Below are positions 1-64,000 of a stretch of 64,000 bases of DNA, piece by piece (position 1 is the first letter of the stretch; every line of letters starts with the position of its first letter). A program made the position numbers and the translations under genes. The stretch comes from Candidatus Saccharimonadota bacterium (GTDB lineage Bacteria > Patescibacteriota > Saccharimonadia > Saccharimonadales > Saccharimonadaceae): positions 546,494 to 610,493 of the forward strand of contig JAUCSC010000001.1 of the NCBI GenBank assembly GCA_030445265.1. Direction: 5' to 3'. A model generated the notes under the pieces. That model ran no database searches, was not told where the DNA came from, and worked only from the letters and a program-made list of their open reading frames with translations.

Positions 1-1
1 A

Positions 2-1678
2 CAGCGCTTCGACAGCGAAGCCGAAGCCCAGTCCTTCCTGGACAGCCTAAAGGACGCTGGCTTCAGCGTTTCGGCTATCACGACCAGTCCCGCGACGCGA
101 AACCCCGGTCCGCCCTTCACGACCAGTACCCTGCAGCAAGAAGCCAACGCCAAGCTCGGCTTTGGTGCCCGCGCCACGATGTCGAGTGCCCAGAAGCTTT
201 ACCAGGCCGGTAAGATTACCTACATGCGAACCGACTCTGTCAATTTGAGCGGCCAAGCGATTGCTGCGACATCGGACTACATTAAGAGTACGTATGGCCC
301 TGACTATTCCACCGTTCGCCAGTTCAAGACAAAGAGCGCGAGTGCCCAGGAAGCACACGAAGCGATTCGTCCAACCAATATCGCCGAGGAAAGAGCTAGC
401 AGTAACGAATATGATCAAAAGTTATACGATCTTATCCGCCGCCGGACGCTAGCTAGTCAAATGTCGCCAGCAAAGCTGGAGCGCACAACCGCCGTTATCA
501 GTATTAGCTCTTCGAAGCTATCATTCGAAGCGAAGGGTGAGGTAATTATCTTCCCTGGCTTCCTAAAGATCTACGGTGGCGGCAAGAAAGATCCAGATAT
601 TCTGCCGCCGCTCACCTCAGGTGAAACGCTTGAGTTGTCCCAAGCAACCGCCCGGCAGACGTTCGCCCGACCACCAGCCCGCTACACAGAGGGAAGCCTC
701 GTCAAAAAACTCGAGGACCTCGGTATTGGACGACCATCGACCTATGCGACTATTATTAATACCATCCAAGAGCGTGGCTATGTCGAAAAGGGAGAAGGCG
801 AGGGCCAGGAACGTGAAGTGATCGTGCTCGCTGTCACCCCAGGTAGCGACGTCGCTCGTGAGGTTGTCACCGAGAAAACCGGCTCAGACCGTGGCAAACT
901 CGTGCCCACCTCGATCGGGCTGATGATTAGCGATTTCCTGACCGACCATTTCGAACCAGTCATCGACTACGGCTTCACGGCATCAGTCGAGGAAGATTTT
1001 GACAAGATTGCCGCCGGTGCGCTGGCACGTAATATCATGCTTGAGCGCTTTTACACGCCGTTCCACGAGCTCATCAAGAACTCAGGGGGCATTGAACGCT
1101 CGGCCGTCGCCCAAGCAACCCCCGTCGGTACCGATCCCAAATCCGGCAAAATGATCTACGCACGATTTGGCCGCTTCGGACCGATGCTTCAGCTCGGTGC
1201 GACTGAGGATGAAGAAAAGCCGCTCTTTGCGCCTATGCCTGCCGGTGCTCGCCTGGAAACTGTCACCCTAGAGCAAGCCCTCATGGCCTTTAAGCTCCCT
1301 CGGCTCGTCGGGACAACGGAAGACGGCAAAGACATCAAAGCTAATGTCGGCCGCTTTGGTCCTTATATCCAGATCGATAAGCTCTATGTCAGCATTAAAC
1401 CACTCGATCCTCATACGATTTCCGAAGTAGAAGCCCGCCAGCTGTACACCGAGAAATTAAAAGCAGAAGCAGAAAAGAACATCGCCGACTTCGGTGACGG
1501 TGTTAAAGTGCTAAACGGCCGCTTCGGCCCCTACATTACTGACGGCACAAAGAATGTGAAGATTCCTAAAGATACCGTGCCGACCTCTGTTACAAAAGAG
1601 CAGGCGACCGAACTGCTCGCTCAAGCGCCAGCAAAACCACGCAAGCCACGAACACGCCGAAATACTCGAAAGAAGTAA
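2..1678 (+). CDS. topA: DNA topoisomerase I, 3' part (5' end outside window)
   Basis: Type IA topoisomerase that relaxes negative supercoils by nicking one strand through a tyrosine. The reading frame is open from base 2, so the N-terminal Toprim domain lies upstream of the window. Visible are PPFTTSTLQQEAN, typical of the catalytic core, and GKITYMRTDS at about bases 210-240, which carries the active-site tyrosine. The C-terminal third holds repeats of the type GRFGPYIQ/GRFGPYIT (about 1360-1560), characteristic of the single-stranded DNA-binding C-terminal domains of CPR-type TopA, and a basic tail ending KPRTRRNTRKK. The next gene starts 185 bases downstream with its own promoters. Confidence 0.96.
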   Translation, partial: QRFDSEAEAQSFLDSLKDAGFSVSAITTSPATRNPGPPFTTSTLQQEANAKLGFGARATMSSAQKLYQAGKITYMRTDSVNLSGQAIAATSDYIKSTYGPDYSTVRQFKTKSASAQEAHEAIRPTNIAEERASSNEYDQKLYDLIRRRTLASQMSPAKLERTTAVISISSSKLSFEAKGEVIIFPGFLKIYGGGKKDPDILPPLTSGETLELSQATARQTFARPPARYTEGSLVKKLEDLGIGRPSTYATIINTIQERGYVEKGEGEGQEREVIVLAVTPGSDVAREVVTEKTGSDRGKLVPTSIGLMISDFLTDHFEPVIDYGFTASVEEDFDKIAAGALARNIMLERFYTPFHELIKNSGGIERSAVAQATPVGTDPKSGKMIYARFGRFGPMLQLGATEDEEKPLFAPMPAGARLETVTLEQALMAFKLPRLVGTTEDGKDIKANVGRFGPYIQIDKLYVSIKPLDPHTISEVEARQLYTEKLKAEAEKNIADFGDGVKVLNGRFGPYITDGTKNVKIPKDTVPTSVTKEQATELLAQAPAKPRKPRTRRNTRKK

Positions 1679-1720
1679 ATAATACCACATTTAACAGCGT
1701 TGAATAGTTCCACATCACGC

Positions 1721-1800
1721 TTTACTTTATGTGTCCATTTCATGCTATAATGGTGTAAATAAGCCATATACTTGACATTATATAGATTATCTTTTATAAT
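1721..1800 (+). promoter_or_regulatory. Tandem sigma-70 promoters upstream of the sigma region-4-like gene
   Basis: The downstream promoter is a perfect consensus: TTGACA at 1772-1777, 17-base spacer, TATAAT at 1795-1800. A second candidate lies upstream: TTTACT at 1721-1726, 18-base spacer, TATAAT at 1745-1750. Either would give a leader of more than 50 bases before the ATG at 1864, which has an AGAGGA Shine-Dalgarno sequence. The exact consensus suggests strong constitutive expression. Confidence 0.8.
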
Positions 1801-1863
1801 GAAGAGTATACAGTAGTAAATACATAATCAATTCAGGTGCGGCAGAGAGGAACTACAGACAGA

Positions 1864-2913
1864 ATGAGCGACATCAAAGACCGAGATCAAACGATTGACC
1901 TCAAGGCCAGTGTCACTGAGATTCTATCGGTTATCGAACAGGAGCGTGAGCGCGAAATCATCACGCGTCGTTTTGGCCTCTATGATCGCCGTGAAACACT
2001 CGAACAAATCGGTGAACTCCTTGGTATTACCCGTGAGCGCGTCCGTCAACTTGAAAAAGCAATTCTGATTCGACTGAAGATTGCTGCCGAAGAAGGCAAG
2101 ACCGATGCCGTGTCTAACCTCGAGAAGATTTTCATTCGACACCTCAGTGAAATGGGCCGCGTTGCTCGTATCGCCGACATCGCCGACCGCTTGCTTGGCA
2201 AAACAACTGACCAGCAGGAGCGCGCGCACGTTGCCTTTATTGCTGAGCTTGCCCCAGGATTAAGCGTCATTAACGAAAATGACAACTATTACCTCGGTGT
2301 TGGTATCCGTGAATACGGTGACGAGAAGAAAGTACGTTTGCTCGTTGACCAAATCGTCGGCCTGATTAAGAAAAACGGCGTACCGATGACGATCGAAGAC
2401 CTCCACGATCAGCTCAGTCTTGAGCACCCATCTCATGTCCGTGCGCTCGCCAGCCTGAGTAAGCTCCTGGCACACCTCAAAGACCACTGGGGTCTCGTCA
2501 AATGGCCGACCGTCAACCCGAAGAATATTCGCGACAAGATATATGTCATCTTGGCCGACAACGCTAAGCCGATGCACTTTTCTGAGATCGCCAAAGCGAT
2601 CAAAGGTAGTAGCTTTAAGCGCAAGAATGTGACCACACAGGCCATCCATAATGAATTAATCAAAGACAAACGCTTTGTTTTAATCGGCCGTGGCATCTAC
2701 GCCCTCGACAATTGGGGCTATAGCAAGGGAACAGTATCTGACATTATCACACAAGTACTAGCCGACTCGAAAGAGCCGCTGCACCGCGATGAAATCGTCA
2801 AACGTGTCCTCAAAAGTCGCCAGGTTAAAGAGACAACTATCCTCTTGAATCTTCAGAGCAAACCTCAATTCAAACGCGTCGCCAAAGCGACCTATACGAT
2901 TGAACAAGCATAA
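1864..2913 (+). CDS. Sigma-70 region 4-like protein with HARE-HTH-type winged-helix C-terminus
   Basis: Probable transcription factor. Residues about 20-65 match sigma-70 region 4 (REREIITRRFGLYDRRETLEQ followed by an IGELLGITRERVRQLEKA helix-turn-helix), the part of a sigma factor that contacts the -35 box. No region 2 or 3 is seen, so it cannot melt a -10 element as a normal sigma would. The rest contains winged-helix repeats; around residues 220-290 the pattern (IRDKIYVILADNAKPMHFSE, then GRGIYALDNWGY) resembles the HARE-HTH domain of RNA polymerase delta subunits, and a second copy follows. ATG 1864 was chosen over the in-frame GTG at 1837 because AGAGGA precedes it at a suitable distance. 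The domain call is from motif reading; the cellular role is inferred. Confidence 0.8.
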   Translation: MSDIKDRDQTIDLKASVTEILSVIEQEREREIITRRFGLYDRRETLEQIGELLGITRERVRQLEKAILIRLKIAAEEGKTDAVSNLEKIFIRHLSEMGRVARIADIADRLLGKTTDQQERAHVAFIAELAPGLSVINENDNYYLGVGIREYGDEKKVRLLVDQIVGLIKKNGVPMTIEDLHDQLSLEHPSHVRALASLSKLLAHLKDHWGLVKWPTVNPKNIRDKIYVILADNAKPMHFSEIAKAIKGSSFKRKNVTTQAIHNELIKDKRFVLIGRGIYALDNWGYSKGTVSDIITQVLADSKEPLHRDEIVKRVLKSRQVKETTILLNLQSKPQFKRVAKATYTIEQA

Positions 2914-2968
2914 GAGAGAAGTGCTCGACAACGAGTCTCTATAATGAGACAATAAAAACAGATTGATT

Positions 2969-5650
2969 ATGAATATCGTGTCGTCGATCATTACCTTTTT
3001 ATTGCAATGGTACATCTGGTTACCTATTGTATTGGTGCTCGCGTATCTCACGTACCGAAATTATAAAAAAGCTGAAGCCGAAGAAGGTATTGAGGGTGAT
3101 CTTTTGCTCCTCGAAATTCCAAAAACGAACGACAAGCAAGAGCTTGCCGCCGAACAGATGTTTGCCAGCCTGCACGGCATTTTGCGCGATAAATCCGAGC
3201 TAAAATTGAATAACGGTGTCCAAGAACACCTCAGTTTTGAGGTCGCGTCGGTCAACGGACAGATCCGCTTCTATGCCTGGGTGCCAAAGACCCTCCGGAG
3301 CTTTGTCGAGAGTCAGATTTACTCCCAGTATCCAACCGTACAGATCCGCGAAGCAGACGAGGATTACGTCGCCCATGAACGTGAGCACAGTGTCGTTCAT
3401 ACCGCTGAAATCACCTTGACGGACAATGAGATGCTGCCAATCAAGACATTCCAAAGTTTTGAGGTTGACCCACTTGCCGGTATTACAGGCACGCTTGCCA
3501 AGCTCGAGTCCACCGGAGAAGAAGTGTGGGTACAAATTCTAGTCAAGCCAATTGCCGACGACTGGCACAAGGATTCGGAGCGCTGGGCGCGCAATGTTAA
3601 AAGCGGTCAAGGCGTCCTCCGGCCAGGCGTTGGTCTGGCGTGGATAGGTGGACTCCTGGAAGCGCTCTGGAAACCGCCCGAAGAAGGTCGTCCAACGTCC
3701 GAAACCAAAGAGCTATCAGACCGCGACAAGACTCGTATCAGCGAGGCCGAGAAGAAGGCAACCAAACTGGGCTACGAAGTCCGGATTCGCTTAGCGTACC
3801 TTGGAGAAAGCAGTGAAAATGGCCGGCTGCGGATGCAGGCGATCGTCGGTACTTTTAAGCAGTACAATAGTACCAATTTGAACGGTTTCAAGATGTCTTC
3901 GAGCAGCTTTAAAAAAGAAGATATTGCACCGTACCGTCAACGGAGCTTTGGAAACAAAGGCTTCATTCTCAACATCGAGGAACTGGCGAGTGTCTTCCAC
4001 TTGCCGCACACCAGCGTGGAGACACCGAACATCGTCTGGGCAAGCTCCAAGACAGCGGAACCGCCAGCGAAACTGCCTATCATTACCGGAACATCGGCCG
4101 TCGATGAGAATATCAGCGCCTTTGGCCTGACTAATTTTCGGGGCATCAATCATCAGTTCGGCATGCTCCGTAGCGACCGTTCCCGTCATGTCTATATCAT
4201 CGGTCAAACCGGAGCAGGTAAGTCGGGGACACTTGAGCTATTTGCCCTGAGTGATATCTTTCATGGCCATGGTTATGCCATCATCGACCCGCACGGAGAC
4301 TTCGCCGTCAATAATCTGCGCTTTATCCCTGGTTCGCGCCTCCAAGACGTCGTCTACTTTAACCCGGCCGATACCGCATATCCGCTCGGCTTCAATCCGC
4401 TGGAAGTCACCAACCCAAATCAAAAAACGAATATTAGCTCTGAGGTTATCGGCGTTCTCAAACGCATGTTCGGCGAATCATGGGGTCCTCGACTTGAATA
4501 CATTCTCCGCTATACGATTTTGGCGCTCCTCGACCGGCCGGAGACAACCATGCTTGATATTACCCGCATGCTGACCGATAAAAAGTTCCGGCTTGAAACC
4601 CTTGGCTACTGCCAAGATACAGTTGTCCTCAACTTCTGGAAGGTTGAGTTTGCCAGCTGGAACGACAAGTTTGTCTCCGAAGCGATCGCGCCCGTTCTCA
4701 ATAAGGTTGGTGCCTTTACAGCTAATCCAATCATCCGTAATATCATCGGACAGCCACGCTCGACGTTCAATATTCGCCAGATTATGGATGAAGGGAAGAT
4801 CCTGATCGTCAATCTCTCCAAAGGACTGATCGGCGAGGATAATGCGGCAATTCTCGGGGCATTTATGGTGACAAAGATTCAGCTTGCTGCCATGTCACGG
4901 TCCGATATTGCAAATATCGAAGACCGCCGGGCATTTTACCTCTATGTCGACGAATTCCAGAACTTCGCGACCGATTCATTTGCGACCATTCTATCCGAAG
5001 CCCGCAAGTATGGCCTAAACTTGACCGTCGCCAACCAGTACATCTCTCAGATGACCGAGACAGTCCGTGACGCAGTCTTCGGGAACGTCGGGACGATGAT
5101 ATCATTCCGTGTTTCGGCCGATGACGCCCCGATTCTGTCAAAGCAATTTGAGCCGCAATTTGAAGCTCAGGACTTGCTTCAAATGCACAATCGCCACTTT
5201 ATTATTAATATGGTCATCAATGGCGAAAAAGCCCCAGCCTTTTCGGCCACCACCTTGACGCTGCCGCCACCACAGATCGATAACACTGGTCGCATCATTG
5301 AGAATACTCGCCGCAATTTCAGCCGGAGCAGGGCAGAGGTAGAGCGGGAGATTGCTGATGCAATCCAGCCACCAGCCTCACTCCAAACGCCGTCACAGCA
5401 GCCCAATCGGCCGACGGCGCATATTGCTCGTGCCGTTGTACCGACGGTCATTGCCAGCCCGATACCAGCCAGCATGCTGCCAGAAAGCGGAGAAGGGGAA
5501 GCGCCAAAGAAACGGAAGCGGACCCGGAGCCGTAAAAAGAAAAATCCAGATGCTACTCCAGCTCAAGCTCAGATTGCCGCGCCCGAACCAGTCCAGCCGC
5601 TGCCAGCCGGCGAGCCAGTTATCGTCGATACCGAAATTCGCCTTCGTTAA
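2969..5650 (+). CDS. VirD4/TraG-like membrane-anchored ATPase
   Basis: Large ATPase of the type IV coupling protein/HerA-FtsK class. An N-terminal hydrophobic segment (residues about 5-25, VSSIITFLLQWYIWLPIVLV) anchors it in the membrane. Walker A is IIGQTGAGKSGTL near residue 412 and Walker B is FYLYVDEFQNF near residue 656. An arginine-rich linker and a strongly basic tail (KKRKRTRSRKKK) follow, possibly binding nucleic acid or the membrane surface. Known relatives pump DNA or protein through type IV secretion channels or pilus machines. No relaxase or other type IV secretion gene is adjacent. It is followed after 79 bases by a prepilin gene. ATG 2969 is preferred to the TTG two codons upstream; no clear Shine-Dalgarno is seen. 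Confidence 0.85.
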   Translation: MNIVSSIITFLLQWYIWLPIVLVLAYLTYRNYKKAEAEEGIEGDLLLLEIPKTNDKQELAAEQMFASLHGILRDKSELKLNNGVQEHLSFEVASVNGQIRFYAWVPKTLRSFVESQIYSQYPTVQIREADEDYVAHEREHSVVHTAEITLTDNEMLPIKTFQSFEVDPLAGITGTLAKLESTGEEVWVQILVKPIADDWHKDSERWARNVKSGQGVLRPGVGLAWIGGLLEALWKPPEEGRPTSETKELSDRDKTRISEAEKKATKLGYEVRIRLAYLGESSENGRLRMQAIVGTFKQYNSTNLNGFKMSSSSFKKEDIAPYRQRSFGNKGFILNIEELASVFHLPHTSVETPNIVWASSKTAEPPAKLPIITGTSAVDENISAFGLTNFRGINHQFGMLRSDRSRHVYIIGQTGAGKSGTLELFALSDIFHGHGYAIIDPHGDFAVNNLRFIPGSRLQDVVYFNPADTAYPLGFNPLEVTNPNQKTNISSEVIGVLKRMFGESWGPRLEYILRYTILALLDRPETTMLDITRMLTDKKFRLETLGYCQDTVVLNFWKVEFASWNDKFVSEAIAPVLNKVGAFTANPIIRNIIGQPRSTFNIRQIMDEGKILIVNLSKGLIGEDNAAILGAFMVTKIQLAAMSRSDIANIEDRRAFYLYVDEFQNFATDSFATILSEARKYGLNLTVANQYISQMTETVRDAVFGNVGTMISFRVSADDAPILSKQFEPQFEAQDLLQMHNRHFIINMVINGEKAPAFSATTLTLPPPQIDNTGRIIENTRRNFSRSRAEVEREIADAIQPPASLQTPSQQPNRPTAHIARAVVPTVIASPIPASMLPESGEGEAPKKRKRTRSRKKKNPDATPAQAQIAAPEPVQPLPAGEPVIVDTEIRLR

Positions 5651-5704
5651 CGCAACGACCTCGGGTAGCGGAGGCGGCTACTTCATAAATTGCTAGCGAT
5701 ACGA

Positions 5705-5710
5705 TATAGT
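5705..5710 (+). promoter_or_regulatory. -10 box of the first prepilin gene
   Basis: TATAGT at 5705-5710 with TTCATA 17 bases upstream gives a moderate sigma-70 promoter and a leader of about 12 bases before the prepilin ATG at 5730. Confidence 0.4.
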
Positions 5711-5729
5711 AAAGCCAAGCAGAAGCATT

Positions 5730-6578
5730 ATGAAAAAAACAAGCACGCCTTCCGGATTCACCATCATAGAAATACTTATCGTCGTTTTAGTCATCGGCAT
5801 TCTTGTTGGTATCGTTGTTGTTTCTTATAACGCCGTCCAGACGAGGGCCCAAGATCAGCAGATACAGGCGCTTCTTAAAGATGCCGCCGAGAAAACAAGA
5901 GTGAGTTTATCCTATGACAAGGTAGTGCCGACGGCCAGCGCTATCTCAAGTCCTACCGCTCCGACGATCACCATGCAGATTACTGGCAATGTTTTTGCGC
6001 AGACATTTTGCATTACCGCGTACGGTGCCAAATATACGACCTATAGCGTTGATGAGAAGGGGGCGATGATAAAAGCTCCTTGTGATGGCCATTCCGGCGG
6101 TCCCAATTACTGTCCAGAGACATCATACGTCACTCTCAACGGATATTATTGCAGTGGCACGCTCGGCAGCCTCGCAACTCTCCATACTGGCGCCACCAAG
6201 CTCCTGGCGACCGATGCCCAGGTACCGACCGGTGCACCAGCTTATTATGTCGGTCGACAGAACACCAGAGATAATCTGGGCAGTTCTTTTACCGCTGCTG
6301 GGGGCGATATATATTGTGTCACTGGCTGGGCGACCACCATCAGCTCAACAGTCACGCATGGCTTCGGTATTCGCTTTGTCGGGTCGTACGGCACCAGCTT
6401 TCTTGGTAGTTCAGTGACTGCCGCCAGTGGTGCCACCGGTTGGAAAAAAGTGACCGGCTGCTATACGGCTCCTGCCAACACCACATCGGCTTCACTATGG
6501 ACACAGAACAACGGCGCCAACGGTTCCACGGCTGATGTAGCCTGGTTCCAGACCGCCATTACTCTTAAGAAGCAGTAG
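5730..6578 (+). CDS. Type IV prepilin with lectin/CBM-like C-terminal domain
   Basis: Type IV pilin-like surface protein. A short basic leader ends at the prepilin peptidase motif SGFTIIE, with cleavage between G and F, followed by the hydrophobic helix (EILIVVLVIGILVGIVVVSY) that is both membrane anchor and pilus assembly helix. A cysteine-containing pilin head follows. The last ~130 residues are rich in G, S, T and aromatics and end in a pattern (GWKKVTGCYTAP, then SLWTQNNGA and DVAWFQTAITL) resembling CBM_4_9-type jelly-roll carbohydrate-binding modules. This suggests a tip adhesin that binds sugars on a host cell. The CBM assignment is inference from sequence style; the prepilin call is firm. 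Confidence 0.85.
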   Translation: MKKTSTPSGFTIIEILIVVLVIGILVGIVVVSYNAVQTRAQDQQIQALLKDAAEKTRVSLSYDKVVPTASAISSPTAPTITMQITGNVFAQTFCITAYGAKYTTYSVDEKGAMIKAPCDGHSGGPNYCPETSYVTLNGYYCSGTLGSLATLHTGATKLLATDAQVPTGAPAYYVGRQNTRDNLGSSFTAAGGDIYCVTGWATTISSTVTHGFGIRFVGSYGTSFLGSSVTAASGATGWKKVTGCYTAPANTTSASLWTQNNGANGSTADVAWFQTAITLKKQ

Positions 6579-6786
6579 GGCATACATATTCTTCTACTTA
6601 CCTCGGCAACAGAGTGGGGGATTTATAAAGAAAAAGATGCGTTAAATCTACTTTATTCTAGTGTCCGTGCATGCGCGAAGGCGCCCGGGCTGACAAGACG
6701 AGGAAGTATGTTTGTCGATAGCGTTGATTATTGCATAAACATGGCTTAACCCGACGCCACAATGGTAAGTGGTATTATGGAATCGT

Positions 6787-7548
6787 ATGAATAACTACGA
6801 AAAACTGCTCATGAATTTAATCCTCAACGCAGGGGAGAAGTTAATAGACGCGGCAAGCTTATTTAAGACAGGATATTCATGGAGAAACTGTTGGTTTTTG
6901 ACCGTTATAGCAGAGGAGGAAGTTGCTAAGCTTATCATAATACCTTTTGCTAACTATGCCGGAACCCTAAAAAACCTGCTAGAAGGAAAGAGTATTCTAT
7001 ACAGACACCCGGTAAAGCATAAAATCTTCGCTACATACGGCCTACAGAACCGAGATTATTCAAAGATAGAAAGTCTAAAACAAAGTTACCTATATGTTAA
7101 GCCCCAGCTTCAGACTGGCACGGAGCTGCCAGTTGTATCCAAAGAGCAAGCATTAATCGAAATTACTCACGCGGTAAAGCTATTCGATACGATTGCGGTG
7201 ATTAACATGCTATCCTCTAGCACGCTGTCTGATGAATTTAAGAGTTTGTTAAGAAAATATCATAAGTCTATATTTGTACCCGCAATGAGAGATTTATTAC
7301 CGGAAATCGTAAGAGAAATGAACACACACTACGAGGGGCCAGAGCCTTCATTAATGGAAGTTCTACAGAGATACCCTCTTTTGTTCGCGGAAATGATGAC
7401 TTATGCGATACCCGACCAATACGTGGAGTTTTTCAAAAGAATAGAGGGAAAATCTTACGATCGTATGATGGAAATCTTGTCAGAGTATTTTCGTGACTTT
7501 CCGGATGTTAAGAACGTGCTCGAAGACCTGAATAAACAGCTCGGATAG
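6787..7548 (+). CDS. AbiV-family (HEPN-like) abortive infection protein
   Basis: Resembles AbiV, a phage abortive infection protein of the HEPN class. The N-terminus has the family pattern LNAGEKLIDAASLFKTGYS followed by FLTVIAEEEVAK (residues about 15-50), where paired alanines and the acidic EEExxK helix are diagnostic. A possible HEPN RNase motif Rx4H is visible as REMNTH near residue 177. The gene is clearly more AT-rich in codon use than its neighbours, suggesting horizontal gain. ATG 6787 was chosen because a -10-like TATTAT lies 8 bases upstream; the track-extended GTG at 6769 would lie upstream of that box. It has no obvious partner gene. Activity against phage is inferred from family only. 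Confidence 0.7.
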   Translation: MNNYEKLLMNLILNAGEKLIDAASLFKTGYSWRNCWFLTVIAEEEVAKLIIIPFANYAGTLKNLLEGKSILYRHPVKHKIFATYGLQNRDYSKIESLKQSYLYVKPQLQTGTELPVVSKEQALIEITHAVKLFDTIAVINMLSSSTLSDEFKSLLRKYHKSIFVPAMRDLLPEIVREMNTHYEGPEPSLMEVLQRYPLLFAEMMTYAIPDQYVEFFKRIEGKSYDRMMEILSEYFRDFPDVKNVLEDLNKQLG

Positions 7549-8406
7549 TCACGCGAGGTAAGTGGGGAAGTCGACGTTCTATACGATACCATCCTAGTTC
7601 ACGCGATACGCGCTCTGCCTTAACTTAAACTATATTGAGGGCCTTCAGTGCTGCACATTTATCCCTAACCATCAACTTATCGAGCGGATATCCATCGCTA
7701 AAGATTTGATAGTATTCGTTCTGCATGACTACACATATCCACCAAACAGAATATAGAACAAAAATCGAACAGATATCTAGGCACATATAGTGGCCGCATG
7801 ACAGCGCCTATATACTAATGTACGTAAATAGTCATCCACGGGCGTAAATGCGCGCATAGGCAGCGCCAAAGGCCCATGGTGAGAAGCACAGACAAATGAG
7901 ATAGTGGAAGTGATGAAAATAGTGACTGGTTGAAAAAATATCAGTCGTAAAGTATGATGGAGTGCTCATGTTCAATATATAGTTCTTACGTCGCACAATA
8001 TATCTTTTACGACATTAACTATATAAACAAAGGATGAGTGTATACTCATCTATATTGAGCCGTTATCTGTTGAATAGAGTAGTTTCCATCTATATAGCCT
8101 TCTGCGCATACCATTTACTTTAAACGATATCTTTCACATCATTATATGCATCGTTAAGTCTATTCTCGCCATAGTAAGTGATCCACGTGTTGTCAGGACT
8201 TCCATGGTTATCCACAATTGCTATGGAGCTATTTGCTTTTTTTAATTTTTTATTTTCACGCTACTACTCTCTCACTCCTCCCCTGCTATTTGCTTTTTTG
8301 TTATTATTGTTACAATATATGTTTTTTCTATTCTTGCCCCACTTTCGTAATGTAGAACAGAATTAGAACAAGAGAGCAGAGTGAGGGGGTACCCCCTTTT
8401 CACCCA
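7549..8406. other. Gene-poor AT-rich region between converging gene blocks
   Basis: No convincing gene is visible. It contains a 33-codon minus-strand frame (7625-7726), a hydrophobic plus-strand frame of 62 codons from GTG 8178, a perfect DnaA box TTATCCACA at 8208-8216 followed by T-rich DNA, a 15-base direct repeat (8228-8242 and 8285-8299) and a GGGGGTACCCCC palindrome near 8385. Genes to the left run rightward and genes to the right run leftward, so transcription converges here. It may be a site of gene decay or insertion. Confidence 0.5.
8228..8299 (+). repeat. 15-base direct repeat pair
   Basis: GCTATTTGCTTTTTT occurs at 8228-8242 and again at 8285-8299, 57 bases apart, in the T-rich part of the gene-poor region. 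It may be a duplication within a short hydrophobic reading frame or a remnant of slippage. No function can be assigned. Confidence 0.6.
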
Positions 8407-9321
8407 TTAACGATAGAAGGCCTTACCGCTGACTCGTACATCCATATAGCTCGGTGCGAGGTTGTGCTGCTCGATGTAGCTGATAGCTCTCGCATAGTCT
8501 TCTACCTGCTCCCCTGCCGGGCGATCGATCGATAATCGGATGACCGGCTTGACGTTCTCTATCCGTAGTTCCAGCTGTCTGGTCGTGCCGAGCGGAAGCG
8601 TGGCTTCTTGAACCTTTAAGCCTTTGGACTGGCTATACGAAACAACCTTGCCGACGAATCCCAGCAGCCGAGTACTCGCAACGGCGCCGCCCGCATTAAC
8701 GTTGGCCCCGCTGTTGTCGACGATCTGAACATCAGGGGCGCGATAGTAATTTTCTTCAAAGGCAACACCCTTGGCATCAACATAGTATTGATTGTTATTG
8801 ATTCGCCAGCCAGCAATCGGACGACGAAGCGATACCACGAAGTGCGTACTCCCGATGCCCGGCAGGTTTTCTTGGCGTATCGCATTCACTTCTGGTAGAC
8901 GGCTACTCATATATTGGCCGAGTGCCGCTTCATTCAGGGCAAATCTGAGTCGCTCAATCGGTCGGCCAGCAAGATAGTCAGAAATAACCCGCTGGTAACG
9001 ATCTGCCTTGAGGCTACTTGATACCGTCGTATCCGATGTGCCTACCTCTATCTGAGCAGTAAACTGAGTCAGTATGATCGATAAGATTACGATGGCACTG
9101 AGACTACTCAGAAGAATCAGTCCTGCCTTACGCCGCTTATGGCGAAGATGATGGACGTGAGCTCGTTCCTTGCCAGCATCGGTCAGTTCGAGGCGCCTTG
9201 ACTGCATACCGTAGCCACTCAGCGTGCGGTTGCGACGATAAAAAGTCGCATCATCACGCTCATCAGGAGCAGTACGTAGCTCACGGCGTGGCGGAGATTT
9301 TTTCTTTAGGGGGTTATGCAT
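8407..9321 (-). CDS. ftsQ: Cell division protein FtsQ/DivIB
   Basis: Bitopic divisome protein that links FtsL and the septal synthase FtsI/FtsW. It has a long basic cytoplasmic N-terminus (about 65 residues, rich in R and K), one membrane helix (AGLILLSSLSAIVILSIILT), a POTRA-like segment and a beta domain containing GIGSTHFVVSLRRPIAGWRI, the FtsQ-type pattern in which a new strand follows the POTRA. Its position directly after murG (5 bases) supports the call, since sequence conservation in FtsQ is low. It is the last gene of the dcw operon here; ftsA and ftsZ do not follow. Confidence 0.85.
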   Translation of the reverse strand: MHNPLKKKSPPRRELRTAPDERDDATFYRRNRTLSGYGMQSRRLELTDAGKERAHVHHLRHKRRKAGLILLSSLSAIVILSIILTQFTAQIEVGTSDTTVSSSLKADRYQRVISDYLAGRPIERLRFALNEAALGQYMSSRLPEVNAIRQENLPGIGSTHFVVSLRRPIAGWRINNNQYYVDAKGVAFEENYYRAPDVQIVDNSGANVNAGGAVASTRLLGFVGKVVSYSQSKGLKVQEATLPLGTTRQLELRIENVKPVIRLSIDRPAGEQVEDYARAISYIEQHNLAPSYMDVRVSGKAFYR

Positions 9322-9326
9322 TTATA

Positions 9327-10478
9327 TTACTTTTGAGTTTTTATATGTCCTATAATCAATTGTGCCATATTTTTTGCAGCATCGGGTAAACTAAACTCAT
9401 GAAATGCTTGCGCCATACGCTGAGCGTGCTCCGGGTTTTGTAATAGTTGCGTGACGCCGTCGAGAAGAAGCGCTGGTTGATGTTCAAGCTTCTCTTCGTC
9501 AAGCACAATAACGGCCTGTTTGGCCGCATATACTTCTGCGTTCTTGAGCTGATGACCACCTGTCAATTTAGGATTAGGGATTAATATTGTCGGCTTCTCC
9601 AGTGCTGCCAGCTCCAGGATCGTCGTTGCGCCAGCTCTTGCTACGACAACATCGGCTGCACCAAGGAGTGACGGCATATCAGAAACAAATTCCACAATCC
9701 GAAATACCGGTGCAACTTCCAGACTCTTGATATCTTCGTACTGCGCCTTCCCGCTAATCAATACGACATCTGCTCCAGCGGTAAGCTGGTCGGCGATGGC
9801 AATCGCCGCATCATTCACCCGCTTTGCGCCAAGTCCGCCTCCGGTGACGACTACTAATGGCCGTTCTGGCCGGATACCCCAGGACTCCTTCAATGTCCCC
9901 TGCTCCTCTTTCGATATAGGACGGAAGCGTTGATCAATCGGAATGCCGACATAGGTCGATATACTTTTCGGATACGGGTAATACTCGAGTGGAGCACCGG
10001 TCGCGATAGCACTCGCCCACCTCGAGAGAATGCGATTCGTGAGGCCTGGATGGGCATCGGAATCATGAATCACAAGCGGGATATGCAGCAAACGAGCGGC
10101 CACGCCGACCGGCAAGCAGACAAAGCCGCCCTTTGTAAATATTACATCGGGGCGCCAGGCGAGTAATTTAACGGTGCTTTGTATAACACCGAGGCCCACC
10201 AGAAATAAATCCTTGATATTCTGAAGCACCACCGATACCCAGAGGAGCTGGCGAATCACTGACAGATGATTATACCGTCGAAACTTGCCGGCGAATATCG
10301 TATCGACCCGAAGGTTGTTATCGAACTCCCCCATCACGAGACGAGCTTGAGAAGCGAACTTTTTATCGCACCAAAATCGTAATTCAGCCGCTGGCTGTTG
10401 TGCGCGTATCTCTTTAAGAACTGCTACGACTGGCGTAACGTGCCCGCCCGAGCCCCCGCCGACTGCGAGAATTTTCAT
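9327..10478 (-). CDS. murG: UDP-GlcNAc:lipid I GlcNAc transferase MurG
   Basis: Adds GlcNAc to lipid I on the cytoplasmic membrane face, giving lipid II for peptidoglycan. The N-terminal glycine loop GGGSGGHVTPV (residues 7-17) is the MurG signature; the C-terminal Rossmann domain has VVTGGGLGAKRVNDA and the UDP-binding ARAGATTILELAALEKPTILIP region, where an E-rich helix contacts the nucleotide. Length (383) is slightly longer than the usual ~355. The start overlaps the end of ftsW by 65 bases, so the two are translationally coupled. Confidence 0.96.
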   Translation of the reverse strand: MKILAVGGGSGGHVTPVVAVLKEIRAQQPAAELRFWCDKKFASQARLVMGEFDNNLRVDTIFAGKFRRYNHLSVIRQLLWVSVVLQNIKDLFLVGLGVIQSTVKLLAWRPDVIFTKGGFVCLPVGVAARLLHIPLVIHDSDAHPGLTNRILSRWASAIATGAPLEYYPYPKSISTYVGIPIDQRFRPISKEEQGTLKESWGIRPERPLVVVTGGGLGAKRVNDAAIAIADQLTAGADVVLISGKAQYEDIKSLEVAPVFRIVEFVSDMPSLLGAADVVVARAGATTILELAALEKPTILIPNPKLTGGHQLKNAEVYAAKQAVIVLDEEKLEHQPALLLDGVTQLLQNPEHAQRMAQAFHEFSLPDAAKNMAQLIIGHIKTQK

Positions 10479-11685
10479 TGGTTGCCTCCTTTAATCGTGA
10501 TCCATGTACAGTATAGCGTGAAAGTTGAAAAACGAGGCCAAGTGCCGCCGCGATAAATACCATACTTGTCCCCCCGAAACTGAGGAGTGGCAGCGTAATA
10601 CCGGTCAGCGGAAAGATGCCTATCATTGCCGCAATATTAACGACCACATGCGCGCCAAACCATCCAAAGACTCCCGCGACCAGTAATTTCAATCGGTAAT
10701 CGACAAGATGATCCATCACCTGCAACAGACGCATGAGCAGAGCCACAAAGATCCCCAGCAGAACCATCAAGCCGACGAAGCCAAATGTTTCTCCAATAAT
10801 GGCAAATATTGAGTCGTTAATTGACTCCGGCAAATAGCCGGTTGCCTGGACACTATCACCAATACCAACACCGATAAGTCCACCGGTACCAAGGGCAATC
10901 TTGGCATGTTCAATGTGATACGATCCAGCATCCGACGTTGATGATGAATCGCCTTTGAGGAAGGTGGCGATACGGTCGATGCGGTGCGGCGCAATAACAA
11001 TCATTAACGCCCCGAGAACCAGTGCCCCGATCAATATCATCGTCAGGTTCTTGCGGGTCAGACCAGAAACAAAGAGCATGCTCAGAACGATAAGAGCTAG
11101 CGTAATGCCCGTTCCCAAATCCTCTTGAATAACAATGACGAACAGCATTGAGATAGCGACCATAACACCGATTGGAATGAGTGTCCCCTGTACGTCATTG
11201 ACCTTCCCCTCTTTGGCTTTTATGCCGAGAAAGCCCGCGATATAGACCAGGAGGCCAAATTTGAGAATTTCAGCCGGCTGCAAGGTGCCGATAGGCCCGA
11301 GCGTGAACCAGCGCGTTGCGCCGAGGCTTTCCTGCGCGATCGGCAGATTTGTCCAGTCGGCAAATGCCAAGATACCACAGGCAATCAGGCCGGCAGCGAG
11401 GAGTCTTCCTCCCCATTTGAGCACCTTCTCGTATGGTAATACCGTCATGACAACAAAGATGACCAGTGCCACGGCGAGACTACTCAGCTGCTTAATAAAA
11501 AAATATGTGTCCGACAGGTCACTGCCGAAAAGATTATTGAGGACATTTGCCCGTTGCGGGCCAATCGAATAAATCACAATCAGGCCAATGAGCATCAGGA
11601 GGCCCATAAAGAGCACTATCAAATAATCGGGGCGATGACGACGAACCACCTCGGAACCGCGCTGTAAGGGCGCGCGAGACCGCAT
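10414..11685 (-). CDS. ftsW: Septal peptidoglycan polymerase FtsW (SEDS family)
   Basis: Multi-pass SEDS glycosyltransferase that polymerises lipid II at the septum together with FtsI. Ten or so hydrophobic segments are seen; family motifs include ESLGATRWFTLGPIGTLQPAEILK, in which the conserved loop contacts the substrate, VIQEDLGTG, and the C-terminal GITLPLLSFGGTSM, the hallmark of SEDS proteins. ATG 11685 was chosen, one base past the mraY stop, rather than a longer start inside mraY. A basic tail of about 25 residues runs into murG. Confidence 0.95.
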   Translation of the reverse strand: MRSRAPLQRGSEVVRRHRPDYLIVLFMGLLMLIGLIVIYSIGPQRANVLNNLFGSDLSDTYFFIKQLSSLAVALVIFVVMTVLPYEKVLKWGGRLLAAGLIACGILAFADWTNLPIAQESLGATRWFTLGPIGTLQPAEILKFGLLVYIAGFLGIKAKEGKVNDVQGTLIPIGVMVAISMLFVIVIQEDLGTGITLALIVLSMLFVSGLTRKNLTMILIGALVLGALMIVIAPHRIDRIATFLKGDSSSTSDAGSYHIEHAKIALGTGGLIGVGIGDSVQATGYLPESINDSIFAIIGETFGFVGLMVLLGIFVALLMRLLQVMDHLVDYRLKLLVAGVFGWFGAHVVVNIAAMIGIFPLTGITLPLLSFGGTSMVFIAAALGLVFQLSRYTVHGSRLKEATNENSRSRRGLGRARYASRSSS

Positions 11686-11686
11686 G

Positions 11687-12721
11687 TTAGATGTTGCCCC
11701 CTGCAAGAGCAAGGAGCACCCCAACAAAAGAAGCGACCATGGCGATGACCCAAAAACGCATCGTCACCTTGGTCTCCGGCCATCCGATAGCTTCCAGGTG
11801 ATGATGGATTGGTGCAGAAATGAAAATCTTACGCTTGAATACTTTCTTGCTAAAGATCTGAATCAGGCTAGAACCTGCCTCGATAACGAAAAGGATACCG
11901 ATGACTGGCAGGAGCAACAATGAGTCAGTCAGCATCGCCACGACACCGAGACCCGTGCCTAAGGCGAAGCTTCCGATGTCACCCATGAAGAACCGTGCTG
12001 GGTAAATATTAAACCAAAGATAGCTCAGTAGCGCCCCCACGACGGTAAAGCAGAATCCAGCGAGCATGACATGGCCCTGCAATAGCGCAATGACGCCGAA
12101 TGCACCGTACGCCGACGCCGCGAGGCCACCCGCCAGACCATCGAGTCCGTCACTAATATTAACGGCGTTACCAGTAGCAATGACGGCGAAACCAAATAGC
12201 GGGACAATCAGCCAGCCGAGGGCAAATTCTCCGATGAAGGGCACGTGTATAGTATCAAGGCCGAGCTTTGTATAGAAGAACCACCCCAGGCCAAGGCCAA
12301 TAACGGCAATCATCAGGAACTTCAAGCTTGCGCGTAGTCCAGCAACGCCCTTGCCAAGCCCCCGTAGGTTGATAATGTCATCAAGGAGCCCCACAGCAGC
12401 ACCACCAAGCAGTGCAGCGAGTGGTAACCAGGTCTGTTCCCTGCTGAGGTTGAATACTAGTGTAATAACGACAATCGCTACAACAAAAACCATGCCCGCC
12501 ATTGTCGGAATATTTCGCTTAAACTTTGCAGCGTGTAGCTTGGTAAAGACTTCGAGCGCTTCACCGGTAGTACTCTCTGTCCGCTGTCGTTTCCAAAATT
12601 TGTATCGGTATGCGATAAACGTATAGACCGGTGTCAGAAGCATGGCAAGCACGAACGCTCCAACGCTCAGCAAAAAAGTACCAAGTAAGCCATCGTTGAG
12701 CTGGGTGATAATGTTTTGCAT
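11687..12721 (-). CDS. mraY: Phospho-N-acetylmuramoyl-pentapeptide-transferase MraY
   Basis: Integral membrane enzyme that transfers phospho-MurNAc-pentapeptide to undecaprenyl phosphate, making lipid I. Signature motifs are GLLDDIINL (the DDxx Mg2+/substrate motif near residue 93), NAVNISDGLDGLAGG, and the C-terminal APIHHHLEAIGWPETKVTMRF split across a loop; HHH is the MraY signature. About ten membrane helices and normal length (344). It lies between ftsI (4-base gap) and ftsW (1 base). Confidence 0.96.
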   Translation of the reverse strand: MQNIITQLNDGLLGTFLLSVGAFVLAMLLTPVYTFIAYRYKFWKRQRTESTTGEALEVFTKLHAAKFKRNIPTMAGMVFVVAIVVITLVFNLSREQTWLPLAALLGGAAVGLLDDIINLRGLGKGVAGLRASLKFLMIAVIGLGLGWFFYTKLGLDTIHVPFIGEFALGWLIVPLFGFAVIATGNAVNISDGLDGLAGGLAASAYGAFGVIALLQGHVMLAGFCFTVVGALLSYLWFNIYPARFFMGDIGSFALGTGLGVVAMLTDSLLLLPVIGILFVIEAGSSLIQIFSKKVFKRKIFISAPIHHHLEAIGWPETKVTMRFWVIAMVASFVGVLLALAGGNI

Positions 12722-12725
12722 GTTT

Positions 12726-14459
12726 TTATTCCTTTGGTTGTACCTTTAAGTAGTCGAGCATCCAGTTGGAGATATCAGTGAAAATCGGCATAGCGTGTCT
12801 TGCACCCTGCATCGGGAGGTTTTTGCCTGATACTTGTACCATTATGACATACCTTGCCGTCTCGTCACCACCAAATCCCAGGTAGGAACCGACCGTTTGT
12901 TTATCGGTATACGCCCCGTTGACGATTGTCTCGGCCGTACCGGTCTTACCACCGATGGTATAGCCAGGTTTGTCTCCGTTGTTGAGTAAGGTAGCCCGGG
13001 CCGTTCTCGTCATGATTCTCAACTGATCAGAAGTGGTTGACTTAATAATTTGCGCTGGTGCTTTTATATCTTGAGGTATTAGTTGACCGTCCTTGATAAC
13101 ACCGGCTATAACGGTCGGCTGATAGTATTTACCGCCGTTCACCAAAGCCGAAAAGGCCGCAGCTGTCTGTACCATGGTCACGTTCATACCCTGGCCGAAG
13201 GCCATATTTGAATAGCGTACCGCATTACCCTCGCTCGAGCGCGCTGGCACAATCTCTCCTGCCTGCTCTCCTGCTACCTCAATACCCGTTTCTTCCCCCA
13301 TGTGGAAGCGATTATGAAAATAGTCATACATCGTATCGCGGGCCTGTTGATTGATCTCCGTACCATTGCCGAGCCGCTGCGCAACGGTCACGAACCCGGT
13401 GTTGAGTGACCAGTTCATGGCTGATTGCAATGTAATCGTTCCGGTGTGACCCTTCTCTGCATTCGAGACGACTCGGTCTTCTATCTTGATGTAGTCGGTG
13501 TTCACATAGGTAGAATCAGGGCTGACGACACCCTTATCGATGCCAGTCGCCATAGTAAAGGTCTTAATGACCGACCCTGGCTCATACGGGGACGACGTCG
13601 GGACGTTATTAAACGCTGCTGCGTCGGGCACATTATAATATTCACCCGGCTTGTACGATGGCAACGTCGCCATGGCCATCACATGACCGGTCTGGGGGTC
13701 GATCACGATCGCGCTGCCGTTGGTAGCACCCGTCCGCTTTAACCCATCGGCAAGTGCCTGCTCCGCCTTCGCCTGTACATTACGGTCAATGCTGAGCACA
13801 ATATCGTCACCATCTTTGGCGGGTATGTTGATATTACTGTTGCCGATGGTAAGCGGGACATCGCTGATATCAGTCACTGCGACCAGCAAACCATCCTCGC
13901 CCTTGAGACGATCATTAAGAGCACTCTCGACCCCATATGTACCTGTGCCGTCGGTGTTAACGAATCCAAGAGTCTGCGCCGCCAGCCCACCTTCCGGATA
14001 AACCCGCTGTGAAACCTCCTGGAAGCCGACTCCGCTCAAGTCTTTCTCTTTTAATTTCTTGGCCTGAACACGGCTCAATTTAGTCGCCAAAATCTGATAA
14101 CGACTCTCTTTATTGGCCAGTCGCGCTTTCATATCATCAACGGCGTTACCACCAGCTATCTCCTGGACGGCCACGATGACTTTCTCATCATTCTTGATGA
14201 TTTGTGGATCGGCGAACACCGTATAGACGGTCTCATTCATCACAAGTTCAACCGGCGTGCCATGCTCGAGGGCAAATATCTCGCCCCGCTTGGCGGGTAA
14301 GCTCAATCGCTTCTGCTGCTCTCCCTTAGCAAGGCCGGCATAGTAGCCATACTGAATAACCTGCAAATAAAACAGCCGGCCGGCAAAAATGACCATGATA
14401 GCAAAAAGCAGGGCCGCGAGGACCCTTGAACGGCTGCCTTTTACTAGTTCAAGTTTCAT
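12726..14459 (-). CDS. ftsI: Penicillin-binding protein FtsI/PBP2-type transpeptidase
   Basis: Class B penicillin-binding protein that cross-links septal peptidoglycan. It has one N-terminal membrane helix (RVLAALLFAIMVIFAGRLFY), a pedestal domain, and a transpeptidase domain with all three catalytic motifs: SVIK (in SSPYEPGSVIKTFT), SLN (SAMNWSLNTGF) and KTG (GGKTGTAET). Length 577 fits the family. It lies 6 bases after ftsL and 4 bases before mraY. Confidence 0.95.
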   Translation of the reverse strand: MKLELVKGSRSRVLAALLFAIMVIFAGRLFYLQVIQYGYYAGLAKGEQQKRLSLPAKRGEIFALEHGTPVELVMNETVYTVFADPQIIKNDEKVIVAVQEIAGGNAVDDMKARLANKESRYQILATKLSRVQAKKLKEKDLSGVGFQEVSQRVYPEGGLAAQTLGFVNTDGTGTYGVESALNDRLKGEDGLLVAVTDISDVPLTIGNSNINIPAKDGDDIVLSIDRNVQAKAEQALADGLKRTGATNGSAIVIDPQTGHVMAMATLPSYKPGEYYNVPDAAAFNNVPTSSPYEPGSVIKTFTMATGIDKGVVSPDSTYVNTDYIKIEDRVVSNAEKGHTGTITLQSAMNWSLNTGFVTVAQRLGNGTEINQQARDTMYDYFHNRFHMGEETGIEVAGEQAGEIVPARSSEGNAVRYSNMAFGQGMNVTMVQTAAAFSALVNGGKYYQPTVIAGVIKDGQLIPQDIKAPAQIIKSTTSDQLRIMTRTARATLLNNGDKPGYTIGGKTGTAETIVNGAYTDKQTVGSYLGFGGDETARYVIMVQVSGKNLPMQGARHAMPIFTDISNWMLDYLKVQPKE

Positions 14460-14465
14460 ATGTGT

Positions 14466-14819
14466 CTATTCGGTAACGTACTCGCTACTAGCAGGCGTCG
14501 TCATTTCACGAGCCACACTAGAGTTTTTAGTGGTTTCGAGCGCGGTCAACCGAGCATTTTCTACTTCGAGATCTTGTTTCTGGTCACTGAGTTCAGCAAT
14601 CTGATTATCAATGCGCTGTGCCTCGTAATCGTAGCTGGTCGCACGCGTCGCCTGTGTTAAGTATATCAAGCCGAGCACAGTAATCATAAGGGCAATAAGC
14701 ACCGTATGAGCAACAGGGCCAAGTTTGACGGCAGAAACATAACGGGTGGTGTTTTGATTACGCGACCAATTTTGGGTACGACGGGCCGCATAATACGTGG
14801 TGGTTCGTTGATATGACAT
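14466..14819 (-). CDS. ftsL: FtsL-like division protein
   Basis: Small bitopic protein: about 35 mostly polar residues, one membrane helix (AHTVLIALMITVLGLIYLTQ), then a leucine/glutamine-rich coiled coil (IDNQIAELSDQKQDLEVENARL) in the periplasmic or outer part. This architecture and the place immediately before ftsI identify FtsL, which recruits FtsI/FtsW with FtsQ; sequence alone is not diagnostic. No Shine-Dalgarno precedes the ATG; the leader is A/C-rich and follows a strong hairpin. Confidence 0.8.
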   Translation of the reverse strand: MSYQRTTTYYAARRTQNWSRNQNTTRYVSAVKLGPVAHTVLIALMITVLGLIYLTQATRATSYDYEAQRIDNQIAELSDQKQDLEVENARLTALETTKNSSVAREMTTPASSEYVTE

Positions 14820-14854
14820 AGTGGTGGTGGTTTTGTTTTAGTGTTAATTTTTGG

Positions 14855-14885
14855 CAGCCACTCCCCCTTTATGAGGGAGTGGCTG
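14855..14885 (-). promoter_or_regulatory. GC-rich hairpin in the ftsL leader
   Basis: CAGCCACTCCC (14855-14865) pairs with GGGAGTGGCTG (14875-14885): an 11-base-pair stem with a 9-base loop. No U-run follows on either strand, so it is not a classical terminator; it may stabilise or process the dcw transcript or control ftsL translation. Confidence 0.55.
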
Positions 14886-14891
14886 TGGAGG

Positions 14892-14957
14892 TTATTTTAC
14901 GCGGACAGCAACAATTTCTGTTTTGTCTGCGTACTGTACTGGGATGTGAATTGGCAT
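14892..14957 (-). CDS. Possible 21-residue small protein between rsmH and ftsL
   Basis: A short frame starting ATG at 14957 and ending TAA at 14892 encodes MPIHIPVQYADKTEIVAVRVK. A GAAGGGG Shine-Dalgarno-like sequence lies 9 bases upstream of the ATG, better than that of ftsL itself. It ends just before the ftsL leader hairpin, as a leader peptide would. The peptide shows no obvious domain and no run of a single amino acid. It may be a leader peptide, a tiny divisome protein or chance. Confidence 0.35.
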   Translation of the reverse strand: MPIHIPVQYADKTEIVAVRVK

Positions 14958-14983
14958 GGTGTTTTGCCCCTTCCTATTTGTTT

Positions 14984-15877
14984 TTATTTTTTCACAGCGA
15001 CACGGAGCTTGCTGCTCCGGGCGCGCGGATTGTGAACATCTTCGATATCTCCGTGAATCGGCCGTTTGGTCAGTGGAGAGAGCTCAGCTTCAAGACCATT
15101 GTCAAACTGCTCCTTAAAGAAGTGTTTCACAAGGCGATCCTCGAGGCTATGGAAACTGATCACCCCTACCCGGCCGCCGCTACTAAGCAGCTTGGGAATA
15201 ATAGTGAGAGTCTCCTCTATGAGCCGTAACTCGTCGTTGACGGCGATACGGAGGGCTTGAAAGGTACGCGTCGCCGGATGAATACGTTTCATCGGGCCAC
15301 GAACAGTGTGCTTAATCAGTTCGGCGAGTTCTCCGGTTGTATTGAGTGGCCGTCCTCTCACGATTGCGCGAGCAATTGCTTGAGAAAGCTTGACCGGCTC
15401 TTCCCCATACCGAGCAATGATATCGGCAAGCTCCTTCTCGGAAGCTTTATTGACCAACGTATGTGCAGTCAAAGACTGCCTCTGATCCATCCGCATATCA
15501 AGCGGTCCGTTGTGGGAAAAAGAAAACCCTCGTTCGCTCTGATCGAGCTGTGGTGATGACACCCCCAGATCAAGCATGATCAGATCGAAACGGTTACCCG
15601 CTTCTGCAAGCTGACGAGCAGCCGACAGGAAGTCGGTATGTAATAACCGCACGCCCTTCTCTTCAAGATCAGATAAATGCCGCAAGGCATTTTCGTCTCG
15701 ATCGATGAGGACGCTTCCGCTGTAATTTCCAGTATGCGCAAAAAAAGCCCGGGCATGTCCGCCGTAACCGGCCGTCATATCAAGATATGACTCACCTGTT
15801 TTTGGGGCGAGGAGCCTGAGACTTGCTTCGAGCAGAACGGGAACATGTTGTTGTGGTGGATGTTCTTTAATACTCAT
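14984..15877 (-). CDS. rsmH: 16S rRNA (cytosine1402-N4)-methyltransferase RsmH
   Basis: Methylates N4 of C1402 in the 16S rRNA decoding centre using S-adenosylmethionine. The N-terminus HVPVLLEASLRLL, the SAM loop YLDMTAGYGGHARAF, and LIMLDLGVSSPQLDQSERGFSF, DMRMDQ, are standard RsmH/MraW signatures; the C-terminus has GVISFHSLEDRLVKHFF. Length 297 is typical. ATG 15877 has AAGGGAAG just upstream. It is the second protein gene of the dcw operon, separated from mraZ by a 345-base structured region. Confidence 0.97.
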   Translation of the reverse strand: MSIKEHPPQQHVPVLLEASLRLLAPKTGESYLDMTAGYGGHARAFFAHTGNYSGSVLIDRDENALRHLSDLEEKGVRLLHTDFLSAARQLAEAGNRFDLIMLDLGVSSPQLDQSERGFSFSHNGPLDMRMDQRQSLTAHTLVNKASEKELADIIARYGEEPVKLSQAIARAIVRGRPLNTTGELAELIKHTVRGPMKRIHPATRTFQALRIAVNDELRLIEETLTIIPKLLSSGGRVGVISFHSLEDRLVKHFFKEQFDNGLEAELSPLTKRPIHGDIEDVHNPRARSSKLRVAVKK

Positions 15878-15934
15878 TCTTCCCTTTCATACTACCATAT
15901 CCCTAAAGGGAGCTGGAGGATGAGACGGTCGATT

Positions 15935-16169
15935 CGAGATCACCTAACTGATAGTTAAGCTGTTTGTTTTCGCATGATGTTTGTTTTAAAGGTGAACGGC
16001 TGGTATTTAGGGGGTTACTAGTGTAACTCATACCCTATCAGCCGCTCAAGTTGAGAGACTTATGTGTGTGAGGTGGAGTTTTTTTGGGAGGTGTGTTTTT
16101 GGAAGGTACGTCGGAATGTTTAATGTGTTTCCGTTTGACCACTGCCTAACTACCAGATAGTTGATCTCG
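15935..16169 (-). ncRNA. Candidate structured RNA between mraZ and rsmH
   Basis: The 345 bases between mraZ and rsmH hold no gene but much RNA structure on the transcribed (minus) strand. Arms at 15935-15962 and 16142-16169 form a 28-position closing helix in which 23 positions are Watson-Crick and two more become G-U only when read as minus-strand RNA, giving 25 of 28 pairs. Inside are a three-part hairpin at 15997-16044 (CGGCTG/CAGCCG, TAGGG/CCCTA, GTTAC/GTAAC with a 4-base loop) and a CGGAA/TTCCG hairpin at 16112-16133. Between them is an unpaired C/A-rich linker with CACCTCC (16087-16093), identical to the 16S anti-Shine-Dalgarno core. I do not recognise it as RNase P RNA, tmRNA, SRP RNA or a known riboswitch. 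An mraW leader motif is known in actinobacteria at the same gene position, but likeness is not established. Confidence 0.6.
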
Positions 16170-16222
16170 AGAGTTTTCTGTTGAAGTCGCCGAATTGTCA
16201 AAGTGCTACGGAACGGGTTGCC

Positions 16223-16600
16223 TTACATTTCCGCGTCAGGTGCCATCAGACGGAAATAGGATCCTGCTCGTACGGCCACGATGTCTTTCGTGATACCAGC
16301 ATAATCCAACAAGTGCTGCTCAAACGTTACACGACCTTGTTTTTGATCGAGCTCCGTCTCTGTTTTGCCGCGGCGGAACTGGACGTTGAGGTCAGCAACA
16401 GTTTCATCGAGAATACTATTGCCGTCGTTCAATGCTGGTTCGACCTCTTTGTCCCATACGGACAGCGGATAGAGATGCAGGTACTTGCCGAAGCCGCGCG
16501 TCACCACGATTCCAGATGCAAATTCGGTTCTGAGCTCGGACGGGATGGTGAGTCGCCTCTTCTCATCGAGTCTTCGTTCAAAATAATCTGTACTGGCCAT
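16223..16600 (-). CDS. mraZ: Transcriptional regulator MraZ
   Basis: DNA-binding regulator of the dcw operon made of two AbrB/MraZ-type swapped-hairpin repeats. Visible are FERRLDEKRRLTIPSELR (residues about 7-24), the first MraZ repeat with its DxKxRLxIPxxLR motif, and a second repeat ending KQGRVTFEQHLLDYAGITKDIV. Length 125 is somewhat short of the usual ~145 and fits small genomes. It is the first gene of the operon and its own GTGGG-repeat operator lies upstream, so autoregulation is expected. Confidence 0.92.
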   Translation of the reverse strand: MASTDYFERRLDEKRRLTIPSELRTEFASGIVVTRGFGKYLHLYPLSVWDKEVEPALNDGNSILDETVADLNVQFRRGKTETELDQKQGRVTFEQHLLDYAGITKDIVAVRAGSYFRLMAPDAEM

Positions 16601-16683
16601 GGTTTCTGTCTTCGGCTTCTTTGTAAGGTTATTTTTAATGTATTGGGTTGTTTGTTTGTGGTTTGTTGTATTCCACTGGCCTT

Positions 16684-16720
16684 AATATACTACCCACTTT
16701 TACCCACTACAACCCCCATT
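16684..16720 (-). promoter_or_regulatory. mra box: three 10-base MraZ operator repeats over the mraZ promoter
   Basis: On the minus strand GGGGG, GTGGG and GTGGG follow one another at an exact 10-base period (plus-strand blocks at 16691-16700, 16701-16710, 16711-16720). MraZ is known to bind TGGGN direct repeats with 5-base gaps, which is this spacing. The repeats fill the spacer between a candidate -35 (TTGTAG, 16707-16712) and -10 (TATATT, 16684-16689) 17 bases apart, so bound MraZ would block polymerase. Confidence 0.8.
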
Positions 16721-16748
16721 TTTGACATTATTTGATTATATGGGCCGT

Positions 16749-16778
16749 TTATCCACAGCATGCCCGCCGTTTTCCACA
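16749..16778 (+). promoter_or_regulatory. Two DnaA boxes upstream of the mraZ promoter
   Basis: TTATCCACA at 16749-16757, the high-affinity DnaA box, and TTTTCCACA at 16770-16778 lie in the same orientation 21 bases apart, two helical turns. They sit about 30 bases upstream of the mra box. DnaA regulation of the division operon is inferred, not shown. Confidence 0.5.
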
Positions 16779-16791
16779 ATGCATAGAGGTT

Positions 16792-16831
16792 AAAAATACC
16801 ACCCGGCCGTAACGGCCGCGTGGTATTTTTT
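16792..16831. terminator. Bidirectional intrinsic terminator
   Basis: ATACCAC and GGCCG arms pair with CGGCC and GTGGTAT around a 3-base loop, with A-rich sequence on the left and six T on the right, so it can work on both strands. On the minus strand it ends the helicase-glycosidase-membrane protein unit and insulates mraZ. Confidence 0.85.
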
Positions 16832-16847
16832 GCTATGGCCTGACTAT

Positions 16848-17078
16848 TTATTGACCAAAGAGGAACGAAGCGACTTGCGAGTCGTAGGTTCGAGTGATCT
16901 GCAGGATGAGCCAACCGATCAGGATAAAAAGGTTAAAGGCGACTGAAACGACAAGGACTGCGACCTTGAAATCATGCCACACGGCGCCTTCGGCGACCAG
17001 TCCGCCCCGTCCTGTCTTCAGACGAGATACTGGTTTTTTTGCTGGTGTTTTCGTGCTGTTTGCTTTTTTCTGTACCAT
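16848..17078 (-). CDS. Small membrane protein of unknown function
   Basis: A 76-residue protein with a lysine-rich N-terminus (KKANSTKTPAKKPVSRLK), a linker and one membrane helix near residues 40-62 (VAVLVVSVAFNLFILIGWLIL). No family recognised. It follows the GH1 gene by 52 bases and is followed at once by a strong terminator, so it is the last gene of that unit. The basic N-terminus should face the cytoplasm. Confidence 0.75.
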   Translation of the reverse strand: MVQKKANSTKTPAKKPVSRLKTGRGGLVAEGAVWHDFKVAVLVVSVAFNLFILIGWLILQITRTYDSQVASFLFGQ

Positions 17079-17130
17079 GGCTCCACTTTATCATATTGCT
17101 TATTCTTTGTCAGGTAGCCTCGCCCCGAAC

Positions 17131-18402
17131 CTACTTCAAGCCTCTTGCTCGTCGTATCACCGATCCAAACCACCGAGCACTAGGCCGTAATTGCCGGTCG
17201 CCCGTCTCATAGTCCATACTCACCAGTCCGAACCGCGGCCATTTACCGTACGCCCATTCAAAGTTATCGAGCAGGCTCCAGTGCAAATAGCCTCGTAGAT
17301 CCACGCCTTTTTCAATTGCCCTATTCATGGCCGTTACCGTTTCATGTATCCACCATTGTCGCTCGTCGTCATCGCCGTCAGCGAGTCCATTCTCGGTGAT
17401 AAGTATCGGCTTTTGGTATAAGCCGTACAGTCGCACCAGCGCCTGCTCAATCAGCTCCGGCTCCATTTCCCACTCGACGTCACTCACCTTTTCTCCTGGG
17501 TTAGCGATCATCAGTCCTTTCATACGCTGGGTTTGGTAGAAGTTGATACCCAGATAGTCGGAGGTGTTCACTACCTTGCGAAGCACATAATCATCTTGGA
17601 GATAGCGCATGACTTTTACGCCGAGTTGACTGAGCTTGCTGCCATCATCCTGATAAAAATAATTAGAGTTCTTAGCGATGGAGACTTGATGGCCAGCATT
17701 CAAGCCGTGAATGGCATCAGCGACGTCGTTGTGTGCCTTCAGCTGGTTATTGAGCACACGAAACCACTGATAATAATTGCGCTTGCCTGGTGGCCAATTG
17801 CCGAGCGCATAGCTTTCGAAGGCATAGACCTCTGGCTCATTGATTGTGATGATATAGCGCACTTTTTCACCCAGTGCTTTAACTATTTTTTCGCTAAATC
17901 TTGTAAAATATGGAATGTTTGCGCTACTCTCGAAACCGCCCTTGGCTGCAAACCACTTTGGTAACGTAAAGTGCAGCAGCGTCATGACCGGTTCGATGTT
18001 ACGAGTACGCAGTTCATCGATATACGCCCCATAGTGTTTGACGGCTTCGTCGTCCCACTCGCCTTCTTCTGGCTCAATACGCGACCACTCGAGGCTAAAA
18101 CGATACGCATTCATATTCATTGACTCGAGAAAATCAAAGTCTTCGTTATAGCGATGATAGTGGTCTCCCAATGCACCCGAAATATAGTTGGCCGGATCTA
18201 CCGCCTGATCTTTGATGGCCGGCCACTGTCGGTATGTGCCAATTCGGCGCTCGGCGTTTACGGCACTTCTTGGGGCCACCTGCCGTTCCCAATCGGTCCA
18301 TTGATTATCCGTATGACCTTCTACTTGATGAGCCGCCGTCGCTGCTCCCCATAGAAAATCAGTCGGGTACTTATCGGTCTGAGGTGAAGGGCTATCGGTC
18401 AT
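17131..18402 (-). CDS. Glycoside hydrolase family 1 (beta-glucosidase-like)
   Basis: GH1 retaining glycosidase with a (beta/alpha)8 barrel. The N-terminus FLWGAATAAHQVEG, the acid/base Glu189 in TINEP, and the nucleophile Glu337 in ILITENG are all intact; MTLLHFTLPKWF and GYLHWSLLDNFEWAYG complete the family pattern. No signal peptide is seen, so it acts in the cytoplasm on imported beta-glycosides or glycolipid sugars. Length 423 is near normal. It lies 4 bases after the PIF1-like helicase gene, probably co-transcribed. Exact substrate cannot be read from sequence. Confidence 0.92.
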   Translation of the reverse strand: MTDSPSPQTDKYPTDFLWGAATAAHQVEGHTDNQWTDWERQVAPRSAVNAERRIGTYRQWPAIKDQAVDPANYISGALGDHYHRYNEDFDFLESMNMNAYRFSLEWSRIEPEEGEWDDEAVKHYGAYIDELRTRNIEPVMTLLHFTLPKWFAAKGGFESSANIPYFTRFSEKIVKALGEKVRYIITINEPEVYAFESYALGNWPPGKRNYYQWFRVLNNQLKAHNDVADAIHGLNAGHQVSIAKNSNYFYQDDGSKLSQLGVKVMRYLQDDYVLRKVVNTSDYLGINFYQTQRMKGLMIANPGEKVSDVEWEMEPELIEQALVRLYGLYQKPILITENGLADGDDDERQWWIHETVTAMNRAIEKGVDLRGYLHWSLLDNFEWAYGKWPRFGLVSMDYETGDRQLRPSARWFGSVIRRARGLK

Positions 18403-18406
18403 GTCG

Positions 18407-19924
18407 CTATTGTACTACGTCGGCGCCGAAGATTTTTTCCAGGCGCATTTTGATTGAGCCTTCGTGGCGCCCGAGTAGCCGACTAAGGTCCTTGAGGCCC
18501 GAGCCGTTCTGGAATTTCTCTTTCAAAAGCTCATCCTGCTCATCAGTCCATGGTCGATAAGCGTTCGGATGGACCTGCCGCATCTTTTCGATTTTCTCCG
18601 CCCAGCTGCCACCTTTTCGGGCGTCTTCTTTGATCTCGATCGCATGCGCTTTGCCGGAAGCAACAAGATGCTGAAAACGCTTGGCATCACGTGCCGTCTT
18701 CGTTCTGAGCTGTTCATCAATTGTACGAGCGTCCTGACTCATCTGTAAGGCCGTGCGGTTAATGCCACTCAGGAACAACGACTCGAGCCGCTTCACACGA
18801 CTGAGCGCCACGTAGCCCATCCCTTCGACGAATGCTTTCCGCAGGTCAATGCGCGCTGCATCAAGCGTCATACCCTGAGACTTATGGACCGTAATCGCCC
18901 AGGCGAGCCGGAGTGGAATCTGCGAGATACTCGCCCGCTTCTTGTCGCCGTCGCGAAGCTCCCAGGTATCAGGCATCATTGTCACCACTTTGCCATTTTG
19001 AAATTCGACGATCGGGAAATCGCTCCCTCGCTCAAACTCCATGACCGTACCAATACTACCGTTCACATACCGCCGGTCTGGACTATTCTTCACCGACATG
19101 ACCAGTGCGCCCTGCTTGAGAATAAGAGTCGACGGAGCGAGTACCGAACGCTGCAAATTTTCAACATAATTAGCACTCCCCGTCGTGGTCTGTGTATAGT
19201 GCAGCTCATCGCCCGGTAAGGTGGCCAGTCGTTTGGCATTGATGGTATCGACGTCCACATTAACGGTATGGAGCTCGGTAATATTCTCAGCATCCTCGGG
19301 CTCAACATTGACCCGCTCCAGGAGTATTTCAGCGTGATGGCGTCGGATATCGCCGTCACGAAGCGCCGTCAGAATATCCAGTAACGTGTCATCGTCTTGA
19401 CGATGCTGTTCGCTCAGATAACAAATAACCGGATCAAGCTCCTGCCAGACGTTACTATGTACGACAAAACCACCCGCCCGGCTGTCACCGCGGTTAATCG
19501 GTGGAAGCTGATAAAAATCACCACTCATGATGATCTGGATGCCCCCGAACGGCTCATCTTTTTTACGAACTAACCGGCAGGCTTCATCAATCATGTCCAG
19601 CCGATAGTCATGGAGCATGCTAATCTCGTCGATAATAAGCACGTCGGCGCTTTCAATGATTTCTTTTCGTCCTTTGGCGAGATGTTCAGCAAAGCCTTGT
19701 GGGACATAGTCGAGTACGCCGAGGCCACTCCAGGAGTGGATGGTCGTACCGCCGAGGTGTGTCGCCGCAAGGCCAGTCGTCGCGGTGACCGATACATGCT
19801 TGCCGTCACGCTTGGCAAGCTTAATAAATTGATTTAGGACATAGGTTTTGCCGGATCCTGCCGGACCGGTTAAAAGCACGCTCTCCCCCGCCAGCATGAT
19901 CTCGAGCGCAAGGGCTTGATTCAT
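18407..19924 (-). CDS. PIF1-like AAA ATPase/DNA helicase
   Basis: Superfamily 1B helicase of the PIF1/RecD-like group. Walker A is TGPAGSGKTYVL (residues 19-30), followed by SVTATTGLAATHLGGTTIHSW, the PIF1 signature region, and Walker B VLIIDEISML. A late LAWAITVHKSQGMTLD and GYVALSRVKRLESLFL are motifs V/VI. The last ~60 residues form a Myb/SANT-like helix bundle (PWTDEQDELLKEKFQNG). Known relatives unwind G-quadruplex and forked DNA. The ATG is 6 bases from a TATAAT (19931-19936), so the message is probably leaderless. Confidence 0.92.
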   Translation of the reverse strand: MNQALALEIMLAGESVLLTGPAGSGKTYVLNQFIKLAKRDGKHVSVTATTGLAATHLGGTTIHSWSGLGVLDYVPQGFAEHLAKGRKEIIESADVLIIDEISMLHDYRLDMIDEACRLVRKKDEPFGGIQIIMSGDFYQLPPINRGDSRAGGFVVHSNVWQELDPVICYLSEQHRQDDDTLLDILTALRDGDIRRHHAEILLERVNVEPEDAENITELHTVNVDVDTINAKRLATLPGDELHYTQTTTGSANYVENLQRSVLAPSTLILKQGALVMSVKNSPDRRYVNGSIGTVMEFERGSDFPIVEFQNGKVVTMMPDTWELRDGDKKRASISQIPLRLAWAITVHKSQGMTLDAARIDLRKAFVEGMGYVALSRVKRLESLFLSGINRTALQMSQDARTIDEQLRTKTARDAKRFQHLVASGKAHAIEIKEDARKGGSWAEKIEKMRQVHPNAYRPWTDEQDELLKEKFQNGSGLKDLSRLLGRHEGSIKMRLEKIFGADVVQ

Positions 19925-19957
19925 ATATTCATTATACCGTACCTTCCTAAAATGAAG

Positions 19958-19987
19958 AGAGCCCGCACCAATGAAGGAGCGGGCTCT
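19958..19987. terminator. Intrinsic terminator
   Basis: AGAGCCCGC (19958-19966) pairs with GCGGGCTCT (19979-19987), 9 base pairs with a 12-base loop. It lies just downstream of the minus-strand gene ending at 20011; the T-run on either side is weak. Confidence 0.6.
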
Positions 19988-20010
19988 TTACTTCATCGGT
20001 GCAGGCTGAT

Positions 20011-20424
20011 CTAGAACGCGTAGACGGGCTGTATGCCGACGTGGATGATGAGTTCCGGTGCCAATCGCTTGAATTGGCGCGCGAACTTCATCACGTCAAT
20101 CTCACCGATCAGCGACCAGAAGGTCACCAGATACCGACCACGTTCGAGCTTCTCCGGGCCGCTGTACTCCATCCAGCCCTGTCCGTAGAAGAACTCCGAG
20201 ATCTTCTCGTCGATTAGCGTCGGCAGCTCATTGGTGCTGACCACGAGCTCGAACTCGTCACTTCGCTCAGAAGGTGTCGCGACAAGCGCTGACAGCGGGA
20301 TCGAAATTGCTTCGGTCCTGACTGTCATGCTTGTGCCATCCACGAGCTCAATCGGCTCGGTCACCTCCCCTGGCAACAGTAGTGCCGTGGAATCAGGTCG
20401 AACAGTTTGTGTCTCGATGGACAT
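20011..20424 (-). CDS. Conserved-looking protein of unknown function
   Basis: A 137-residue soluble protein with no recognised domain. It is rich in beta-type stretches and has the aromatic motif EFFYGQGWMEYSGPEKLERG around residue 85-100. ATG 20424 was chosen because AGGAAG lies 8 bases upstream; an in-frame GTG three codons earlier overlaps that site. GC-rich like the surrounding genome. It is followed by a terminator and appears to be its own unit. Confidence 0.7.
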   Translation of the reverse strand: MSIETQTVRPDSTALLLPGEVTEPIELVDGTSMTVRTEAISIPLSALVATPSERSDEFELVVSTNELPTLIDEKISEFFYGQGWMEYSGPEKLERGRYLVTFWSLIGEIDVMKFARQFKRLAPELIIHVGIQPVYAF

Positions 20425-20517
20425 ATGTATCACTTCCTAATGTGTCTGGGCTTTCGCCGCGTTCTCTATCTATTAAACCATCTTCTAGGGGGTAACCTCA
20501 ACCCCGTAATCAATTCT

Positions 20518-21096
20518 TCACTTGTTAGGTGGGTACAATAAATTGACGCCATTGAAGTGATCTGTCATATCTGCAATCAAATTTTCGCATTCTTCCATAG
20601 TTACTGCGGCCATTTGAGCTTCTGCAAACCATAGTGATAGCTCTAAATCGCTGATGCTGAAGTTATCTATTTCATCAGCGAGGGTATCTCGTGATTTTAA
20701 TGCACCGAAGCCTAAAGTCTTAACATATCGTTGAGAGTTTAACGTCCGCAGTCGATTCCATTCAAATTTATAAATGCTTCGTACTCCTCGTTTGTCGACA
20801 AAAAATGTGTCAAATACAGTCATATTCCACTGACTTTGCTGCCCACTATCAACATATCGTGTTGCCTTTACTATCGCGGACATGACGTGCCTAGCATCAA
20901 ACACGCCGTCATCGCGCGGCAGGTCGTCCGTAAGATCGACGTCCTCAACAAAGCCTCGGGACCGGCTACTCCATTGTGACTGTCTCAGTTTTTTACGCTC
21001 GGCTGCTGCACTCGTGCTCATAGTCATAAGCTTATGTAACTGCTCAGGGGAAGGTGGATTATCAGTGATTATTCGTTCTGTATCTCGTGGGCTCAT
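20518..21096 (-). CDS. Protein of unknown function
   Basis: A 192-residue soluble protein, charged at the N-terminus (SAAAERKKLRQSQWSSRSRG) with a more folded middle (ARHVMSAIVKATRYVDSGQQ, then FFVDKRGVRSIYKFEWNRL) and an acidic helical C-terminus. No family recognised; no signal peptide or membrane segment. It lies 62 bases downstream of the KwaB-like gene and may share its transcript. Confidence 0.65.
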   Translation of the reverse strand: MSPRDTERIITDNPPSPEQLHKLMTMSTSAAAERKKLRQSQWSSRSRGFVEDVDLTDDLPRDDGVFDARHVMSAIVKATRYVDSGQQSQWNMTVFDTFFVDKRGVRSIYKFEWNRLRTLNSQRYVKTLGFGALKSRDTLADEIDNFSISDLELSLWFAEAQMAAVTMEECENLIADMTDHFNGVNLLYPPNK

Positions 21097-21158
21097 AAGA
21101 AAATACGCTTGTTAATTATTCAAGCGTACTCCTCTGATTATGCTCAGTCAACGATATA

Positions 21159-22139
21159 TTAGCCTCTCGGCGGTTCACCATCGGCTTCATCAAGTAATTT
21201 TTTACTCTTGATCTCATACCGCCGCCCAGTGATTTCGCTGGTAATATAGTCTTCATTGATTAGGCTGACGAACATATCTAAATCGTTGCCATCCATGATG
21301 ATGATTGCACCGGCATCATCGGTCATCAGCTCAAGCTGCATCGTATCAGCATAATCAATCGCCTGCTCCTGAGTTATGCTGCCGATCTCAAGCTTCTGGA
21401 GCTTACTGACGATCTTTTTTCGTTCCCGGACGAGTGCCTGCAGATCAGTGCCGTCTGGAAAACTAAGCTTATACTGCTTCAGCAGTTCTTCGACCTTTTG
21501 ATCAGCTAGAAGCTGTTTTTTATACTCATAATTAAACAACCGCTCAAACTTCGTTTGATTAAAGATAAAGATGTCTTTGCCGTAAATCAGCACTTGATTG
21601 TCGGTCGGCACTTTAAAGCCAACTTCGGCCTGGAACATAGCAAATGATCCACCCCGTAGCTCCCAAGAGGTCGCGCCTTGCAGAACATTTCCTTGATTGA
21701 CCTGTTTAATGACGTAGAACGTCTTCGACTTATCATCCTTATAGGTAAACTGGGCAACGATGCCCTTGATACGTTTAAACTCATGCTCTGTCTCGTCAAA
21801 CTCCAGCATGTCATGGCGTTCGTGCTCGATAAGGTGAATTAACGTTTCCGCTCGACCGACTTTCTCTAGTTCGGTTCGTTGGATGGTGTTTTCTTCTTTC
21901 TCGGCCAGCTCATAATCATGAACGCTGAGGCCTGTCCCCGCTCCAACGGTGACGTCGCTGATAAGGTCGTAGAGGAATAGCGGCTTCAGCTGGGTATTAA
22001 GCTCAGTCGCAAAACGCGTCGAGTACGGCGTGTAATTTTTATTAAAAACGTATAGCTCAACATCGAGCTCTTTTTTGATACCATCGGTAAGATTTGCCCA
22101 CTGAAAAATATCAGCAGGTTCTTGTTTATTTTCTTCCAT
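21159..22139 (-). CDS. DUF4868/KwaB-like protein
   Basis: Resembles the DUF4868 family, which includes KwaB of the Kiwa anti-phage system. The family-like features are a middle RIKGIVAQFTYKDDKSKTFYV strand pair read in two parts, then VLIYGKDIFIFNQTKFERLFNYE, the characteristic hydrophobic strand followed by IFN and LE/F residues near 205-230. Length 326 is normal. KwaB acts with the membrane protein KwaA and binds DNA in known systems; no KwaA-like membrane protein is adjacent, so a complete Kiwa system is not supported. Neighbours are unknown soluble proteins. Confidence 0.6.
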   Translation of the reverse strand: MEENKQEPADIFQWANLTDGIKKELDVELYVFNKNYTPYSTRFATELNTQLKPLFLYDLISDVTVGAGTGLSVHDYELAEKEENTIQRTELEKVGRAETLIHLIEHERHDMLEFDETEHEFKRIKGIVAQFTYKDDKSKTFYVIKQVNQGNVLQGATSWELRGGSFAMFQAEVGFKVPTDNQVLIYGKDIFIFNQTKFERLFNYEYKKQLLADQKVEELLKQYKLSFPDGTDLQALVRERKKIVSKLQKLEIGSITQEQAIDYADTMQLELMTDDAGAIIIMDGNDLDMFVSLINEDYITSEITGRRYEIKSKKLLDEADGEPPRG

Positions 22140-22201
22140 TAAAATTCTTTCGTTTAACTAACAACTCGGTCTATTGTAACCGTCAAAAAAACGCTTTGCA
22201 A

Positions 22202-22513
22202 CTAAGAAGTCAGCGACGCACCGGTAAAAATATGGCGGAGTATTTTAATAGGGCCCGTTCGTGTCTTTACCTGGTTAATCGGTTGCGTTGGCGTATCGAT
22301 TAGTTCAAGAAGATGTGCCCGATACGTCGCTTGCTCACCGAGAATACGCGCATCTTTTTTGCGGTCCTCTTCTAATTGTTCCCGACGTATCTGTTCAAGT
22401 AGCCCGTCGTATTCGGGGTCGATTGTATTAAATTGTTCTGCGCTTAGCCAAGATCCGAGCCGGGGCGAAGGAGGCTCTCCATCGTCGCTGCTCATAAATT
22501 CTGATGTACTCAT
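22202..22513 (-). CDS. Small protein of unknown function
   Basis: A 103-residue acidic-to-neutral protein with a central charged helix (YDGLLEQIRREQLEEDRKKD) likely to form a coiled coil. Nothing marks a family. It sits between the KwaB-like gene and RNase HI, with 62 and 21 bases of spacing. Start MSTSEF at 22513; a second possible start is the internal ATG seven codons in. Confidence 0.55.
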   Translation of the reverse strand: MSTSEFMSSDDGEPPSPRLGSWLSAEQFNTIDPEYDGLLEQIRREQLEEDRKKDARILGEQATYRAHLLELIDTPTQPINQVKTRTGPIKILRHIFTGASLTS

Positions 22514-22534
22514 ATAGTGACTACTATCGTAACA

Positions 22535-22975
22535 CTAGTCAGCCGTGTTGTCAATATAACCTTCGAGCCGCTGTTGCCGGGCTTTATTGGCCCATTCATC
22601 GGCCATTTCATTGCCTTCATCACCTTCGTGACCACGAACCCACGTCAAGATCGCCCCGGAGTCTTTATAGAGGCCATACGCCTCTTGTACGAGGTCGATA
22701 TTCTTGATCTCGCCGCCTTTTTTCTTCCAGCCCTTCGCCGCCCAGCCTGGCGCCCACTTAGTAATGACATTGATCCAAAATTCACTATCAGTAAAAATCT
22801 CGCAGTCGTGACCACGGGAATCCCGCAGGGCTGCGATAAGCGCACAGCCTTCCATGCGAATATTGGTTGAATTAAGTTCATGCCCGACGATGTGCGGTTT
22901 CATGTCTTTAATCACCGAAAAGCCGCCGGGGCCGGGGTTTGGGCTACAGCTCCCGTCAGTATAGTAAACGATCAT
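22535..22975 (-). CDS. rnhA: Ribonuclease HI
   Basis: Cleaves the RNA strand of RNA-DNA hybrids, as in R-loops and Okazaki primers. The metal-binding residues are visible: Asp7 (YTDGSCSPNPGPGG), Glu42 (MEGCALIAAL), Asp63 (FTDSEFWIN) and Asp126 (GNEMAD), with the flap His116 in WVRGHEGDEGNE. Length 146 is standard. A tryptophan/lysine-rich handle region (KWAPGWAAKGWKKKGG) for hybrid binding is present. It begins one base after the DUF427 gene stop region. Confidence 0.95.
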   Translation of the reverse strand: MIVYYTDGSCSPNPGPGGFSVIKDMKPHIVGHELNSTNIRMEGCALIAALRDSRGHDCEIFTDSEFWINVITKWAPGWAAKGWKKKGGEIKNIDLVQEAYGLYKDSGAILTWVRGHEGDEGNEMADEWANKARQQRLEGYIDNTAD

Positions 22976-22976
22976 G

Positions 22977-23279
22977 TTATTCTGTTACCGTAATACCGTT
23001 CCAAAACGCGACGTAATTGGCAAAATCCTTCTTCACTCGTTCGACGGAACCTTCTTTAGGCTCAGGATAATACCAGGCCCCAAATTCATTAAGGACGCCT
23101 ATGACTTCAACGTCGTAATAACTCGCTTCACCTTTCCAGACACATGTCGTGTGGTGCGGGCTCTCTTTAAAGAACTCCCAGTTTATATACTTCGGTGGAA
23201 AATACCAGTTACCTTCAATTCGTATAAGATCTTCGGTCGGCCCCTCGGCGAGAATCTCATTGTTCCAGATTGCTTTCAT
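22977..23279 (-). CDS. DUF427 domain protein
   Basis: A 100-residue beta-rich protein matching DUF427 (NTP_transf_9): VIWNNEILAEG-type start, IEGNWYFPPKYINWEFF, then HTTCVWKGEASYYDV, which is the family hallmark. Its function is unknown in the literature I can recall. TATAAT lies 6 bases before the ATG (23286-23291, minus strand, with extended TG), predicting a leaderless message that continues into rnhA. Confidence 0.88.
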   Translation of the reverse strand: MKAIWNNEILAEGPTEDLIRIEGNWYFPPKYINWEFFKESPHHTTCVWKGEASYYDVEVIGVLNEFGAWYYPEPKEGSVERVKKDFANYVAFWNGITVTE

Positions 23280-23356
23280 ATATGTATTATATCAATATCC
23301 AACCGTGCTTGCACCGTCGTATATGTAAAGACTTCGAGAAGATGTCGTCCTTCCCC

Positions 23357-24649
23357 CTAGACTTCACTTACTGGCGTGCGTGTTTGCTCTGTCGTATCGC
23401 GGTGACGGATAGTCACCGTATCATCTTCGAGTGTTTGAAAGTCGACGACCACGCAGTAAGGTGTCCCGATTTCATCCTGGCGTCGATAGCGTTTACCGAT
23501 ATTGCCGTTATCATCCCACATGACCGCGCCGTACTTTTTCTTCAAGGCTTCGTAGACGGTCCGAGCTTTTTCAACCAGTTCAGGTTTGTTGCGGACCAGT
23601 GGCGAGACAGCATAGCGAACCGGCGCGAGGTGCTCTGGCAACTTCAAGTAGACCCGCTTCTCGCCATTTATTTCATCTTCGGTATAGGCGCTGGATAGAA
23701 CGGCCATCAAGGCTCGCTCGACACCAAAACTTGGCTCGATCACATGCGGGACAAATTTACGATTTGTACCCTTGATGGTATAGTCCATATTTTTGCCAGC
23801 TACGCGCTGGATATTCTGCAAGTCGAAATCTGTTCGGTACGCGAGGCCCAGTAGCTCTTCGCGGCCAATCGGAAAATCAAATTCAAAATCAATCGTCCGC
23901 TTTGAGTAATGCGCCCGGTCACTTTCTGACACTTCTAGTTCGTGGACATGGTCGTCTGGGAGCCCGAGCGCCTGAGTCCATCGCCATACTTGTTGGCGCC
24001 AATGCTCAAATGACTCTTCCCACTTCTCAGGATCGACAAAGTATTCGATTTCCATTTGCTCAAATTCGCGAGAACGAAAGATAAAATCACGCGGACTGAT
24101 TTCGTTACGAAAAGCCTTCCCCTGCTGTGCGAGGCCGAACGGTAGATCTGGATAAAAGCTATCGAGAATATTCTTATAGTTAGTGAAGATTCCCTGGGCT
24201 GTTTCTGGCCGCAGATAGCTGATACTCGATTCGTCGTCAACTGGACCGACATTGGTTTTGAACATCATATTGAATTGCCGCGCTTCTCCGAATGTTCCTT
24301 CTTTACCACAGACGGGGCACTTATTTGGATCGTCAAGTTTATCGGCACGGAGACGTGCATGACAGTGAGAGCACTCGACGAGTGGATCAGTAAACGTGTC
24401 GACGTGTCCGCTCGCCTGCCAGACTTTCTGGTTCATGAGTATCGCCGCATCCACGCCGTACATATCGTCACGCTCTTCGACAAATATTCTCCACCACAGC
24501 TGAATGATATTACGCTTGAGTGTCACCCCGAGAGGACCGTAGTCCCATGTACCGGATAACCCGCCATAAATATCGCTTCCTTGATATATAAACCCCCGAC
24601 GTTTGGCAAGGCTGACAATACTTTCCATTTTTTGCGTAGAATTATCCAT
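23357..24649 (-). CDS. glyS: Glycyl-tRNA synthetase, single-subunit class II
   Basis: Charges tRNA-Gly. It is the alpha2-type enzyme, not the bacterial alpha/beta tetramer. KRRGFIYQGSDIYGGLSGTWDYGPLG is the N-terminal motif (seen in parts), CSHCHARL...CPVCGKEG is a CxxC zinc pair, and RPETAQGIFTNYKN is motif 2-like; YVIEPSFGVERALMAVL corresponds to motif 3. Length 430 is short but keeps the anticodon-binding C-terminus (APVRYAVSPLVRNKPEL). A -10 box with extended TGC lies 11 bases upstream of the ATG; the gene is divergent from the TPR-like gene. Confidence 0.95.
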   Translation of the reverse strand: MDNSTQKMESIVSLAKRRGFIYQGSDIYGGLSGTWDYGPLGVTLKRNIIQLWWRIFVEERDDMYGVDAAILMNQKVWQASGHVDTFTDPLVECSHCHARLRADKLDDPNKCPVCGKEGTFGEARQFNMMFKTNVGPVDDESSISYLRPETAQGIFTNYKNILDSFYPDLPFGLAQQGKAFRNEISPRDFIFRSREFEQMEIEYFVDPEKWEESFEHWRQQVWRWTQALGLPDDHVHELEVSESDRAHYSKRTIDFEFDFPIGREELLGLAYRTDFDLQNIQRVAGKNMDYTIKGTNRKFVPHVIEPSFGVERALMAVLSSAYTEDEINGEKRVYLKLPEHLAPVRYAVSPLVRNKPELVEKARTVYEALKKKYGAVMWDDNGNIGKRYRRQDEIGTPYCVVVDFQTLEDDTVTIRHRDTTEQTRTPVSEV

Positions 24650-24689
24650 AACTAGGCGTTATTATAGCATACGCCCTCTAGCTGATGCA

Positions 24690-24717
24690 TTGACTTTTTG
24701 GTTAAATTTGGTATAAT
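24690..24717 (+). promoter_or_regulatory. Promoter of the TPR-like gene
   Basis: TTGACT at 24690-24695 and TATAAT at 24712-24717 with a 16-base spacer form a strong sigma-70 promoter directed right, overlapping the divergent glyS control region. Confidence 0.75.
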
Positions 24718-24758
24718 ATTCTTTGTTCTTTCCCAATCCATCCAACCATTGGAGTCAC

Positions 24759-25442
24759 ATGCCCGACCACTTATTCGGCTCAGTAATGAGCGATGGCCAC
24801 AGAGCCCTCGACGCCCAGCAAGACGTCCAGGCCGCCTACTGGTTTCGTCGGGCTGCGGAGTACGCCTCAGTCAACGAGCAGCGCAGTCAGGCTCGGCAGA
24901 TGGCTGGTGTCGCCCTGCGCAAGCTGGGTGATTTCGCTGCCGCTGCTGATGAGCTGGAGACCGCGATCTCGTACGAAGCCATCAGTGACCTTCAACTCGG
25001 CAAAGCCTGTCGTGATTTGGCCATGATCTACATCGACATGGCCAAGGCGACAACGAACCTGTCCGAACAGTCCAAACTGCTCGATAAGGCCCGTGTACTT
25101 CTGCTACAAAGTCGCGAGAAACTCAAACGAAGCGGTGACATGGTCGAGCTGGGTATGACGACAAGCTTCCTCGGACGGCTGGTCGTTACCAAGTACCCGC
25201 TCAACACCATGACCGCTGCATTCTGGATGCGCATGGCGATTCCATACGTCCGGTCGAACAAGGTCTACGCCCTCAACAACGTGCTGACGCTCATGGCGTT
25301 GACGCGTCGTTTGTTCTGGCAGTATCTCCCCTACGCCCTGTGGTTGGGTCTCAGGTACCCTGAGAACCACGGGCGCCTGAGGAGTCTCGCGGCCAAGAAA
25401 GCCGACGGCTTCATCAACCTGCGAGGCCTATCGAAAGGATGA
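24759..25442 (+). CDS. TPR-like helical repeat protein
   Basis: A 227-residue soluble protein made of amphipathic helices in TPR style, such as AAYWFRRAAEYASVNEQRSQ, LRKLGDFAAAADELETAISY and LGKACRDLAMIYIDMAKATT. TPR proteins are usually scaffolds for protein interaction; the partner is unknown. ATG 24759 was chosen for its GGAG five bases upstream. It stands alone on the plus strand with its own promoter and a strong hairpin terminator. Confidence 0.75.
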   Translation: MPDHLFGSVMSDGHRALDAQQDVQAAYWFRRAAEYASVNEQRSQARQMAGVALRKLGDFAAAADELETAISYEAISDLQLGKACRDLAMIYIDMAKATTNLSEQSKLLDKARVLLLQSREKLKRSGDMVELGMTTSFLGRLVVTKYPLNTMTAAFWMRMAIPYVRSNKVYALNNVLTLMALTRRLFWQYLPYALWLGLRYPENHGRLRSLAAKKADGFINLRGLSKG

Positions 25443-25455
25443 CGGTGAGAGAACC

Positions 25456-25484
25456 AGCCCCATGGCACCTAGTGCCATGGGGCT
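25456..25484. terminator. Strong hairpin between converging genes
   Basis: AGCCCCATGGCAC pairs with GTGCCATGGGGCT, 13 base pairs with a 3-base loop, followed by TTTCTC on the plus strand. It separates the TPR-like gene from the converging recO unit. Confidence 0.75.
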
Positions 25485-25502
25485 TTCTCATACCAATTTG
25501 AT

Positions 25503-26177
25503 TTATACCGCCGCGTGTTCCCGAGCAACGTGGAGACACTCAGCCAGTACCTCAGATACTCCGCCAATCTGCGCGAGGATAGCCAGTGGCTTTGCCGATA
25601 TAAGGCGAAGTAGTTTGATATGATCAGCGGTGACGTTGCCCCGCTCCGACGCGCGCAAACCACTCTCAGTGCTGTCATAACGATACGTTTTGTCCGCATC
25701 GAGTTTATCTCCGGTGATATCTCGGCTCAGATTTATTTCATGACCGAGCATAGCCGCATAACGCAAATAAAACCAGGTTTCGACTAGCTCCAGCGGAATC
25801 GTCAACACATCTAGCCCCATCAAGACCTCATGCAGAATATCAAACCACTCCGGCTCATCGAGCGTTTCACTGGCACTTGTAATCAGCTTGATCACGAGAT
25901 AGCCAAATTGTAGTCGGTCATAATCCTCCAGGATATGCCGGTAAAATTGAATCAGGCGGGCTGACGTTAAGATGCCAAGATCACCCCGGCCTTCACCGAG
26001 TACCACGTCACTGAGCGCAAACAGTTCAATTCCTCCAGCTAGTTTGCTCTTTTCTTTACGGACGCCGCGGGCGATGACACTTCTTTTGCCGTCGGTTGTT
26101 AATAATTGCAAAATGCGATCAGCCTCCCCGTAGTTGGTTCGCCGGAGCACGATGGCGCGCGTCCGATATGATCTCAT
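25503..26177 (-). CDS. recO: DNA repair protein RecO
   Basis: Recombination mediator that helps RecR load RecA onto single-stranded DNA. The N-terminal OB-fold start YRTRAIVLRRTNYGEADRIL is diagnostic, followed by LLTTDGKRSVIARGVRKEKSKL. The helical C-terminal part is less conserved and no zinc-cysteine cluster is seen. Its start overlaps the response regulator stop by 4 bases, so it is translationally coupled to a two-component pair. Confidence 0.9.
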   Translation of the reverse strand: MRSYRTRAIVLRRTNYGEADRILQLLTTDGKRSVIARGVRKEKSKLAGGIELFALSDVVLGEGRGDLGILTSARLIQFYRHILEDYDRLQFGYLVIKLITSASETLDEPEWFDILHEVLMGLDVLTIPLELVETWFYLRYAAMLGHEINLSRDITGDKLDADKTYRYDSTESGLRASERGNVTADHIKLLRLISAKPLAILAQIGGVSEVLAECLHVAREHAAV

Positions 26178-26542
26178 GCCAAAGCACTCCGAATGCTGCT
26201 GATAATATCTTTTGGTGTCATGGTGGTCTTATCGAGAATACGCACCACGCCGTATGGCTGAAGCTGCTCAATAGTCAGTGTGTCAGCAATTGTGCTGGCG
26301 ATGATGACCGGAATACGCGCCGTATCGGCGTAGGACTGGAGTTCATGGAGCAGAGTAAGCCCGGTTGAGACACTGAGAAGCATGTCGAGCAAGATGACAC
26401 TTACTGGCCGCTGATCAATTAATTCCATCGCCGTTTGGCCTTCTGCCGCCGTTAAGACATCATAGTCTTTTTCGAGCATTGCTTGGTAGCGCGATTGCAG
26501 CCACTCTTCATCTTCAATGACGAGTACTGTCGCTCGGCTCAT
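26174..26542 (-). CDS. Single-domain response regulator
   Basis: CheY-like receiver of 122 residues with no output domain. The acidic pocket is IEDEE (residues 9-13), the phospho-acceptor is Asp53 (ILLDML) and the conserved lysine is Lys105 (ILDK). It overlaps the upstream histidine kinase by 4 bases and recO downstream by 4 bases. It probably signals by protein contact. Confidence 0.9.
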   Translation of the reverse strand: MSRATVLVIEDEEWLQSRYQAMLEKDYDVLTAAEGQTAMELIDQRPVSVILLDMLLSVSTGLTLLHELQSYADTARIPVIIASTIADTLTIEQLQPYGVVRILDKTTMTPKDIISSIRSALA

Positions 26543-27273
26543 AGCAAGCTCATTTGTTCGGAGGCTCGCATATCGACGTAAAACGTCGCACCATCGCGGT
26601 GACGTATCGCGCCGATAGAACCATGCATCTGTGATGCAAACTGGCTAGCGATATAGAGTCCGAGTCCACTACTTTGCGGCCGAGCATGAACCGTCTGCGG
26701 TGAGGTGTTAAGCTTGGAGCGAAGCGTCCGCCAGATATCGATCGGAAGAGCCGGCCCAAAGTCACGAACGCCTAAGCGTATCGTCTTTCCCTGATCTAGA
26801 CTGTTGATGCTCAGTACCACTGCACCACCCTTCGTGCTGTAGTGAAGCGCATTGTCGCTAAAGTTTAACAATATACGGCGCAGCAGATCACGGTTGGCGA
26901 CAAGCAGGAGCGAATGGCGGTAATTCTTGGCAACAATCCGTCGATTGTGTGCACGGTAGAGCGGACCTAGCTCCTGAGCGACCTGAGCGCAGAGCTCGAC
27001 CGGATTGATCGGTTCGAGCTGAAAGAGTGCGTCATCAAGGCGCATGGACCTCGTGAGATCCGAGGTTAAGCGCAGGGCTCGTTCGGACGTCAAGGTAATC
27101 TGCTCCAGCAAAACGGCCCGCTGGCTCTCGCTCAGGGTTGCGTCTTCGAGAGCGAGCGCAAGCTGCCGGACCAAGACGAGCGGCGATTTTAATTCATGTG
27201 CAGCGGCGACAAGTGAAGGCACATCATACTGTACGCTACTCCCCCGTTGAATCCGCTGCTCCCCTCGCTTCAT
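26539..27273 (-). CDS. Soluble histidine kinase lacking a sensor domain
   Basis: Sensor-kinase core of 244 residues. H box AAAHELKSPL has His26; the N box is NFSDNALHYS (Asn141), and the G box is SSGLGLYIASQFA. There is no membrane helix, PAS or GAF domain before the dimerisation helix, so the signal must come from a partner or from its short N-terminus. It is the first gene of a kinase-regulator-recO unit with overlapping genes. Confidence 0.9.
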   Translation of the reverse strand: MKRGEQRIQRGSSVQYDVPSLVAAAHELKSPLVLVRQLALALEDATLSESQRAVLLEQITLTSERALRLTSDLTRSMRLDDALFQLEPINPVELCAQVAQELGPLYRAHNRRIVAKNYRHSLLLVANRDLLRRILLNFSDNALHYSTKGGAVVLSINSLDQGKTIRLGVRDFGPALPIDIWRTLRSKLNTSPQTVHARPQSSGLGLYIASQFASQMHGSIGAIRHRDGATFYVDMRASEQMSLL

Positions 27274-27328
27274 ACTGAGTCTAGTGTAGCACGTGCTCCC
27301 AAGTGGTCTAAAGCGTGAGCGGGATGAA

Positions 27329-27982
27329 TTATTCGTTGTAGTTGACAGTTGCTAGAAGCTTGTCAAAATCAGCCCTGAAGGTATCTGCGTCGGTGCGGAG
27401 CGTCACTGTTTTGTCACGGATTTTGAAGATAACGGCGATACCGCGAATGTCTTCCGAGAAGCTACCTTCCAGCCGAGTGGCGGTCGTGCCTTGGATCTGC
27501 GTTGTGCTTGATTTCAGTGAATTCTTTTTTACCAGACTGTCAAAGCTGTCGATGACTTCATCATACGGTTTTTCGGCAATCGTTACCCGGAGAGCATACT
27601 GCTGCGTCTTCGAGACTGGCGGAACCGTAACAGGATTCAAGTAGGCTTCGTATGTGCCGTTATTGGTATCGGCCGCATCGACATAGACGCTCCAAGTCTT
27701 GGGATAATCAAATGTCAGACGGCCATAATCATCAGGACCGGCAAACTGACGATTCGGTTCTTTCTCGCGCGCCGTAAAGTCGGCTTCGAGCTTGTCCTCA
27801 AGCGTCTTATTCGAATCAAGTACGGCTTTATCGATTTCTGTCTTTTCGACTTTGCTGGCATCTTGGTAATTGATATAGGACCAGATCGCAAAGGCACCCA
27901 CACCGAGCGTAACAAAAATTAAGATTATCGTAGCGAGTAGCCAGCCGTTGATGGCTCCCCGCTCATAGCGATGCATATTCAT
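27329..27982 (-). CDS. Membrane-anchored protein of unknown function, PsbP-like fold possible
   Basis: A 217-residue protein: short basic N-terminus, one membrane helix (WLLATIILIFVTLGVGAFAIW), an acidic helical stalk (KTEIDKAVLDSNKTLEDKLE), then an outer beta domain with RLTFDYPKTWSVYV, reminiscent of PsbP-like lipoprotein domains. The start at 27982 is preferred to ATG 27991 because the -10 TATAAT (27990-27995) overlaps the first ATG; with TTTACA 17 bases upstream, transcription should start at about 27983, making 27982 a leaderless start. Confidence 0.75.
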   Translation of the reverse strand: MNMHRYERGAINGWLLATIILIFVTLGVGAFAIWSYINYQDASKVEKTEIDKAVLDSNKTLEDKLEADFTAREKEPNRQFAGPDDYGRLTFDYPKTWSVYVDAADTNNGTYEAYLNPVTVPPVSKTQQYALRVTIAEKPYDEVIDSFDSLVKKNSLKSSTTQIQGTTATRLEGSFSEDIRGIAVIFKIRDKTVTLRTDADTFRADFDKLLATVNYNE

Positions 27983-27989
27983 ATCGGTC

Positions 27990-28018
27990 ATTATACCTAT
28001 GGTTATTTTTACTGTAAA
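27990..28018 (-). promoter_or_regulatory. Promoter of the leaderless membrane protein gene
   Basis: TTTACA (28013-28018) and TATAAT (27990-27995) with a 17-base spacer. The -10 box ends 7 bases before the ATG at 27982. Confidence 0.7.
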
Positions 28019-28515
28019 GGCTGGATACGGTAGAGTGAATACGCGCCAAGCTGCTTTTCGGGCTCGTGGCCGATAAGTCGATGGGCATACACAAGTACCA
28101 TGAGTGAACGGCCAAGCCGCGTAGCTTCCGCTTCTAATTTGCGAGTTAACTTCTTTTGATCACGCTCAACCGGAAAGACGTACACGAGCGTGGTTTCATG
28201 GGGTAGCTGGACGCGCCAAAAATCTGCCAATCGAACACTGAGCTTCTTATCCTTCCAAGACATCAGACGAGTAATCAGAACCAGGAGCGGATTTAGCTCA
28301 TACCCGATAGCTTTCGCGCCGTATTGACGAGCAGTGCGCAGCACAATACCATCCCCGCTGCCGATGTCGACCAGCGTATCGCTCTTGCCGAGCGCATAGA
28401 GTCCATCGAATGCTTGTTTCAGCTGCTTCTTCTTACTCGGGAGATACGGAGCACCCCGAAAGGTCACAAAGCCAAACAGCAGCACAATACCGGCCGCGAT
28501 ATATCCAATAATCAC
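28009..28515 (-). CDS. Membrane-anchored class I SAM methyltransferase
   Basis: One N-terminal membrane helix (GYIAAGIVLLFGFVTF) is followed by a Rossmann methyltransferase with motif I LVDIGSGDGIVLRTA and the acidic motif II region AIGYELNPLL. Substrate unknown; membrane anchoring suggests a lipid, quinone or membrane protein. The start is taken as GTG 28515 because AGGGAAG lies 5 bases upstream, directly after the xseB stop; a longer TTG start would lie inside xseB. Distantly resembles N-methyltransferases placed near small operons in CPR genomes. Confidence 0.7.
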   Translation of the reverse strand: MIIGYIAAGIVLLFGFVTFRGAPYLPSKKKQLKQAFDGLYALGKSDTLVDIGSGDGIVLRTARQYGAKAIGYELNPLLVLITRLMSWKDKKLSVRLADFWRVQLPHETTLVYVFPVERDQKKLTRKLEAEATRLGRSLMVLVYAHRLIGHEPEKQLGAYSLYRIQPLQ

Positions 28516-28525
28516 CACGACTTCC

Positions 28526-28732
28526 CTATGCCTCGCCGTCAAAACGCTGTTTGATAACAACGACGTCGTTCTTCAGTTCTTCCAGATCTTTCTCGATCTC
28601 TTCGGCAAGCGTTTCCGCTTCCTTAAATCGACTCATCGCCTCTTCCAGGCTAAATTCATCACTCTCAAACCAGCTGACTTTTTCATTCAGCAGGCCCATC
28701 TTTTCTTCAATTGTCTTATTTTTCTCGGACAT
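28526..28732 (-). CDS. xseB: Exonuclease VII small subunit
   Basis: A 68-residue helical hairpin protein: INEKVSWFESDEFSLEEAMSRF-like core with the conserved LEEAMSRFKEAETLAEEIEKDLEEL pattern (read in parts). It binds XseA to form exonuclease VII, which degrades single-stranded DNA. The start overlaps the end of xseA, the usual arrangement. Confidence 0.9.
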   Translation of the reverse strand: MSEKNKTIEEKMGLLNEKVSWFESDEFSLEEAMSRFKEAETLAEEIEKDLEELKNDVVVIKQRFDGEA

Positions 28733-29807
28733 CTTTTACCTCTGCTTTCAGTATAACGCGCGATAGCTCCACTTCGATAGTTGCGCCGAGAGTTGTCTCC
28801 CCCCTCATGAGCGCATACCCCCTGGCCAGAACGGTCTCGGGATTAAACTGCGCGAGCAAATGTCGCTGCATCTCGACTGACCGTTCTACCACTTCGACTT
28901 TGTCCTCGATGGTTTCAAACATCCGTACGATTGTTTGGCCAACACGACGCTTCGCCTCATCAATGATCTGCAGCATCCGCGGAATCAGTCTGGTCGTCGT
29001 AGCTCTGACTTGACGGCCGATATCGTGGCGATCCGGGACGAGAAGCTGGGCGGCATTGCTAGGCGTGGCGGCTCGGACGTCGGCTGCTAGATCCGCTAGA
29101 GTAACGTCAACTTCGTGGCCGACTCCAACCAGTGTCGGCACCCGACTGCCGGCAATGGCTCGTACCAGCTGCTCATCGTTGAAAACAGCGAGGTCATCAG
29201 CGCTTCCGCCGCCCCTCACGATAACGATCACTTCCGGGAGCGTCTCAAGCGTATTAAAATGCTGCAAAGCCCGGATGATCTGATCAGGGGCAGCCGCTCC
29301 CTGCACTTGCACATGCGCTACCTCGACGCTCACCCCGCCCCATCGATCGTTTAAAATCTTGATGAAATCTGCGTAGCCCGCAGCGTCAGTGCTACTGATA
29401 ACGGCGACGTGGTTTGGGATTGCTGGAAGAGGACGCTTTCGCTCAACGGCAAATAAGCCTTCGGCTTCCAGTTTTGCCTTCAGGAGCTCGAAGCTTTTCT
29501 TTAATGCCCCCTCGCCGCTCGGCCGAACCGTTCGTACGGTTAGACTAAACTTGCCCCAATTGGTCAGCTTTGGCGACGCTTCCACAATGACCTTCATGCC
29601 GTCCTCAATCGGTACTCGGAGCTGCCATACGGTCATGAAGCAGCCAATACTGCCTGAGGCATCCTTCAAGTCAAAAAAGACATATTTACCTTGATTTACC
29701 TTAAATGATGAGACTTCACCTTCCACTTCAAGCGAGCCAAATGCATATTCCAGCGTTTGGTTGGTGAGATCAATAAATTGACTGACGCTAAGCCGGACGT
29801 TTGCCAT
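28716..29807 (-). CDS. xseA: Exonuclease VII large subunit
   Basis: Catalytic subunit with an N-terminal OB fold (LEYAFGSLEVEGEVSSFK) and the central nuclease region: VAVISSTDAAGYADF, VIVRGGGSADDLAVFNDEQL and VPTLVGVGHEVDVTLADLAAD, all standard XseA motifs. Length 363 is shorter than the E. coli enzyme (456), with a trimmed coiled-coil. It overlaps the flippase-like gene upstream by 20 bases and xseB downstream. Confidence 0.95.
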   Translation of the reverse strand: MANVRLSVSQFIDLTNQTLEYAFGSLEVEGEVSSFKVNQGKYVFFDLKDASGSIGCFMTVWQLRVPIEDGMKVIVEASPKLTNWGKFSLTVRTVRPSGEGALKKSFELLKAKLEAEGLFAVERKRPLPAIPNHVAVISSTDAAGYADFIKILNDRWGGVSVEVAHVQVQGAAAPDQIIRALQHFNTLETLPEVIVIVRGGGSADDLAVFNDEQLVRAIAGSRVPTLVGVGHEVDVTLADLAADVRAATPSNAAQLLVPDRHDIGRQVRATTTRLIPRMLQIIDEAKRRVGQTIVRMFETIEDKVEVVERSVEMQRHLLAQFNPETVLARGYALMRGETTLGATIEVELSRVILKAEVKDVREK

Positions 29808-30819
29808 ATTTGACCAATGTCATTTGATAGAAAACGTAGCCGAACAATATTGTTCCGAGCACCAGCACCACGCGGGCCAGCAAGGTGCCAGCAATCGCCA
29901 CATCGGGCGGAACACCGCTGGTAGCTAGAAAGGCGATCATGATTGCTTCATAGACACCAGCGCCGCCAGGAGTCACCGTAAAGACGCTCCCGATCGAGGA
30001 CAAGCCAAAGGCGATGAGCAGCGAGGCCGGATTCACATGATACCCCAGCGCCAAGAAAGCAATATACAGCAAGGCGACATCAGCAAGCGTGGCTAGGATA
30101 GACCATATAAACGGCCTGATAAGAATCCGCTTATCTCGGCGAATCGCTACATAATCAAGGTGAAGATCATTAAAGAAGTCTTTGAGGAGGTCACGCTTCA
30201 AAACATTGGCCTTGCGGCCACGGGTAACCTTCTTGACCAGTCGGTTAGTTATTCTCGTTAACCAGCCGGCGACCCGGTCGAGTCTGGGCTTACTGGCCAG
30301 CAGATAAATAAAGAAGACCGTCCCCAGAATACTCACCAGTGCCAATCCGCTCGAAAGCAAGATGACGACACGGTTGATGTTATTGTCCAAGATGAGCATG
30401 GCGACCGCGATAACGAGCAGTAATACAAAGCTCGCGAATATTAAGACAAAGCGCACAATCTGCGACATCGTTGAACGGCCCGCTGACACGCCGTAACGAT
30501 GGAGAATCCAGCCCAGGTAAGAAAAGCCGGCCGCTCCCCCACTTGGCAAGATGTGATTAACGAAGTTTAACTCCAGCGACAAGCGAGCGACATACCAGCG
30601 TGACATACTTTCGACGTTTCCTTTGGCGCGGAGATATGAAAAAATCAGCCCGCCAATCGCGTAATAACTAAAGAGTTGGACCGGAATAAGCAGCGACAGT
30701 ATCCATAGGTTAACTCGTGCCAGCAGTTGCCAGGCTTGGACTAACTCGGGCCACGCAAAGACGACTACTACTGCCAGGAGTACAAATGTGATGATGGTCA
30801 GCCAGCCGCGAAATGACAT
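29788..30819 (-). CDS. Lysylphosphatidylglycerol synthase TM/flippase-like membrane protein
   Basis: About eight membrane helices and the UPF0104/LPG_synthase_TM pattern: LNFVNHILPSGGAAGFSYLGW, TPGGAGVYEAIM and an early MSFRGWLTI start. Such proteins move or modify polar lipids. No catalytic synthase domain is attached. ATG 30819 is preferred over longer forms because TATAAT lies 9 bases upstream; the gene is divergent from the Trm11-like gene at 30870. Confidence 0.85.
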   Translation of the reverse strand: MSFRGWLTIITFVLLAVVVVFAWPELVQAWQLLARVNLWILSLLIPVQLFSYYAIGGLIFSYLRAKGNVESMSRWYVARLSLELNFVNHILPSGGAAGFSYLGWILHRYGVSAGRSTMSQIVRFVLIFASFVLLLVIAVAMLILDNNINRVVILLSSGLALVSILGTVFFIYLLASKPRLDRVAGWLTRITNRLVKKVTRGRKANVLKRDLLKDFFNDLHLDYVAIRRDKRILIRPFIWSILATLADVALLYIAFLALGYHVNPASLLIAFGLSSIGSVFTVTPGGAGVYEAIMIAFLATSGVPPDVAIAGTLLARVVLVLGTILFGYVFYQMTLVKYGKRPA

Positions 30820-30869
30820 ACTGTACTTATTATAATCAAAACCTCTGCCAATGGGTATAATGAATACAT

Positions 30870-32171
30870 ATGTATATTGCCCTGCTCGGACGTCAACCAG
30901 CCCTCGGCATCGCCGAGCTTGAACGAAGCTACGGAAAAGTTCGATGGTTTTCGTCACATTCTGCACTGGTTGACACTGATTCGCTGCATTTTGAACGGTT
31001 AGGCGGCTCTCAAAAAGCCGGCCGTGTTGTCGCCGAGTTTGCCAGCGGCGATTGGCGTACGGTCAGTCAAAAAGTCATCCGTGCCTACACCGCGGCCTGG
31101 GCTGACGTCGATTACAAGATAACCCTCGGTATCAGCGCCTATAACTTTCCTGTGACCGGCCGCGATGTCCAACACACCGGTATTCTCCTGAAAAAAGCCC
31201 TCAAGGCTAAGAATGTCAGCTTGCGGCTCGTTCCGAATGACGATGCGGCCCTGCTTTCGGCTTCATCGCATCACAACAAGCTAGGATTATCGGCGAATAA
31301 AGTCGAGCTCCTCATCATCAAAGGCGACGACGGTTCGGTGAAGGTCGCTGAAAGTATTGGCGCCCAGAACATTACGCAACTCGCTGCCCGTGACCAAAAA
31401 CGCCCTCGCCGTGACGCCTTCGTCGGTATGCTCCCGCCCAAGCTGGCGCAAATGATGGTTAACCTCGCTGTCGGGGAATTGGGAAATGGGAATCACGCGC
31501 CAGAGAACCGTTCGGCTGCTGTTACTGAGCAGCATCTGCAGCCCGAGCATATCGAAGAGATGCACGGCGTGAAGCCGCTGCGAAAGAATAGTAGCCGTGA
31601 CGGTGACGCAAAGACGAGACTCACTATCCTCGATCCTTTCTGCGGAACTGGTGTTATTCTCCAAGAAGCGCTTCTATCTGGCTACAACGTCCGCGGCTCT
31701 GACCTGCAAGACAAGATGATTGAGTACACCCGTGAGAATATCGACTGGCTGAAGCGCACGTTCCGCGTTCACGCCGATATGACGTCCCTGGACGTCGCTG
31801 ATGCAACGAAATATTCATGGGGCTCCAAACTACCAATTGATGCCGTCGTCGCCGAAACGTACCTCGGTCAACCCTTCAGTGCGCCGCCGTCACCTGCCAA
31901 GCTGCAAGAAGTGCAACGCAACTGCAATCACATTATCGGCGAATTTCTTACTAATATCAGCAAGCAGCTCAAGCCAGGTACACCACTCTGCCTGGCTGTT
32001 CCGGCCTGGCGGAGCGCCAATGGCTCGTTTACCCACCTGCCACTGACCCAAAATCCTGAACGATTCGGCTATAGCCGCGTCCAGCTCTCAACAGTCGCAC
32101 CCAGCGACCTCCTCTACTACCGCGAAGACCAAGTCGTCGCCAGGGAGCTACTCGTCCTCGTCAAAGCTTGA
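30870..32171 (+). CDS. Trm11-like RNA methyltransferase
   Basis: A two-part protein: N-terminal ~170 residues resembling the THUMP/NTD region of Trm11/Trm-G10 enzymes, then a Rossmann methyltransferase with motif I DPFCGTGVILQEALL near residue 260 and an acidic motif II (GSDLQ). The position where family members carry DPPYG reads VVAETYLGQP here, so the catalytic loop is altered. tRNA guanine-N2 methylation is a reasonable guess. TATAAT lies 8 bases before the ATG. Confidence 0.75.
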   Translation: MYIALLGRQPALGIAELERSYGKVRWFSSHSALVDTDSLHFERLGGSQKAGRVVAEFASGDWRTVSQKVIRAYTAAWADVDYKITLGISAYNFPVTGRDVQHTGILLKKALKAKNVSLRLVPNDDAALLSASSHHNKLGLSANKVELLIIKGDDGSVKVAESIGAQNITQLAARDQKRPRRDAFVGMLPPKLAQMMVNLAVGELGNGNHAPENRSAAVTEQHLQPEHIEEMHGVKPLRKNSSRDGDAKTRLTILDPFCGTGVILQEALLSGYNVRGSDLQDKMIEYTRENIDWLKRTFRVHADMTSLDVADATKYSWGSKLPIDAVVAETYLGQPFSAPPSPAKLQEVQRNCNHIIGEFLTNISKQLKPGTPLCLAVPAWRSANGSFTHLPLTQNPERFGYSRVQLSTVAPSDLLYYREDQVVARELLVLVKA

Positions 32172-32196
32172 CGAACTGACGATTTTCCGGTACAAT
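32168..32196 (+). promoter_or_regulatory. rpmA promoter
   Basis: TTGACG (32168-32173) and TACAAT (32191-32196) with a 17-base spacer; the -35 box overlaps the end of the preceding gene. A leader of about 30 bases carries AAGGAG before the rpmA ATG. Confidence 0.8.
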
Positions 32197-32231
32197 CAAA
32201 CAGATTTAATTAATAACGCTAAGGAGTTAGC

Positions 32232-32504
32232 ATGTCACACGTCAAAGCTGGCGGTACCGCCAAAAACGTTCACAATAACCCCGGTCAACGCCTTGGCGTT
32301 AAGCGTTTCGGTGGCCAAAAAGTAAGTGCTGGCGAAGTTCTCGTCCGCCAAACTGGCTCAACGAAGATTGCCGGCCCTGGTACTTTTATAAGCCGTAACT
32401 TCACTATCCACGCTGCCATTGATGGTGTTGTTGGCTTCAACAAGGTCAAGAAGAGCCGCTTTACCGGCAAATCTGTGCCTCGTACCCAAGTTGTCGTCCT
32501 GTAA
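32232..32504 (+). CDS. rpmA: 50S ribosomal protein L27
   Basis: A 90-residue basic protein with KAGGTAKNVHNNPGQRLGVK and FGGQKVSAGEVLVRQTGS, the L27 signature; the N-terminus of L27 reaches the peptidyl-transferase centre. There is no Firmicutes-type cleavable N-terminal extension. AAGGAG precedes the ATG. It is monocistronic, with its own promoter and terminator; rplU (L21), its usual partner, is not next to it. Confidence 0.96.
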   Translation: MSHVKAGGTAKNVHNNPGQRLGVKRFGGQKVSAGEVLVRQTGSTKIAGPGTFISRNFTIHAAIDGVVGFNKVKKSRFTGKSVPRTQVVVL

Positions 32505-32521
32505 TAAGGATCGGCTTTACT

Positions 32522-32553
32522 AAAAAAACTTCCTCGTCATGAGGAAGTTTTTT
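32522..32553. terminator. Bidirectional intrinsic terminator after rpmA
   Basis: ACTTCCTC pairs with GAGGAAGT around a 5-base loop, flanked by A6 on the left and T6 on the right, so it can stop transcripts from both strands (rpmA and the converging minus-strand genes). Confidence 0.92.
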
Positions 32554-32568
32554 CATTCGAACGATCGC

Positions 32569-33003
32569 TTACTGCACGTGACGGTTTTCACGGCTTTTTG
32601 CAGTCAGTCGTACCATTCGGGCCATATTCCAATCTACGGGATCATATATATGAATGCCCTTATTTTCAATCAGCTCCTTTTCGACCCGTTTTTCTTCTTC
32701 ACGAGCTTTCATAAATCCATCATATGGAACATCTCGATACTCAATATGCTGGGGGTTATCTTGAGTCGTCACCCTGCGAGCAACACGCACCAGTAGCTCA
32801 TCTTCGTTGACGGAAGACGGGTCCGCCTCAACGTAATGAGTCCCTATCAACGTCCACCCGATTTCATAATGAACACCGCCACCTTCGGCGTTTTCTACCG
32901 GTATTGAGACGTCATCGCCTCGTTCAGCAAGGCGTTGAAGCAATGCAAAATCCGGTATCTCGGCAGTGTGAATTTCGGAGTGTGAGGAATGATGACGTTC
33001 CAT
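32569..33003 (-). CDS. Protein of unknown function
   Basis: A 144-residue soluble protein, histidine-rich at its N-terminus (MERHHSSHSEIH) with a beta-type middle (GVHYEIGWTLIGTHYVEAD) and a basic C-terminus. No family recognised. It lies 2 bases after the preceding unknown gene, so the two form a translationally coupled pair. The upstream partner also has an unusual His/Ser-rich N-terminus. Confidence 0.65.
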   Translation of the reverse strand: MERHHSSHSEIHTAEIPDFALLQRLAERGDDVSIPVENAEGGGVHYEIGWTLIGTHYVEADPSSVNEDELLVRVARRVTTQDNPQHIEYRDVPYDGFMKAREEEKRVEKELIENKGIHIYDPVDWNMARMVRLTAKSRENRHVQ

Positions 33004-33005
33004 GA

Positions 33006-33527
33006 TTATTGTCCCTTTCCATTCTCTTCCGATTGGCTCGTCGCTTGTTTACGTTGGCGTAGCTCATTGAGAATTACTTTTATTTCTGCTGCCGAACGTG
33101 TTCGGCTCAATTCGTCTTCAAAATGCGGTTCATGTGGCTGCGGCGTCTTTTGTTCGGACGCGAATTGAGCGGCCTGTTCCGCGGCAGCATGGCCAACGCC
33201 ACGCTTACGGGCTGCCCGTACTTCACGGTCCTGGCGATCGAACGCTAAGGCAACGTCGAGCGGTGCTCGTTTTTCAATGACGCTGGATTCCCCGTCGCTT
33301 TTTACAAAACGCTGGAAAATACCCCATACTTCACCCGTCTCCTCGTCGACGCCATTACCAACATACATAAACGGTTTGATTTCATAACTGTCTTTTAAGC
33401 CGACCGGCAGATTAACACGACGTGCCGCATCTTCAATATCAAAAAGCTGTACGTCCTTCAGTGGATGTACGGATGATTGATGCTCTTGGTGGCTACTGTG
33501 GGATTGTTCGGGGTTTGACTTGGACAT
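33006..33527 (-). CDS. Protein of unknown function with His/Ser-rich N-terminus
   Basis: A 173-residue protein beginning with a low-complexity polar stretch (SHSSHQEHQSSVH), then a folded core (VNLPVGLKDSYEIKPFMYVG and EVWGIFQRFVKSDGE) and a charged helical tail (SAAEIKVILNELRQRKQATS). No membrane segment or known family. It has its own promoter (33557-33585) and is coupled to the gene downstream. Confidence 0.65.
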   Translation of the reverse strand: MSKSNPEQSHSSHQEHQSSVHPLKDVQLFDIEDAARRVNLPVGLKDSYEIKPFMYVGNGVDEETGEVWGIFQRFVKSDGESSVIEKRAPLDVALAFDRQDREVRAARKRGVGHAAAEQAAQFASEQKTPQPHEPHFEDELSRTRSAAEIKVILNELRQRKQATSQSEENGKGQ

Positions 33528-33556
33528 ATATTTGTTTTTATTACCTTATATTTTTT

Positions 33557-33585
33557 ATATTAGCATAAGTATCAAGAAAAGTCAA
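33557..33585 (-). promoter_or_regulatory. Promoter of the 33527 gene
   Basis: TTGACT (33580-33585) and TAATAT (33557-33562) with a 17-base spacer, in a strongly AT-rich intergenic stretch. Confidence 0.75.
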
Positions 33586-33606
33586 TATACACTCTCGATC
33601 GACCCC

Positions 33607-34074
33607 TTAGCGTACTCCCGTCGCCGCTCGAAAGCGCCTGACCCATGGCATACGGTCAAACGTTTTACGTAGATCAACATATAACTCGTCAAAGTTGTCG
33701 TAGTCGCGACCTATCGTGCCTTCCGTGCACTCTGCATAATCAAGTGGCTTTGCATTGAGGGCGCCGGCGAGAATAACATCGGCATCGGTGCCGTAACTGG
33801 TGACGTCAGATGTGCTAAATTTCAATCGCTCCAGCCACACGCGTCCGTCCTGGTCGTGAGCTACGTGCCATTCAATACTTTTTCCGCGGTACGTCACTGG
33901 ATACACGTCGACACCCGATTTACCGAGAAGCGTGTGCTTGATGGCGTATCGACGGTCAGGCCCCTCTTGAAAATCAGGCTCAAAGCCACTGGGCAACAAC
34001 ATGTCAGCGAGCATTCGCCGGCCTTTTTCAGCCCCATGTACTCGGTAGCCTAAGCCTGATACGAAGCCGTCCAA
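33607..34074 (-). CDS. Protein of unknown function
   Basis: A 155-residue protein with a mixed alpha/beta look (YRGKSIEWHVAHDQDGRVWL, FDELYVDLRKTFDRMPWVRR). The only in-frame start near the upstream stop is TTG 34074; an internal ATG about 20 codons later is an alternative. It lies 15 bases after the preceding gene. Not recognised. Confidence 0.55.
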   Translation of the reverse strand: MDGFVSGLGYRVHGAEKGRRMLADMLLPSGFEPDFQEGPDRRYAIKHTLLGKSGVDVYPVTYRGKSIEWHVAHDQDGRVWLERLKFSTSDVTSYGTDADVILAGALNAKPLDYAECTEGTIGRDYDNFDELYVDLRKTFDRMPWVRRFRAATGVR

Positions 34075-34089
34075 GCCATATCCAGTTAA

Positions 34090-34902
34090 TCAGTGCATAC
34101 GCACTTCGTCCTCATACACCCGGTCGTGGCTATGTTCCGCTTGGTCGAGTTCGAACATTTTATGGATGGCCCGACGACCAACATGCTTCCCGCCCGCCTG
34201 ACGCTCCAGCGCATCGAGGATTGCTGCAATATCTTCTACCGGCTTCGTGGCTTGGACATATTGCCCGAATTCCTCGCTACCAAAACGTCCTTTTGATATG
34301 CCGCCATTGTGTGCGTAGAAACCTGGTGTTGCCCGCCACCCGCCGTCACAACGTGATTGGTAGAAAAGCCGTGGAAACACCTGTTTAGCTCCATGCTCCC
34401 GTACATACCCTACCGCATACGGTCGCCTAGATCCCTGACTGGTCGTGAATACATCAGAGAACGCAAAGTCTAACTGACCGATCCTTAATCCGATAATCGG
34501 CTCCAGATCGCCCCATTCCCACATATTCATAATCAGCTCAGTGTTACCTGATTCAGCTATATCGTTTGAGATATCGTCCAGTTGCTCTTTATCAAATAAT
34601 GCCCGGTGCTCAAAGGTACGGGCCGAAATGTACTGATCAAGTGAATAGCTTTGATCGATAAGGCCCTCGGCCAACTCATCAGCCAACAAGGCCTGTGTAA
34701 CGTCAGATAAGCTATCCGTTGATATATGTTTTGTCGGATAACCAAGTCTGCCGTTGATGAACTCTCTTTCTTGGCCACGTACTCGGGCGATTCCATTACC
34801 ACTGCTGACCAGGTCCATGACGCGAATAGACTGGTCGGACCTTTTCACGAGATACGGGTGATCGGTGTCTTGGTCTGCCGGTAACGGAGCATGTTCAAGC
34901 AA
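34090..34902 (-). CDS. Protein of unknown function
   Basis: A 270-residue soluble protein; the first ~40 residues look disordered and the rest is acidic alpha/beta (WEWGDLEPIIGLRIGQLDFA; GRRAIHKMFELDQAEHSHDR). No family recognised. The start is uncertain: TTG 34902 lacks a Shine-Dalgarno and the frame is open further upstream without ATG, GTG or TTG. A promoter is visible at 34963-34990, starting just after the hairpin that ends the response regulator unit. Confidence 0.55.
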   Translation of the reverse strand: MLEHAPLPADQDTDHPYLVKRSDQSIRVMDLVSSGNGIARVRGQEREFINGRLGYPTKHISTDSLSDVTQALLADELAEGLIDQSYSLDQYISARTFEHRALFDKEQLDDISNDIAESGNTELIMNMWEWGDLEPIIGLRIGQLDFAFSDVFTTSQGSRRPYAVGYVREHGAKQVFPRLFYQSRCDGGWRATPGFYAHNGGISKGRFGSEEFGQYVQATKPVEDIAAILDALERQAGGKHVGRRAIHKMFELDQAEHSHDRVYEDEVRMH

Positions 34903-34962
34903 AGGAGGCTTTTCGCTCCCAGTCTTTATACTGGTTGGCTGATTCTGTTCAATAATGCACGT

Positions 34963-34990
34963 ATAGTATCATATCTCGTCGGATTGTAAA
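34963..34990 (-). promoter_or_regulatory. Promoter of the 34902 gene, nested in a hairpin
   Basis: TTTACA (34985-34990) and TACTAT (34963-34968) with a 16-base spacer. The -35 box is part of the upstream hairpin arm. Confidence 0.55.
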
Positions 34991-35022
34991 CGAGGGCGCC
35001 ATGGTGACGCCCTCATTTACAA
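34984..35022 (-). terminator. Hairpin after the response regulator gene
   Basis: TTGTAAA and GAGGGCG pair with CGCCCTC and TTTACAA, 14 base pairs with one mismatch and a 9-base loop. There is no U-run, so termination strength is uncertain; it lies 17 bases after the stop codon at 35039. Confidence 0.6.
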
Positions 35023-35038
35023 TTGATTGTGGAATCGC

Positions 35039-35422
35039 TTATTTGTTCAGGCCGAGGTGAAACTTGACGCGTTCGACAACGTCACCGATGACGACCTGCG
35101 ATTTGACGAGGTAATCGTCAACACCCAGTGTTTCAGCCCGCTCTTTGTCCTTCGGCTGACTCAAGGCGGTCAGCATGATGACACGGATACCAGCGGTTTC
35201 CGGAGTGTTACGAAGAATATCGAGAACATCAAAGCCGCTAATCTTTGGCATCATGGCATCGAGCAGTATGAGGTCAGGCTTGAACGTCTTTGCTGCATCG
35301 AGTGCTTTCTCGCCGTTATTGACTTCCTGTACCGTAAAGCCTTCGAGTTCGAGGCGAGATTTGTAGACCGCAGATAGCGCGTCGTCGTCTTCCACCAAGA
35401 GAATTTTTTTGTTTGCTTCCAT
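35039..35422 (-). CDS. Single-domain response regulator
   Basis: CheY-like receiver of 127 residues: VEDDD pocket (10-14), phospho-acceptor Asp55 (LILLDAMMP), Thr/Ala at LTAL and Lys107 (YLVKSQ). No output domain. It follows the CtpA-type protease gene by 43 bases on the same strand, but a TACAAT 9 bases upstream of its ATG gives it a near-leaderless promoter. No kinase is adjacent. Confidence 0.92.
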   Translation of the reverse strand: MEANKKILLVEDDDALSAVYKSRLELEGFTVQEVNNGEKALDAAKTFKPDLILLDAMMPKISGFDVLDILRNTPETAGIRVIMLTALSQPKDKERAETLGVDDYLVKSQVVIGDVVERVKFHLGLNK

Positions 35423-35465
35423 ATGGCGTCTATTGTACTACAGCGTCAAGCGTAAGCACAACTGC

Positions 35466-36692
35466 TTACTTGCTGAGCTCCGCCTTGGCGGCATTTAGTT
35501 GCGGGTCATTACCGGCATCAATATCAGCCTGGGTGAGCGTCACGGTCTGGTCCGGCGAAATGCCTTCTTCCGTGATATTCTTTCCCTTTGGTGTGTACCA
35601 ACGAGCGACGGTTACTTTCAACTGCGCGCCGCCAGGTAATTCAAGGAGTTTTTGAACACTGCCCTTACCAAAGGTCTTTTCGCCGATGAGCGTCGCAGCG
35701 CCGTGGTCCTTCAGCGCGCCGGCAACGATTTCACTCGCACTGGCACTACCGCCGTTCACGAGGACAACGGTTTTGATGCCCTTAAGTGGCGCGAAGCTAC
35801 CAGACTTCAGTTCTTCGACTACCTTGCCGTTAGTGCGCTCACTAACGACGACTTTGTTCTCGAGCCAGAGTCCCGCAACTTGCTGAGCCGCGACCAGGTA
35901 GCCGCCGGCGTCACCGCGCAGGTCGAGGATGATACCTTTGACGTTTTTCGCTTTAAAATCATCAGCGGCGGTCTTCGCGAGGTTGGCTGTTTCGCTGTCA
36001 AAACGAGACATCGTGATGATGCCGATATTATCGACGATTTGACTACTGACGCTCGGCGCGTTAATAATCTCCCGGGTAACGGTGAATGACTTCATCTCGG
36101 TGCCGCGGATGACATCGAGCTTCACTGTCGTCCCTGCTTCACCGCGGATTTTACTGACAGCTTCGTCGACGGTCCAGCCTTCAGTCGACTCGCCATTAAT
36201 CTTGTCGATGATGTCACCAGCGTTCAAACCAGCTTTCTTGGCTGGATAATCTTCGAGGGTGCGTATAATACTCACCCGCTTGTCCTTCAGGCCTATTTCG
36301 GCGCCGATGCCCCCGCCGATGTTACCGGATAGGCTATTATCAAAGGCTTCAACCTCACTCTTGGTCATATAGGTCGTATAGTTGTCTCCGGCGGCTTCGA
36401 CCAAGCCTTTATTTGCACCTGCGATCAATGCTTCATCTGAAACAGTTCCGTCGTAGTTCGCTTTGAGCTGCTGATATGTCGTCTGCAGAGAGCTCGTATC
36501 GAGCGTGCCGCTATACGTCTTTTGGCCAAAAATAGGAGCGATGGCGGCAAAGACCTGAGTATGAAAGGCGCCGACTAAATAGCCGACTGCTAGTGCTCCA
36601 ACGATAGCGAGTGTGGCAAAACCACTCAAGGAAGACTTATCAATGTGTGATTTACGCGCATGGCGAGCGCGCGGCTGTTTATTATCGGTCAT
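35466..36692 (-). CDS. S41 family C-terminal processing peptidase
   Basis: CtpA/Prc-type serine protease anchored by an N-terminal helix (GFATLAIVGALAVGYLVGAF). A PDZ domain occupies about residues 127-205 (GGIGAEIGLKD, KKAGLNAGDIIDKINGES). The catalytic serine lies in NGGSASASEIVAGAL (residues 313-325) and the catalytic lysine is Lys343 in TFGKGSVQ. Members trim cell-wall enzymes and other exported proteins. Its position next to the CHAP hydrolase and FtsEX suggests it may process or control that hydrolase. AGGGGA precedes the ATG. Confidence 0.93.
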   Translation of the reverse strand: MTDNKQPRARHARKSHIDKSSLSGFATLAIVGALAVGYLVGAFHTQVFAAIAPIFGQKTYSGTLDTSSLQTTYQQLKANYDGTVSDEALIAGANKGLVEAAGDNYTTYMTKSEVEAFDNSLSGNIGGGIGAEIGLKDKRVSIIRTLEDYPAKKAGLNAGDIIDKINGESTEGWTVDEAVSKIRGEAGTTVKLDVIRGTEMKSFTVTREIINAPSVSSQIVDNIGIITMSRFDSETANLAKTAADDFKAKNVKGIILDLRGDAGGYLVAAQQVAGLWLENKVVVSERTNGKVVEELKSGSFAPLKGIKTVVLVNGGSASASEIVAGALKDHGAATLIGEKTFGKGSVQKLLELPGGAQLKVTVARWYTPKGKNITEEGISPDQTVTLTQADIDAGNDPQLNAAKAELSK

Positions 36693-36777
36693 ATGTTCCC
36701 CTGTTAGTTCATTTATACTAGCAATAATTATAGCGCACGCGAGGTGCGTGCGCTATACATCATGCTTAAGCTGGGAA

Positions 36778-37977
36778 TTATTTATTCAAGAAGTGGACGT
36801 AGACGGCGCTTGAGGCAAGCAGATCCATCGTGCTGTATTCGCCAGTACCAGCGAAGTTGTACTGGCTGACGCGGATCCAGCCATCGCCATAGACCTGCTC
36901 GACAACCATGGCGTGACCGATAGGCGTAAAGCTAGAGCGTGGTGCAATTGCGACCGAGCCGACTGTTGGTGAGTTATCGACACTTGCTCCCATCAGTGAA
37001 GACGCGGTGTTTGGCCACTGGTAGGCATTGCCCATGCCCGAGAAGCTGGTGACATGCTTGCTGAAGCGGTACTCGGCTGCCCAAGCGGCGTAGCTGACAC
37101 ATTCCCGGGTGTAGAGCGCCCATTCATCGACGTACTCGTCGAGTGGTGCACTACACCAGCCAGATGGATAACCACCGCCACAAGAACCTTGGTTGCCGCT
37201 AAAATTACGGAACTGGAATGAACCGACGGCACCAGCAGTATTCTTGCCGTTATTGGTCAAGCGAGCGATAGCTTCACGCTGTTGTTGCTGAACAGCAGCG
37301 AGCTCATTACGCTTCGAGGCTGCGAGAGATTGGTAAGCAGATTCTTGTCCACGAGTCTGAGCAAGCAGGTCAGCCTGTTCATTCTCCTTTTGTACCAAGA
37401 TATCTTTTTGGCCTTTTTGCTCAGCCAAGACTTTCTCGACTTCAGCTTTTTGCTGTCCAAGTTGTATTTTAAGGGCATTCACTTCATTAATCGTGGAGCT
37501 CAGTTCATCACGGACCGAACTTCGGTACTGCTGCTTATCAAGGTACTCACTAATGTTCTTACTGCTCGCAAGCATTTCAAGTGGTGAAATGTTTCCAGCG
37601 GTATAAAGACCGGCCAAAATATCACCCAGGGCACCTTGGTTATCCTGAAGAGTCTTCTCTGTCTCGGCGATTTTCGCAACGAGCTGGTCATACTTAAGCT
37701 GGCTCAGATCGATCTGCGCCTGAATAGTCGCCCGTTCACTTGTCAAACGAGCTAGTTCGGTCTGAAGTGTCTGCGCTTGACTGTTGAGCGTTGCTGCTTC
37801 TGCTTGAAAAGCGTTAATTTCTGACTGAATCGCCCTCATCTTGTCGTCATACTGATCGGCAAATACGGTATTAGCGAGCTGCAACGGTCCGGCAATCGCT
37901 AGCAGTACAGCGAAAAAAACAAGAGACAATTTGCCAATAAAGGAGACTGAAGCTGGTGTGGTGGTGCGCAGTTTCAT
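36778..37977 (-). CDS. Secreted coiled-coil CHAP peptidoglycan hydrolase (PcsB-like)
   Basis: N-terminal signal sequence (IGKLSLVFFAVLLAIAG), a long coiled coil from about residue 42 to 240 (alternating MRAIQSEINAFQAEAATL type heptads), then a CHAP amidase/endopeptidase domain with Cys293 (RECVSYAAW) and His355 (IGHAMVVEQV). The architecture and the neighbours ftsX and ftsE match PcsB, which FtsEX activates to split daughter cells. The ATG 37977 directly precedes the signal peptide; an upstream TTG (38016) would add non-signal residues. Confidence 0.9.
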   Translation of the reverse strand: MKLRTTTPASVSFIGKLSLVFFAVLLAIAGPLQLANTVFADQYDDKMRAIQSEINAFQAEAATLNSQAQTLQTELARLTSERATIQAQIDLSQLKYDQLVAKIAETEKTLQDNQGALGDILAGLYTAGNISPLEMLASSKNISEYLDKQQYRSSVRDELSSTINEVNALKIQLGQQKAEVEKVLAEQKGQKDILVQKENEQADLLAQTRGQESAYQSLAASKRNELAAVQQQQREAIARLTNNGKNTAGAVGSFQFRNFSGNQGSCGGGYPSGWCSAPLDEYVDEWALYTRECVSYAAWAAEYRFSKHVTSFSGMGNAYQWPNTASSLMGASVDNSPTVGSVAIAPRSSFTPIGHAMVVEQVYGDGWIRVSQYNFAGTGEYSTMDLLASSAVYVHFLNK

Positions 37978-38039
37978 GCTAGCTCTGACTTTAGCATAAG
38001 CATGATACTTCGTCAAGTGCTGACGAATACTGCCTAAGA

Positions 38040-39020
38040 TTATAATTTGAGATACCGTCTTGTCGCTAGTGTCGACGAAATAATACCGATGATTGCACCG
38101 AGAACAATCATGCCTAGTACGATGAGTGCCGCGTACTTATAGAAGAAGCTCAAACTTGTGGCTGGATCAATGGTCAAAAATTCCTGCAACGCCGGGCCGA
38201 CGGCTCGCAGCATCAAGTAACCAAGAATCGAGGCGATAATAGCCGCCAGAATTCCGTAGACCGTCGCCTCAACGAGGAACGGACCGCGGATGAATGACTT
38301 CTCTGCTCCGATCAGCTTCATCATCTGGATCTCTTCACGGCGGTTGAAAATTGCCATACGAATCGTATTAAAGATAATTAGCATTGAGATGATGACAAAT
38401 ATCAGACTGGCAATGATACCGCCCTGCTGTGCGGCGAGGACCCACTTGCCGATCGTTTCAATGATGACACGCTGCTCACCGACAAAGGTCGGCTTATTAT
38501 TTGGATCAATATTATTCTTGACCGCTCCGTTCGTCTGAACAAATTCTCTTAGCTGATCCGTCTTATTGATGTCGCTAACTTCAATATTGATAGTCCACGG
38601 GATTTTATTGGTTGCTAGCTTCGCCGCTTCGAGCGTGTCACTATTCGCTTTCTCGGTATCAATCAGTTTATCCCGGCCCTCTTCTGGGGTAAGGATTGTA
38701 ATATCCTGAACACTGGAGAGCTTCTTGATATCGGTGGCGATCTGATCGACATCGGCCTGAGTGGTCTCTGTTTTCAGATAAATCGAAACACCTACGCTTT
38801 TTTGAATGTCTTCGACTTTCGAGACCAGGATGTTGCGGGCTACAACCGTCGTGAAGACGATCGACAGCGTAATGGTCATGATGGCCGTGGCTGCAATCGT
38901 CAGCCAGGCATTACGTGAAAAATTGTTAAGTCCATAGCGAATAATCCGCGAAGCACTGATAATGCGGCGGCGATGTTGCTTTTTGAGCGAAAACGGTCGG
39001 CCCTTACCTTTTGTTGTCAT
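38040..39020 (-). CDS. ftsX: Cell division ABC transporter permease FtsX
   Basis: Four membrane helices with a large extracellular loop between the first and second (residues about 60-190, VGVSIYLKTETTQADVDQIA), the arrangement that contacts PcsB/EnvC-type hydrolase activators. The first helix starts NFSRNAWLTIAATAIMTITL, typical for FtsX. It overlaps ftsE by 4 bases. Confidence 0.94.
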   Translation of the reverse strand: MTTKGKGRPFSLKKQHRRRIISASRIIRYGLNNFSRNAWLTIAATAIMTITLSIVFTTVVARNILVSKVEDIQKSVGVSIYLKTETTQADVDQIATDIKKLSSVQDITILTPEEGRDKLIDTEKANSDTLEAAKLATNKIPWTINIEVSDINKTDQLREFVQTNGAVKNNIDPNNKPTFVGEQRVIIETIGKWVLAAQQGGIIASLIFVIISMLIIFNTIRMAIFNRREEIQMMKLIGAEKSFIRGPFLVEATVYGILAAIIASILGYLMLRAVGPALQEFLTIDPATSLSFFYKYAALIVLGMIVLGAIIGIISSTLATRRYLKL

Positions 39021-39700
39021 TGTCGATAACTTCCTTTTGCTTGATCACTGGTAATCTTGCCGCCTTCGAGGGTAATAACGCGCCGCTGGAGTTTGTTGAC
39101 GATATCAGCATTGTGGGTCGTGAGCAAAACGGTTGTCCCGTACTTATTAATCTTTTCCAGTAAGTTAACGATATCCCAGCTGTGCTTCGGGTCGAGATTA
39201 CCGGTCGGCTCGTCAGCAATGAGTATCTTTGGCTGGCGCACGACCGCTCGCGCGATGGCGACACGCTGCCGTTCACCACCAGAGAGTTGGTGCGGAAAGT
39301 TCTTTTCCTTGCCAGTGAGTCCGACCAGTTCAATCACCTTTGGCACGGTATTCTTGATTTCCCGGCTAGTCATGCCGGCAATCTCCAGCGCGAAAGCGAC
39401 ATTCTCAAACACCGTCCGCTGTGGTAATAATTTAAAGTCTTGAAAAACAACACCGATTTTGCGGCGTAGCATCGGGATCTGCTTGTCTTTGAGCGTGTCG
39501 TAATCGATACCACCGACGACGATTTTGCCGCTCGTTGGCTTTTCTTCCCTGGTCAAAAGCTTGAGAAGCGTCGATTTGCCAGCCCCGCTCGCACCGACGA
39601 GAATAACGAATTCACGGGGTTCAATAAACAAGCTCAGGCGATTGATAGCTGGTGTTGAGTCTTTTCCGTATGTTTTTGTTACTCTATCGAGAAGAATCAT
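39017..39700 (-). CDS. ftsE: Cell division ATP-binding protein FtsE
   Basis: ABC ATPase with Walker A GASGAGKSTLLK, Q-loop VFQDFKLL, signature LSGGERQRVAIARA and Walker [19 protein letters not shown] at the start and KVIELVGLTGKEKNFPHQL are FtsE-like. With FtsX it converts ATP hydrolysis into opening of the outer hydrolase. It is first in the operon; a TGC-extended TATAAT lies 11 bases upstream, so the leader is about 4 bases. Confidence 0.95.
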   Translation of the reverse strand: MILLDRVTKTYGKDSTPAINRLSLFIEPREFVILVGASGAGKSTLLKLLTREEKPTSGKIVVGGIDYDTLKDKQIPMLRRKIGVVFQDFKLLPQRTVFENVAFALEIAGMTSREIKNTVPKVIELVGLTGKEKNFPHQLSGGERQRVAIARAVVRQPKILIADEPTGNLDPKHSWDIVNLLEKINKYGTTVLLTTHNADIVNKLQRRVITLEGGKITSDQAKGSYRQ

Positions 39701-39743
39701 GTTCGCTCATTATTATAGCATAACCGCTACTGTCGTTGACAGG

Positions 39744-40826
39744 CTAAAGTACGGACTCTGACTCGAGGTAGGCGTCGATAAATCCATCGATTTTACCGCC
39801 GAGAACCCCTTCGGCATCACGATCTTCGTGCTTGGTACGAGTATCTTTCACAAGGGTATACGGGTGAAGGACATAATTACGGATTTGACTCCCCCAGTTG
39901 GCCGACTCGCCTGCCTGCAGGTCACTGATACTGGCCGCATGCTGCTCAATCTTTTGCTGGGCAAGTTTTGAGCGGAGAATTTTCATGGCGGTTTCTTTAT
40001 TTTGGAGTTGGGAGCGTTCATTCTGAATCGCTATGACTATACCTGTCGGCAAGTGAGTAATACGGACCGCACTATCGGTGGTATTCACCGATTGACCGCC
40101 ATGGCCGCCTGCGCGGTAGACGTCAATTTTGAGATCCTTGTCATCAATCGCCACTTCATCTGGAGCATCGATATCTGGCAGTATCTCCACGAGCGCAAAG
40201 CTGGTTTGTCGCAGATTGTCACTGTTAAACGGACTGAGCCGGACCAAGCGGTGGACACCGTTTTCACTCCGTAGCTTGCCATAGGCGTACGGTCCGGTGA
40301 TTTCGATGACACTGGTCTTGAGGCCTGCCTCTTCTCCGGCCGATCGCTCCACCATACGAGCCTCGAGCCCGGATTTCTCAGCCCACCGTAGATACATTCG
40401 CTCCAACATTTCAGTCCAATCTTGAGCATCTGTTCCACCAGCGCCGGCACTGAGCCGGAGGATGGCGTTATGGTCATCATATTCGCCTTTGTAGAGTAGC
40501 TCTTTCTTCAGTGCAGCATATTCTTTTTCAAGGGCCGTAATCTGGCCGTCAAACTCAATAGCCATACTGTCATCGCCAATTTCCAGTAATTCCTTCATGT
40601 CGGTCGTCTGTGCTCGGAGCGTCAGCCACGGCTCGACGGATTTATTCAAGCCAGCCAGCTGTCGGCTCATATCCTGGGCACGGTCCGGATTGTTCCATAC
40701 CTCTGGTACCGCTAAGTCAGCCTCCAACCGTCGGATCTCTTCCTGCTTTGTATCAATATGCAGATGCGAAAAAGCAGTTGTTATCTGCTCTTCTAAGTCA
40801 TTCAGCCGCTTGATGAAGGGTTGCAT
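39744..40826 (-). CDS. prfB: Peptide chain release factor 2
   Basis: RF2 recognises UAA and UGA stops. The SPF tripeptide is in RLVRLSPFNSDNLRQTSFA and the catalytic GGQ in AGGHGGQSVNTTDSAVR. The frame is continuous from ATG to stop with no internal UGA, so there is no programmed frameshift. A TACAAT ends 7 bases before the ATG (40833-40838), so the message should start at the ATG itself. Confidence 0.96.
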   Translation of the reverse strand: MQPFIKRLNDLEEQITTAFSHLHIDTKQEEIRRLEADLAVPEVWNNPDRAQDMSRQLAGLNKSVEPWLTLRAQTTDMKELLEIGDDSMAIEFDGQITALEKEYAALKKELLYKGEYDDHNAILRLSAGAGGTDAQDWTEMLERMYLRWAEKSGLEARMVERSAGEEAGLKTSVIEITGPYAYGKLRSENGVHRLVRLSPFNSDNLRQTSFALVEILPDIDAPDEVAIDDKDLKIDVYRAGGHGGQSVNTTDSAVRITHLPTGIVIAIQNERSQLQNKETAMKILRSKLAQQKIEQHAASISDLQAGESANWGSQIRNYVLHPYTLVKDTRTKHEDRDAEGVLGGKIDGFIDAYLESESVL

Positions 40827-40847
40827 CCTCTTATTGTAACAAGCTTT

Positions 40848-42140
40848 TCAGCTAACCGTCAGGCTCTTGACCGCTGTCTGAAATTGGTCGCCCCGATCTT
40901 GGTAATTTTTGAACATACCAAAGCTGGCACAGGAGGGGCTGAGGAGGACTGTCGAGCCATCGCGAGCAAGTTCTCTCGCACGCTCGACTATTTGCGTCAT
41001 CGTGACGTCATGGAGAATTTCAAAATGATCAAATCCAGCTCCCTGAAACGCTTCTGCAATAACCTTTGCTTCGTCTCCAATTAGCAGAGCAACAACATCA
41101 TTTTTTAACATTTCTTGAGCTAATCCAGTAAAATCGGAACCTTTGTAGGACCCGCCAAGAATAAGAATTTTATGCCCTTCAAATGCTCGTAAAGCAGCAA
41201 TCGCTGAGCCAGGCGTCGTGGCAATGCTGTCATCGTAGTAGCTAACGCCGTCAATAGTCGCAACCTTCTCCAGCCTATGCGGTAGTCCTTTGAATGCCCG
41301 CAAACCAGCTTCAATCACGCTCGCATCTTGGGTAAAAAGCCAGATTGAATTTATCGCAGCGCATACATTGTCCAGGTTATGAGCCCCTGGTAATTGCAGT
41401 GCATCCATACCGCAAAGCTCCTTATTGCCATAAAAGAAGTGGTCCTGACGAACATGCGCGGAAGATTCATCTTGATAACCGAATTTCGTTGCGTTAGATT
41501 TTTCAGCAATATGGCGTGCATACTCGTTCTTCGCATTAAAAACCAAGATATCATCCACGCTCTGGTATTTCGTAATATTCGCTTTTGCAGACACATAGTC
41601 CTCCATACTTGGATGTACGTCGAGGTGCTCCTGCTCAATATGAAGAACGACCGCCACCGTTGGCGAGCGTTCGATGTCCCAGAGCTGGAAACTGGACAGC
41701 TCGTAGACGACGATATCGCCGGGAGCAATCTGCGCCACGACATCAAGTCCGGGCAAGCCAATGTTGCCAACCAGCCAGACTTTGCGTCCGGCTTTCTCTA
41801 AGATGCTCGCAATCAGGCTGGCGGTTGTCCCCTTCCCCTTGCTACCGGTAACACCAATGATCGGTGCGCGGCAACGGGCAAAAAATTCGTTGGTCGCTGA
41901 CCAGACTTTGCCGTTCGTCTTGATTTTATACGGGCTAAGGCCAGCCGTTCGAATGACCATATCAAAACCATCAAGGCGCTCAAACACACCCTCGCCGCTC
42001 AGTACGGCTGCGTCTGGCAGCAGGATTGACGCATCCGGCTCTTTCTCATCAACAATAATCAGTTCGTTCGACGGGTCGGCTGACCAATAACGGTAGTTCG
42101 ACTGCCCTTCAACGCCAAAGCCAGCAATAGCTATTTTCAT
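40848..42140 (-). CDS. murD: UDP-MurNAc-L-alanine:D-glutamate ligase
   Basis: Mur ligase that adds D-Glu to UDP-MurNAc-Ala. Walker-type GVTGSKGKGTTASLIA (residues about 95-110), NIGLPGLDV, and LEKVATIDGVSYYDDSIATTPGSAIAAL, the MurD substrate motif, are visible. It lies outside the dcw cluster. The ATG follows a TAGAAT by 6 bases with TTGAAG 18 bases further up, so it is expected to be leaderless. Confidence 0.92.
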   Translation of the reverse strand: MKIAIAGFGVEGQSNYRYWSADPSNELIIVDEKEPDASILLPDAAVLSGEGVFERLDGFDMVIRTAGLSPYKIKTNGKVWSATNEFFARCRAPIIGVTGSKGKGTTASLIASILEKAGRKVWLVGNIGLPGLDVVAQIAPGDIVVYELSSFQLWDIERSPTVAVVLHIEQEHLDVHPSMEDYVSAKANITKYQSVDDILVFNAKNEYARHIAEKSNATKFGYQDESSAHVRQDHFFYGNKELCGMDALQLPGAHNLDNVCAAINSIWLFTQDASVIEAGLRAFKGLPHRLEKVATIDGVSYYDDSIATTPGSAIAALRAFEGHKILILGGSYKGSDFTGLAQEMLKNDVVALLIGDEAKVIAEAFQGAGFDHFEILHDVTMTQIVERARELARDGSTVLLSPSCASFGMFKNYQDRGDQFQTAVKSLTVS

Positions 42141-42192
42141 AGACTTATTCTACGGCCTTTACAAACATATCTTCAAATAATTCCCGTCAGCG

Positions 42193-43494
42193 TTATGCGG
42201 TAGAAGCATCTTTTACCTCAAACAAATCCTGAAGTTTCTCGTGGAGTTCCTGAATCTCGGCGCGCTCACCGCTACTGACAGCGGCGAGTACCCACACCTT
42301 ATGATCAATAAACTCACGAGCAGTCTTCACAATCCGCTCCAGTGAGACGTCGTTAATACTATCGGGCACTTTGTCGTAATCTTTGATAAAATCATCGGCA
42401 AAATAACGACCGGTATAGAAGCTACTAATCTGCCCGACCGTCTGTGCGCCCATCTGGTATCGCCCTAGTGCAAAAGATTTAGCCGCATCAATTTCTTTTT
42501 GGGTTAGTTCACCGTTCAGGACGTTGTACGTTTCTTGGCGAATAATATCAAAGAGCGCTGGTGCCGCGTCATGATTGACCTGCCCTGATATATCCCAGCT
42601 ACTGTTATAGAATCCAGCACCAGCATACGCACCCACGTGGTACGCCAAGCCTTTTTGGCGCGCCGTCCCAAAGATACGAGAATGTGTCGTCCCGGTCAGG
42701 ATATGATTAAGGACATGCATGGCATCGAGTTCCGCATCTGTCAGTTCCCGTGGTACGTTGAGTGACCAGCCAAACGTCAGATTGGTAGCGTCCTTACGGC
42801 GAATAATAGCCGCCGGTGCACTACGCATTTCGTCACGTGGAGCCTCCAGTCGCTCGCCTTCGGGCAGCCCAAAGCTTTCCATTTGCCGCTTAATATCGGC
42901 TTTGCGGCCGAGCAATTTACCGGCAATGACGAAGCGCATATTTCGCGTCGTATGTGTTCGCTTGTGGTGTTCCTTGATGTCACTCAGTGTCACGTTGGCG
43001 ATCGTTGGTAATGCTTGGCGGTAGGTCAGGACATCCTCGCCCATCAACTGCTGAACTTTCGGCCAGAGAATACGGTAATGATCATTGAGGTAACTCGTCA
43101 GCTCACTGCGAACATTGCCTTTTTCAGCCTGTAACTCATCTTCATTGAACTTCGGTTCGCAAATACTTAACTGCTGGAGATCGAGGATGCGGTCCCACTC
43201 AAAATCAGCGCAAGTTGCCTCATATACCATCGAGAGATCGCTGGTGTAGGCATTGTGATACGCGCCGTTTTTAGTGAACTCGGACTCAAATTCATGCTCC
43301 GTCTTAAAGCGAGCATTCGCCCCAAACGCCAAATGCTCCATAATATGCGCGACTTCTTCGATGTCATTGGACTTCGCATAGCGGCTACCTGCACGAAATT
43401 GAAACTGCATACTCATAACGGTCGCACCCGGTACGTCAATCAGCAAGCCACGAGCTCCATTTTTTAATCGAACTTCTTCAACGGTATGATTCAT
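42193..43494 (-). CDS. M16 family zinc peptidase
   Basis: Insulinase-type peptidase with the inverted zinc motif HIMEH (His50, Glu53, His54) and the downstream glutamate region ELQAEKGNVRSELTSY. Residues 200-420 form the second, non-catalytic half (NLTFGWSLNVPRELTD, ILTGTTHSRIF). No signal peptide is visible. It is the only M16 gene here, whereas many bacteria encode two halves or pairs. Confidence 0.9.
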   Translation of the reverse strand: MNHTVEEVRLKNGARGLLIDVPGATVMSMQFQFRAGSRYAKSNDIEEVAHIMEHLAFGANARFKTEHEFESEFTKNGAYHNAYTSDLSMVYEATCADFEWDRILDLQQLSICEPKFNEDELQAEKGNVRSELTSYLNDHYRILWPKVQQLMGEDVLTYRQALPTIANVTLSDIKEHHKRTHTTRNMRFVIAGKLLGRKADIKRQMESFGLPEGERLEAPRDEMRSAPAAIIRRKDATNLTFGWSLNVPRELTDAELDAMHVLNHILTGTTHSRIFGTARQKGLAYHVGAYAGAGFYNSSWDISGQVNHDAAPALFDIIRQETYNVLNGELTQKEIDAAKSFALGRYQMGAQTVGQISSFYTGRYFADDFIKDYDKVPDSINDVSLERIVKTAREFIDHKVWVLAAVSSGERAEIQELHEKLQDLFEVKDASTA

Positions 43495-43506
43495 GTATCC
43501 TCTTTC

Positions 43507-46128
43507 TTAATGCCGGCCGGTCTTACGATTTTGCCGCTGCGACTTTTTCTTTTTACGAGCGACATTCTTTTTAGCCTGTGCTTGTACGGCACTGACTGAT
43601 TTCTTTATTGAGAAATCGTCGTCTCGGTTGTCTTCACCCTGTCCAATCTCATTAACGCCGCGCTCAACGGCTGATTCAGCCAGACGAGTCAACTCGGTCT
43701 CATGGTCTTCCTGACTGCGAGCGACGGCATCGTGGACATGAACGTGCATAATCATGCGCACCACTTCGTCCCGGAGTGTTGCTTGCAGACTATCGAATAG
43801 TTTCTGAGACTCACCGCGATACTCAACAAGCGGATCGCGCTGTCCAACACTCCGCCAGTGAATACCCTCGCGGAGATGCTGCATATTCTCAAGATGCTGC
43901 ATCCAAAGCGTATCAAGCACCTGAAGATAAACTTCACGTTCAACCTTACGAATAACGTCAGCTTCCAGCTCTTCTTCTTTTGCTTTATAGAGCTTTTCGA
44001 CTTCACGCTTCGCCAGCTCAAAGCGGGCTTTATCGTTCTTTTCTGTACCGATTGCCTTCAGCTTCTTGTCGCCGATTGGGAAAACGGCTTCAAATTCTTT
44101 GGCAAAATCAGGGTTATTCTTAGCTGGCAGGACGGTCAGTTCAGTCAGCTTACTCTCGATCAAGCGCTCGATTTCCGGCTTGATATCGGCCCCTTCCAAA
44201 ATCTTACGACGCATCGTATAAACCACTTTACGGTGGCGGTTGATGACGTTGTCATATTGGACGACTTGCTTACGCGAGTCGAAATGGTAGCCTTCAACGC
44301 GCTTCTGCGCGGCTTCGAGCGTTCTTGATACCGCGCTATTTTGGATAGGCACGTCTTCTGCGAGACCAAGCCGGCCCATCAATGCAGCGATTCGCTCGCC
44401 CTGGAAGATACGCATCAGGTCATCCTCTGTCGATACGTAGAACTGCGTTTCACCCGGGTCACCCTGTCGTCCGCCGCGACCACGGAGCTGATTGTCGATC
44501 CTTCGAGATTCATGACGCTCGGAGCCAATCACGACCAGTCCACCGAGTTCTACAACACCTTTGCCAAGCTTGATGTCAGTACCACGACCAGCAATATTGG
44601 TAGCAAGCGTGATAGCGCCTTTTTCACCAGCTTTTTCAATGATCGCTGCTTCCCGTTCGTTATTCTTGGCGTTCAAAATTTCATACGAAATCTTCTCTTT
44701 ATCAAGATAGGCCGCAATCATCTCGTTCTTAGCAATTGATGCCGACCCGACAAGGACTGGCCGGCCCTGCTGATGATATTCTTTAATTGCCTCTGCGATA
44801 GCCTTGAGCTTCGCTTTTTCCGTACGGTAAATGAGGTCTGGTTTATCGATACGTGAAATCGGACGATTTGGTGGAATCTGCACCACGTCGAGGCTATAAA
44901 TTTGCTGGAATTCTTCGGCTTCAGTGAAGGCCGTACCGGTCATACCGGACAGCTTTCCGTAGAGGCGGAAATAATTCTGAAACGAAATCGTCGCCAGCGT
45001 CATACTCTCTTGCAGCACCGGAACTTTTTCTTTGGCTTCGATCGCTTGGTGTAAACCTTCGCTGTAGCGGCGACCCTGCATCAGACGGCCAGTGTGCTCA
45101 TCGACGATGATCACCTCCCCTTCAGTGGTAACGACATAATCTTTGTCCCGCTTAAACAGTGTTTCGGCACGGAGCGCCTGGTCAATGTGATAGACAGAAC
45201 GAACATATTCTGGCCCGTATAGGTTCTTAATCCCCAGCAGTTTCTGTATTTTGTCGATGCCATCATCGGTCAAAGCGACCATCTTACGCTTTTCATCGAG
45301 TACGTAGTCACTTTCTTTTAGCTTGTTCGCAATGCCGGCAAACTGATAATAGCTATCGGGGTTTTCAGCCGCTGGCGCGCTAATAATCAGCGGCGTGCGA
45401 GCTTCGTCGATCAAGATACTATCTACCTCATCCACGATGGCGAAATTCAAACCACGCTGTCGCAGCAATTCAACTTCATTGACCATGTTGTCGCGGAGAT
45501 AGTCAAAACCAAATTCATTATTCGTTCCGTAGGTAATATCCGCTTGGTACGCCTCTTTACGAGTGACGGGGCGGAGTCGGCGCATACGTGCATCGTCGTG
45601 TCGTTCGTTATCAAAGCTCGGATCATAGAGGAATGACGCCTCATTGATGATAATTCCCGTAGAAAGACCGAGGAAATGATAGATCTCACTCATCCAGCCT
45701 GCGTCACGCTGTGCGAGATAATCATTCACCGTGACCACATGGACACCTTTGCCTTCAAGAGCATTCAAGTAGACAGCGAGCGTGGCGACCAAGGTCTTAC
45801 CTTCACCGGTCTTCATTTCGGCAACGTTCCCCTCGTGGAGTACCATACCGCCGATCAACTGTACGTCGAAATGACGCATCCCGAGGATTCGGTCGCTTGC
45901 CTCACGCACCAGCGCAAAAGCGTCCGGCAAGATAGTATCAAGCGTCTCGCCCTTTTTCTGTAACCGCTTTTTGAGTACGTCGGTCTGCTTGCGTAGCTCT
46001 GGCTTGGATAGCTTTTTGTATTTATCACTGAGCTCATTAATAGCATCGACTCTTTTTTGAAGTCGCTTCAAAATCTTTTGTTGCGGGTCACCGAAAAGTT
46101 TGGTGAGCGCCGTCTGCCTATTGATCAT
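43507..46128 (-). CDS. secA: Protein translocase ATPase SecA
   Basis: Motor of general protein export through SecYEG. DEAD motor motifs are evident: AEMKTGEGKTLVATL (Walker A), VDEVDSILIDEARTPLII (Walker B), VLVGSASI and ATNIAGRGTDIKLG, GSERHESRRIDNQLRGR. The C-terminus ends in a basic tail (KKNVARKKKKSQRQNRKT) with no CxCxnCH/C zinc site, so SecB binding is not expected. ATG 46128 starts the usual MINRQTALTKLFGDP; longer forms add an unlikely 25 residues. Confidence 0.97.
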   Translation of the reverse strand: MINRQTALTKLFGDPQQKILKRLQKRVDAINELSDKYKKLSKPELRKQTDVLKKRLQKKGETLDTILPDAFALVREASDRILGMRHFDVQLIGGMVLHEGNVAEMKTGEGKTLVATLAVYLNALEGKGVHVVTVNDYLAQRDAGWMSEIYHFLGLSTGIIINEASFLYDPSFDNERHDDARMRRLRPVTRKEAYQADITYGTNNEFGFDYLRDNMVNEVELLRQRGLNFAIVDEVDSILIDEARTPLIISAPAAENPDSYYQFAGIANKLKESDYVLDEKRKMVALTDDGIDKIQKLLGIKNLYGPEYVRSVYHIDQALRAETLFKRDKDYVVTTEGEVIIVDEHTGRLMQGRRYSEGLHQAIEAKEKVPVLQESMTLATISFQNYFRLYGKLSGMTGTAFTEAEEFQQIYSLDVVQIPPNRPISRIDKPDLIYRTEKAKLKAIAEAIKEYHQQGRPVLVGSASIAKNEMIAAYLDKEKISYEILNAKNNEREAAIIEKAGEKGAITLATNIAGRGTDIKLGKGVVELGGLVVIGSERHESRRIDNQLRGRGGRQGDPGETQFYVSTEDDLMRIFQGERIAALMGRLGLAEDVPIQNSAVSRTLEAAQKRVEGYHFDSRKQVVQYDNVINRHRKVVYTMRRKILEGADIKPEIERLIESKLTELTVLPAKNNPDFAKEFEAVFPIGDKKLKAIGTEKNDKARFELAKREVEKLYKAKEEELEADVIRKVEREVYLQVLDTLWMQHLENMQHLREGIHWRSVGQRDPLVEYRGESQKLFDSLQATLRDEVVRMIMHVHVHDAVARSQEDHETELTRLAESAVERGVNEIGQGEDNRDDDFSIKKSVSAVQAQAKKNVARKKKKSQRQNRKTGRH

Positions 46129-46226
46129 TCTAAAACCCCGCCTTTCAGGAATAGCTGTCGATTTACTTCCGCTTATTATACGGTGAAATAGCACCTTAGA
46201 CAAGTTGGCAGCCGAGGTAATTTTTG

Positions 46227-46586
46227 TTAGAAACTACGGTTGAGGCGTTGACCGAATCGTCGCTTGCCAACGTGGTCAATCGTCGTTTCTTTATAGCGGT
46301 GGAGCTGAGCCATTATCTTTGCTTCTACAATATCGATTGCAGCCAACATATTTACCGTACAGTCTGTGGCAACGAGCTGCTTGTCAGGTAAATTTATAAT
46401 AACTTCGGCTTCATATTTGTTGCCATGGTCACGATTGACTTCACGGAGTCGCACCTCTGCCGTTGCGCTTTTGCGGGCATGCCGAGGAAGATAACGATCA
46501 AGGCGGGCGATTTTCTTCGTGATATACTTTTTCGTCGTGTCATCAACCTCATATTTGATGCCGACAATATCTACTAATGAAATCAT
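46227..46586 (-). CDS. hpf: Ribosome hibernation promoting factor (short form)
   Basis: A 119-residue HPF/RaiA protein that binds the 30S mRNA channel of resting ribosomes. Pattern GIKYEVDDTTKKYITKKIARLDRYLP, read in parts, then AEVRLREVNRDHGNKYEAEV and LVATDCTVNMLAAIDIVEAK, is diagnostic. The long C-terminal dimerisation domain is missing. ATG 46586 was chosen for its AGGAGGG Shine-Dalgarno 6 bases upstream. Confidence 0.92.
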   Translation of the reverse strand: MISLVDIVGIKYEVDDTTKKYITKKIARLDRYLPRHARKSATAEVRLREVNRDHGNKYEAEVIINLPDKQLVATDCTVNMLAAIDIVEAKIMAQLHRYKETTIDHVGKRRFGQRLNRSF

Positions 46587-46620
46587 GCTACCCTCCTTGT
46601 TCATTTGGTTGGTAGTCTTA

Positions 46621-47862
46621 TTATAACAGTTCGCGGCCGCCGAGATAAGGCTGGAGTACGGCTGGAACACGCAATGTACCGTCCGGGTTCTGGTAGTGTT
46701 CAATGATCGCCACTAGTGACCGAGCGAGCGACACGGCTGTACCGTTCAACGTATGAAGCGTGCGGACCGTCCCATCATTCCCCCGAACGCGAATGTTCAG
46801 ATTTCGAGCCTGAAAATCAGTACAGTTTGAGCAGCTCGTCAGTTCACGGTAGGTGTTATCAACGGGAGACCAATATTCGATGTCGTATTTCTTGCTCGCC
46901 GGAGCGCCAAGATCGCCTGAGGCAATATTAATGACATGGTAAGGGATGTTAATCGCCTGCCATATTTCTTCTTCGATCGCTAAAATTCTTTCATGCATCT
47001 CGGCGCTTTGTTCTGGCGTCGTAAAGGCATACATTTCCAATTTGTTAAATTGGTGGACACGGAAAAGCCCGCGGGTATGCTTGCCGTACGTCCCCGCTTC
47101 TTTGCGGTACGATGGGCTATATCCGGCGTAGAGCAGCGGCAAGTCTGACTCGTCAATGATTTCATCGGCGTGGTAGCCAGTCAGCGGTGCTTCGGCTGTG
47201 CCGATCAGAGCCAAGTCCTCACCTTCGATGAAATATTCATTACTTTCGAGATCACCGCGAGGTGCAAAGCCGGCTCCGGCCGCCGTCCGTGAATTAACCA
47301 TATGCGGGACCGTCAAATAATTGAAGCCCTTCTTCATCACGAGTTCCAGCGCGAATTGTGTAACAGCGTTCTCAAGCAGGGCTAATTCGTTTTTTAAGAA
47401 GTAAAACTTTGTACCAGCAACTTTTACGCCGCGCTCAAAGTCAAGCCAGCCGCGCTTGACGGCAAAATCCAAATGGTCAATTGCACCACTATTTTGTTCA
47501 CCCCATTTTTTAATCTCAACACTGTCCTCTTCCCGGCCGATTGGCACATCGGATTGAAGAATATTTGGAATCTGCTGCATGAGGCGAAGATACTCGCCGT
47601 CGATTTCCGCGTACGATTGCTCAAGGCCGGCTAATTGTTCTTTCAGAGCACGTACTTCGTTGATTACCACCTCATCGGGCTGGCTTTTCAGCTGACTGGA
47701 GAGTTCATTGCGTCGTTCGCGTAATTTATCAGCCTCTTGCTGGATGGAGCGACGACTTTCATCGCGGGCGAGCAGGGTATCAATATCAACACTATAACCT
47801 TTTTTAGCAGCATGATCGCGGACAAGATCAGCATTCTCCCGAATAAAACGAATGTCTAACAT
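46621..47862 (-). CDS. serS: Seryl-tRNA synthetase
   Basis: Class II synthetase with a coiled-coil tRNA arm (residues about 35-105). Motif 2 is YRKEAGTYGKHTRGLFRVHQF and motif 3 NGTAVSLARSLVAIIEHYQ, both intact; TAEAPLTGYHADEI is also visible. The preferred start at 47862 is only 6 bases from TACAAT (47869-47874), so it is expected to be leaderless. It is divergent from the hydrolase gene on the plus strand. Confidence 0.96.
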   Translation of the reverse strand: MLDIRFIRENADLVRDHAAKKGYSVDIDTLLARDESRRSIQQEADKLRERRNELSSQLKSQPDEVVINEVRALKEQLAGLEQSYAEIDGEYLRLMQQIPNILQSDVPIGREEDSVEIKKWGEQNSGAIDHLDFAVKRGWLDFERGVKVAGTKFYFLKNELALLENAVTQFALELVMKKGFNYLTVPHMVNSRTAAGAGFAPRGDLESNEYFIEGEDLALIGTAEAPLTGYHADEIIDESDLPLLYAGYSPSYRKEAGTYGKHTRGLFRVHQFNKLEMYAFTTPEQSAEMHERILAIEEEIWQAINIPYHVINIASGDLGAPASKKYDIEYWSPVDNTYRELTSCSNCTDFQARNLNIRVRGNDGTVRTLHTLNGTAVSLARSLVAIIEHYQNPDGTLRVPAVLQPYLGGRELL

Positions 47863-47927
47863 GTCACCATTGTAGCAAATTAGCACTCGCAGGTGTCCAG
47901 AATGGACTATACTGATGAATAAGAAAT

Positions 47928-49139
47928 GTGATCCAGCTCATGGCGATGATAGAAACAGAACAATCCTCTCATACATCTCAACCTCTTGTGGAAGTTCACG
48001 CCCCTCTGAAAATCGAGAAGCAGCCTGATACGCTTCGCATCCGCCGAATCAATCGTCGGCTTGCTGCGGCGGCTAGCCTGCTCCTCACGGGTAGCCTTGG
48101 CTTTGGCGCGGCGGTTGACGATATCTCACAGAATCAGGAGCTTGCCGCTGCAAGCACGCCAAGTATATATTCTCGCTACGAGGCAGTAGAGCCGGCGAAT
48201 AATGGTCGAGCAACGGTTTACATGAATGGCTTCGGAACGATTAACGCCGATATGCTCGCCGATAGCATACGTCCCGGTATGACCGAGATATACGACAGTG
48301 AAACATGGTCGGTAAATTATGGAACCGCGCCTTTGAATGCGGGCCAAATCGCGGACCGCATCATAGAACTGGCAGATAAACGGCATGTCGATGAAATTGC
48401 ACTTGTTGGTTACAGCGCAGGCGGAGATATCGTTCTCGATGTGAACGAACAGTTAGCAGAGAAATCGGAACTTGCTGTACCACTGCTGGGTCTCATTTCG
48501 ACGCCGGATCAAATGGCTAACCTACGAGATGATCAGCGCGATCAAGCATCGGCGTTTCTTGACGTATTGTCGAGATTTCCTCTTCTTGCCTACTCCACGC
48601 CAGTGCGGTTTGCTGGAGAAATGTCACTGGAAGCATCCCAGTTTACAGCAGAACCAGCCGATATGCTTGATATACCTGCGACCGTAGCGGAAAATGTCAC
48701 GGCGTTTGTCGAGACAGCCCATGAAGTCAACGAACGGCTGAGCTCAAAGTACAGCCCGCAAACATGGCTCATGTTCGACCAGATGTTAGCCATTCAGAAT
48801 GCTCACGCCCAAGAACGAATCAAGAAGATAAGCGAACAAACTGGTCGGCTACAGCCGACTCTTATCTACCTCGGCACAGAGGCGCCTGGCTATGATTATG
48901 TGGTTGATGATGACACTTCAGGCGACAATATTTGTCACTACGCCAGTGAAGTCGGGATCGATTGCCTCCAGTACGACGTGCCCGGCGCAGTCCACACCCG
49001 GCCCGACCTCACCGTCGAGGCCTACACTACCACTCTCACCAACGCTCGGTACGAGGTTCAACTAGCACTTGACCGTGCAAAAGCGGCGTACGATGCGGCG
49101 CATCCGACGTTTCGACCGAATCTCGTTGTTGGCAAATAG
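47928..49139 (+). CDS. Exported or membrane-anchored alpha/beta hydrolase
   Basis: A 403-residue protein with an N-terminal helix near residue 48 (AAAASLLLTGSLGFGAAV), so it is anchored or exported. The nucleophile elbow is GYSAGG near residue 162 (EIALVGYSAGGDIVLDV), followed by a lid-like helical region and C-terminal acidic and histidine residues (DVPGAVHTRPDL). It may be a lipase or thioesterase. The start is uncertain: GTG 47928, ATG 47940 or 47946; TATACT lies at 47908-47913. Confidence 0.8.
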   Translation: MIQLMAMIETEQSSHTSQPLVEVHAPLKIEKQPDTLRIRRINRRLAAAASLLLTGSLGFGAAVDDISQNQELAAASTPSIYSRYEAVEPANNGRATVYMNGFGTINADMLADSIRPGMTEIYDSETWSVNYGTAPLNAGQIADRIIELADKRHVDEIALVGYSAGGDIVLDVNEQLAEKSELAVPLLGLISTPDQMANLRDDQRDQASAFLDVLSRFPLLAYSTPVRFAGEMSLEASQFTAEPADMLDIPATVAENVTAFVETAHEVNERLSSKYSPQTWLMFDQMLAIQNAHAQERIKKISEQTGRLQPTLIYLGTEAPGYDYVVDDDTSGDNICHYASEVGIDCLQYDVPGAVHTRPDLTVEAYTTTLTNARYEVQLALDRAKAAYDAAHPTFRPNLVVGK

Positions 49140-49142
49140 CTT

Positions 49143-50513
49143 TTACTCAGTCCGGAGCGCTTCGATGGGATCGAGCTTGGCGGCTTTACGAGATGGGAAA
49201 TAACCCGCGACCATCGCGATCACCATTAAACTGACTATGAGGATAACGATTGGAATGAGCTGAAAGATGAGAAGCGAATTGCCTTCACCAAGTGACAGTT
49301 GCTCGGTAACCCAAGGATTTACCGCGGTACCGATGACAAAAGCCAGCAGCGAACCGATTAGGCCACCTAAAAAGCCGATCCAGGCAGCTTCATAGCGGAA
49401 TAGTTTGGCGATATCACGTCCTGACATACCCAGCGCTTTCATTAGACCGATCTGCTGCGTTCGCTCCAAGACACTAATGTACTGCGTGTTGATGATGCCG
49501 AAAACACTAGCGATAAGCGCAAGCGCCGCAAAACCGATGACAATACCTTGCAGGATATTAACAATTGTAAATATTAAACTTTGCAGGTCCTTAGCAGTTT
49601 GCGTTGGATAACCTTTTTGCTCCAGTACCGCCTTGACGGTAGCAGGATCTGTTCCATCATTCACGATAGCGGTGGCGGCCATATACTTTTGAAAGCCAGC
49701 GGTGCCTTGAGTGACAAATTCTGATATCGCCTTCATTTGAGACGGTGCAATCAGAACTGATGAGGAGGATGCCAGCGCCGTGGCTGACTGTTTTGTCACT
49801 GCCCTGACTTTATATATAAATTGCTTTTCTTCAGGCTGAGCCAATGCCGCCGCGGCTTCGACTCCGCCACTGGCAAATGCTTGCGCTAATTGCTCGCTTG
49901 TCACTGATGACGAGGTTCGACCCACCGTCACGGCCACGGACTTACCGAGCATAGAGGACGCGTCTTTCACGCCAAGCGTCTCTAGGTACGCCTCCGGTAT
50001 GACAATATCTCCGTCGGCTATTTGCTCGCCGCGTCCAGGTAGCGATCCAACTAATGTTTCGGACACAATACCGGCACCATACGTCGACACTTCAGACGTA
50101 TACCGGGTATCTTTGCCTTCAAATTTTATGTACTTTATAGCCACTTGGTAGAGCGGCTGAATCTCTTTAATGCCCTTCACTGCGCGAATAGCTTCAATAT
50201 CGGCCGCCGTTAGCTGCTTAAAGGTGACATTGCCGCGCGTCGCAGCGTCTGGGTCATATTCGCTCAGGCCGCTTCCACCGAATTGGCTTCCGCCTTCGCC
50301 GAACAAGGCAGCATCTTTCGCAATGAATAATGATTGTTCATCAACATTCGAGGCGATGAGTTTGTCTGCATACTGCCGTGAGCCTTCACCTGCTGCCAGA
50401 CTTAACGTCAGCGTAAAAGCACCGACGGCAATGGCCAAGCTCGTCAGGAGCGTTCGGGCTTTTGCCTGACGAAGACTTCGTCCAGCACGAGCCGCGATAT
50501 CGATACGTTTCAT
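49143..50513 (-). CDS. MacB-like ABC transporter permease
   Basis: FtsX/MacB-superfamily permease: N-terminal helix (LLTSLAIAVGAFTLTLSLAAG), a large outer domain (residues about 45-320), then three helices at the C-terminus with VLERTQQIGLMKALGMSGRDIAKLFRYEA and a final PIEALRTE, all typical of MacB-type mechanotransmission pumps. The start overlaps the ATPase gene by 4 bases. Confidence 0.9.
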   Translation of the reverse strand: MKRIDIAARAGRSLRQAKARTLLTSLAIAVGAFTLTLSLAAGEGSRQYADKLIASNVDEQSLFIAKDAALFGEGGSQFGGSGLSEYDPDAATRGNVTFKQLTAADIEAIRAVKGIKEIQPLYQVAIKYIKFEGKDTRYTSEVSTYGAGIVSETLVGSLPGRGEQIADGDIVIPEAYLETLGVKDASSMLGKSVAVTVGRTSSSVTSEQLAQAFASGGVEAAAALAQPEEKQFIYKVRAVTKQSATALASSSSVLIAPSQMKAISEFVTQGTAGFQKYMAATAIVNDGTDPATVKAVLEQKGYPTQTAKDLQSLIFTIVNILQGIVIGFAALALIASVFGIINTQYISVLERTQQIGLMKALGMSGRDIAKLFRYEAAWIGFLGGLIGSLLAFVIGTAVNPWVTEQLSLGEGNSLLIFQLIPIVILIVSLMVIAMVAGYFPSRKAAKLDPIEALRTE

Positions 50514-51202
50514 ACTTTTAGTTCCGCAGGCTCTTTGACAGACTCGATTTTACCATCTTTTACATTGATAATCATGTCACAGCGCCGCGCCAGCTCTTCG
50601 TCATGCGTCACAATGATAAGCGTGACGCCTTTGCGGCGATTGTAATCAAATAACAAGTCCTCAATTTTTTGTCCGGTCGTGCTGTCGAGGTTGCCCGTTG
50701 GCTCATCGGCAAAAATGATCGATGGTTCATTGACAATAGCGCGGGCAATAGCGAGTCGCTGCTTCTGGCCACCGGACAGGTTGCGAGCTTTACTATTCTT
50801 TTTGTCAGATAAGTCGACGGCCTCAAGGGCTGCATCAATCTTCTGGGTCCGTCGGGCTGTTGGCACCTCAGCAATTTCGAGCGGGAGGCTGACGTTATAC
50901 TCTACCGTTTCATTGGGCTGCACGAAGAAGCTTTGAAAGATAAATCCAATGGTACGAGCTCGAAATTGATCAACCGCTTTTTGATTCAACTCAAGAATAT
51001 TCTGTCCATCAATGATGACCTCGCCGCTCTCAGGCTTATCGAGTCCACTGACGGCATGCATCAGCGTTGATTTGCCGCTACCAGATCGGCCTAGGATGCC
51101 AACGGATGTACCGGTTGGTATCGTGAACGAGACATTATCGAGTGCTTTAAAGGCATTCTTACTTTTGCCGTACGTTTTTGTAATTGCTTTTACTTCGATC
51201 AT
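50510..51202 (-). CDS. MacB/LolD-like ABC transporter ATPase
   Basis: ABC ATPase with Walker [15 protein letters not shown]-loop FIFQSFFV, signature [14 protein letters not shown] and Walker [14 protein letters not shown]. It pairs with the overlapping permease to form an export or mechanotransmission pump. ATG 51202 has AGAGGGGG 5 bases upstream; an extension to 51238 lies upstream of that site. Confidence 0.93.
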
Positions 51203-51258
51203 TGCACCCCCTCTGCTCCTTCTATTGTAGCAGTGCACAAGGTGTTTTAAATAGACGC

Positions 51259-52773
51259 TTATTCTTTTCCGTATAGATCAGGGTAAATTGCTTTGGTTGT
51301 CTGATCGATATCAAGCTTAAGCTGTGGAAACGGCACACCTTCACGGGCAGTTACGCCTTCAAATATCCAAAAAACACGTTCACTATAGCCCCAGCCACAG
51401 GCTGGCGGCATGCCATATTCCAACATTTCAATAAAATCGATGTCGAGCATCATGGCTTCGTCGTCACCCGCTTCACGCATCGACTGTTGTTCCTGGAAGC
51501 GCGCTAGCTGGTCGAGCGGGTCATTCAGTTCCGAAAAACCATTACCCAGTTCACTGCCAGCAATCACTGGCTGAAAACGCTGCACAACGCGCGGATCTTC
51601 AGGATTAGTTTTTGCCAACGGGCTGATAAAGGTTGGTGTGTTGATAAGCCAGATCGGCCCAATCACGTCTTTGCGGATATTTTTCCAGAGCTTATCGATA
51701 CCACGGGCACGGTTCTCCGTCTTCTCTACCTCAAGGTTATTTTCGGTAAGTGCCGTCTTGACTTCCTCAAGGGAGCTGTCATGAACATCCAGACCGTAAC
51801 GCTCTTTAATAACCGTCGCGTAGTCCCATACTTCCCATTCTTTGCTCATATCAATGTCGAACGAACCGACGTGAAACTGCAACGTGCCAAATGTCTTTTC
51901 CAGTACCGAGCGGTACATATCTTCCATAAACTTCATACCGTCTTGCCAGTCAGCATACGCCCAGTACCATTCCATCGCCACGTGCTCCGGAAGATGCTCG
52001 TCGCTGTAGTTTTCATTTCTAAAACGTGGACCAATGTCATAGACCTTTTCAAAGCCGGCGCCGAGTAGCCGCTTTAGGGGTAGTTCGTGACTAATGCGCA
52101 AATAAAAATCTTGATCAAGCGCGTCCATATGCGTCACAAACGGGTTTGCGTCAGCCCCGCCTGTGGTATGCTCCAGGACCGGTACATTGATTTCGACAAA
52201 GTTATTTTGATTTAGGTAATCACGCGTGGCCTGCCAAAACTTGCTCCGGCGAATAAAGCGCTGATGAACGTCTTGATTAACGGCAATGTCGACATAGCGG
52301 CGACGCATCCGCTCTTCTTTGTTCGTAAAGCCTTCTTGAGCCAGCGGCAACGGCCGGAGTGCTTTGCCGACGAGCCGCAGCGTATTGATTTCGATGGACT
52401 CTTCACCTGTTTGGGTTTTGATAACCGTACCGGTAGCTTCGACAAAATCACCACTATCAAGCAGTGCAATATCATCAATCCCAAGTTCGCTTTTACGGCG
52501 ATCGGCCTGGACTTCATCGTTACTTCGCCAAAATAATTGCAGATCTGCACTCTCGTCTCGAATAACGATAAAAGCAATTTTTCCGAATTTTCGGATAGAG
52601 ATAATACGCCCGACGACTGTCGCCGTCTGACCTTCGAGTTCAGGGAATGACACATGAATTTGCTGGCTGTTATGTGTCCGATGTGCAACCGCCGGATACG
52701 GATTAACACCCAGTTCTTTCAGTGTTTCAAGTTTACGTAACCGTTCATCGCGGTAATCTTTTAACGTCGCCAT
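51259..52773 (-). CDS. lysS: Lysyl-tRNA synthetase, class II
   Basis: Has the N-terminal OB anticodon domain (VVGRIISIRKFGKIAFIVIRD) and motif 2 IGPRFRNENYSDEHLPEH read with FYLRISHELPLKRLL; motif 3 PPACGWGYSERVF is altered from the usual GLGIGIDR-type ending but has the same place. Length 504 is standard. TATACT with extended TGA lies 11 bases before the ATG. Confidence 0.94.
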   Translation of the reverse strand: MATLKDYRDERLRKLETLKELGVNPYPAVAHRTHNSQQIHVSFPELEGQTATVVGRIISIRKFGKIAFIVIRDESADLQLFWRSNDEVQADRRKSELGIDDIALLDSGDFVEATGTVIKTQTGEESIEINTLRLVGKALRPLPLAQEGFTNKEERMRRRYVDIAVNQDVHQRFIRRSKFWQATRDYLNQNNFVEINVPVLEHTTGGADANPFVTHMDALDQDFYLRISHELPLKRLLGAGFEKVYDIGPRFRNENYSDEHLPEHVAMEWYWAYADWQDGMKFMEDMYRSVLEKTFGTLQFHVGSFDIDMSKEWEVWDYATVIKERYGLDVHDSSLEEVKTALTENNLEVEKTENRARGIDKLWKNIRKDVIGPIWLINTPTFISPLAKTNPEDPRVVQRFQPVIAGSELGNGFSELNDPLDQLARFQEQQSMREAGDDEAMMLDIDFIEMLEYGMPPACGWGYSERVFWIFEGVTAREGVPFPQLKLDIDQTTKAIYPDLYGKE

Positions 52774-52821
52774 AACTAAAAACTAGTATATCACGGCCTC
52801 ACACCGCTAAGAGGAGAGATC

Positions 52822-53277
52822 CTAGCCGATGTTGGCAATAGTGTAGGTAATTTCGCCTTTTGGCGTTGTGATCGTGGCGCTGTCGCCGACTTTCTTGCCA
52901 AACAAGGCCACACCAATCGGAGATTCGTTACTGATCTTGCCAGAAAGTGGGTCAGCCTCAACCGGGCCGACGATAATATACGTAAATGTCTTGTCGGCAG
53001 TTGAGATTTCAACTTTACTACCCAAATCGACGCTTTTCTTGCGGCTCGCCTTGATAATGTCGGCGTTTTGGAGAATTTCTTGAATCTCTGCAATACGCGT
53101 CTCGACGAGACCCTGCTCTTCACGAGCTGCATCATATTCGGCGTTTTCACTTAAGTCACCGAAGTCGCGGGCATTAGCAATCTTATCGGCAATCGATCCG
53201 CGGCGTGATTTTAAAGCAATGAGCTCTTTTTCAAGCTCATTCTTGCCATCTTCAGTAATCTGATATAATTTCTTCAT
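52822..53277 (-). CDS. greA: Transcription elongation factor GreA
   Basis: Rescues backtracked RNA polymerase. An N-terminal coiled coil (ELIALKSRRGSIADKIANARD, with the acidic tip DFGDLSENAEYDAAREEQ) is followed by an FKBP-like domain (GSKVEISTADKTFTYIIVG). ATG 53277 has AAGGAAAAG upstream and starts the usual MKKLYQIT; seven extra residues upstream are unlikely. Confidence 0.95.
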   Translation of the reverse strand: MKKLYQITEDGKNELEKELIALKSRRGSIADKIANARDFGDLSENAEYDAAREEQGLVETRIAEIQEILQNADIIKASRKKSVDLGSKVEISTADKTFTYIIVGPVEADPLSGKISNESPIGVALFGKKVGDSATITTPKGEITYTIANIG

Positions 53278-53360
53278 TTTCTTTTCCTTTTCATACATAG
53301 TGTGTATTTGTCTTATGCAGACACGCTATATATGGTGTTTCTACCTAGAAATTCCTCTAG

Positions 53361-54608
53361 TCAAGTTAGTTTAGCAAGCAGTTCACCCTCTGTCAATAGA
53401 GATGTTTCGCCAGTTGCTCGAATGGTGAGTTCGTATTTGTTTTCGCCAAGCAGGCGTTCACTGATGGTCACCCGGTATGGTACTCCAATAAGTTCAGCGT
53501 CAGCGAATTTTGCACCTGGGCGCTCATCACGGTCGTCGTAGAGTACGTCAACGTGTAGGTCGGTGAGTCTATTATATAACGAGTCGCTGGTTGAGACCAC
53601 TGTATCGTTCGTACCAATCGGTACGAGGTATACTTTTGCGGGAGCGATGGCCTCTGGCCAGAGCAAGCCTTTGTCGTCCGAGAAGTGCTCCGCAACGAGG
53701 CCCATGATCCTACTTGGCCCTATGCCGTAGCTGCCCATGATAACCGGCTGACTCACACCATTTTCATCGGTATAGCGGAGATCGAGCGGATCGCTAAATC
53801 GAGTGCCGAGGGTAAATATGTTTCCTACCTCAACGGCGCGTACCTCTTCTAGGCTGCTTTTATCGAGGCCGAGTTCAGCCAGTGTTTCGTCGGTATAGAC
53901 TTCTTGATTAACGGCAATACCTTTCTCACGGTTGAGATAGATAGTATCCTCCCCTACGGGGCTAATTGTCTGAAACTCATGGCTATACTTCGCAAAGCTG
54001 CCGCCACTCGCAAACGTCTTGAAGGTCTGCTCACCGATGCCAAGCCGCTCGTAAACGCGGTGATATGCCTCACTGACTTTTTCATAAAATTCATCGTGTT
54101 CAGCCTGCGTCCGGCTAAAGCTATACAGATCCTTCATCCAAAATTCACGCCCGCGCATCAGCCCGCTCTTAGAACGGAGCTCATTACGAAACTTGATCTG
54201 GAATTGATATGGGTACACCGGCAGATCTTTATAGCTCTTGATATACTGCTTCATCAGCCGCGTCAGCGGCTCTTCGTGGGTTGGCGCGAGTCCGAGCGCA
54301 CTGCCGCCGTTCAACTCGGTCTTAAACCATACGTCCATGACTGAATCATCCCACCTGCCGGAAGTTTCCCATACTTCTTTCGGCTGGAGTGCCGTCAGGC
54401 TGATTTCATTTCCACCGATACTATCCATCTCTTCACGAATAATCTGAATGATCTTATCGAGAACGCGCTTACCGAGTGGTAAGTACGCGTACACCCCTGC
54501 CATTTCTTTATAAATAAATCCCGCCCTGATGAGGAGCTGGGCATTTTTTGCTACTTCGTCGGCCGGAGCGTCGCGCAGGGTTTTGGTAAACAGATGTGTC
54601 AGTCGCAT
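53361..54608 (-). CDS. proS: Prolyl-tRNA synthetase, short form
   Basis: Class II synthetase of 415 residues. FIYKEMAGVYAYLPLGKRVL, FRNELRSKSGLMRGREFWMKD (motif 2) and GSYGIGPSRIMGLVAEHF (motif 3) are clear. The bacterial editing insertion is absent, as in short mitochondrial and alphaproteobacterial forms, so proofreading must be done otherwise or not at all. It lies 1 base from the CPBP gene. Confidence 0.95.
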   Translation of the reverse strand: MRLTHLFTKTLRDAPADEVAKNAQLLIRAGFIYKEMAGVYAYLPLGKRVLDKIIQIIREEMDSIGGNEISLTALQPKEVWETSGRWDDSVMDVWFKTELNGGSALGLAPTHEEPLTRLMKQYIKSYKDLPVYPYQFQIKFRNELRSKSGLMRGREFWMKDLYSFSRTQAEHDEFYEKVSEAYHRVYERLGIGEQTFKTFASGGSFAKYSHEFQTISPVGEDTIYLNREKGIAVNQEVYTDETLAELGLDKSSLEEVRAVEVGNIFTLGTRFSDPLDLRYTDENGVSQPVIMGSYGIGPSRIMGLVAEHFSDDKGLLWPEAIAPAKVYLVPIGTNDTVVSTSDSLYNRLTDLHVDVLYDDRDERPGAKFADAELIGVPYRVTISERLLGENKYELTIRATGETSLLTEGELLAKLT

Positions 54609-54609
54609 A

Positions 54610-55404
54610 TTATGCTCCTAGTATATTTAATAAGTCGGGATTGATAAAGAGGATGTAGAACGCCAGACCATTTTTGATCATATGCAGCAGGATTGGTGCC
54701 CATAATCCGTTTGTCTTAATCCGGAGCAGACACATGACGATACTGAGCGCAAAGGTATCAACGACGAGGTTCCAGGTGTTATTGACTGGATCAAAGTGCG
54801 CCAGGCCAAATAACGCACTGGTGACAATAACGGCGAGCCAGAGCGGTGCTACCTTACGAAGCTTACCGAATAAAAAGCCGCGGAACAATACTTCTTCGGC
54901 GATCGGCGCCACGATTACGAGCGTAAGAAACGCCAGGACATACTCATAATTCTGCGTCACCCCACCGAAACCAGTATTCTGCTCCGATGTAATATCAAAC
55001 GCTGGTATCAGGTGCATCACGATAGTCGTAAGTACCGCAGTCAGAATAATATACCCCATGTAGCCGATTGGCGCCCAGACAACGTCATTCCAGCCGAGTG
55101 GCCGCTGCAAACCGAGGTCATCCTTCGTCGTACGCCGTTTTCCGATCCACCACGGCAACCCAATAACCAGTAGTAGTGTTATGGTGTAAATAACGATAGC
55201 GACGAACGTATTCAGGATGATTGCATTGCTAGTTGAGGGCAGCAGCTCACTTTCGGACAGTATGCCAAGGACAGTGCCGACAACTACTTGCGCAAGGTAA
55301 AAACTGGACAGGACGAATAATGGCCACGCAACAATGAGCAACCACCGCGTTCGCCGTGGTCTCGCCTGGCCTACTTCGCTCGGCTTAGAAGAATTTTGTG
55401 ACAT
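54610..55404 (-). CDS. CPBP intramembrane metalloprotease
   Basis: Multi-pass membrane protein (about eight helices) with the CPBP/Abi motifs EEVLFRG (EExxxR) and SALFGLAHFDP; a third conserved region near residue 235 is present but less clear. Family members cleave or process prenylated or membrane substrates. It overlaps the following site-2 protease gene by 20 bases. Confidence 0.88.
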   Translation of the reverse strand: MSQNSSKPSEVGQARPRRTRWLLIVAWPLFVLSSFYLAQVVVGTVLGILSESELLPSTSNAIILNTFVAIVIYTITLLLVIGLPWWIGKRRTTKDDLGLQRPLGWNDVVWAPIGYMGYIILTAVLTTIVMHLIPAFDITSEQNTGFGGVTQNYEYVLAFLTLVIVAPIAEEVLFRGFLFGKLRKVAPLWLAVIVTSALFGLAHFDPVNNTWNLVVDTFALSIVMCLLRIKTNGLWAPILLHMIKNGLAFYILFINPDLLNILGA

Positions 55405-56524
55405 CCGCCACCGTTACGAGCACGACCAGCCCCATCATGATGAAGAAGCCCGTCGCTTGCACCTTTTCTTCTCGTTCTTTTGTGAGGGGCCGCTTCAGCA
55501 CTCGGTACAATGCTGTCACAAACCAGCGACCGCCATCAAAAGCCGGAATCGGAAGAGCGTTCATAACCGCGAGAGATAACGAGATGAGTGCCGTAAAGAA
55601 GACCAGTTGCTCGAAGCCGGCTTTTTGAACGGCTGGGAAAAAGACTCCGAGGATGCCGATTGGCCCAGAAACGCCGTTGCTGGCTGTTTGGATATTACTA
55701 TCTCCCTGAGCGCGCACCGCTTGATCTGGGCTAAACTTCAATACGAGACCACTGAAGAAATTACCGATAACATCGCCCAGCCCTTGAAGCGTCAGCCAAC
55801 TAAACTGAGCAGCCGTACCCAGGCCAACCAGCGGCGCAGACCAGGTCGATACCAGTTCCTCAGATTGGTTCAGCCCGACACCAAGCGCCGGCTGCCCCTG
55901 AGGAGCGTTCAGGGTTACTTTCTTGTTCTGCTCTTCGCCACCACGCAATACAACCACGCTGACGGTCTTGCCGGCATTTGCTTTACTTAATTCTTGCAGG
56001 CGCTCAATAGTCGAGACGTCTTCGCCGTTAAACAATATGAACTTGTCTCCGGTCTTTAGCTCTGCGCGTTCAGCGGGGGTATCTTTCGAGACACCAGCAA
56101 TTTGTACGGGTTGCTTGTCGATACGCGTGTCGGCCGGGATACTAAACTGGTTTGGCACCACCTTAGGCAGACCCGTTAGCGCGAGCAGCGTCAGCAGTAA
56201 GGCTGCAAACAGCCAGTTGATGGCGACACCGGCAAACAAGATTTTCGTTTTCTGCCAAAATGTTGCCGCACCATAATCCCCTTTTTTGTCGGCTGCGTCA
56301 TGTTCACCTTGCAGCTTCACAAAGCCACCAAGCGGGAGCCAGTTTAGGCTCAACAGGACGCCGTTCTTCAATTTCTTTCCGAGCGCCCGCGGCGGAAAGC
56401 CGATGCCAAACTCTTCAACAACGACCCCGTTCCGTCGTGCTGCAATAGCGTGACCGAGTTCATGGATTACCACCAAAAAGACAAGTATTAACAGCCCAGT
56501 CACAATACCTACAAGTAGTTCCAT
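55385..56524 (-). CDS. rseP: Site-2 protease RseP-type (M50)
   Basis: Intramembrane zinc protease with HELGH (His21, Glu22, His25) in the first membrane helix and NALPIPAFDGGRW in the third, supplying the metal ligands. A single PDZ domain sits between (residues about 115-190, ISKDTPAERAELKTGDKF type). It cuts anti-sigma or other membrane-bound factors after a first cut. It lies 1 base from uppS. Confidence 0.94.
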   Translation of the reverse strand: MELLVGIVTGLLILVFLVVIHELGHAIAARRNGVVVEEFGIGFPPRALGKKLKNGVLLSLNWLPLGGFVKLQGEHDAADKKGDYGAATFWQKTKILFAGVAINWLFAALLLTLLALTGLPKVVPNQFSIPADTRIDKQPVQIAGVSKDTPAERAELKTGDKFILFNGEDVSTIERLQELSKANAGKTVSVVVLRGGEEQNKKVTLNAPQGQPALGVGLNQSEELVSTWSAPLVGLGTAAQFSWLTLQGLGDVIGNFFSGLVLKFSPDQAVRAQGDSNIQTASNGVSGPIGILGVFFPAVQKAGFEQLVFFTALISLSLAVMNALPIPAFDGGRWFVTALYRVLKRPLTKEREEKVQATGFFIMMGLVVLVTVADVTKFF

Positions 56525-57223
56525 CTATCCTCCAAATCGCCGTTGTCGGCTTGAATATTCTTCCATTATACGGGTCACGTCGTCTTTTGTCATGTCTGGC
56601 CAGAACATATCCATGAACATTAACTCACTGTAGGGCGAGCGCCACAACATGAAATTGCTCAAGCGTTGCTCACCAGAGGTTCGAACGATAAGATCGACGG
56701 GCGGAACCTCCGGGTGATAAAGATGATCGCTAATGGCGTCAATGGTAATAGCTTCCCCCGTAGCCCCTTCGTCGACAAGTTGCCGAACAGCGTCGACGAC
56801 TTCCTGCTGTCCTCCGTAGTTGAAACAGACGACGACGGTTGCTTTGCGGCAGTGCGCTGTTTGCTCCTGGGCACTATCAATCGCAGCGTTCATTTTAGCG
56901 GGAAGCTTATCCCGAGTACCGAGCACCAAGAGACGCAGGTCATTATCGAGCAATAACTTTAAGTCAGTTTTAAATAACCGCATCATCAGACTCATCAGGT
57001 TATTGACTTCATCTTTCGCTCGCTTCCAGTTCTCGGTCGAAAACGTATAAAACGAGGTATACTCAACGCCAGCATCGGCCATGGCAATGACAATGTCCTT
57101 AAGAGAGTTGTAACCAGCCAAATGGCCTTCGTAGGGCGGCAAGCCGTGTTTCTTTGCCCAGCGTCGATTACCATCAACGATGAAGCCAACATGCCGCGGA
57201 ATAATACTATCGTTAGTTGGCAT
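56525..57223 (-). CDS. uppS: Undecaprenyl diphosphate synthase
   Basis: Makes the C55 lipid carrier used by MraY and MurG. Motifs: HVGFIVDGNRRWAKKHG with the DGNRRWA substrate site, TSFYTFSTENWKR, and IVRTSGEQRLSNFMLW. Length 232 is normal. ATG 57223 overlaps the end of the upstream gene by 11 bases and has AAGGAT 8 bases upstream. Confidence 0.95.
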   Translation of the reverse strand: MPTNDSIIPRHVGFIVDGNRRWAKKHGLPPYEGHLAGYNSLKDIVIAMADAGVEYTSFYTFSTENWKRAKDEVNNLMSLMMRLFKTDLKLLLDNDLRLLVLGTRDKLPAKMNAAIDSAQEQTAHCRKATVVVCFNYGGQQEVVDAVRQLVDEGATGEAITIDAISDHLYHPEVPPVDLIVRTSGEQRLSNFMLWRSPYSELMFMDMFWPDMTKDDVTRIMEEYSSRQRRFGG

Positions 57224-57611
57224 TGAGATATCCTTCGAGCATCTCGATATCAGCCTTGTCCTTGTCACTTCCCCGTTCCTGCTTCATCTGAATCAGAAAT
57301 GCTGGATTGACAAAAGTGACACCGTCGATGACCACGCCGTCGGCTTTGAGTGCTTTGAAATTTGGTTTTCCGGCTTTCGTACCCCAGGAACGCCAGACTT
57401 CAATGTCGTCCTTGTATAGATATCCTTCGTCATGTTTCATCCCGACCCTATACTCTCCCGACAATCGAAGGTCCCTGTAGGTATATTCTGGAACAACGAT
57501 GTCGAGGTCATTGGCCTCTCTCAGTCCATAGGCGTCGAGAAGACCACTGCCGATCACAACCATCTCATCAAGCGGCAGGTTAAGCTGCTTGACCTTATCG
57601 ATGATACTCAT
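57213..57611 (-). CDS. Small nucleotidyltransferase-fold protein
   Basis: A 132-residue protein with a minimal nucleotidyltransferase signature: GSGLLDAYGLREANDLDIVV, where GSG and DLD are the nucleotide and metal motifs. The rest carries a basic FKALKADGVVIDGV region. It resembles MNT or DUF-type NTases that modify tRNA or act as antitoxins. Function is unknown. It overlaps both frr and uppS, so it is expressed with translation and cell-wall genes. Confidence 0.65.
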   Translation of the reverse strand: MSIIDKVKQLNLPLDEMVVIGSGLLDAYGLREANDLDIVVPEYTYRDLRLSGEYRVGMKHDEGYLYKDDIEVWRSWGTKAGKPNFKALKADGVVIDGVTFVNPAFLIQMKQERGSDKDKADIEMLEGYLNAN

Positions 57612-58165
57612 TAGAGAGTTAGGATATCTTTCTCTTTGGCCTTGAACGCGGATTCGATTTGCTGATTGTACTGAGCAATATCTTCATCAATACTTTTTTC
57701 GTAGCGTTTGACGTCGTCTTCGGTAAGTTCTTTGGCATCTTTGGAACGCTTCAACTCTTTGAATGCGTCTTGGCGTATATTGCGCAGAGAAATACGAGCT
57801 TCCTCGACTTTCTCACCTGTTTGCTTTACGAGCAGGCGGCGGCGCTCTTCAGTTAGAGCCGGGATTGGCACCCGCACCACACGCCCGTCGTCGCTTGGGT
57901 TCAGGCCCAGTGACTGGTCGTTACGAATCGCACCACTAATAGCCTGAATATTACTCGGGTCAAATGGCGTGATGGTGAGAAGCTGCGCTTCCGAGGCGGT
58001 GATATTGGCCACTTGGTTCAGCGGCATTTTCTGACCATAAGCCTCAACTTGAATACTGTCGAGCATGCTCGGGTGAGCCCGGCCGGTCCGGACTTTTTTG
58101 AGTTCTTCTTCGAAGTGGCTGACGGCGGCAGTGAAGCGGTCTTTGTAGCTTTTAGTATCAAACAT
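57611..58165 (-). CDS. frr: Ribosome recycling factor
   Basis: A 184-residue helical bundle protein that splits post-termination ribosomes with EF-G. MPLNQVANITASEAQLLTITPFD and SLGLNPSDDGRVVRVPIPALTEERR are standard. The stop overlaps the next gene start (TAATG). TATACT (58176-58181) and GTGACA (58199-58204) with a 17-base spacer give a transcript starting about 3 bases before the ATG. Confidence 0.95.
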   Translation of the reverse strand: MFDTKSYKDRFTAAVSHFEEELKKVRTGRAHPSMLDSIQVEAYGQKMPLNQVANITASEAQLLTITPFDPSNIQAISGAIRNDQSLGLNPSDDGRVVRVPIPALTEERRRLLVKQTGEKVEEARISLRNIRQDAFKELKRSKDAKELTEDDVKRYEKSIDEDIAQYNQQIESAFKAKEKDILTL

Positions 58166-58175
58166 TATACCTACC

Positions 58176-58204
58176 AGTATAGCAATGCTACCCTTCAATG
58201 TCAC
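58176..58204 (-). promoter_or_regulatory. frr: frr promoter inside the upstream gene end
   Basis: GTGACA and TATACT with a 17-base spacer; the -35 box lies in the 3' end of the unknown gene ending at 58188. Confidence 0.7.
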
Positions 58205-58541
58205 TTGTATTGACGCGCTGAACGATGCCAGTTGCAGGTAACTGTAACTTGGTCTCTATGCCACCGCGAGCAGTGATGATAACGAAATCTTGAGAGTCGG
58301 ATGATTCAATACCGTTTGGAGTCCTATGTGCATATATAACCGCGTTGGCTCCCATGTCAGCCAGGCGTCGGGCGATTTGACGATTTGACTCGTCATTTTT
58401 CTCGTCCATCTTCTCGGCTAAGAATCCGGCGCTCGATGCAAGGGCAAACCGTGCCAATAGGCTACGAGCAAAAAATAGATTATCACCTTTGTTGAACTTC
58501 CGCTCGACGCGTCCAAGAATTTTTTCAGATAGATCAGCCAT
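58188..58541 (-). CDS. Protein of unknown function
   Basis: A 117-residue protein with a helical N-terminal half (EKILGRVERKFNKGDNLFFA) and a beta C-terminal half (QDFVIITARGGIETKLQLPA). No family recognised. It is upstream of frr with a TATAAT 9 bases before its ATG, so again near-leaderless. Confidence 0.6.
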   Translation of the reverse strand: MADLSEKILGRVERKFNKGDNLFFARSLLARFALASSAGFLAEKMDEKNDESNRQIARRLADMGANAVIYAHRTPNGIESSDSQDFVIITARGGIETKLQLPATGIVQRVNTSDIEG

Positions 58542-58568
58542 AGAATAGATATTATACCATATTTAAAT

Positions 58569-58602
58569 AAAAAACTTCCCCATACATACTGGGGAAGTTT
58601 TT
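58569..58602. terminator. Intrinsic terminator after tsf
   Basis: ACTTCCCC pairs with GGGGAAGT around a 9-base loop, flanked by A6 and T5, so it can act on both strands. Confidence 0.9.
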
Positions 58603-58615
58603 AGTTTGATACGGT

Positions 58616-59212
58616 TTATTCGTTTACGCCGAGTTCAATACGCTTAAACTGGCGAATGATGATGTTTTCACCGGTCTTGGCAACTGTCTCTTTGAGGAAA
58701 TCAGTGACTGTCTGCTTTTCATTCTTGATGTAGGTTTGGGTCAGCAGTACTTTTTCTTCAAAATGCTTTTTGACCTGGCCGTCAACAATCTTTTGGGCGA
58801 TATCAGCCGGTTTGCCCTCGGCTTCAACGCGCTCTTGTGCTTCTTTGCGGACACGCTCCAGCTCATCGGCTGGAATGTCGGCTTCCGAGATGTACTGAGG
58901 TGACATTGCCGCGACCTGCAAAGCGATTTCGTGGGCAAATTCCTTGAAGCCGTCAGTACGAGCGACAAAGTCAGTCTCACAGTTCACTTCAACGAGGACA
59001 CCGATACGGCCACTATGGACATAGCTGTCGATAACGCCTTCGCGGGCTTCACGGTCAGCTTTCTTTTCAGCGCGGGTTAGGCCCTTTTTGCGCATGGCTT
59101 CAAGTGCCTTATCAAAGTCACCTTCCGCTTCGACGAGTGCCGTCTTGGCGTCAGTCAGGCCGACACCAGTCAGTTCTTTGAGTTTGCGAATATCATCGAT
59201 TGATACTGCCAT
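58616..59212 (-). CDS. tsf: Elongation factor Ts
   Basis: Exchanges GDP on EF-Tu. The N-terminal UBA-like helices KLKELTGVGLTDAKTALVEA and CETDFVARTDGFKEF core are diagnostic. At 198 residues it is the short form lacking the second dimerisation domain of the E. coli protein. Usual rpsB-tsf pair, 5-base gap. Confidence 0.95.
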   Translation of the reverse strand: MAVSIDDIRKLKELTGVGLTDAKTALVEAEGDFDKALEAMRKKGLTRAEKKADREAREGVIDSYVHSGRIGVLVEVNCETDFVARTDGFKEFAHEIALQVAAMSPQYISEADIPADELERVRKEAQERVEAEGKPADIAQKIVDGQVKKHFEEKVLLTQTYIKNEKQTVTDFLKETVAKTGENIIIRQFKRIELGVNE

Positions 59213-59217
59213 CGTTC

Positions 59218-59937
59218 CTATTCCTCCCCTTGCTTATCGGCTGGCTTGCTGGCGTTGATGCCTTCCGTGATTGCTTCAGAAACATAGTCGAGTAGGAGCT
59301 TGACGCCCTTGATCGCATCGTCGTTACCTGGAATCACATAGTCAACGAGTGATGGGTCAGCGTTCGTGTCAACAACGGCGACAACCGGTACGCCGATTGT
59401 CTTAGCCTCTTTGATTGCATTGATATCACCGATAACATCGATCAGGAAAAGTGCACCTGGTTTGCCGTCGAGGTCCTTGATACCGCTATACTTTTCATTC
59501 AAAGCTTCGATTTCTTCTTGGAAACGCTGAACTTCAAGTTTGCTGTAGCGCTTTTCAAGATCACCTGATGCCATTCGCTTTTCGAGGTCGAGCAGCTTCT
59601 TCACTTGCTGAGAAACGGTCAAGACGTTGGTAAGTGTCCCACCGAGCCAACGCTCAGTCATATACGGCTGGCCGAGCTTTTCGGCAGCTTCACGGACAAC
59701 GTCCTTTGTCTGCTTTTTGGTTGCAACGAATAAAATTTTCTTGCCACTCGCCGCTACCTTTGTCAGGTATGGCAACGCCTTATCAAGACCTTCGACGGTC
59801 TTGGTCAAGTCAATGATATGGCTATCTTGACGCTTTGAGTGAATGTACGGCGCCATCTTAGGGTGCCAACGGCTCGTTTTGTGTCCAAAGTGAACACCGG
59901 CTTCGAGCAATGCCTTAATATCGACAGTAACTGCCAT
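59218..59937 (-). CDS. rpsB: 30S ribosomal protein S2
   Basis: A 239-residue protein with LLEAGVHFGHKTSRWHPKM, VATKKQTKDVVREAA and TNVLTVSQQVKKLLDLE, all S2 signatures. AAGGAG precedes the ATG, and a leader of about 100 bases upstream holds a small CCTG/CAGG hairpin that could serve autoregulation, though it does not match any leader I know. Confidence 0.96.
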   Translation of the reverse strand: MAVTVDIKALLEAGVHFGHKTSRWHPKMAPYIHSKRQDSHIIDLTKTVEGLDKALPYLTKVAASGKKILFVATKKQTKDVVREAAEKLGQPYMTERWLGGTLTNVLTVSQQVKKLLDLEKRMASGDLEKRYSKLEVQRFQEEIEALNEKYSGIKDLDGKPGALFLIDVIGDINAIKEAKTIGVPVVAVVDTNADPSLVDYVIPGNDDAIKGVKLLLDYVSEAITEGINASKPADKQGEE

Positions 59938-60111
59938 GTTAGTACTCCTTGTTCCTCACCCTGCGCCCTGATTTACCAGGAGTAATGCGGAGGGTTGTGT
60001 CATTAAAAATTGTTACTTGGTTATTTTAACAGATTAAATACAATTCTGCTAGAGACGTGCCGGCAGTTTACTAGAGAACTCACAAAGTCATTCCATGGTA
60101 TATCTAAATGA

Positions 60112-61086
60112 TCAGTCGCCGGTGAATAATTTTGTCGTATTATGGATCACAAATATTTGTGGCCTGACACTATTTTTTTGTTCTTCCGATAAGTCTGCAT
60201 GATCTAATAAGCTATTTTGTGCCTTACGAATATAGTCGTTATGGTTGCGCCTTGATAGCCTAACGCTATCTAAAAAAGTATCGTCGTATCGGTGTATGAT
60301 TATATGGCCCTTACGAGCGAAGAGCCAGTTTATAATTTGTTCCCATATATACTTGTCAGTACTCCCTATAGACGTTCCGTAAAATACTATCAAAGAGCTG
60401 GCGGTTATGGTCGTTGATAACTTTTTAAGAGATCCGTCATATCTCGATGCAATTAATGCTTCCTTGATCAAATCATCTTTTTCTTGCTGTGGCATACCGT
60501 CGTATAGTTGTGATTCGTCACTTACACCAAGCGTTAGATCTTCGTATAAATTTCCATGTATATGTTGCGGTTGCCTGAATCTATAACCATAATTAGGATT
60601 TATTTCGACGCCATTTATTATTTTCTCCAATGTATCCGTATAGTTCAGTGTTATAAAATTAATGTACACGGGTTTATCGGATAGGTAGCTTGTGATGATA
60701 TCTCTCAACTCAGGACTTAATTCTTCATAAAAACCTGAAGCGGTAAAGCGAAATTTGTATTTGTCTGGTAGCTCATTGTTGATTGCCTCTTGTTCGAGTA
60801 GGTATTGAGCTAAATCTTTTCTTATTTCATCAAGCTCCTCATGCAATGTTAATGTGGCTTGTTTCTTCTTATCCGCTGGGAGGTTTTTCAACCCAAATGT
60901 GTATTGCCCGAGGGCAGTTTCGAAATCTGACCATGTCTTAGGATCGTTATTAATTTCACCATATATTCGATTTTCGGGGTGAAGAACGTTAGTTTTTACA
61001 AACTTGTAAAAGTCTTCGTATTTTGTTTCTAAATTTAGAGATAAATCTAATCCATTACCGATAATGAAAGTAACATTGACTGCCAT
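60112..61086 (-). CDS. AbiH-family abortive infection protein
   Basis: Close to AbiH proteins: N-terminal FIIGNGLDLSLNLETKYEDF, central FITLNYTDTLEKI, IHGNLYEDLTLGVSDES and YGTSIGSTDKYIWEQI all match the family pattern of conserved G, NY, HG and GxS/D motifs. Length 324 is typical. Codon use is AT-rich, unlike the neighbouring ribosomal genes, suggesting transfer. AAGGAG precedes the ATG. AbiH stops phage growth in Lactococcus; a role here is inferred. Confidence 0.85.
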   Translation of the reverse strand: MAVNVTFIIGNGLDLSLNLETKYEDFYKFVKTNVLHPENRIYGEINNDPKTWSDFETALGQYTFGLKNLPADKKKQATLTLHEELDEIRKDLAQYLLEQEAINNELPDKYKFRFTASGFYEELSPELRDIITSYLSDKPVYINFITLNYTDTLEKIINGVEINPNYGYRFRQPQHIHGNLYEDLTLGVSDESQLYDGMPQQEKDDLIKEALIASRYDGSLKKLSTTITASSLIVFYGTSIGSTDKYIWEQIINWLFARKGHIIIHRYDDTFLDSVRLSRRNHNDYIRKAQNSLLDHADLSEEQKNSVRPQIFVIHNTTKLFTGD

Positions 61087-61110
61087 CGACCGCTCCTTTA
61101 AGTAATATAC

Positions 61111-61389
61111 TTATACCACTAGCTGGGAGCGGGGTCTGGGGTATCTGGAATGGCCGGTGAAATTTGACTGTTTAATGCTCACTAGGTGGTGATTTTCCAG
61201 TTCAAGTTCTGACATACCATGCTCTGCCCTATCGCAAACGAACAGCGTCGCTGCGCTATCGAAGTCCAGGCGGTGCGGCGACAGTACCTGACAGCCGCAG
61301 GTTATCAATTCAGTATAAATATCAAGCAGTCCTTCCCTATCCTTATGGAAAGAACCCGAAAGTGTCGCTCGTACGACTTGCCTATTCAT
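61111..61389 (-). CDS. Short nucleoside deoxyribosyltransferase-like protein, probably truncated
   Basis: A 92-residue frame starting RATLSGSFHKDREGLLDIY and with ENHHLVSIKQSNF near residue 75, resembling the N-terminal half of nucleoside 2-deoxyribosyltransferase-like proteins (SGSF loop, LSPHR). After SNF the sequence becomes proline- and arginine-rich and stops, where such proteins normally continue with a conserved GYVG-type loop. It looks truncated or decaying. Confidence 0.5.
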   Translation of the reverse strand: MNRQVVRATLSGSFHKDREGLLDIYTELITCGCQVLSPHRLDFDSAATLFVCDRAEHGMSELELENHHLVSIKQSNFTGHSRYPRPRSQLVV

Positions 61390-61390
61390 A

Positions 61391-61610
61391 TCAGAACTCG
61401 TCTTTGGTGTACGTCTGCTTTGCTTCAACAAAGGACGCTTGCCCCAAGCCAATCTTTGTCTCAATATCAGTGCTTAAATATTTTTTCTTTAAAGCACCAA
61501 GCTCTTCGAGGCACATCCAGGTGTTCCTGCCACCTTCAAACATTACACTCAGCGTGCCCCGTGGGCGAACAGCACTAACGATATGAAAAATTTTGTTCGT
61601 CGCACGACAT
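61391..61610 (-). pseudogene. Frameshifted small gene
   Basis: A strong start (AGAGGAG 8 bases before ATG 61610) opens a frame that stops after 11 codons. Removing one T from the run of five at 61591-61595 would join it to the downstream frame, giving a protein of about 72 residues with MFEGGRNTWMCLEELGALKK and ending KQTYTKDEF at 61391. The second half alone (ATG 61543) could make a 50-residue protein. It is either a recent pseudogene, a phase-variable run, or a sequencing error. Confidence 0.45.
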
Positions 61611-61640
61611 AAGAATGCTCCTCTTCATTTAACTTTTTGC

Positions 61641-61646
61641 TATACT
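61641..61646 (+). promoter_or_regulatory. Extended -10 of the second prepilin gene
   Basis: TGC-TATACT, an extended -10 box, lies 10 bases before the prepilin ATG at 61657, predicting a leader of about 4 bases. No -35 is needed for such promoters. Confidence 0.5.
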
Positions 61647-61656
61647 ACAAACATCA

Positions 61657-62172
61657 ATGTGGGCTAAAAATAAACAATCCGGTTTCACCATCGTCGAATT
61701 GCTGATTGTTATCGTCGTCATCGGTATTCTGGCCGCTATCACGGTCGTGGCTTATAACGGTATCCAAAGCCGCGCTAACGATACGGCAGTACAAAGCGAT
61801 CTTACTAATATCGCAAAGAAATACGAACTATATAAAGTCGATAATGACACGTATCCATTCGGCGGCACCTTAAGCCTCGGAGCTGCATTTAAAATAAATA
61901 TTTCTAAAAATGCGTATGATATTACCAAACCATACCAACTCCTAAACTGCACCAGCTCTTCAAGCCCAGGTACTGATTTTGCCGTCCTGGCCGTTAGCAA
62001 AAGCGGGAAAAAGTTTTACGTGTCATCAAATGCGTCAGGGTCAGTGAAGGAATATACCGCCACCGATGTTTGGCTAAGCCTGAGTACCTGTGTGAACGTA
62101 CTGGCCGGTTCAGCAGGAAACGGTGCCGGTTACGACAGTACGAATGGCTGGCGCGCCTGGACATCGCTGTAG
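61657..62172 (+). CDS. Type IV prepilin
   Basis: A 171-residue prepilin with the cleavage motif SGFTIVE directly after a short basic leader, then the hydrophobic helix LLIVIVVIGILAAITVVAYN and a small C-terminal head with a single disulfide-capable pair (Cys residues near 98 and 146). It is the simple form of the same pilin class as the first prepilin gene, with the same N-terminal helix pattern, and likely builds the pilus shaft. It starts near-leaderless. Confidence 0.9.
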   Translation: MWAKNKQSGFTIVELLIVIVVIGILAAITVVAYNGIQSRANDTAVQSDLTNIAKKYELYKVDNDTYPFGGTLSLGAAFKINISKNAYDITKPYQLLNCTSSSSPGTDFAVLAVSKSGKKFYVSSNASGSVKEYTATDVWLSLSTCVNVLAGSAGNGAGYDSTNGWRAWTSL

Positions 62173-62181
62173 CATTGAAGA

Positions 62182-62844
62182 CTACGCTCGAGCAATTGCT
62201 ACAAGACCACTGAGGCAAATCAATTGCATTTCCCGTGCATAGAGATTATGAGCATATAGCTCTACTTTTGATGCTTCTGGGTCATAATGCATACCGTCTG
62301 TATCTAAACTACAGCTTCCGGCGGGATTCGTCTCAAGCGTAATGCCTTCGGAACGACTTACCAACGCATAAACGAGGCTTGGAATTATGCGCCGCGACGC
62401 ATAGCGTAAATTAACTGCGCTGCTACGCATTGCATCCGTTGCAACTTGCTGAATGTCTTGATCGGCTAATTCTGGCCACGCAAGTTCAGCCGACATCCCT
62501 AAGCGGTCGCCAGCATTAATGTACTCCCTACTCATATTCACGTTGAGCGCTGGGTCTTCCAAATCATATGGTACCAGTGAAGCAACCTCAGTCGATACTT
62601 TGGTAAGTTGAGTAAAAGCATTTCCTCTTACCACATGGTCTCTCATACTGCCTGCTTTGGTATAGTTGAGTGTAATATTGGCGCCTTCTTGGCCCTTGCT
62701 TTCAAAATTCACTACACGCTGTTTTGCTGGCAAACTGAATGTGCGAAGCAAAGTCTCACTATCGATGACCTTCTCCATCACCTCGTCTGGTATGCGAAGT
62801 ATTATGCCGTCATCGTAATTCTCATATCGTAAGCGCTCTGTCAT
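62182..62844 (-). CDS. Protein of unknown function
   Basis: A 220-residue soluble protein, acidic, with DGIILRIPDEVMEKVID near the start and YASRRIIPSLVYALVSRSEG later. No family seen. ATG 62844 is taken because TACTAT lies 7 bases upstream with TTGCCC 17 bases further, a leaderless layout; the extra three codons to 62853 overlap that box. It faces the prepilin gene tail to tail. Confidence 0.6.
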   Translation of the reverse strand: MTERLRYENYDDGIILRIPDEVMEKVIDSETLLRTFSLPAKQRVVNFESKGQEGANITLNYTKAGSMRDHVVRGNAFTQLTKVSTEVASLVPYDLEDPALNVNMSREYINAGDRLGMSAELAWPELADQDIQQVATDAMRSSAVNLRYASRRIIPSLVYALVSRSEGITLETNPAGSCSLDTDGMHYDPEASKVELYAHNLYAREMQLICLSGLVAIARA

Positions 62845-62924
62845 GGAAACCATAGTAAACCTATGTCAGTTCGCGGGCAAGATTGAGGAATCAATTAATC
62901 ACGGTTGAGGTCGCTTTACTGCCT

Positions 62925-62953
62925 TTGACAAAAGCTAAAAAAACCGTTACAAT
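62925..62953 (+). promoter_or_regulatory. rpmE2 promoter
   Basis: TTGACA (62925-62930), 17 bases, TACAAT (62948-62953). The expected start is at 62960 or 62961, only 3-4 bases before the ATG. Confidence 0.85.
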
Positions 62954-62963
62954 GGTTCAGATT

Positions 62964-63284
62964 ATGAAGAGCAACTTACACCCTAGTGACTACCGCCCTG
63001 TCGTCTTTAAGGACGATACAGCTAGTTTTGCCTTTTTGACACAGTCAACGGTAAACACCACCGAAACGATTAAATGGGAAGATGGCAACGAGTACCCTCT
63101 CGTAAAAGTACACATTTCGAGTGCCTCTCACCCCTTCTTCACTGGTGAAGAGAAGATCATCGACACCGAAGGACGCGTTGACCGATTTAAAAATCGTGCA
63201 GCAGCAGCCGACGCGCGCAAATCTCAACTGGCGAACAAAGCTAAAAAAGCCAGCGCCGCAAAAACTCGTAAATCTGACAAATAG
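62964..63284 (+). CDS. rpmE2: 50S ribosomal protein L31 type B
   Basis: Matches the zinc-free type B L31: [28 protein letters not shown] and [14 protein letters not shown] are diagnostic, with no CxxC zinc pair. A basic C-terminal extension ([22 protein letters not shown], read in parts) is longer than usual. ATG 62964 is chosen for its promoter spacing; the upstream extension lies across the -10 and -35 boxes. Confidence 0.95.
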
Positions 63285-63295
63285 CGACGGCCCAA

Positions 63296-63328
63296 AAGAG
63301 ATTATCTTAAAGAATAGTCTCTTTTTTT
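63296..63328 (+). terminator. Intrinsic terminator after rpmE2
   Basis: AAGAGATTAT pairs with ATAGTCTCTT, 10 base pairs including one G-T, with an 8-base loop and seven T at the end. Confidence 0.9.
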
Positions 63329-63335
63329 GTACAAT
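63307..63335 (+). promoter_or_regulatory. prfA: prfA promoter nested in the rpmE2 terminator
   Basis: TTAAAG (63307-63312) and TACAAT (63330-63335) with a 17-base spacer; the -35 lies in the terminator loop and the -10 follows its T-run. AAGGAG precedes the prfA ATG. Confidence 0.5.
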
Positions 63336-63356
63336 GAAGATAGGATAAGGAGTGAA

Positions 63357-64000
63357 ATGCCGAAATTACATATCGATACGACCGAACTACAAGCTGAACG
63401 CGATGCGCTCAGCAGCTTCTTAGCGCGCCCTGATGCCTACAGCGATCCTGACTATAGTACGAAAAATAAGCGGTTCATGGAGCTTGATACGCTGCTAGCT
63501 AAAGCGAACGAACGCGCTTCACTGGAGGCGCAGCTCGTTGAGGCCAAAGAGCTGACAAGTGGGAACGATGAGCTCGCCGAGCTCGCTCGCTCCGAAGTCG
63601 CCGAGACCGAAGCTCGCCTGGAAACCCTGGAAAATGACCTCTTCGCCATGCTGGCGCCAAAGGACAAGAATGACGAAAAAAATGTGATCATTGAGATACG
63701 GGCCGGCGCTGGTGGCGATGAAGCCAGCCTGTTTGCCGCCGAGCTGTACCGTATGTACCTCCGCTACTGCGAGACCAATCGACTACGGACGGAGCTGATC
63801 AGTGAAAGTGCCAACGATACTGGTGGCTACAAAGAAGTTGTTTTCAGTGTCAAGGGCGACGCACCGTATGCACGGCTGAAGTTCGAATCTGGAGTTCACC
63901 GTGTCCAACGTGTCCCAGCAACGGAATCACAAGGCCGTATTCACACCAGTACCGTGACGGTCGCCGTTCTACCGGAAGCAGAAGAAACCGATATCGAGAT
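63357..64000 (+). CDS. prfA: Peptide chain release factor 1, 5' part
   Basis: RF1 reads UAA and UAG. The reading frame runs off the window end, so only about 214 residues are visible: an N-terminal helical domain ([11 protein letters not shown]), then [17 protein letters not shown], and the PAT tripeptide in [20 protein letters not shown]. The GGQ motif lies beyond the window. AAGGAG lies 4 bases upstream of ATG 63357. A short RF1 N-terminal domain is typical of small genomes. Confidence 0.95.

Follow-up and report, generated by a model that had tools for sequence, protein, structure and literature searches.

The gap between two dcw genes, which we take from sequence knowledge to be mraZ and rsmH (mraW), encodes a structured RNA whose reality is confirmed far beyond chance. 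We consider it probable, on balance, that this is an independent non-coding RNA of the Saccharimonadia class (Saccharibacteria) that probably acts in trans and is made by an rRNA-like route, with a core partner that phages also exploit. The window analysed here is a stretch of 64,000 nucleotides inside a single-contig genome of 645,641 bases, and the mraZ-rsmH gap occupies 345 bases of it (15878-16222), with no second copy in the same genome. The features of the locus, listed in the direction of transcription, are:

16223-16600, minus strand: mraZ, an open reading frame with homologues 5′ of the RNA in most loci
16194-16206, minus strand: boxA GCACTTTGACAAT, a NusB/S10-type site, 24 nt 5′ of the RNA
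15935-16169, minus strand: the structured RNA, 235 nt (homologues 203-304 nt; fold z = -7.6; covariance model R1)
16144-16169, minus strand: closing helix P1, 5′ strand, with two-sided changes in 24 of 24 pairs among 99 homologues
16112-16133, minus strand: hairpin P2 (CGGAA...UUCCG), with two-sided changes in 5 of 5 pairs
16101-16109, minus strand: M1 GUACCUUCC, a boxA-like half site G[UC][AU]C[CUA]UU
16086-16094, minus strand: M2 ACACCUCCC, unpaired, including CACCUCC (CACCTCC, 16093-16087), which equals the 16S anti-Shine-Dalgarno core
16068-16079, minus strand: M3 ACUCCACCUCAC, unpaired and almost invariant
16053-16063, minus strand: M4 AUAAGUCUCUC, unpaired and almost invariant
15992-16050, minus strand: variable hairpin P3, from the fold and from pairing in homologues
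15961-15987, minus strand: M5, two AAAACAAACA stretches, unpaired
15935-15960, minus strand: closing helix P1, 3′ strand, carrying a conserved UAGGUGA (AGGUG at 15941-15945)
15889-15897, minus strand: candidate rsmH -10 box TGGTAGTAT, weak in this genome and proposed from the enriched boxes of relatives
14984-15877, minus strand: rsmH (mraW), an open reading frame whose homologue lies 3′ of the RNA in host loci with room

By eye, TGGG repeats 5′ of mraZ (window ~16690-16720) resemble the MraZ binding boxes of the dcw promoter.

A preliminary description of this gap had argued that it is not a gene and that its pairing is unlikely to arise by chance, and both arguments held. No open reading frame of at least 60 aa runs along the gap, and the variable lengths of the A-run and linker break any reading frame, so that coding on either strand was rejected. 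The minus, transcribed strand of 15935-16169 folds at -64.1 kcal/mol, a stability equalled by none of 200 shuffles, while the plus strand gives z = -3.5. Each of the parts anticipated from the sequence, namely the closing helix, a small hairpin, a larger and variable one, and the C/A-rich linker that contains CACCTCC, is present in the minus-strand fold, in which the linker and the neighbouring A/C-rich stretches are unpaired.

Comparison with related genomes, proposed earlier together with Infernal and Rfam searches, revealed compensatory changes throughout. In stored alignment A3 of 99 homologues, which is biased towards the model and with which slid and shuffled controls and an independent MAFFT alignment agree, 95.2% of paired cells hold standard pairs (74.4% when shuffled, 29-48% when slid), two-sided changes occur in 36 of 36 pairs, including all 24 closing pairs, and double-changed cells number 735 as compared to 197 ± 18 after shuffling. 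The covariation score for the 99 homologues was 0.595, against 0.056-0.134 with the 3′ strand slid. The independent MAFFT alignment, containing 29 sequences, showed two-sided changes in 22 of the 36 pairs. The most conserved part is the unpaired core, composed of GYACCUU, ACACCUCCC, a variable A-run, ACUCCACCUCAC, AUAAGUCUCUC and the two AAAACAAACA stretches. Some members carry hairpins inserted between CUCAC and ACAUAAGUC, with the flanks undisturbed.

The RNA is distributed throughout the class. Covariance model R1 matched 270 of 295 Saccharimonadia genomes, a blastn search with the element matched 91 of 101 relatives, and homologues in named records belonged to Saccharibacteria or to unassigned or Patescibacteria metagenome-assembled genomes (MAGs). 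It is essentially single-copy in host genomes; an apparent second copy (G310) was explained by a contig break inside the RNA. A mobile element or repeat was likewise rejected, given the single copy and the shared locus of all homologues. The order mraZ, RNA, rsmH is kept, and the RNA still lies 5′ of rsmH where mraZ was undetected. The gene rsmH follows the RNA in 113 of 120 stretches from GTDB genome records, and the remaining seven stop ~40-400 bases past the core, with rsmH beyond view. Deep relatives may be without M2 or without most of M3, and never both among those examined. For example, one genus of many species and no mraZ (g2) retains ACACCUCCC and AAGUCUCUC, and other families of the class retain ACUCCACCUCAC. 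In a phylum sample, covariance-model matches outside the class were weak, and the six inspected had no rsmH or mraZ nearby by blast; we discarded them as likely chance matches.

The family is uncatalogued in Rfam release 15, in line with the earlier failure to recognise it, and the covariance data would suffice to build an Rfam family. Across the whole window no Rfam model matched at gathering thresholds, and a search of 951 nt at the locus with E<=10 returned two unrelated chance matches only. Covariance models for tmRNA, 6S RNA and SRP RNA had no match at the locus, RNase P RNA was rejected because a separate RNase P RNA is present in 15 of 15 relatives tested, and a description of the RNA was not found in the open PMC literature. 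As a separate observation, the SRP RNA model RF00169 matched 0 of 16 genomes, and a structured intergenic stretch (CCCTTTAACC...CCAGAGGAAGTCTGG...GGTTAAAGGG) lies on the plus strand of this genome at ~544,600-544,700 (L002), ~1.8 kb outside the window. This stretch could be a divergent SRP RNA, and it contains CCACCTCACACAGATAAG, resembling M3-M4.

The boxA just 5′ of the RNA, an addition to the preliminary description along with the class-wide distribution and the phage copies, is shared by most relatives. Matches to the type GYWCNTTRACAAT at 12 or more of 13 positions occur in 81 of 99 loci, as compared to 4 of 495 shuffled, at a median of 25 nt from the RNA in relatives and often a few nt to a few tens of nt from the end of mraZ. 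The source genome is an incomplete MAG with no 16S on its contig; boxA was compared with the rRNA leaders of relatives, where the same motif is present 5′ of 16S in 8 of 8 (11-13 of 13 positions). In two relatives that were read directly, the rRNA-leader boxA adjoins the inverted repeat flanking 16S. With its boxA and a long closing helix around a structured RNA, the mraZ-rsmH locus therefore repeats the rRNA leader layout. M1 itself repeats the first boxA half, down to its degeneracy, and is perfect in 82 of 99 homologues against 10 of 495 shuffled. In nine genomes tested (G000, G012, G017, G030, G038, G050, G095, G102 and G140), NusB was found in all and the Rho RNA-binding domain PF07497 in none, the control search having worked; bacteria of this class thus seem to lack Rho. 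A boxA-like TTCTTTAACAA also occurs between tRNA genes of this genome, in the tRNA-Leu region at ~245,300 on the minus strand.

In scans of IMG/VR, the unpaired core (GYACMTT...ACACCTCCC-An-CTCCACCTCACACATAAGTCTCTC) was found on 13 distinct viral contigs (L293-L297, L300, L306, L316, L330, L333, L336, L343 and L374; L391 is nearly identical to L374, and the two were counted once). Eleven of the 13 have PHROG matches to terminase, portal, endolysin, primase or FtsK-like/exonuclease genes, the hallmark match of L293 being weak; L295 and L333 had no hallmark match among the proteins scanned. Neither rsmH nor mraZ was found on five viral contigs tested. In the phage elements the parts still follow one another as hairpin, M1, M2, A-run, M3 and M4, with AAAACAAA in some, and M1 is recognisable; these elements have no closing helix, and in the folds of L343 and L293 the core is unpaired between hairpins. 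Sigma-70-like promoters accompany L293 (TTGACC-16-TATAAT), L296 (TTGACA-18-TATCAT), L295 (TTGACT-17-TACTAT) and L333 (TTGACT-17-TACACT), and an intrinsic terminator is predicted at the element in L293, L297, L316 and L343. The adjacent downstream genes of L295 and L297 point towards the element, which is therefore not a leader on these contigs. Distant relatives of one of the phage terminases were found in 14 of 393 class genomes, suggesting that Saccharibacteria are likely the hosts of the core-carrying phages. Most of L301-L344, which matched the pattern ACACCTCCCAAAN{0,8}CTCCACC, proved to be an unrelated viral contig family and were discarded, and a search of annotated phages gave no match.

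The preliminary description had offered two options, an attenuator or leader of rsmH and the division genes, or an independent RNA. The occurrence of the core in phages, apart from rsmH, favours the latter. The analysis established the structured fold and its conservation, the single copy, the boxA, the lack of Rho from the tested genomes, and phage copies with promoter- and terminator-like sites; the processing, trans action and nature of the partner are our inference, as follows. Transcription of the RNA would take place within the mraZ-rsmH unit or, after loss of mraZ, from a promoter of its own. Its transcript would enter an rRNA-like route at the boxA just 5′ (NusB/S10) and would likely be trimmed at the long closing helix. 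This helix and two or three hairpins may then hold open the C/A-rich, almost G-free and nearly invariant strand M1-M5, to which a conserved partner would bind; a protein, or the transcription or ribosome machinery, is the most likely candidate. The stand-alone phage copies would imitate or titrate the RNA. Counting against an independent RNA, the element keeps its place before rsmH almost without exception, as a cis element would, the UAGGUGA in P1 may serve rsmH as a Shine-Dalgarno sequence in some deep lineages, and no conserved mRNA target emerged in the two genomes compared.

A cis-acting rsmH leader is the first alternative to weigh. On sensing a ligand or protein, the closing helix would gate the UAGGUGA Shine-Dalgarno sequence or read-through, thereby setting expression of rsmH and the division genes. 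All host loci with room have rsmH 3′ of the RNA, and in several deep lineages the conserved UAGGUGA lies ~8-11 nt before the rsmH ATG, so that an additional cis role is possible there. However, the distance from the RNA end to the rsmH start has a median of ~33 nt and reaches 208, and the phage copies lie away from rsmH without the closing helix. Furthermore, relatives carry -10-like boxes 4-13 nt before the rsmH start and 3′ of the RNA, scoring at least 6 in 26 of 89 cases as compared to 7 of 445 shuffled. These boxes are consistent with leaderless starts, and because in many relatives the rsmH promoter sits 3′ of the RNA, the RNA is more than a mere leader of rsmH. The attenuator proposed earlier was not supported. 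No intrinsic terminator was found between mraZ and rsmH, so that read-through is expected and an intrinsic attenuator was rejected, and with Rho in none of the nine genomes a Rho attenuator or rut site was set aside as unlikely. Altogether we regard a cis-acting leader as unlikely, if still worth holding in view. Among the 666 called ORFs of this genome, TATAA k-mers are strongly enriched just before start codons, beside AGGAG, and leaderless starts seem common in it, the picking of starts being partly circular. In addition, long-gap members of the genus (L008, L009, L011, L018 and L036) share an inverted stretch, GAGAAATYTCGA...TTTTGAGAAATTGA...CGAGATAT, between the RNA and rsmH.

M1 and boxA would make NusB/S10 the best named candidate for the partner, and we raise, as a speculative and on balance unlikely reading, that the class-wide RNA is a trans-acting regulator of Nus/rRNA-type transcription machinery operating without Rho, which the phage core mimics would hijack. 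The more specific proposal, in which M1 is a second boxA-like site through which the RNA and its phage copies bind NusB/S10 and tune rRNA-type transcription without Rho, appears doubtful to us. It draws on the shared degeneracy of M1 and boxA, the retention of M1 in phage RNAs, and the presence of NusB where Rho was not found, but in most members RACAAU, the other boxA half, is missing from M1, and M2-M4 are left unexplained.

The preliminary description had also suggested that CACCTCC binds Shine-Dalgarno sites. In this reading the RNA is an anti-Shine-Dalgarno sRNA that, in the manner of cyanobacterial Yfr1, would repress translation by pairing of CACCUCC/CUCCACCUC with Shine-Dalgarno regions in mRNAs. 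The identity of CACCUCC with the anti-Shine-Dalgarno core stands, and the ultraconserved unpaired ACUCCUCACAC of Yfr1 resembles ACUCC-ACC-UCACAC (PMC2190773). The pairing itself was not supported: at orthologous starts, neither the duplex energies nor the lengths of conserved complement, computed for two genomes with simple start calls, exceeded those of shuffled cores. The core did slightly prefer ribosome-binding sites over coding regions, with 3 of 40 shuffles as selective. We therefore consider this reading improbable. Extended pairing, examined for 16S, 5S and a minor part of 23S, yielded only short, unconserved matches, and a match between GCACCUUCC and h45 was short, with its second half not kept. 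Since pairing with mRNA or rRNA is unsupported, a protein or machinery partner is more likely.

Least credible is autoregulation by RsmH through mimicry of the 16S decoding site (C1402 region), a very remote prospect: by eye ACACACCUCCC resembles 16S ACACACCGCCC and UCAC and AAGUC occur in A-site order, but across the order (AAAACACCUCCC) the extra matches are not conserved, M2 or the AAGUC of M4 has disappeared from deep relatives, and the core is present on phage contigs without rsmH.

Overall, an undescribed structured RNA on the dcw strand with compensatory changes has survived from the first interpretation, and attenuation and Shine-Dalgarno pairing were not supported. Saccharibacteria depend on hosts, have reduced genomes and possess few recognised regulators. 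An RNA present in more than 90% of class genomes, outside Rfam release 15 and copied by phages as a stand-alone gene is a candidate central regulator, and the family offers a handle on phage-host interplay in these bacteria. An rRNA-type boxA where Rho was not detected makes the role of Nus factors without Rho directly testable.

Several known systems resemble parts of this RNA. The mraW RNA motif of Actinobacteria (RF01746) is also a structured element just 5′ of rsmH/mraW, but its own covariance model gives no match here at E<=10 (951 nt). It belongs to Actinomycetales, in another phylum, and we know of no phage copies of the mraW motif. The present RNA was found only in Saccharimonadia among the genomes searched (one phylum sample without Actinomycetales). 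The Corynebacterium motif measures ~105-110 nt, as compared to 235 nt here, and lies wholly or largely 5′ of the mapped mraW transcription start (PMC5784534, PMC3890552). The lysM-TM7 RNA (RF03005) is an Rfam-listed structured RNA of the same genome, unrelated in sequence and place. Leaders of the boxA/Nus-factor type (rrn, suhB) share the boxA just 5′ of the RNA, in a motif matching the rRNA leaders of relatives, although the body of the RNA is, to our knowledge, unlike any known nut or rrn leader. In E. coli, Nus factors bound at boxA act on suhB as well as rRNA, with the involvement of Rho (PMC5725501), whereas Rho was not found in the genomes tested here. Finally, the Yfr1/Yfr10 sRNAs are near-universal in their cyanobacterial lineage and carry an ultraconserved unpaired C-rich motif between hairpins. 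Yfr1 pairs with mRNAs near start sites and has an exact unpaired motif between two stem-loops, a length of 54-69 nt and a 3′ terminator (PMC2190773). The core here instead reads ACUCCACCUCACAC within 235 nt, in another context, with no terminator on the host copy and no Rfam match. Yfr1 appears to be the closest known RNA in behaviour (PMC2190773, PMC6974561), and the Saccharimonadia RNA, differing in defining motif and size, is not a Yfr1.
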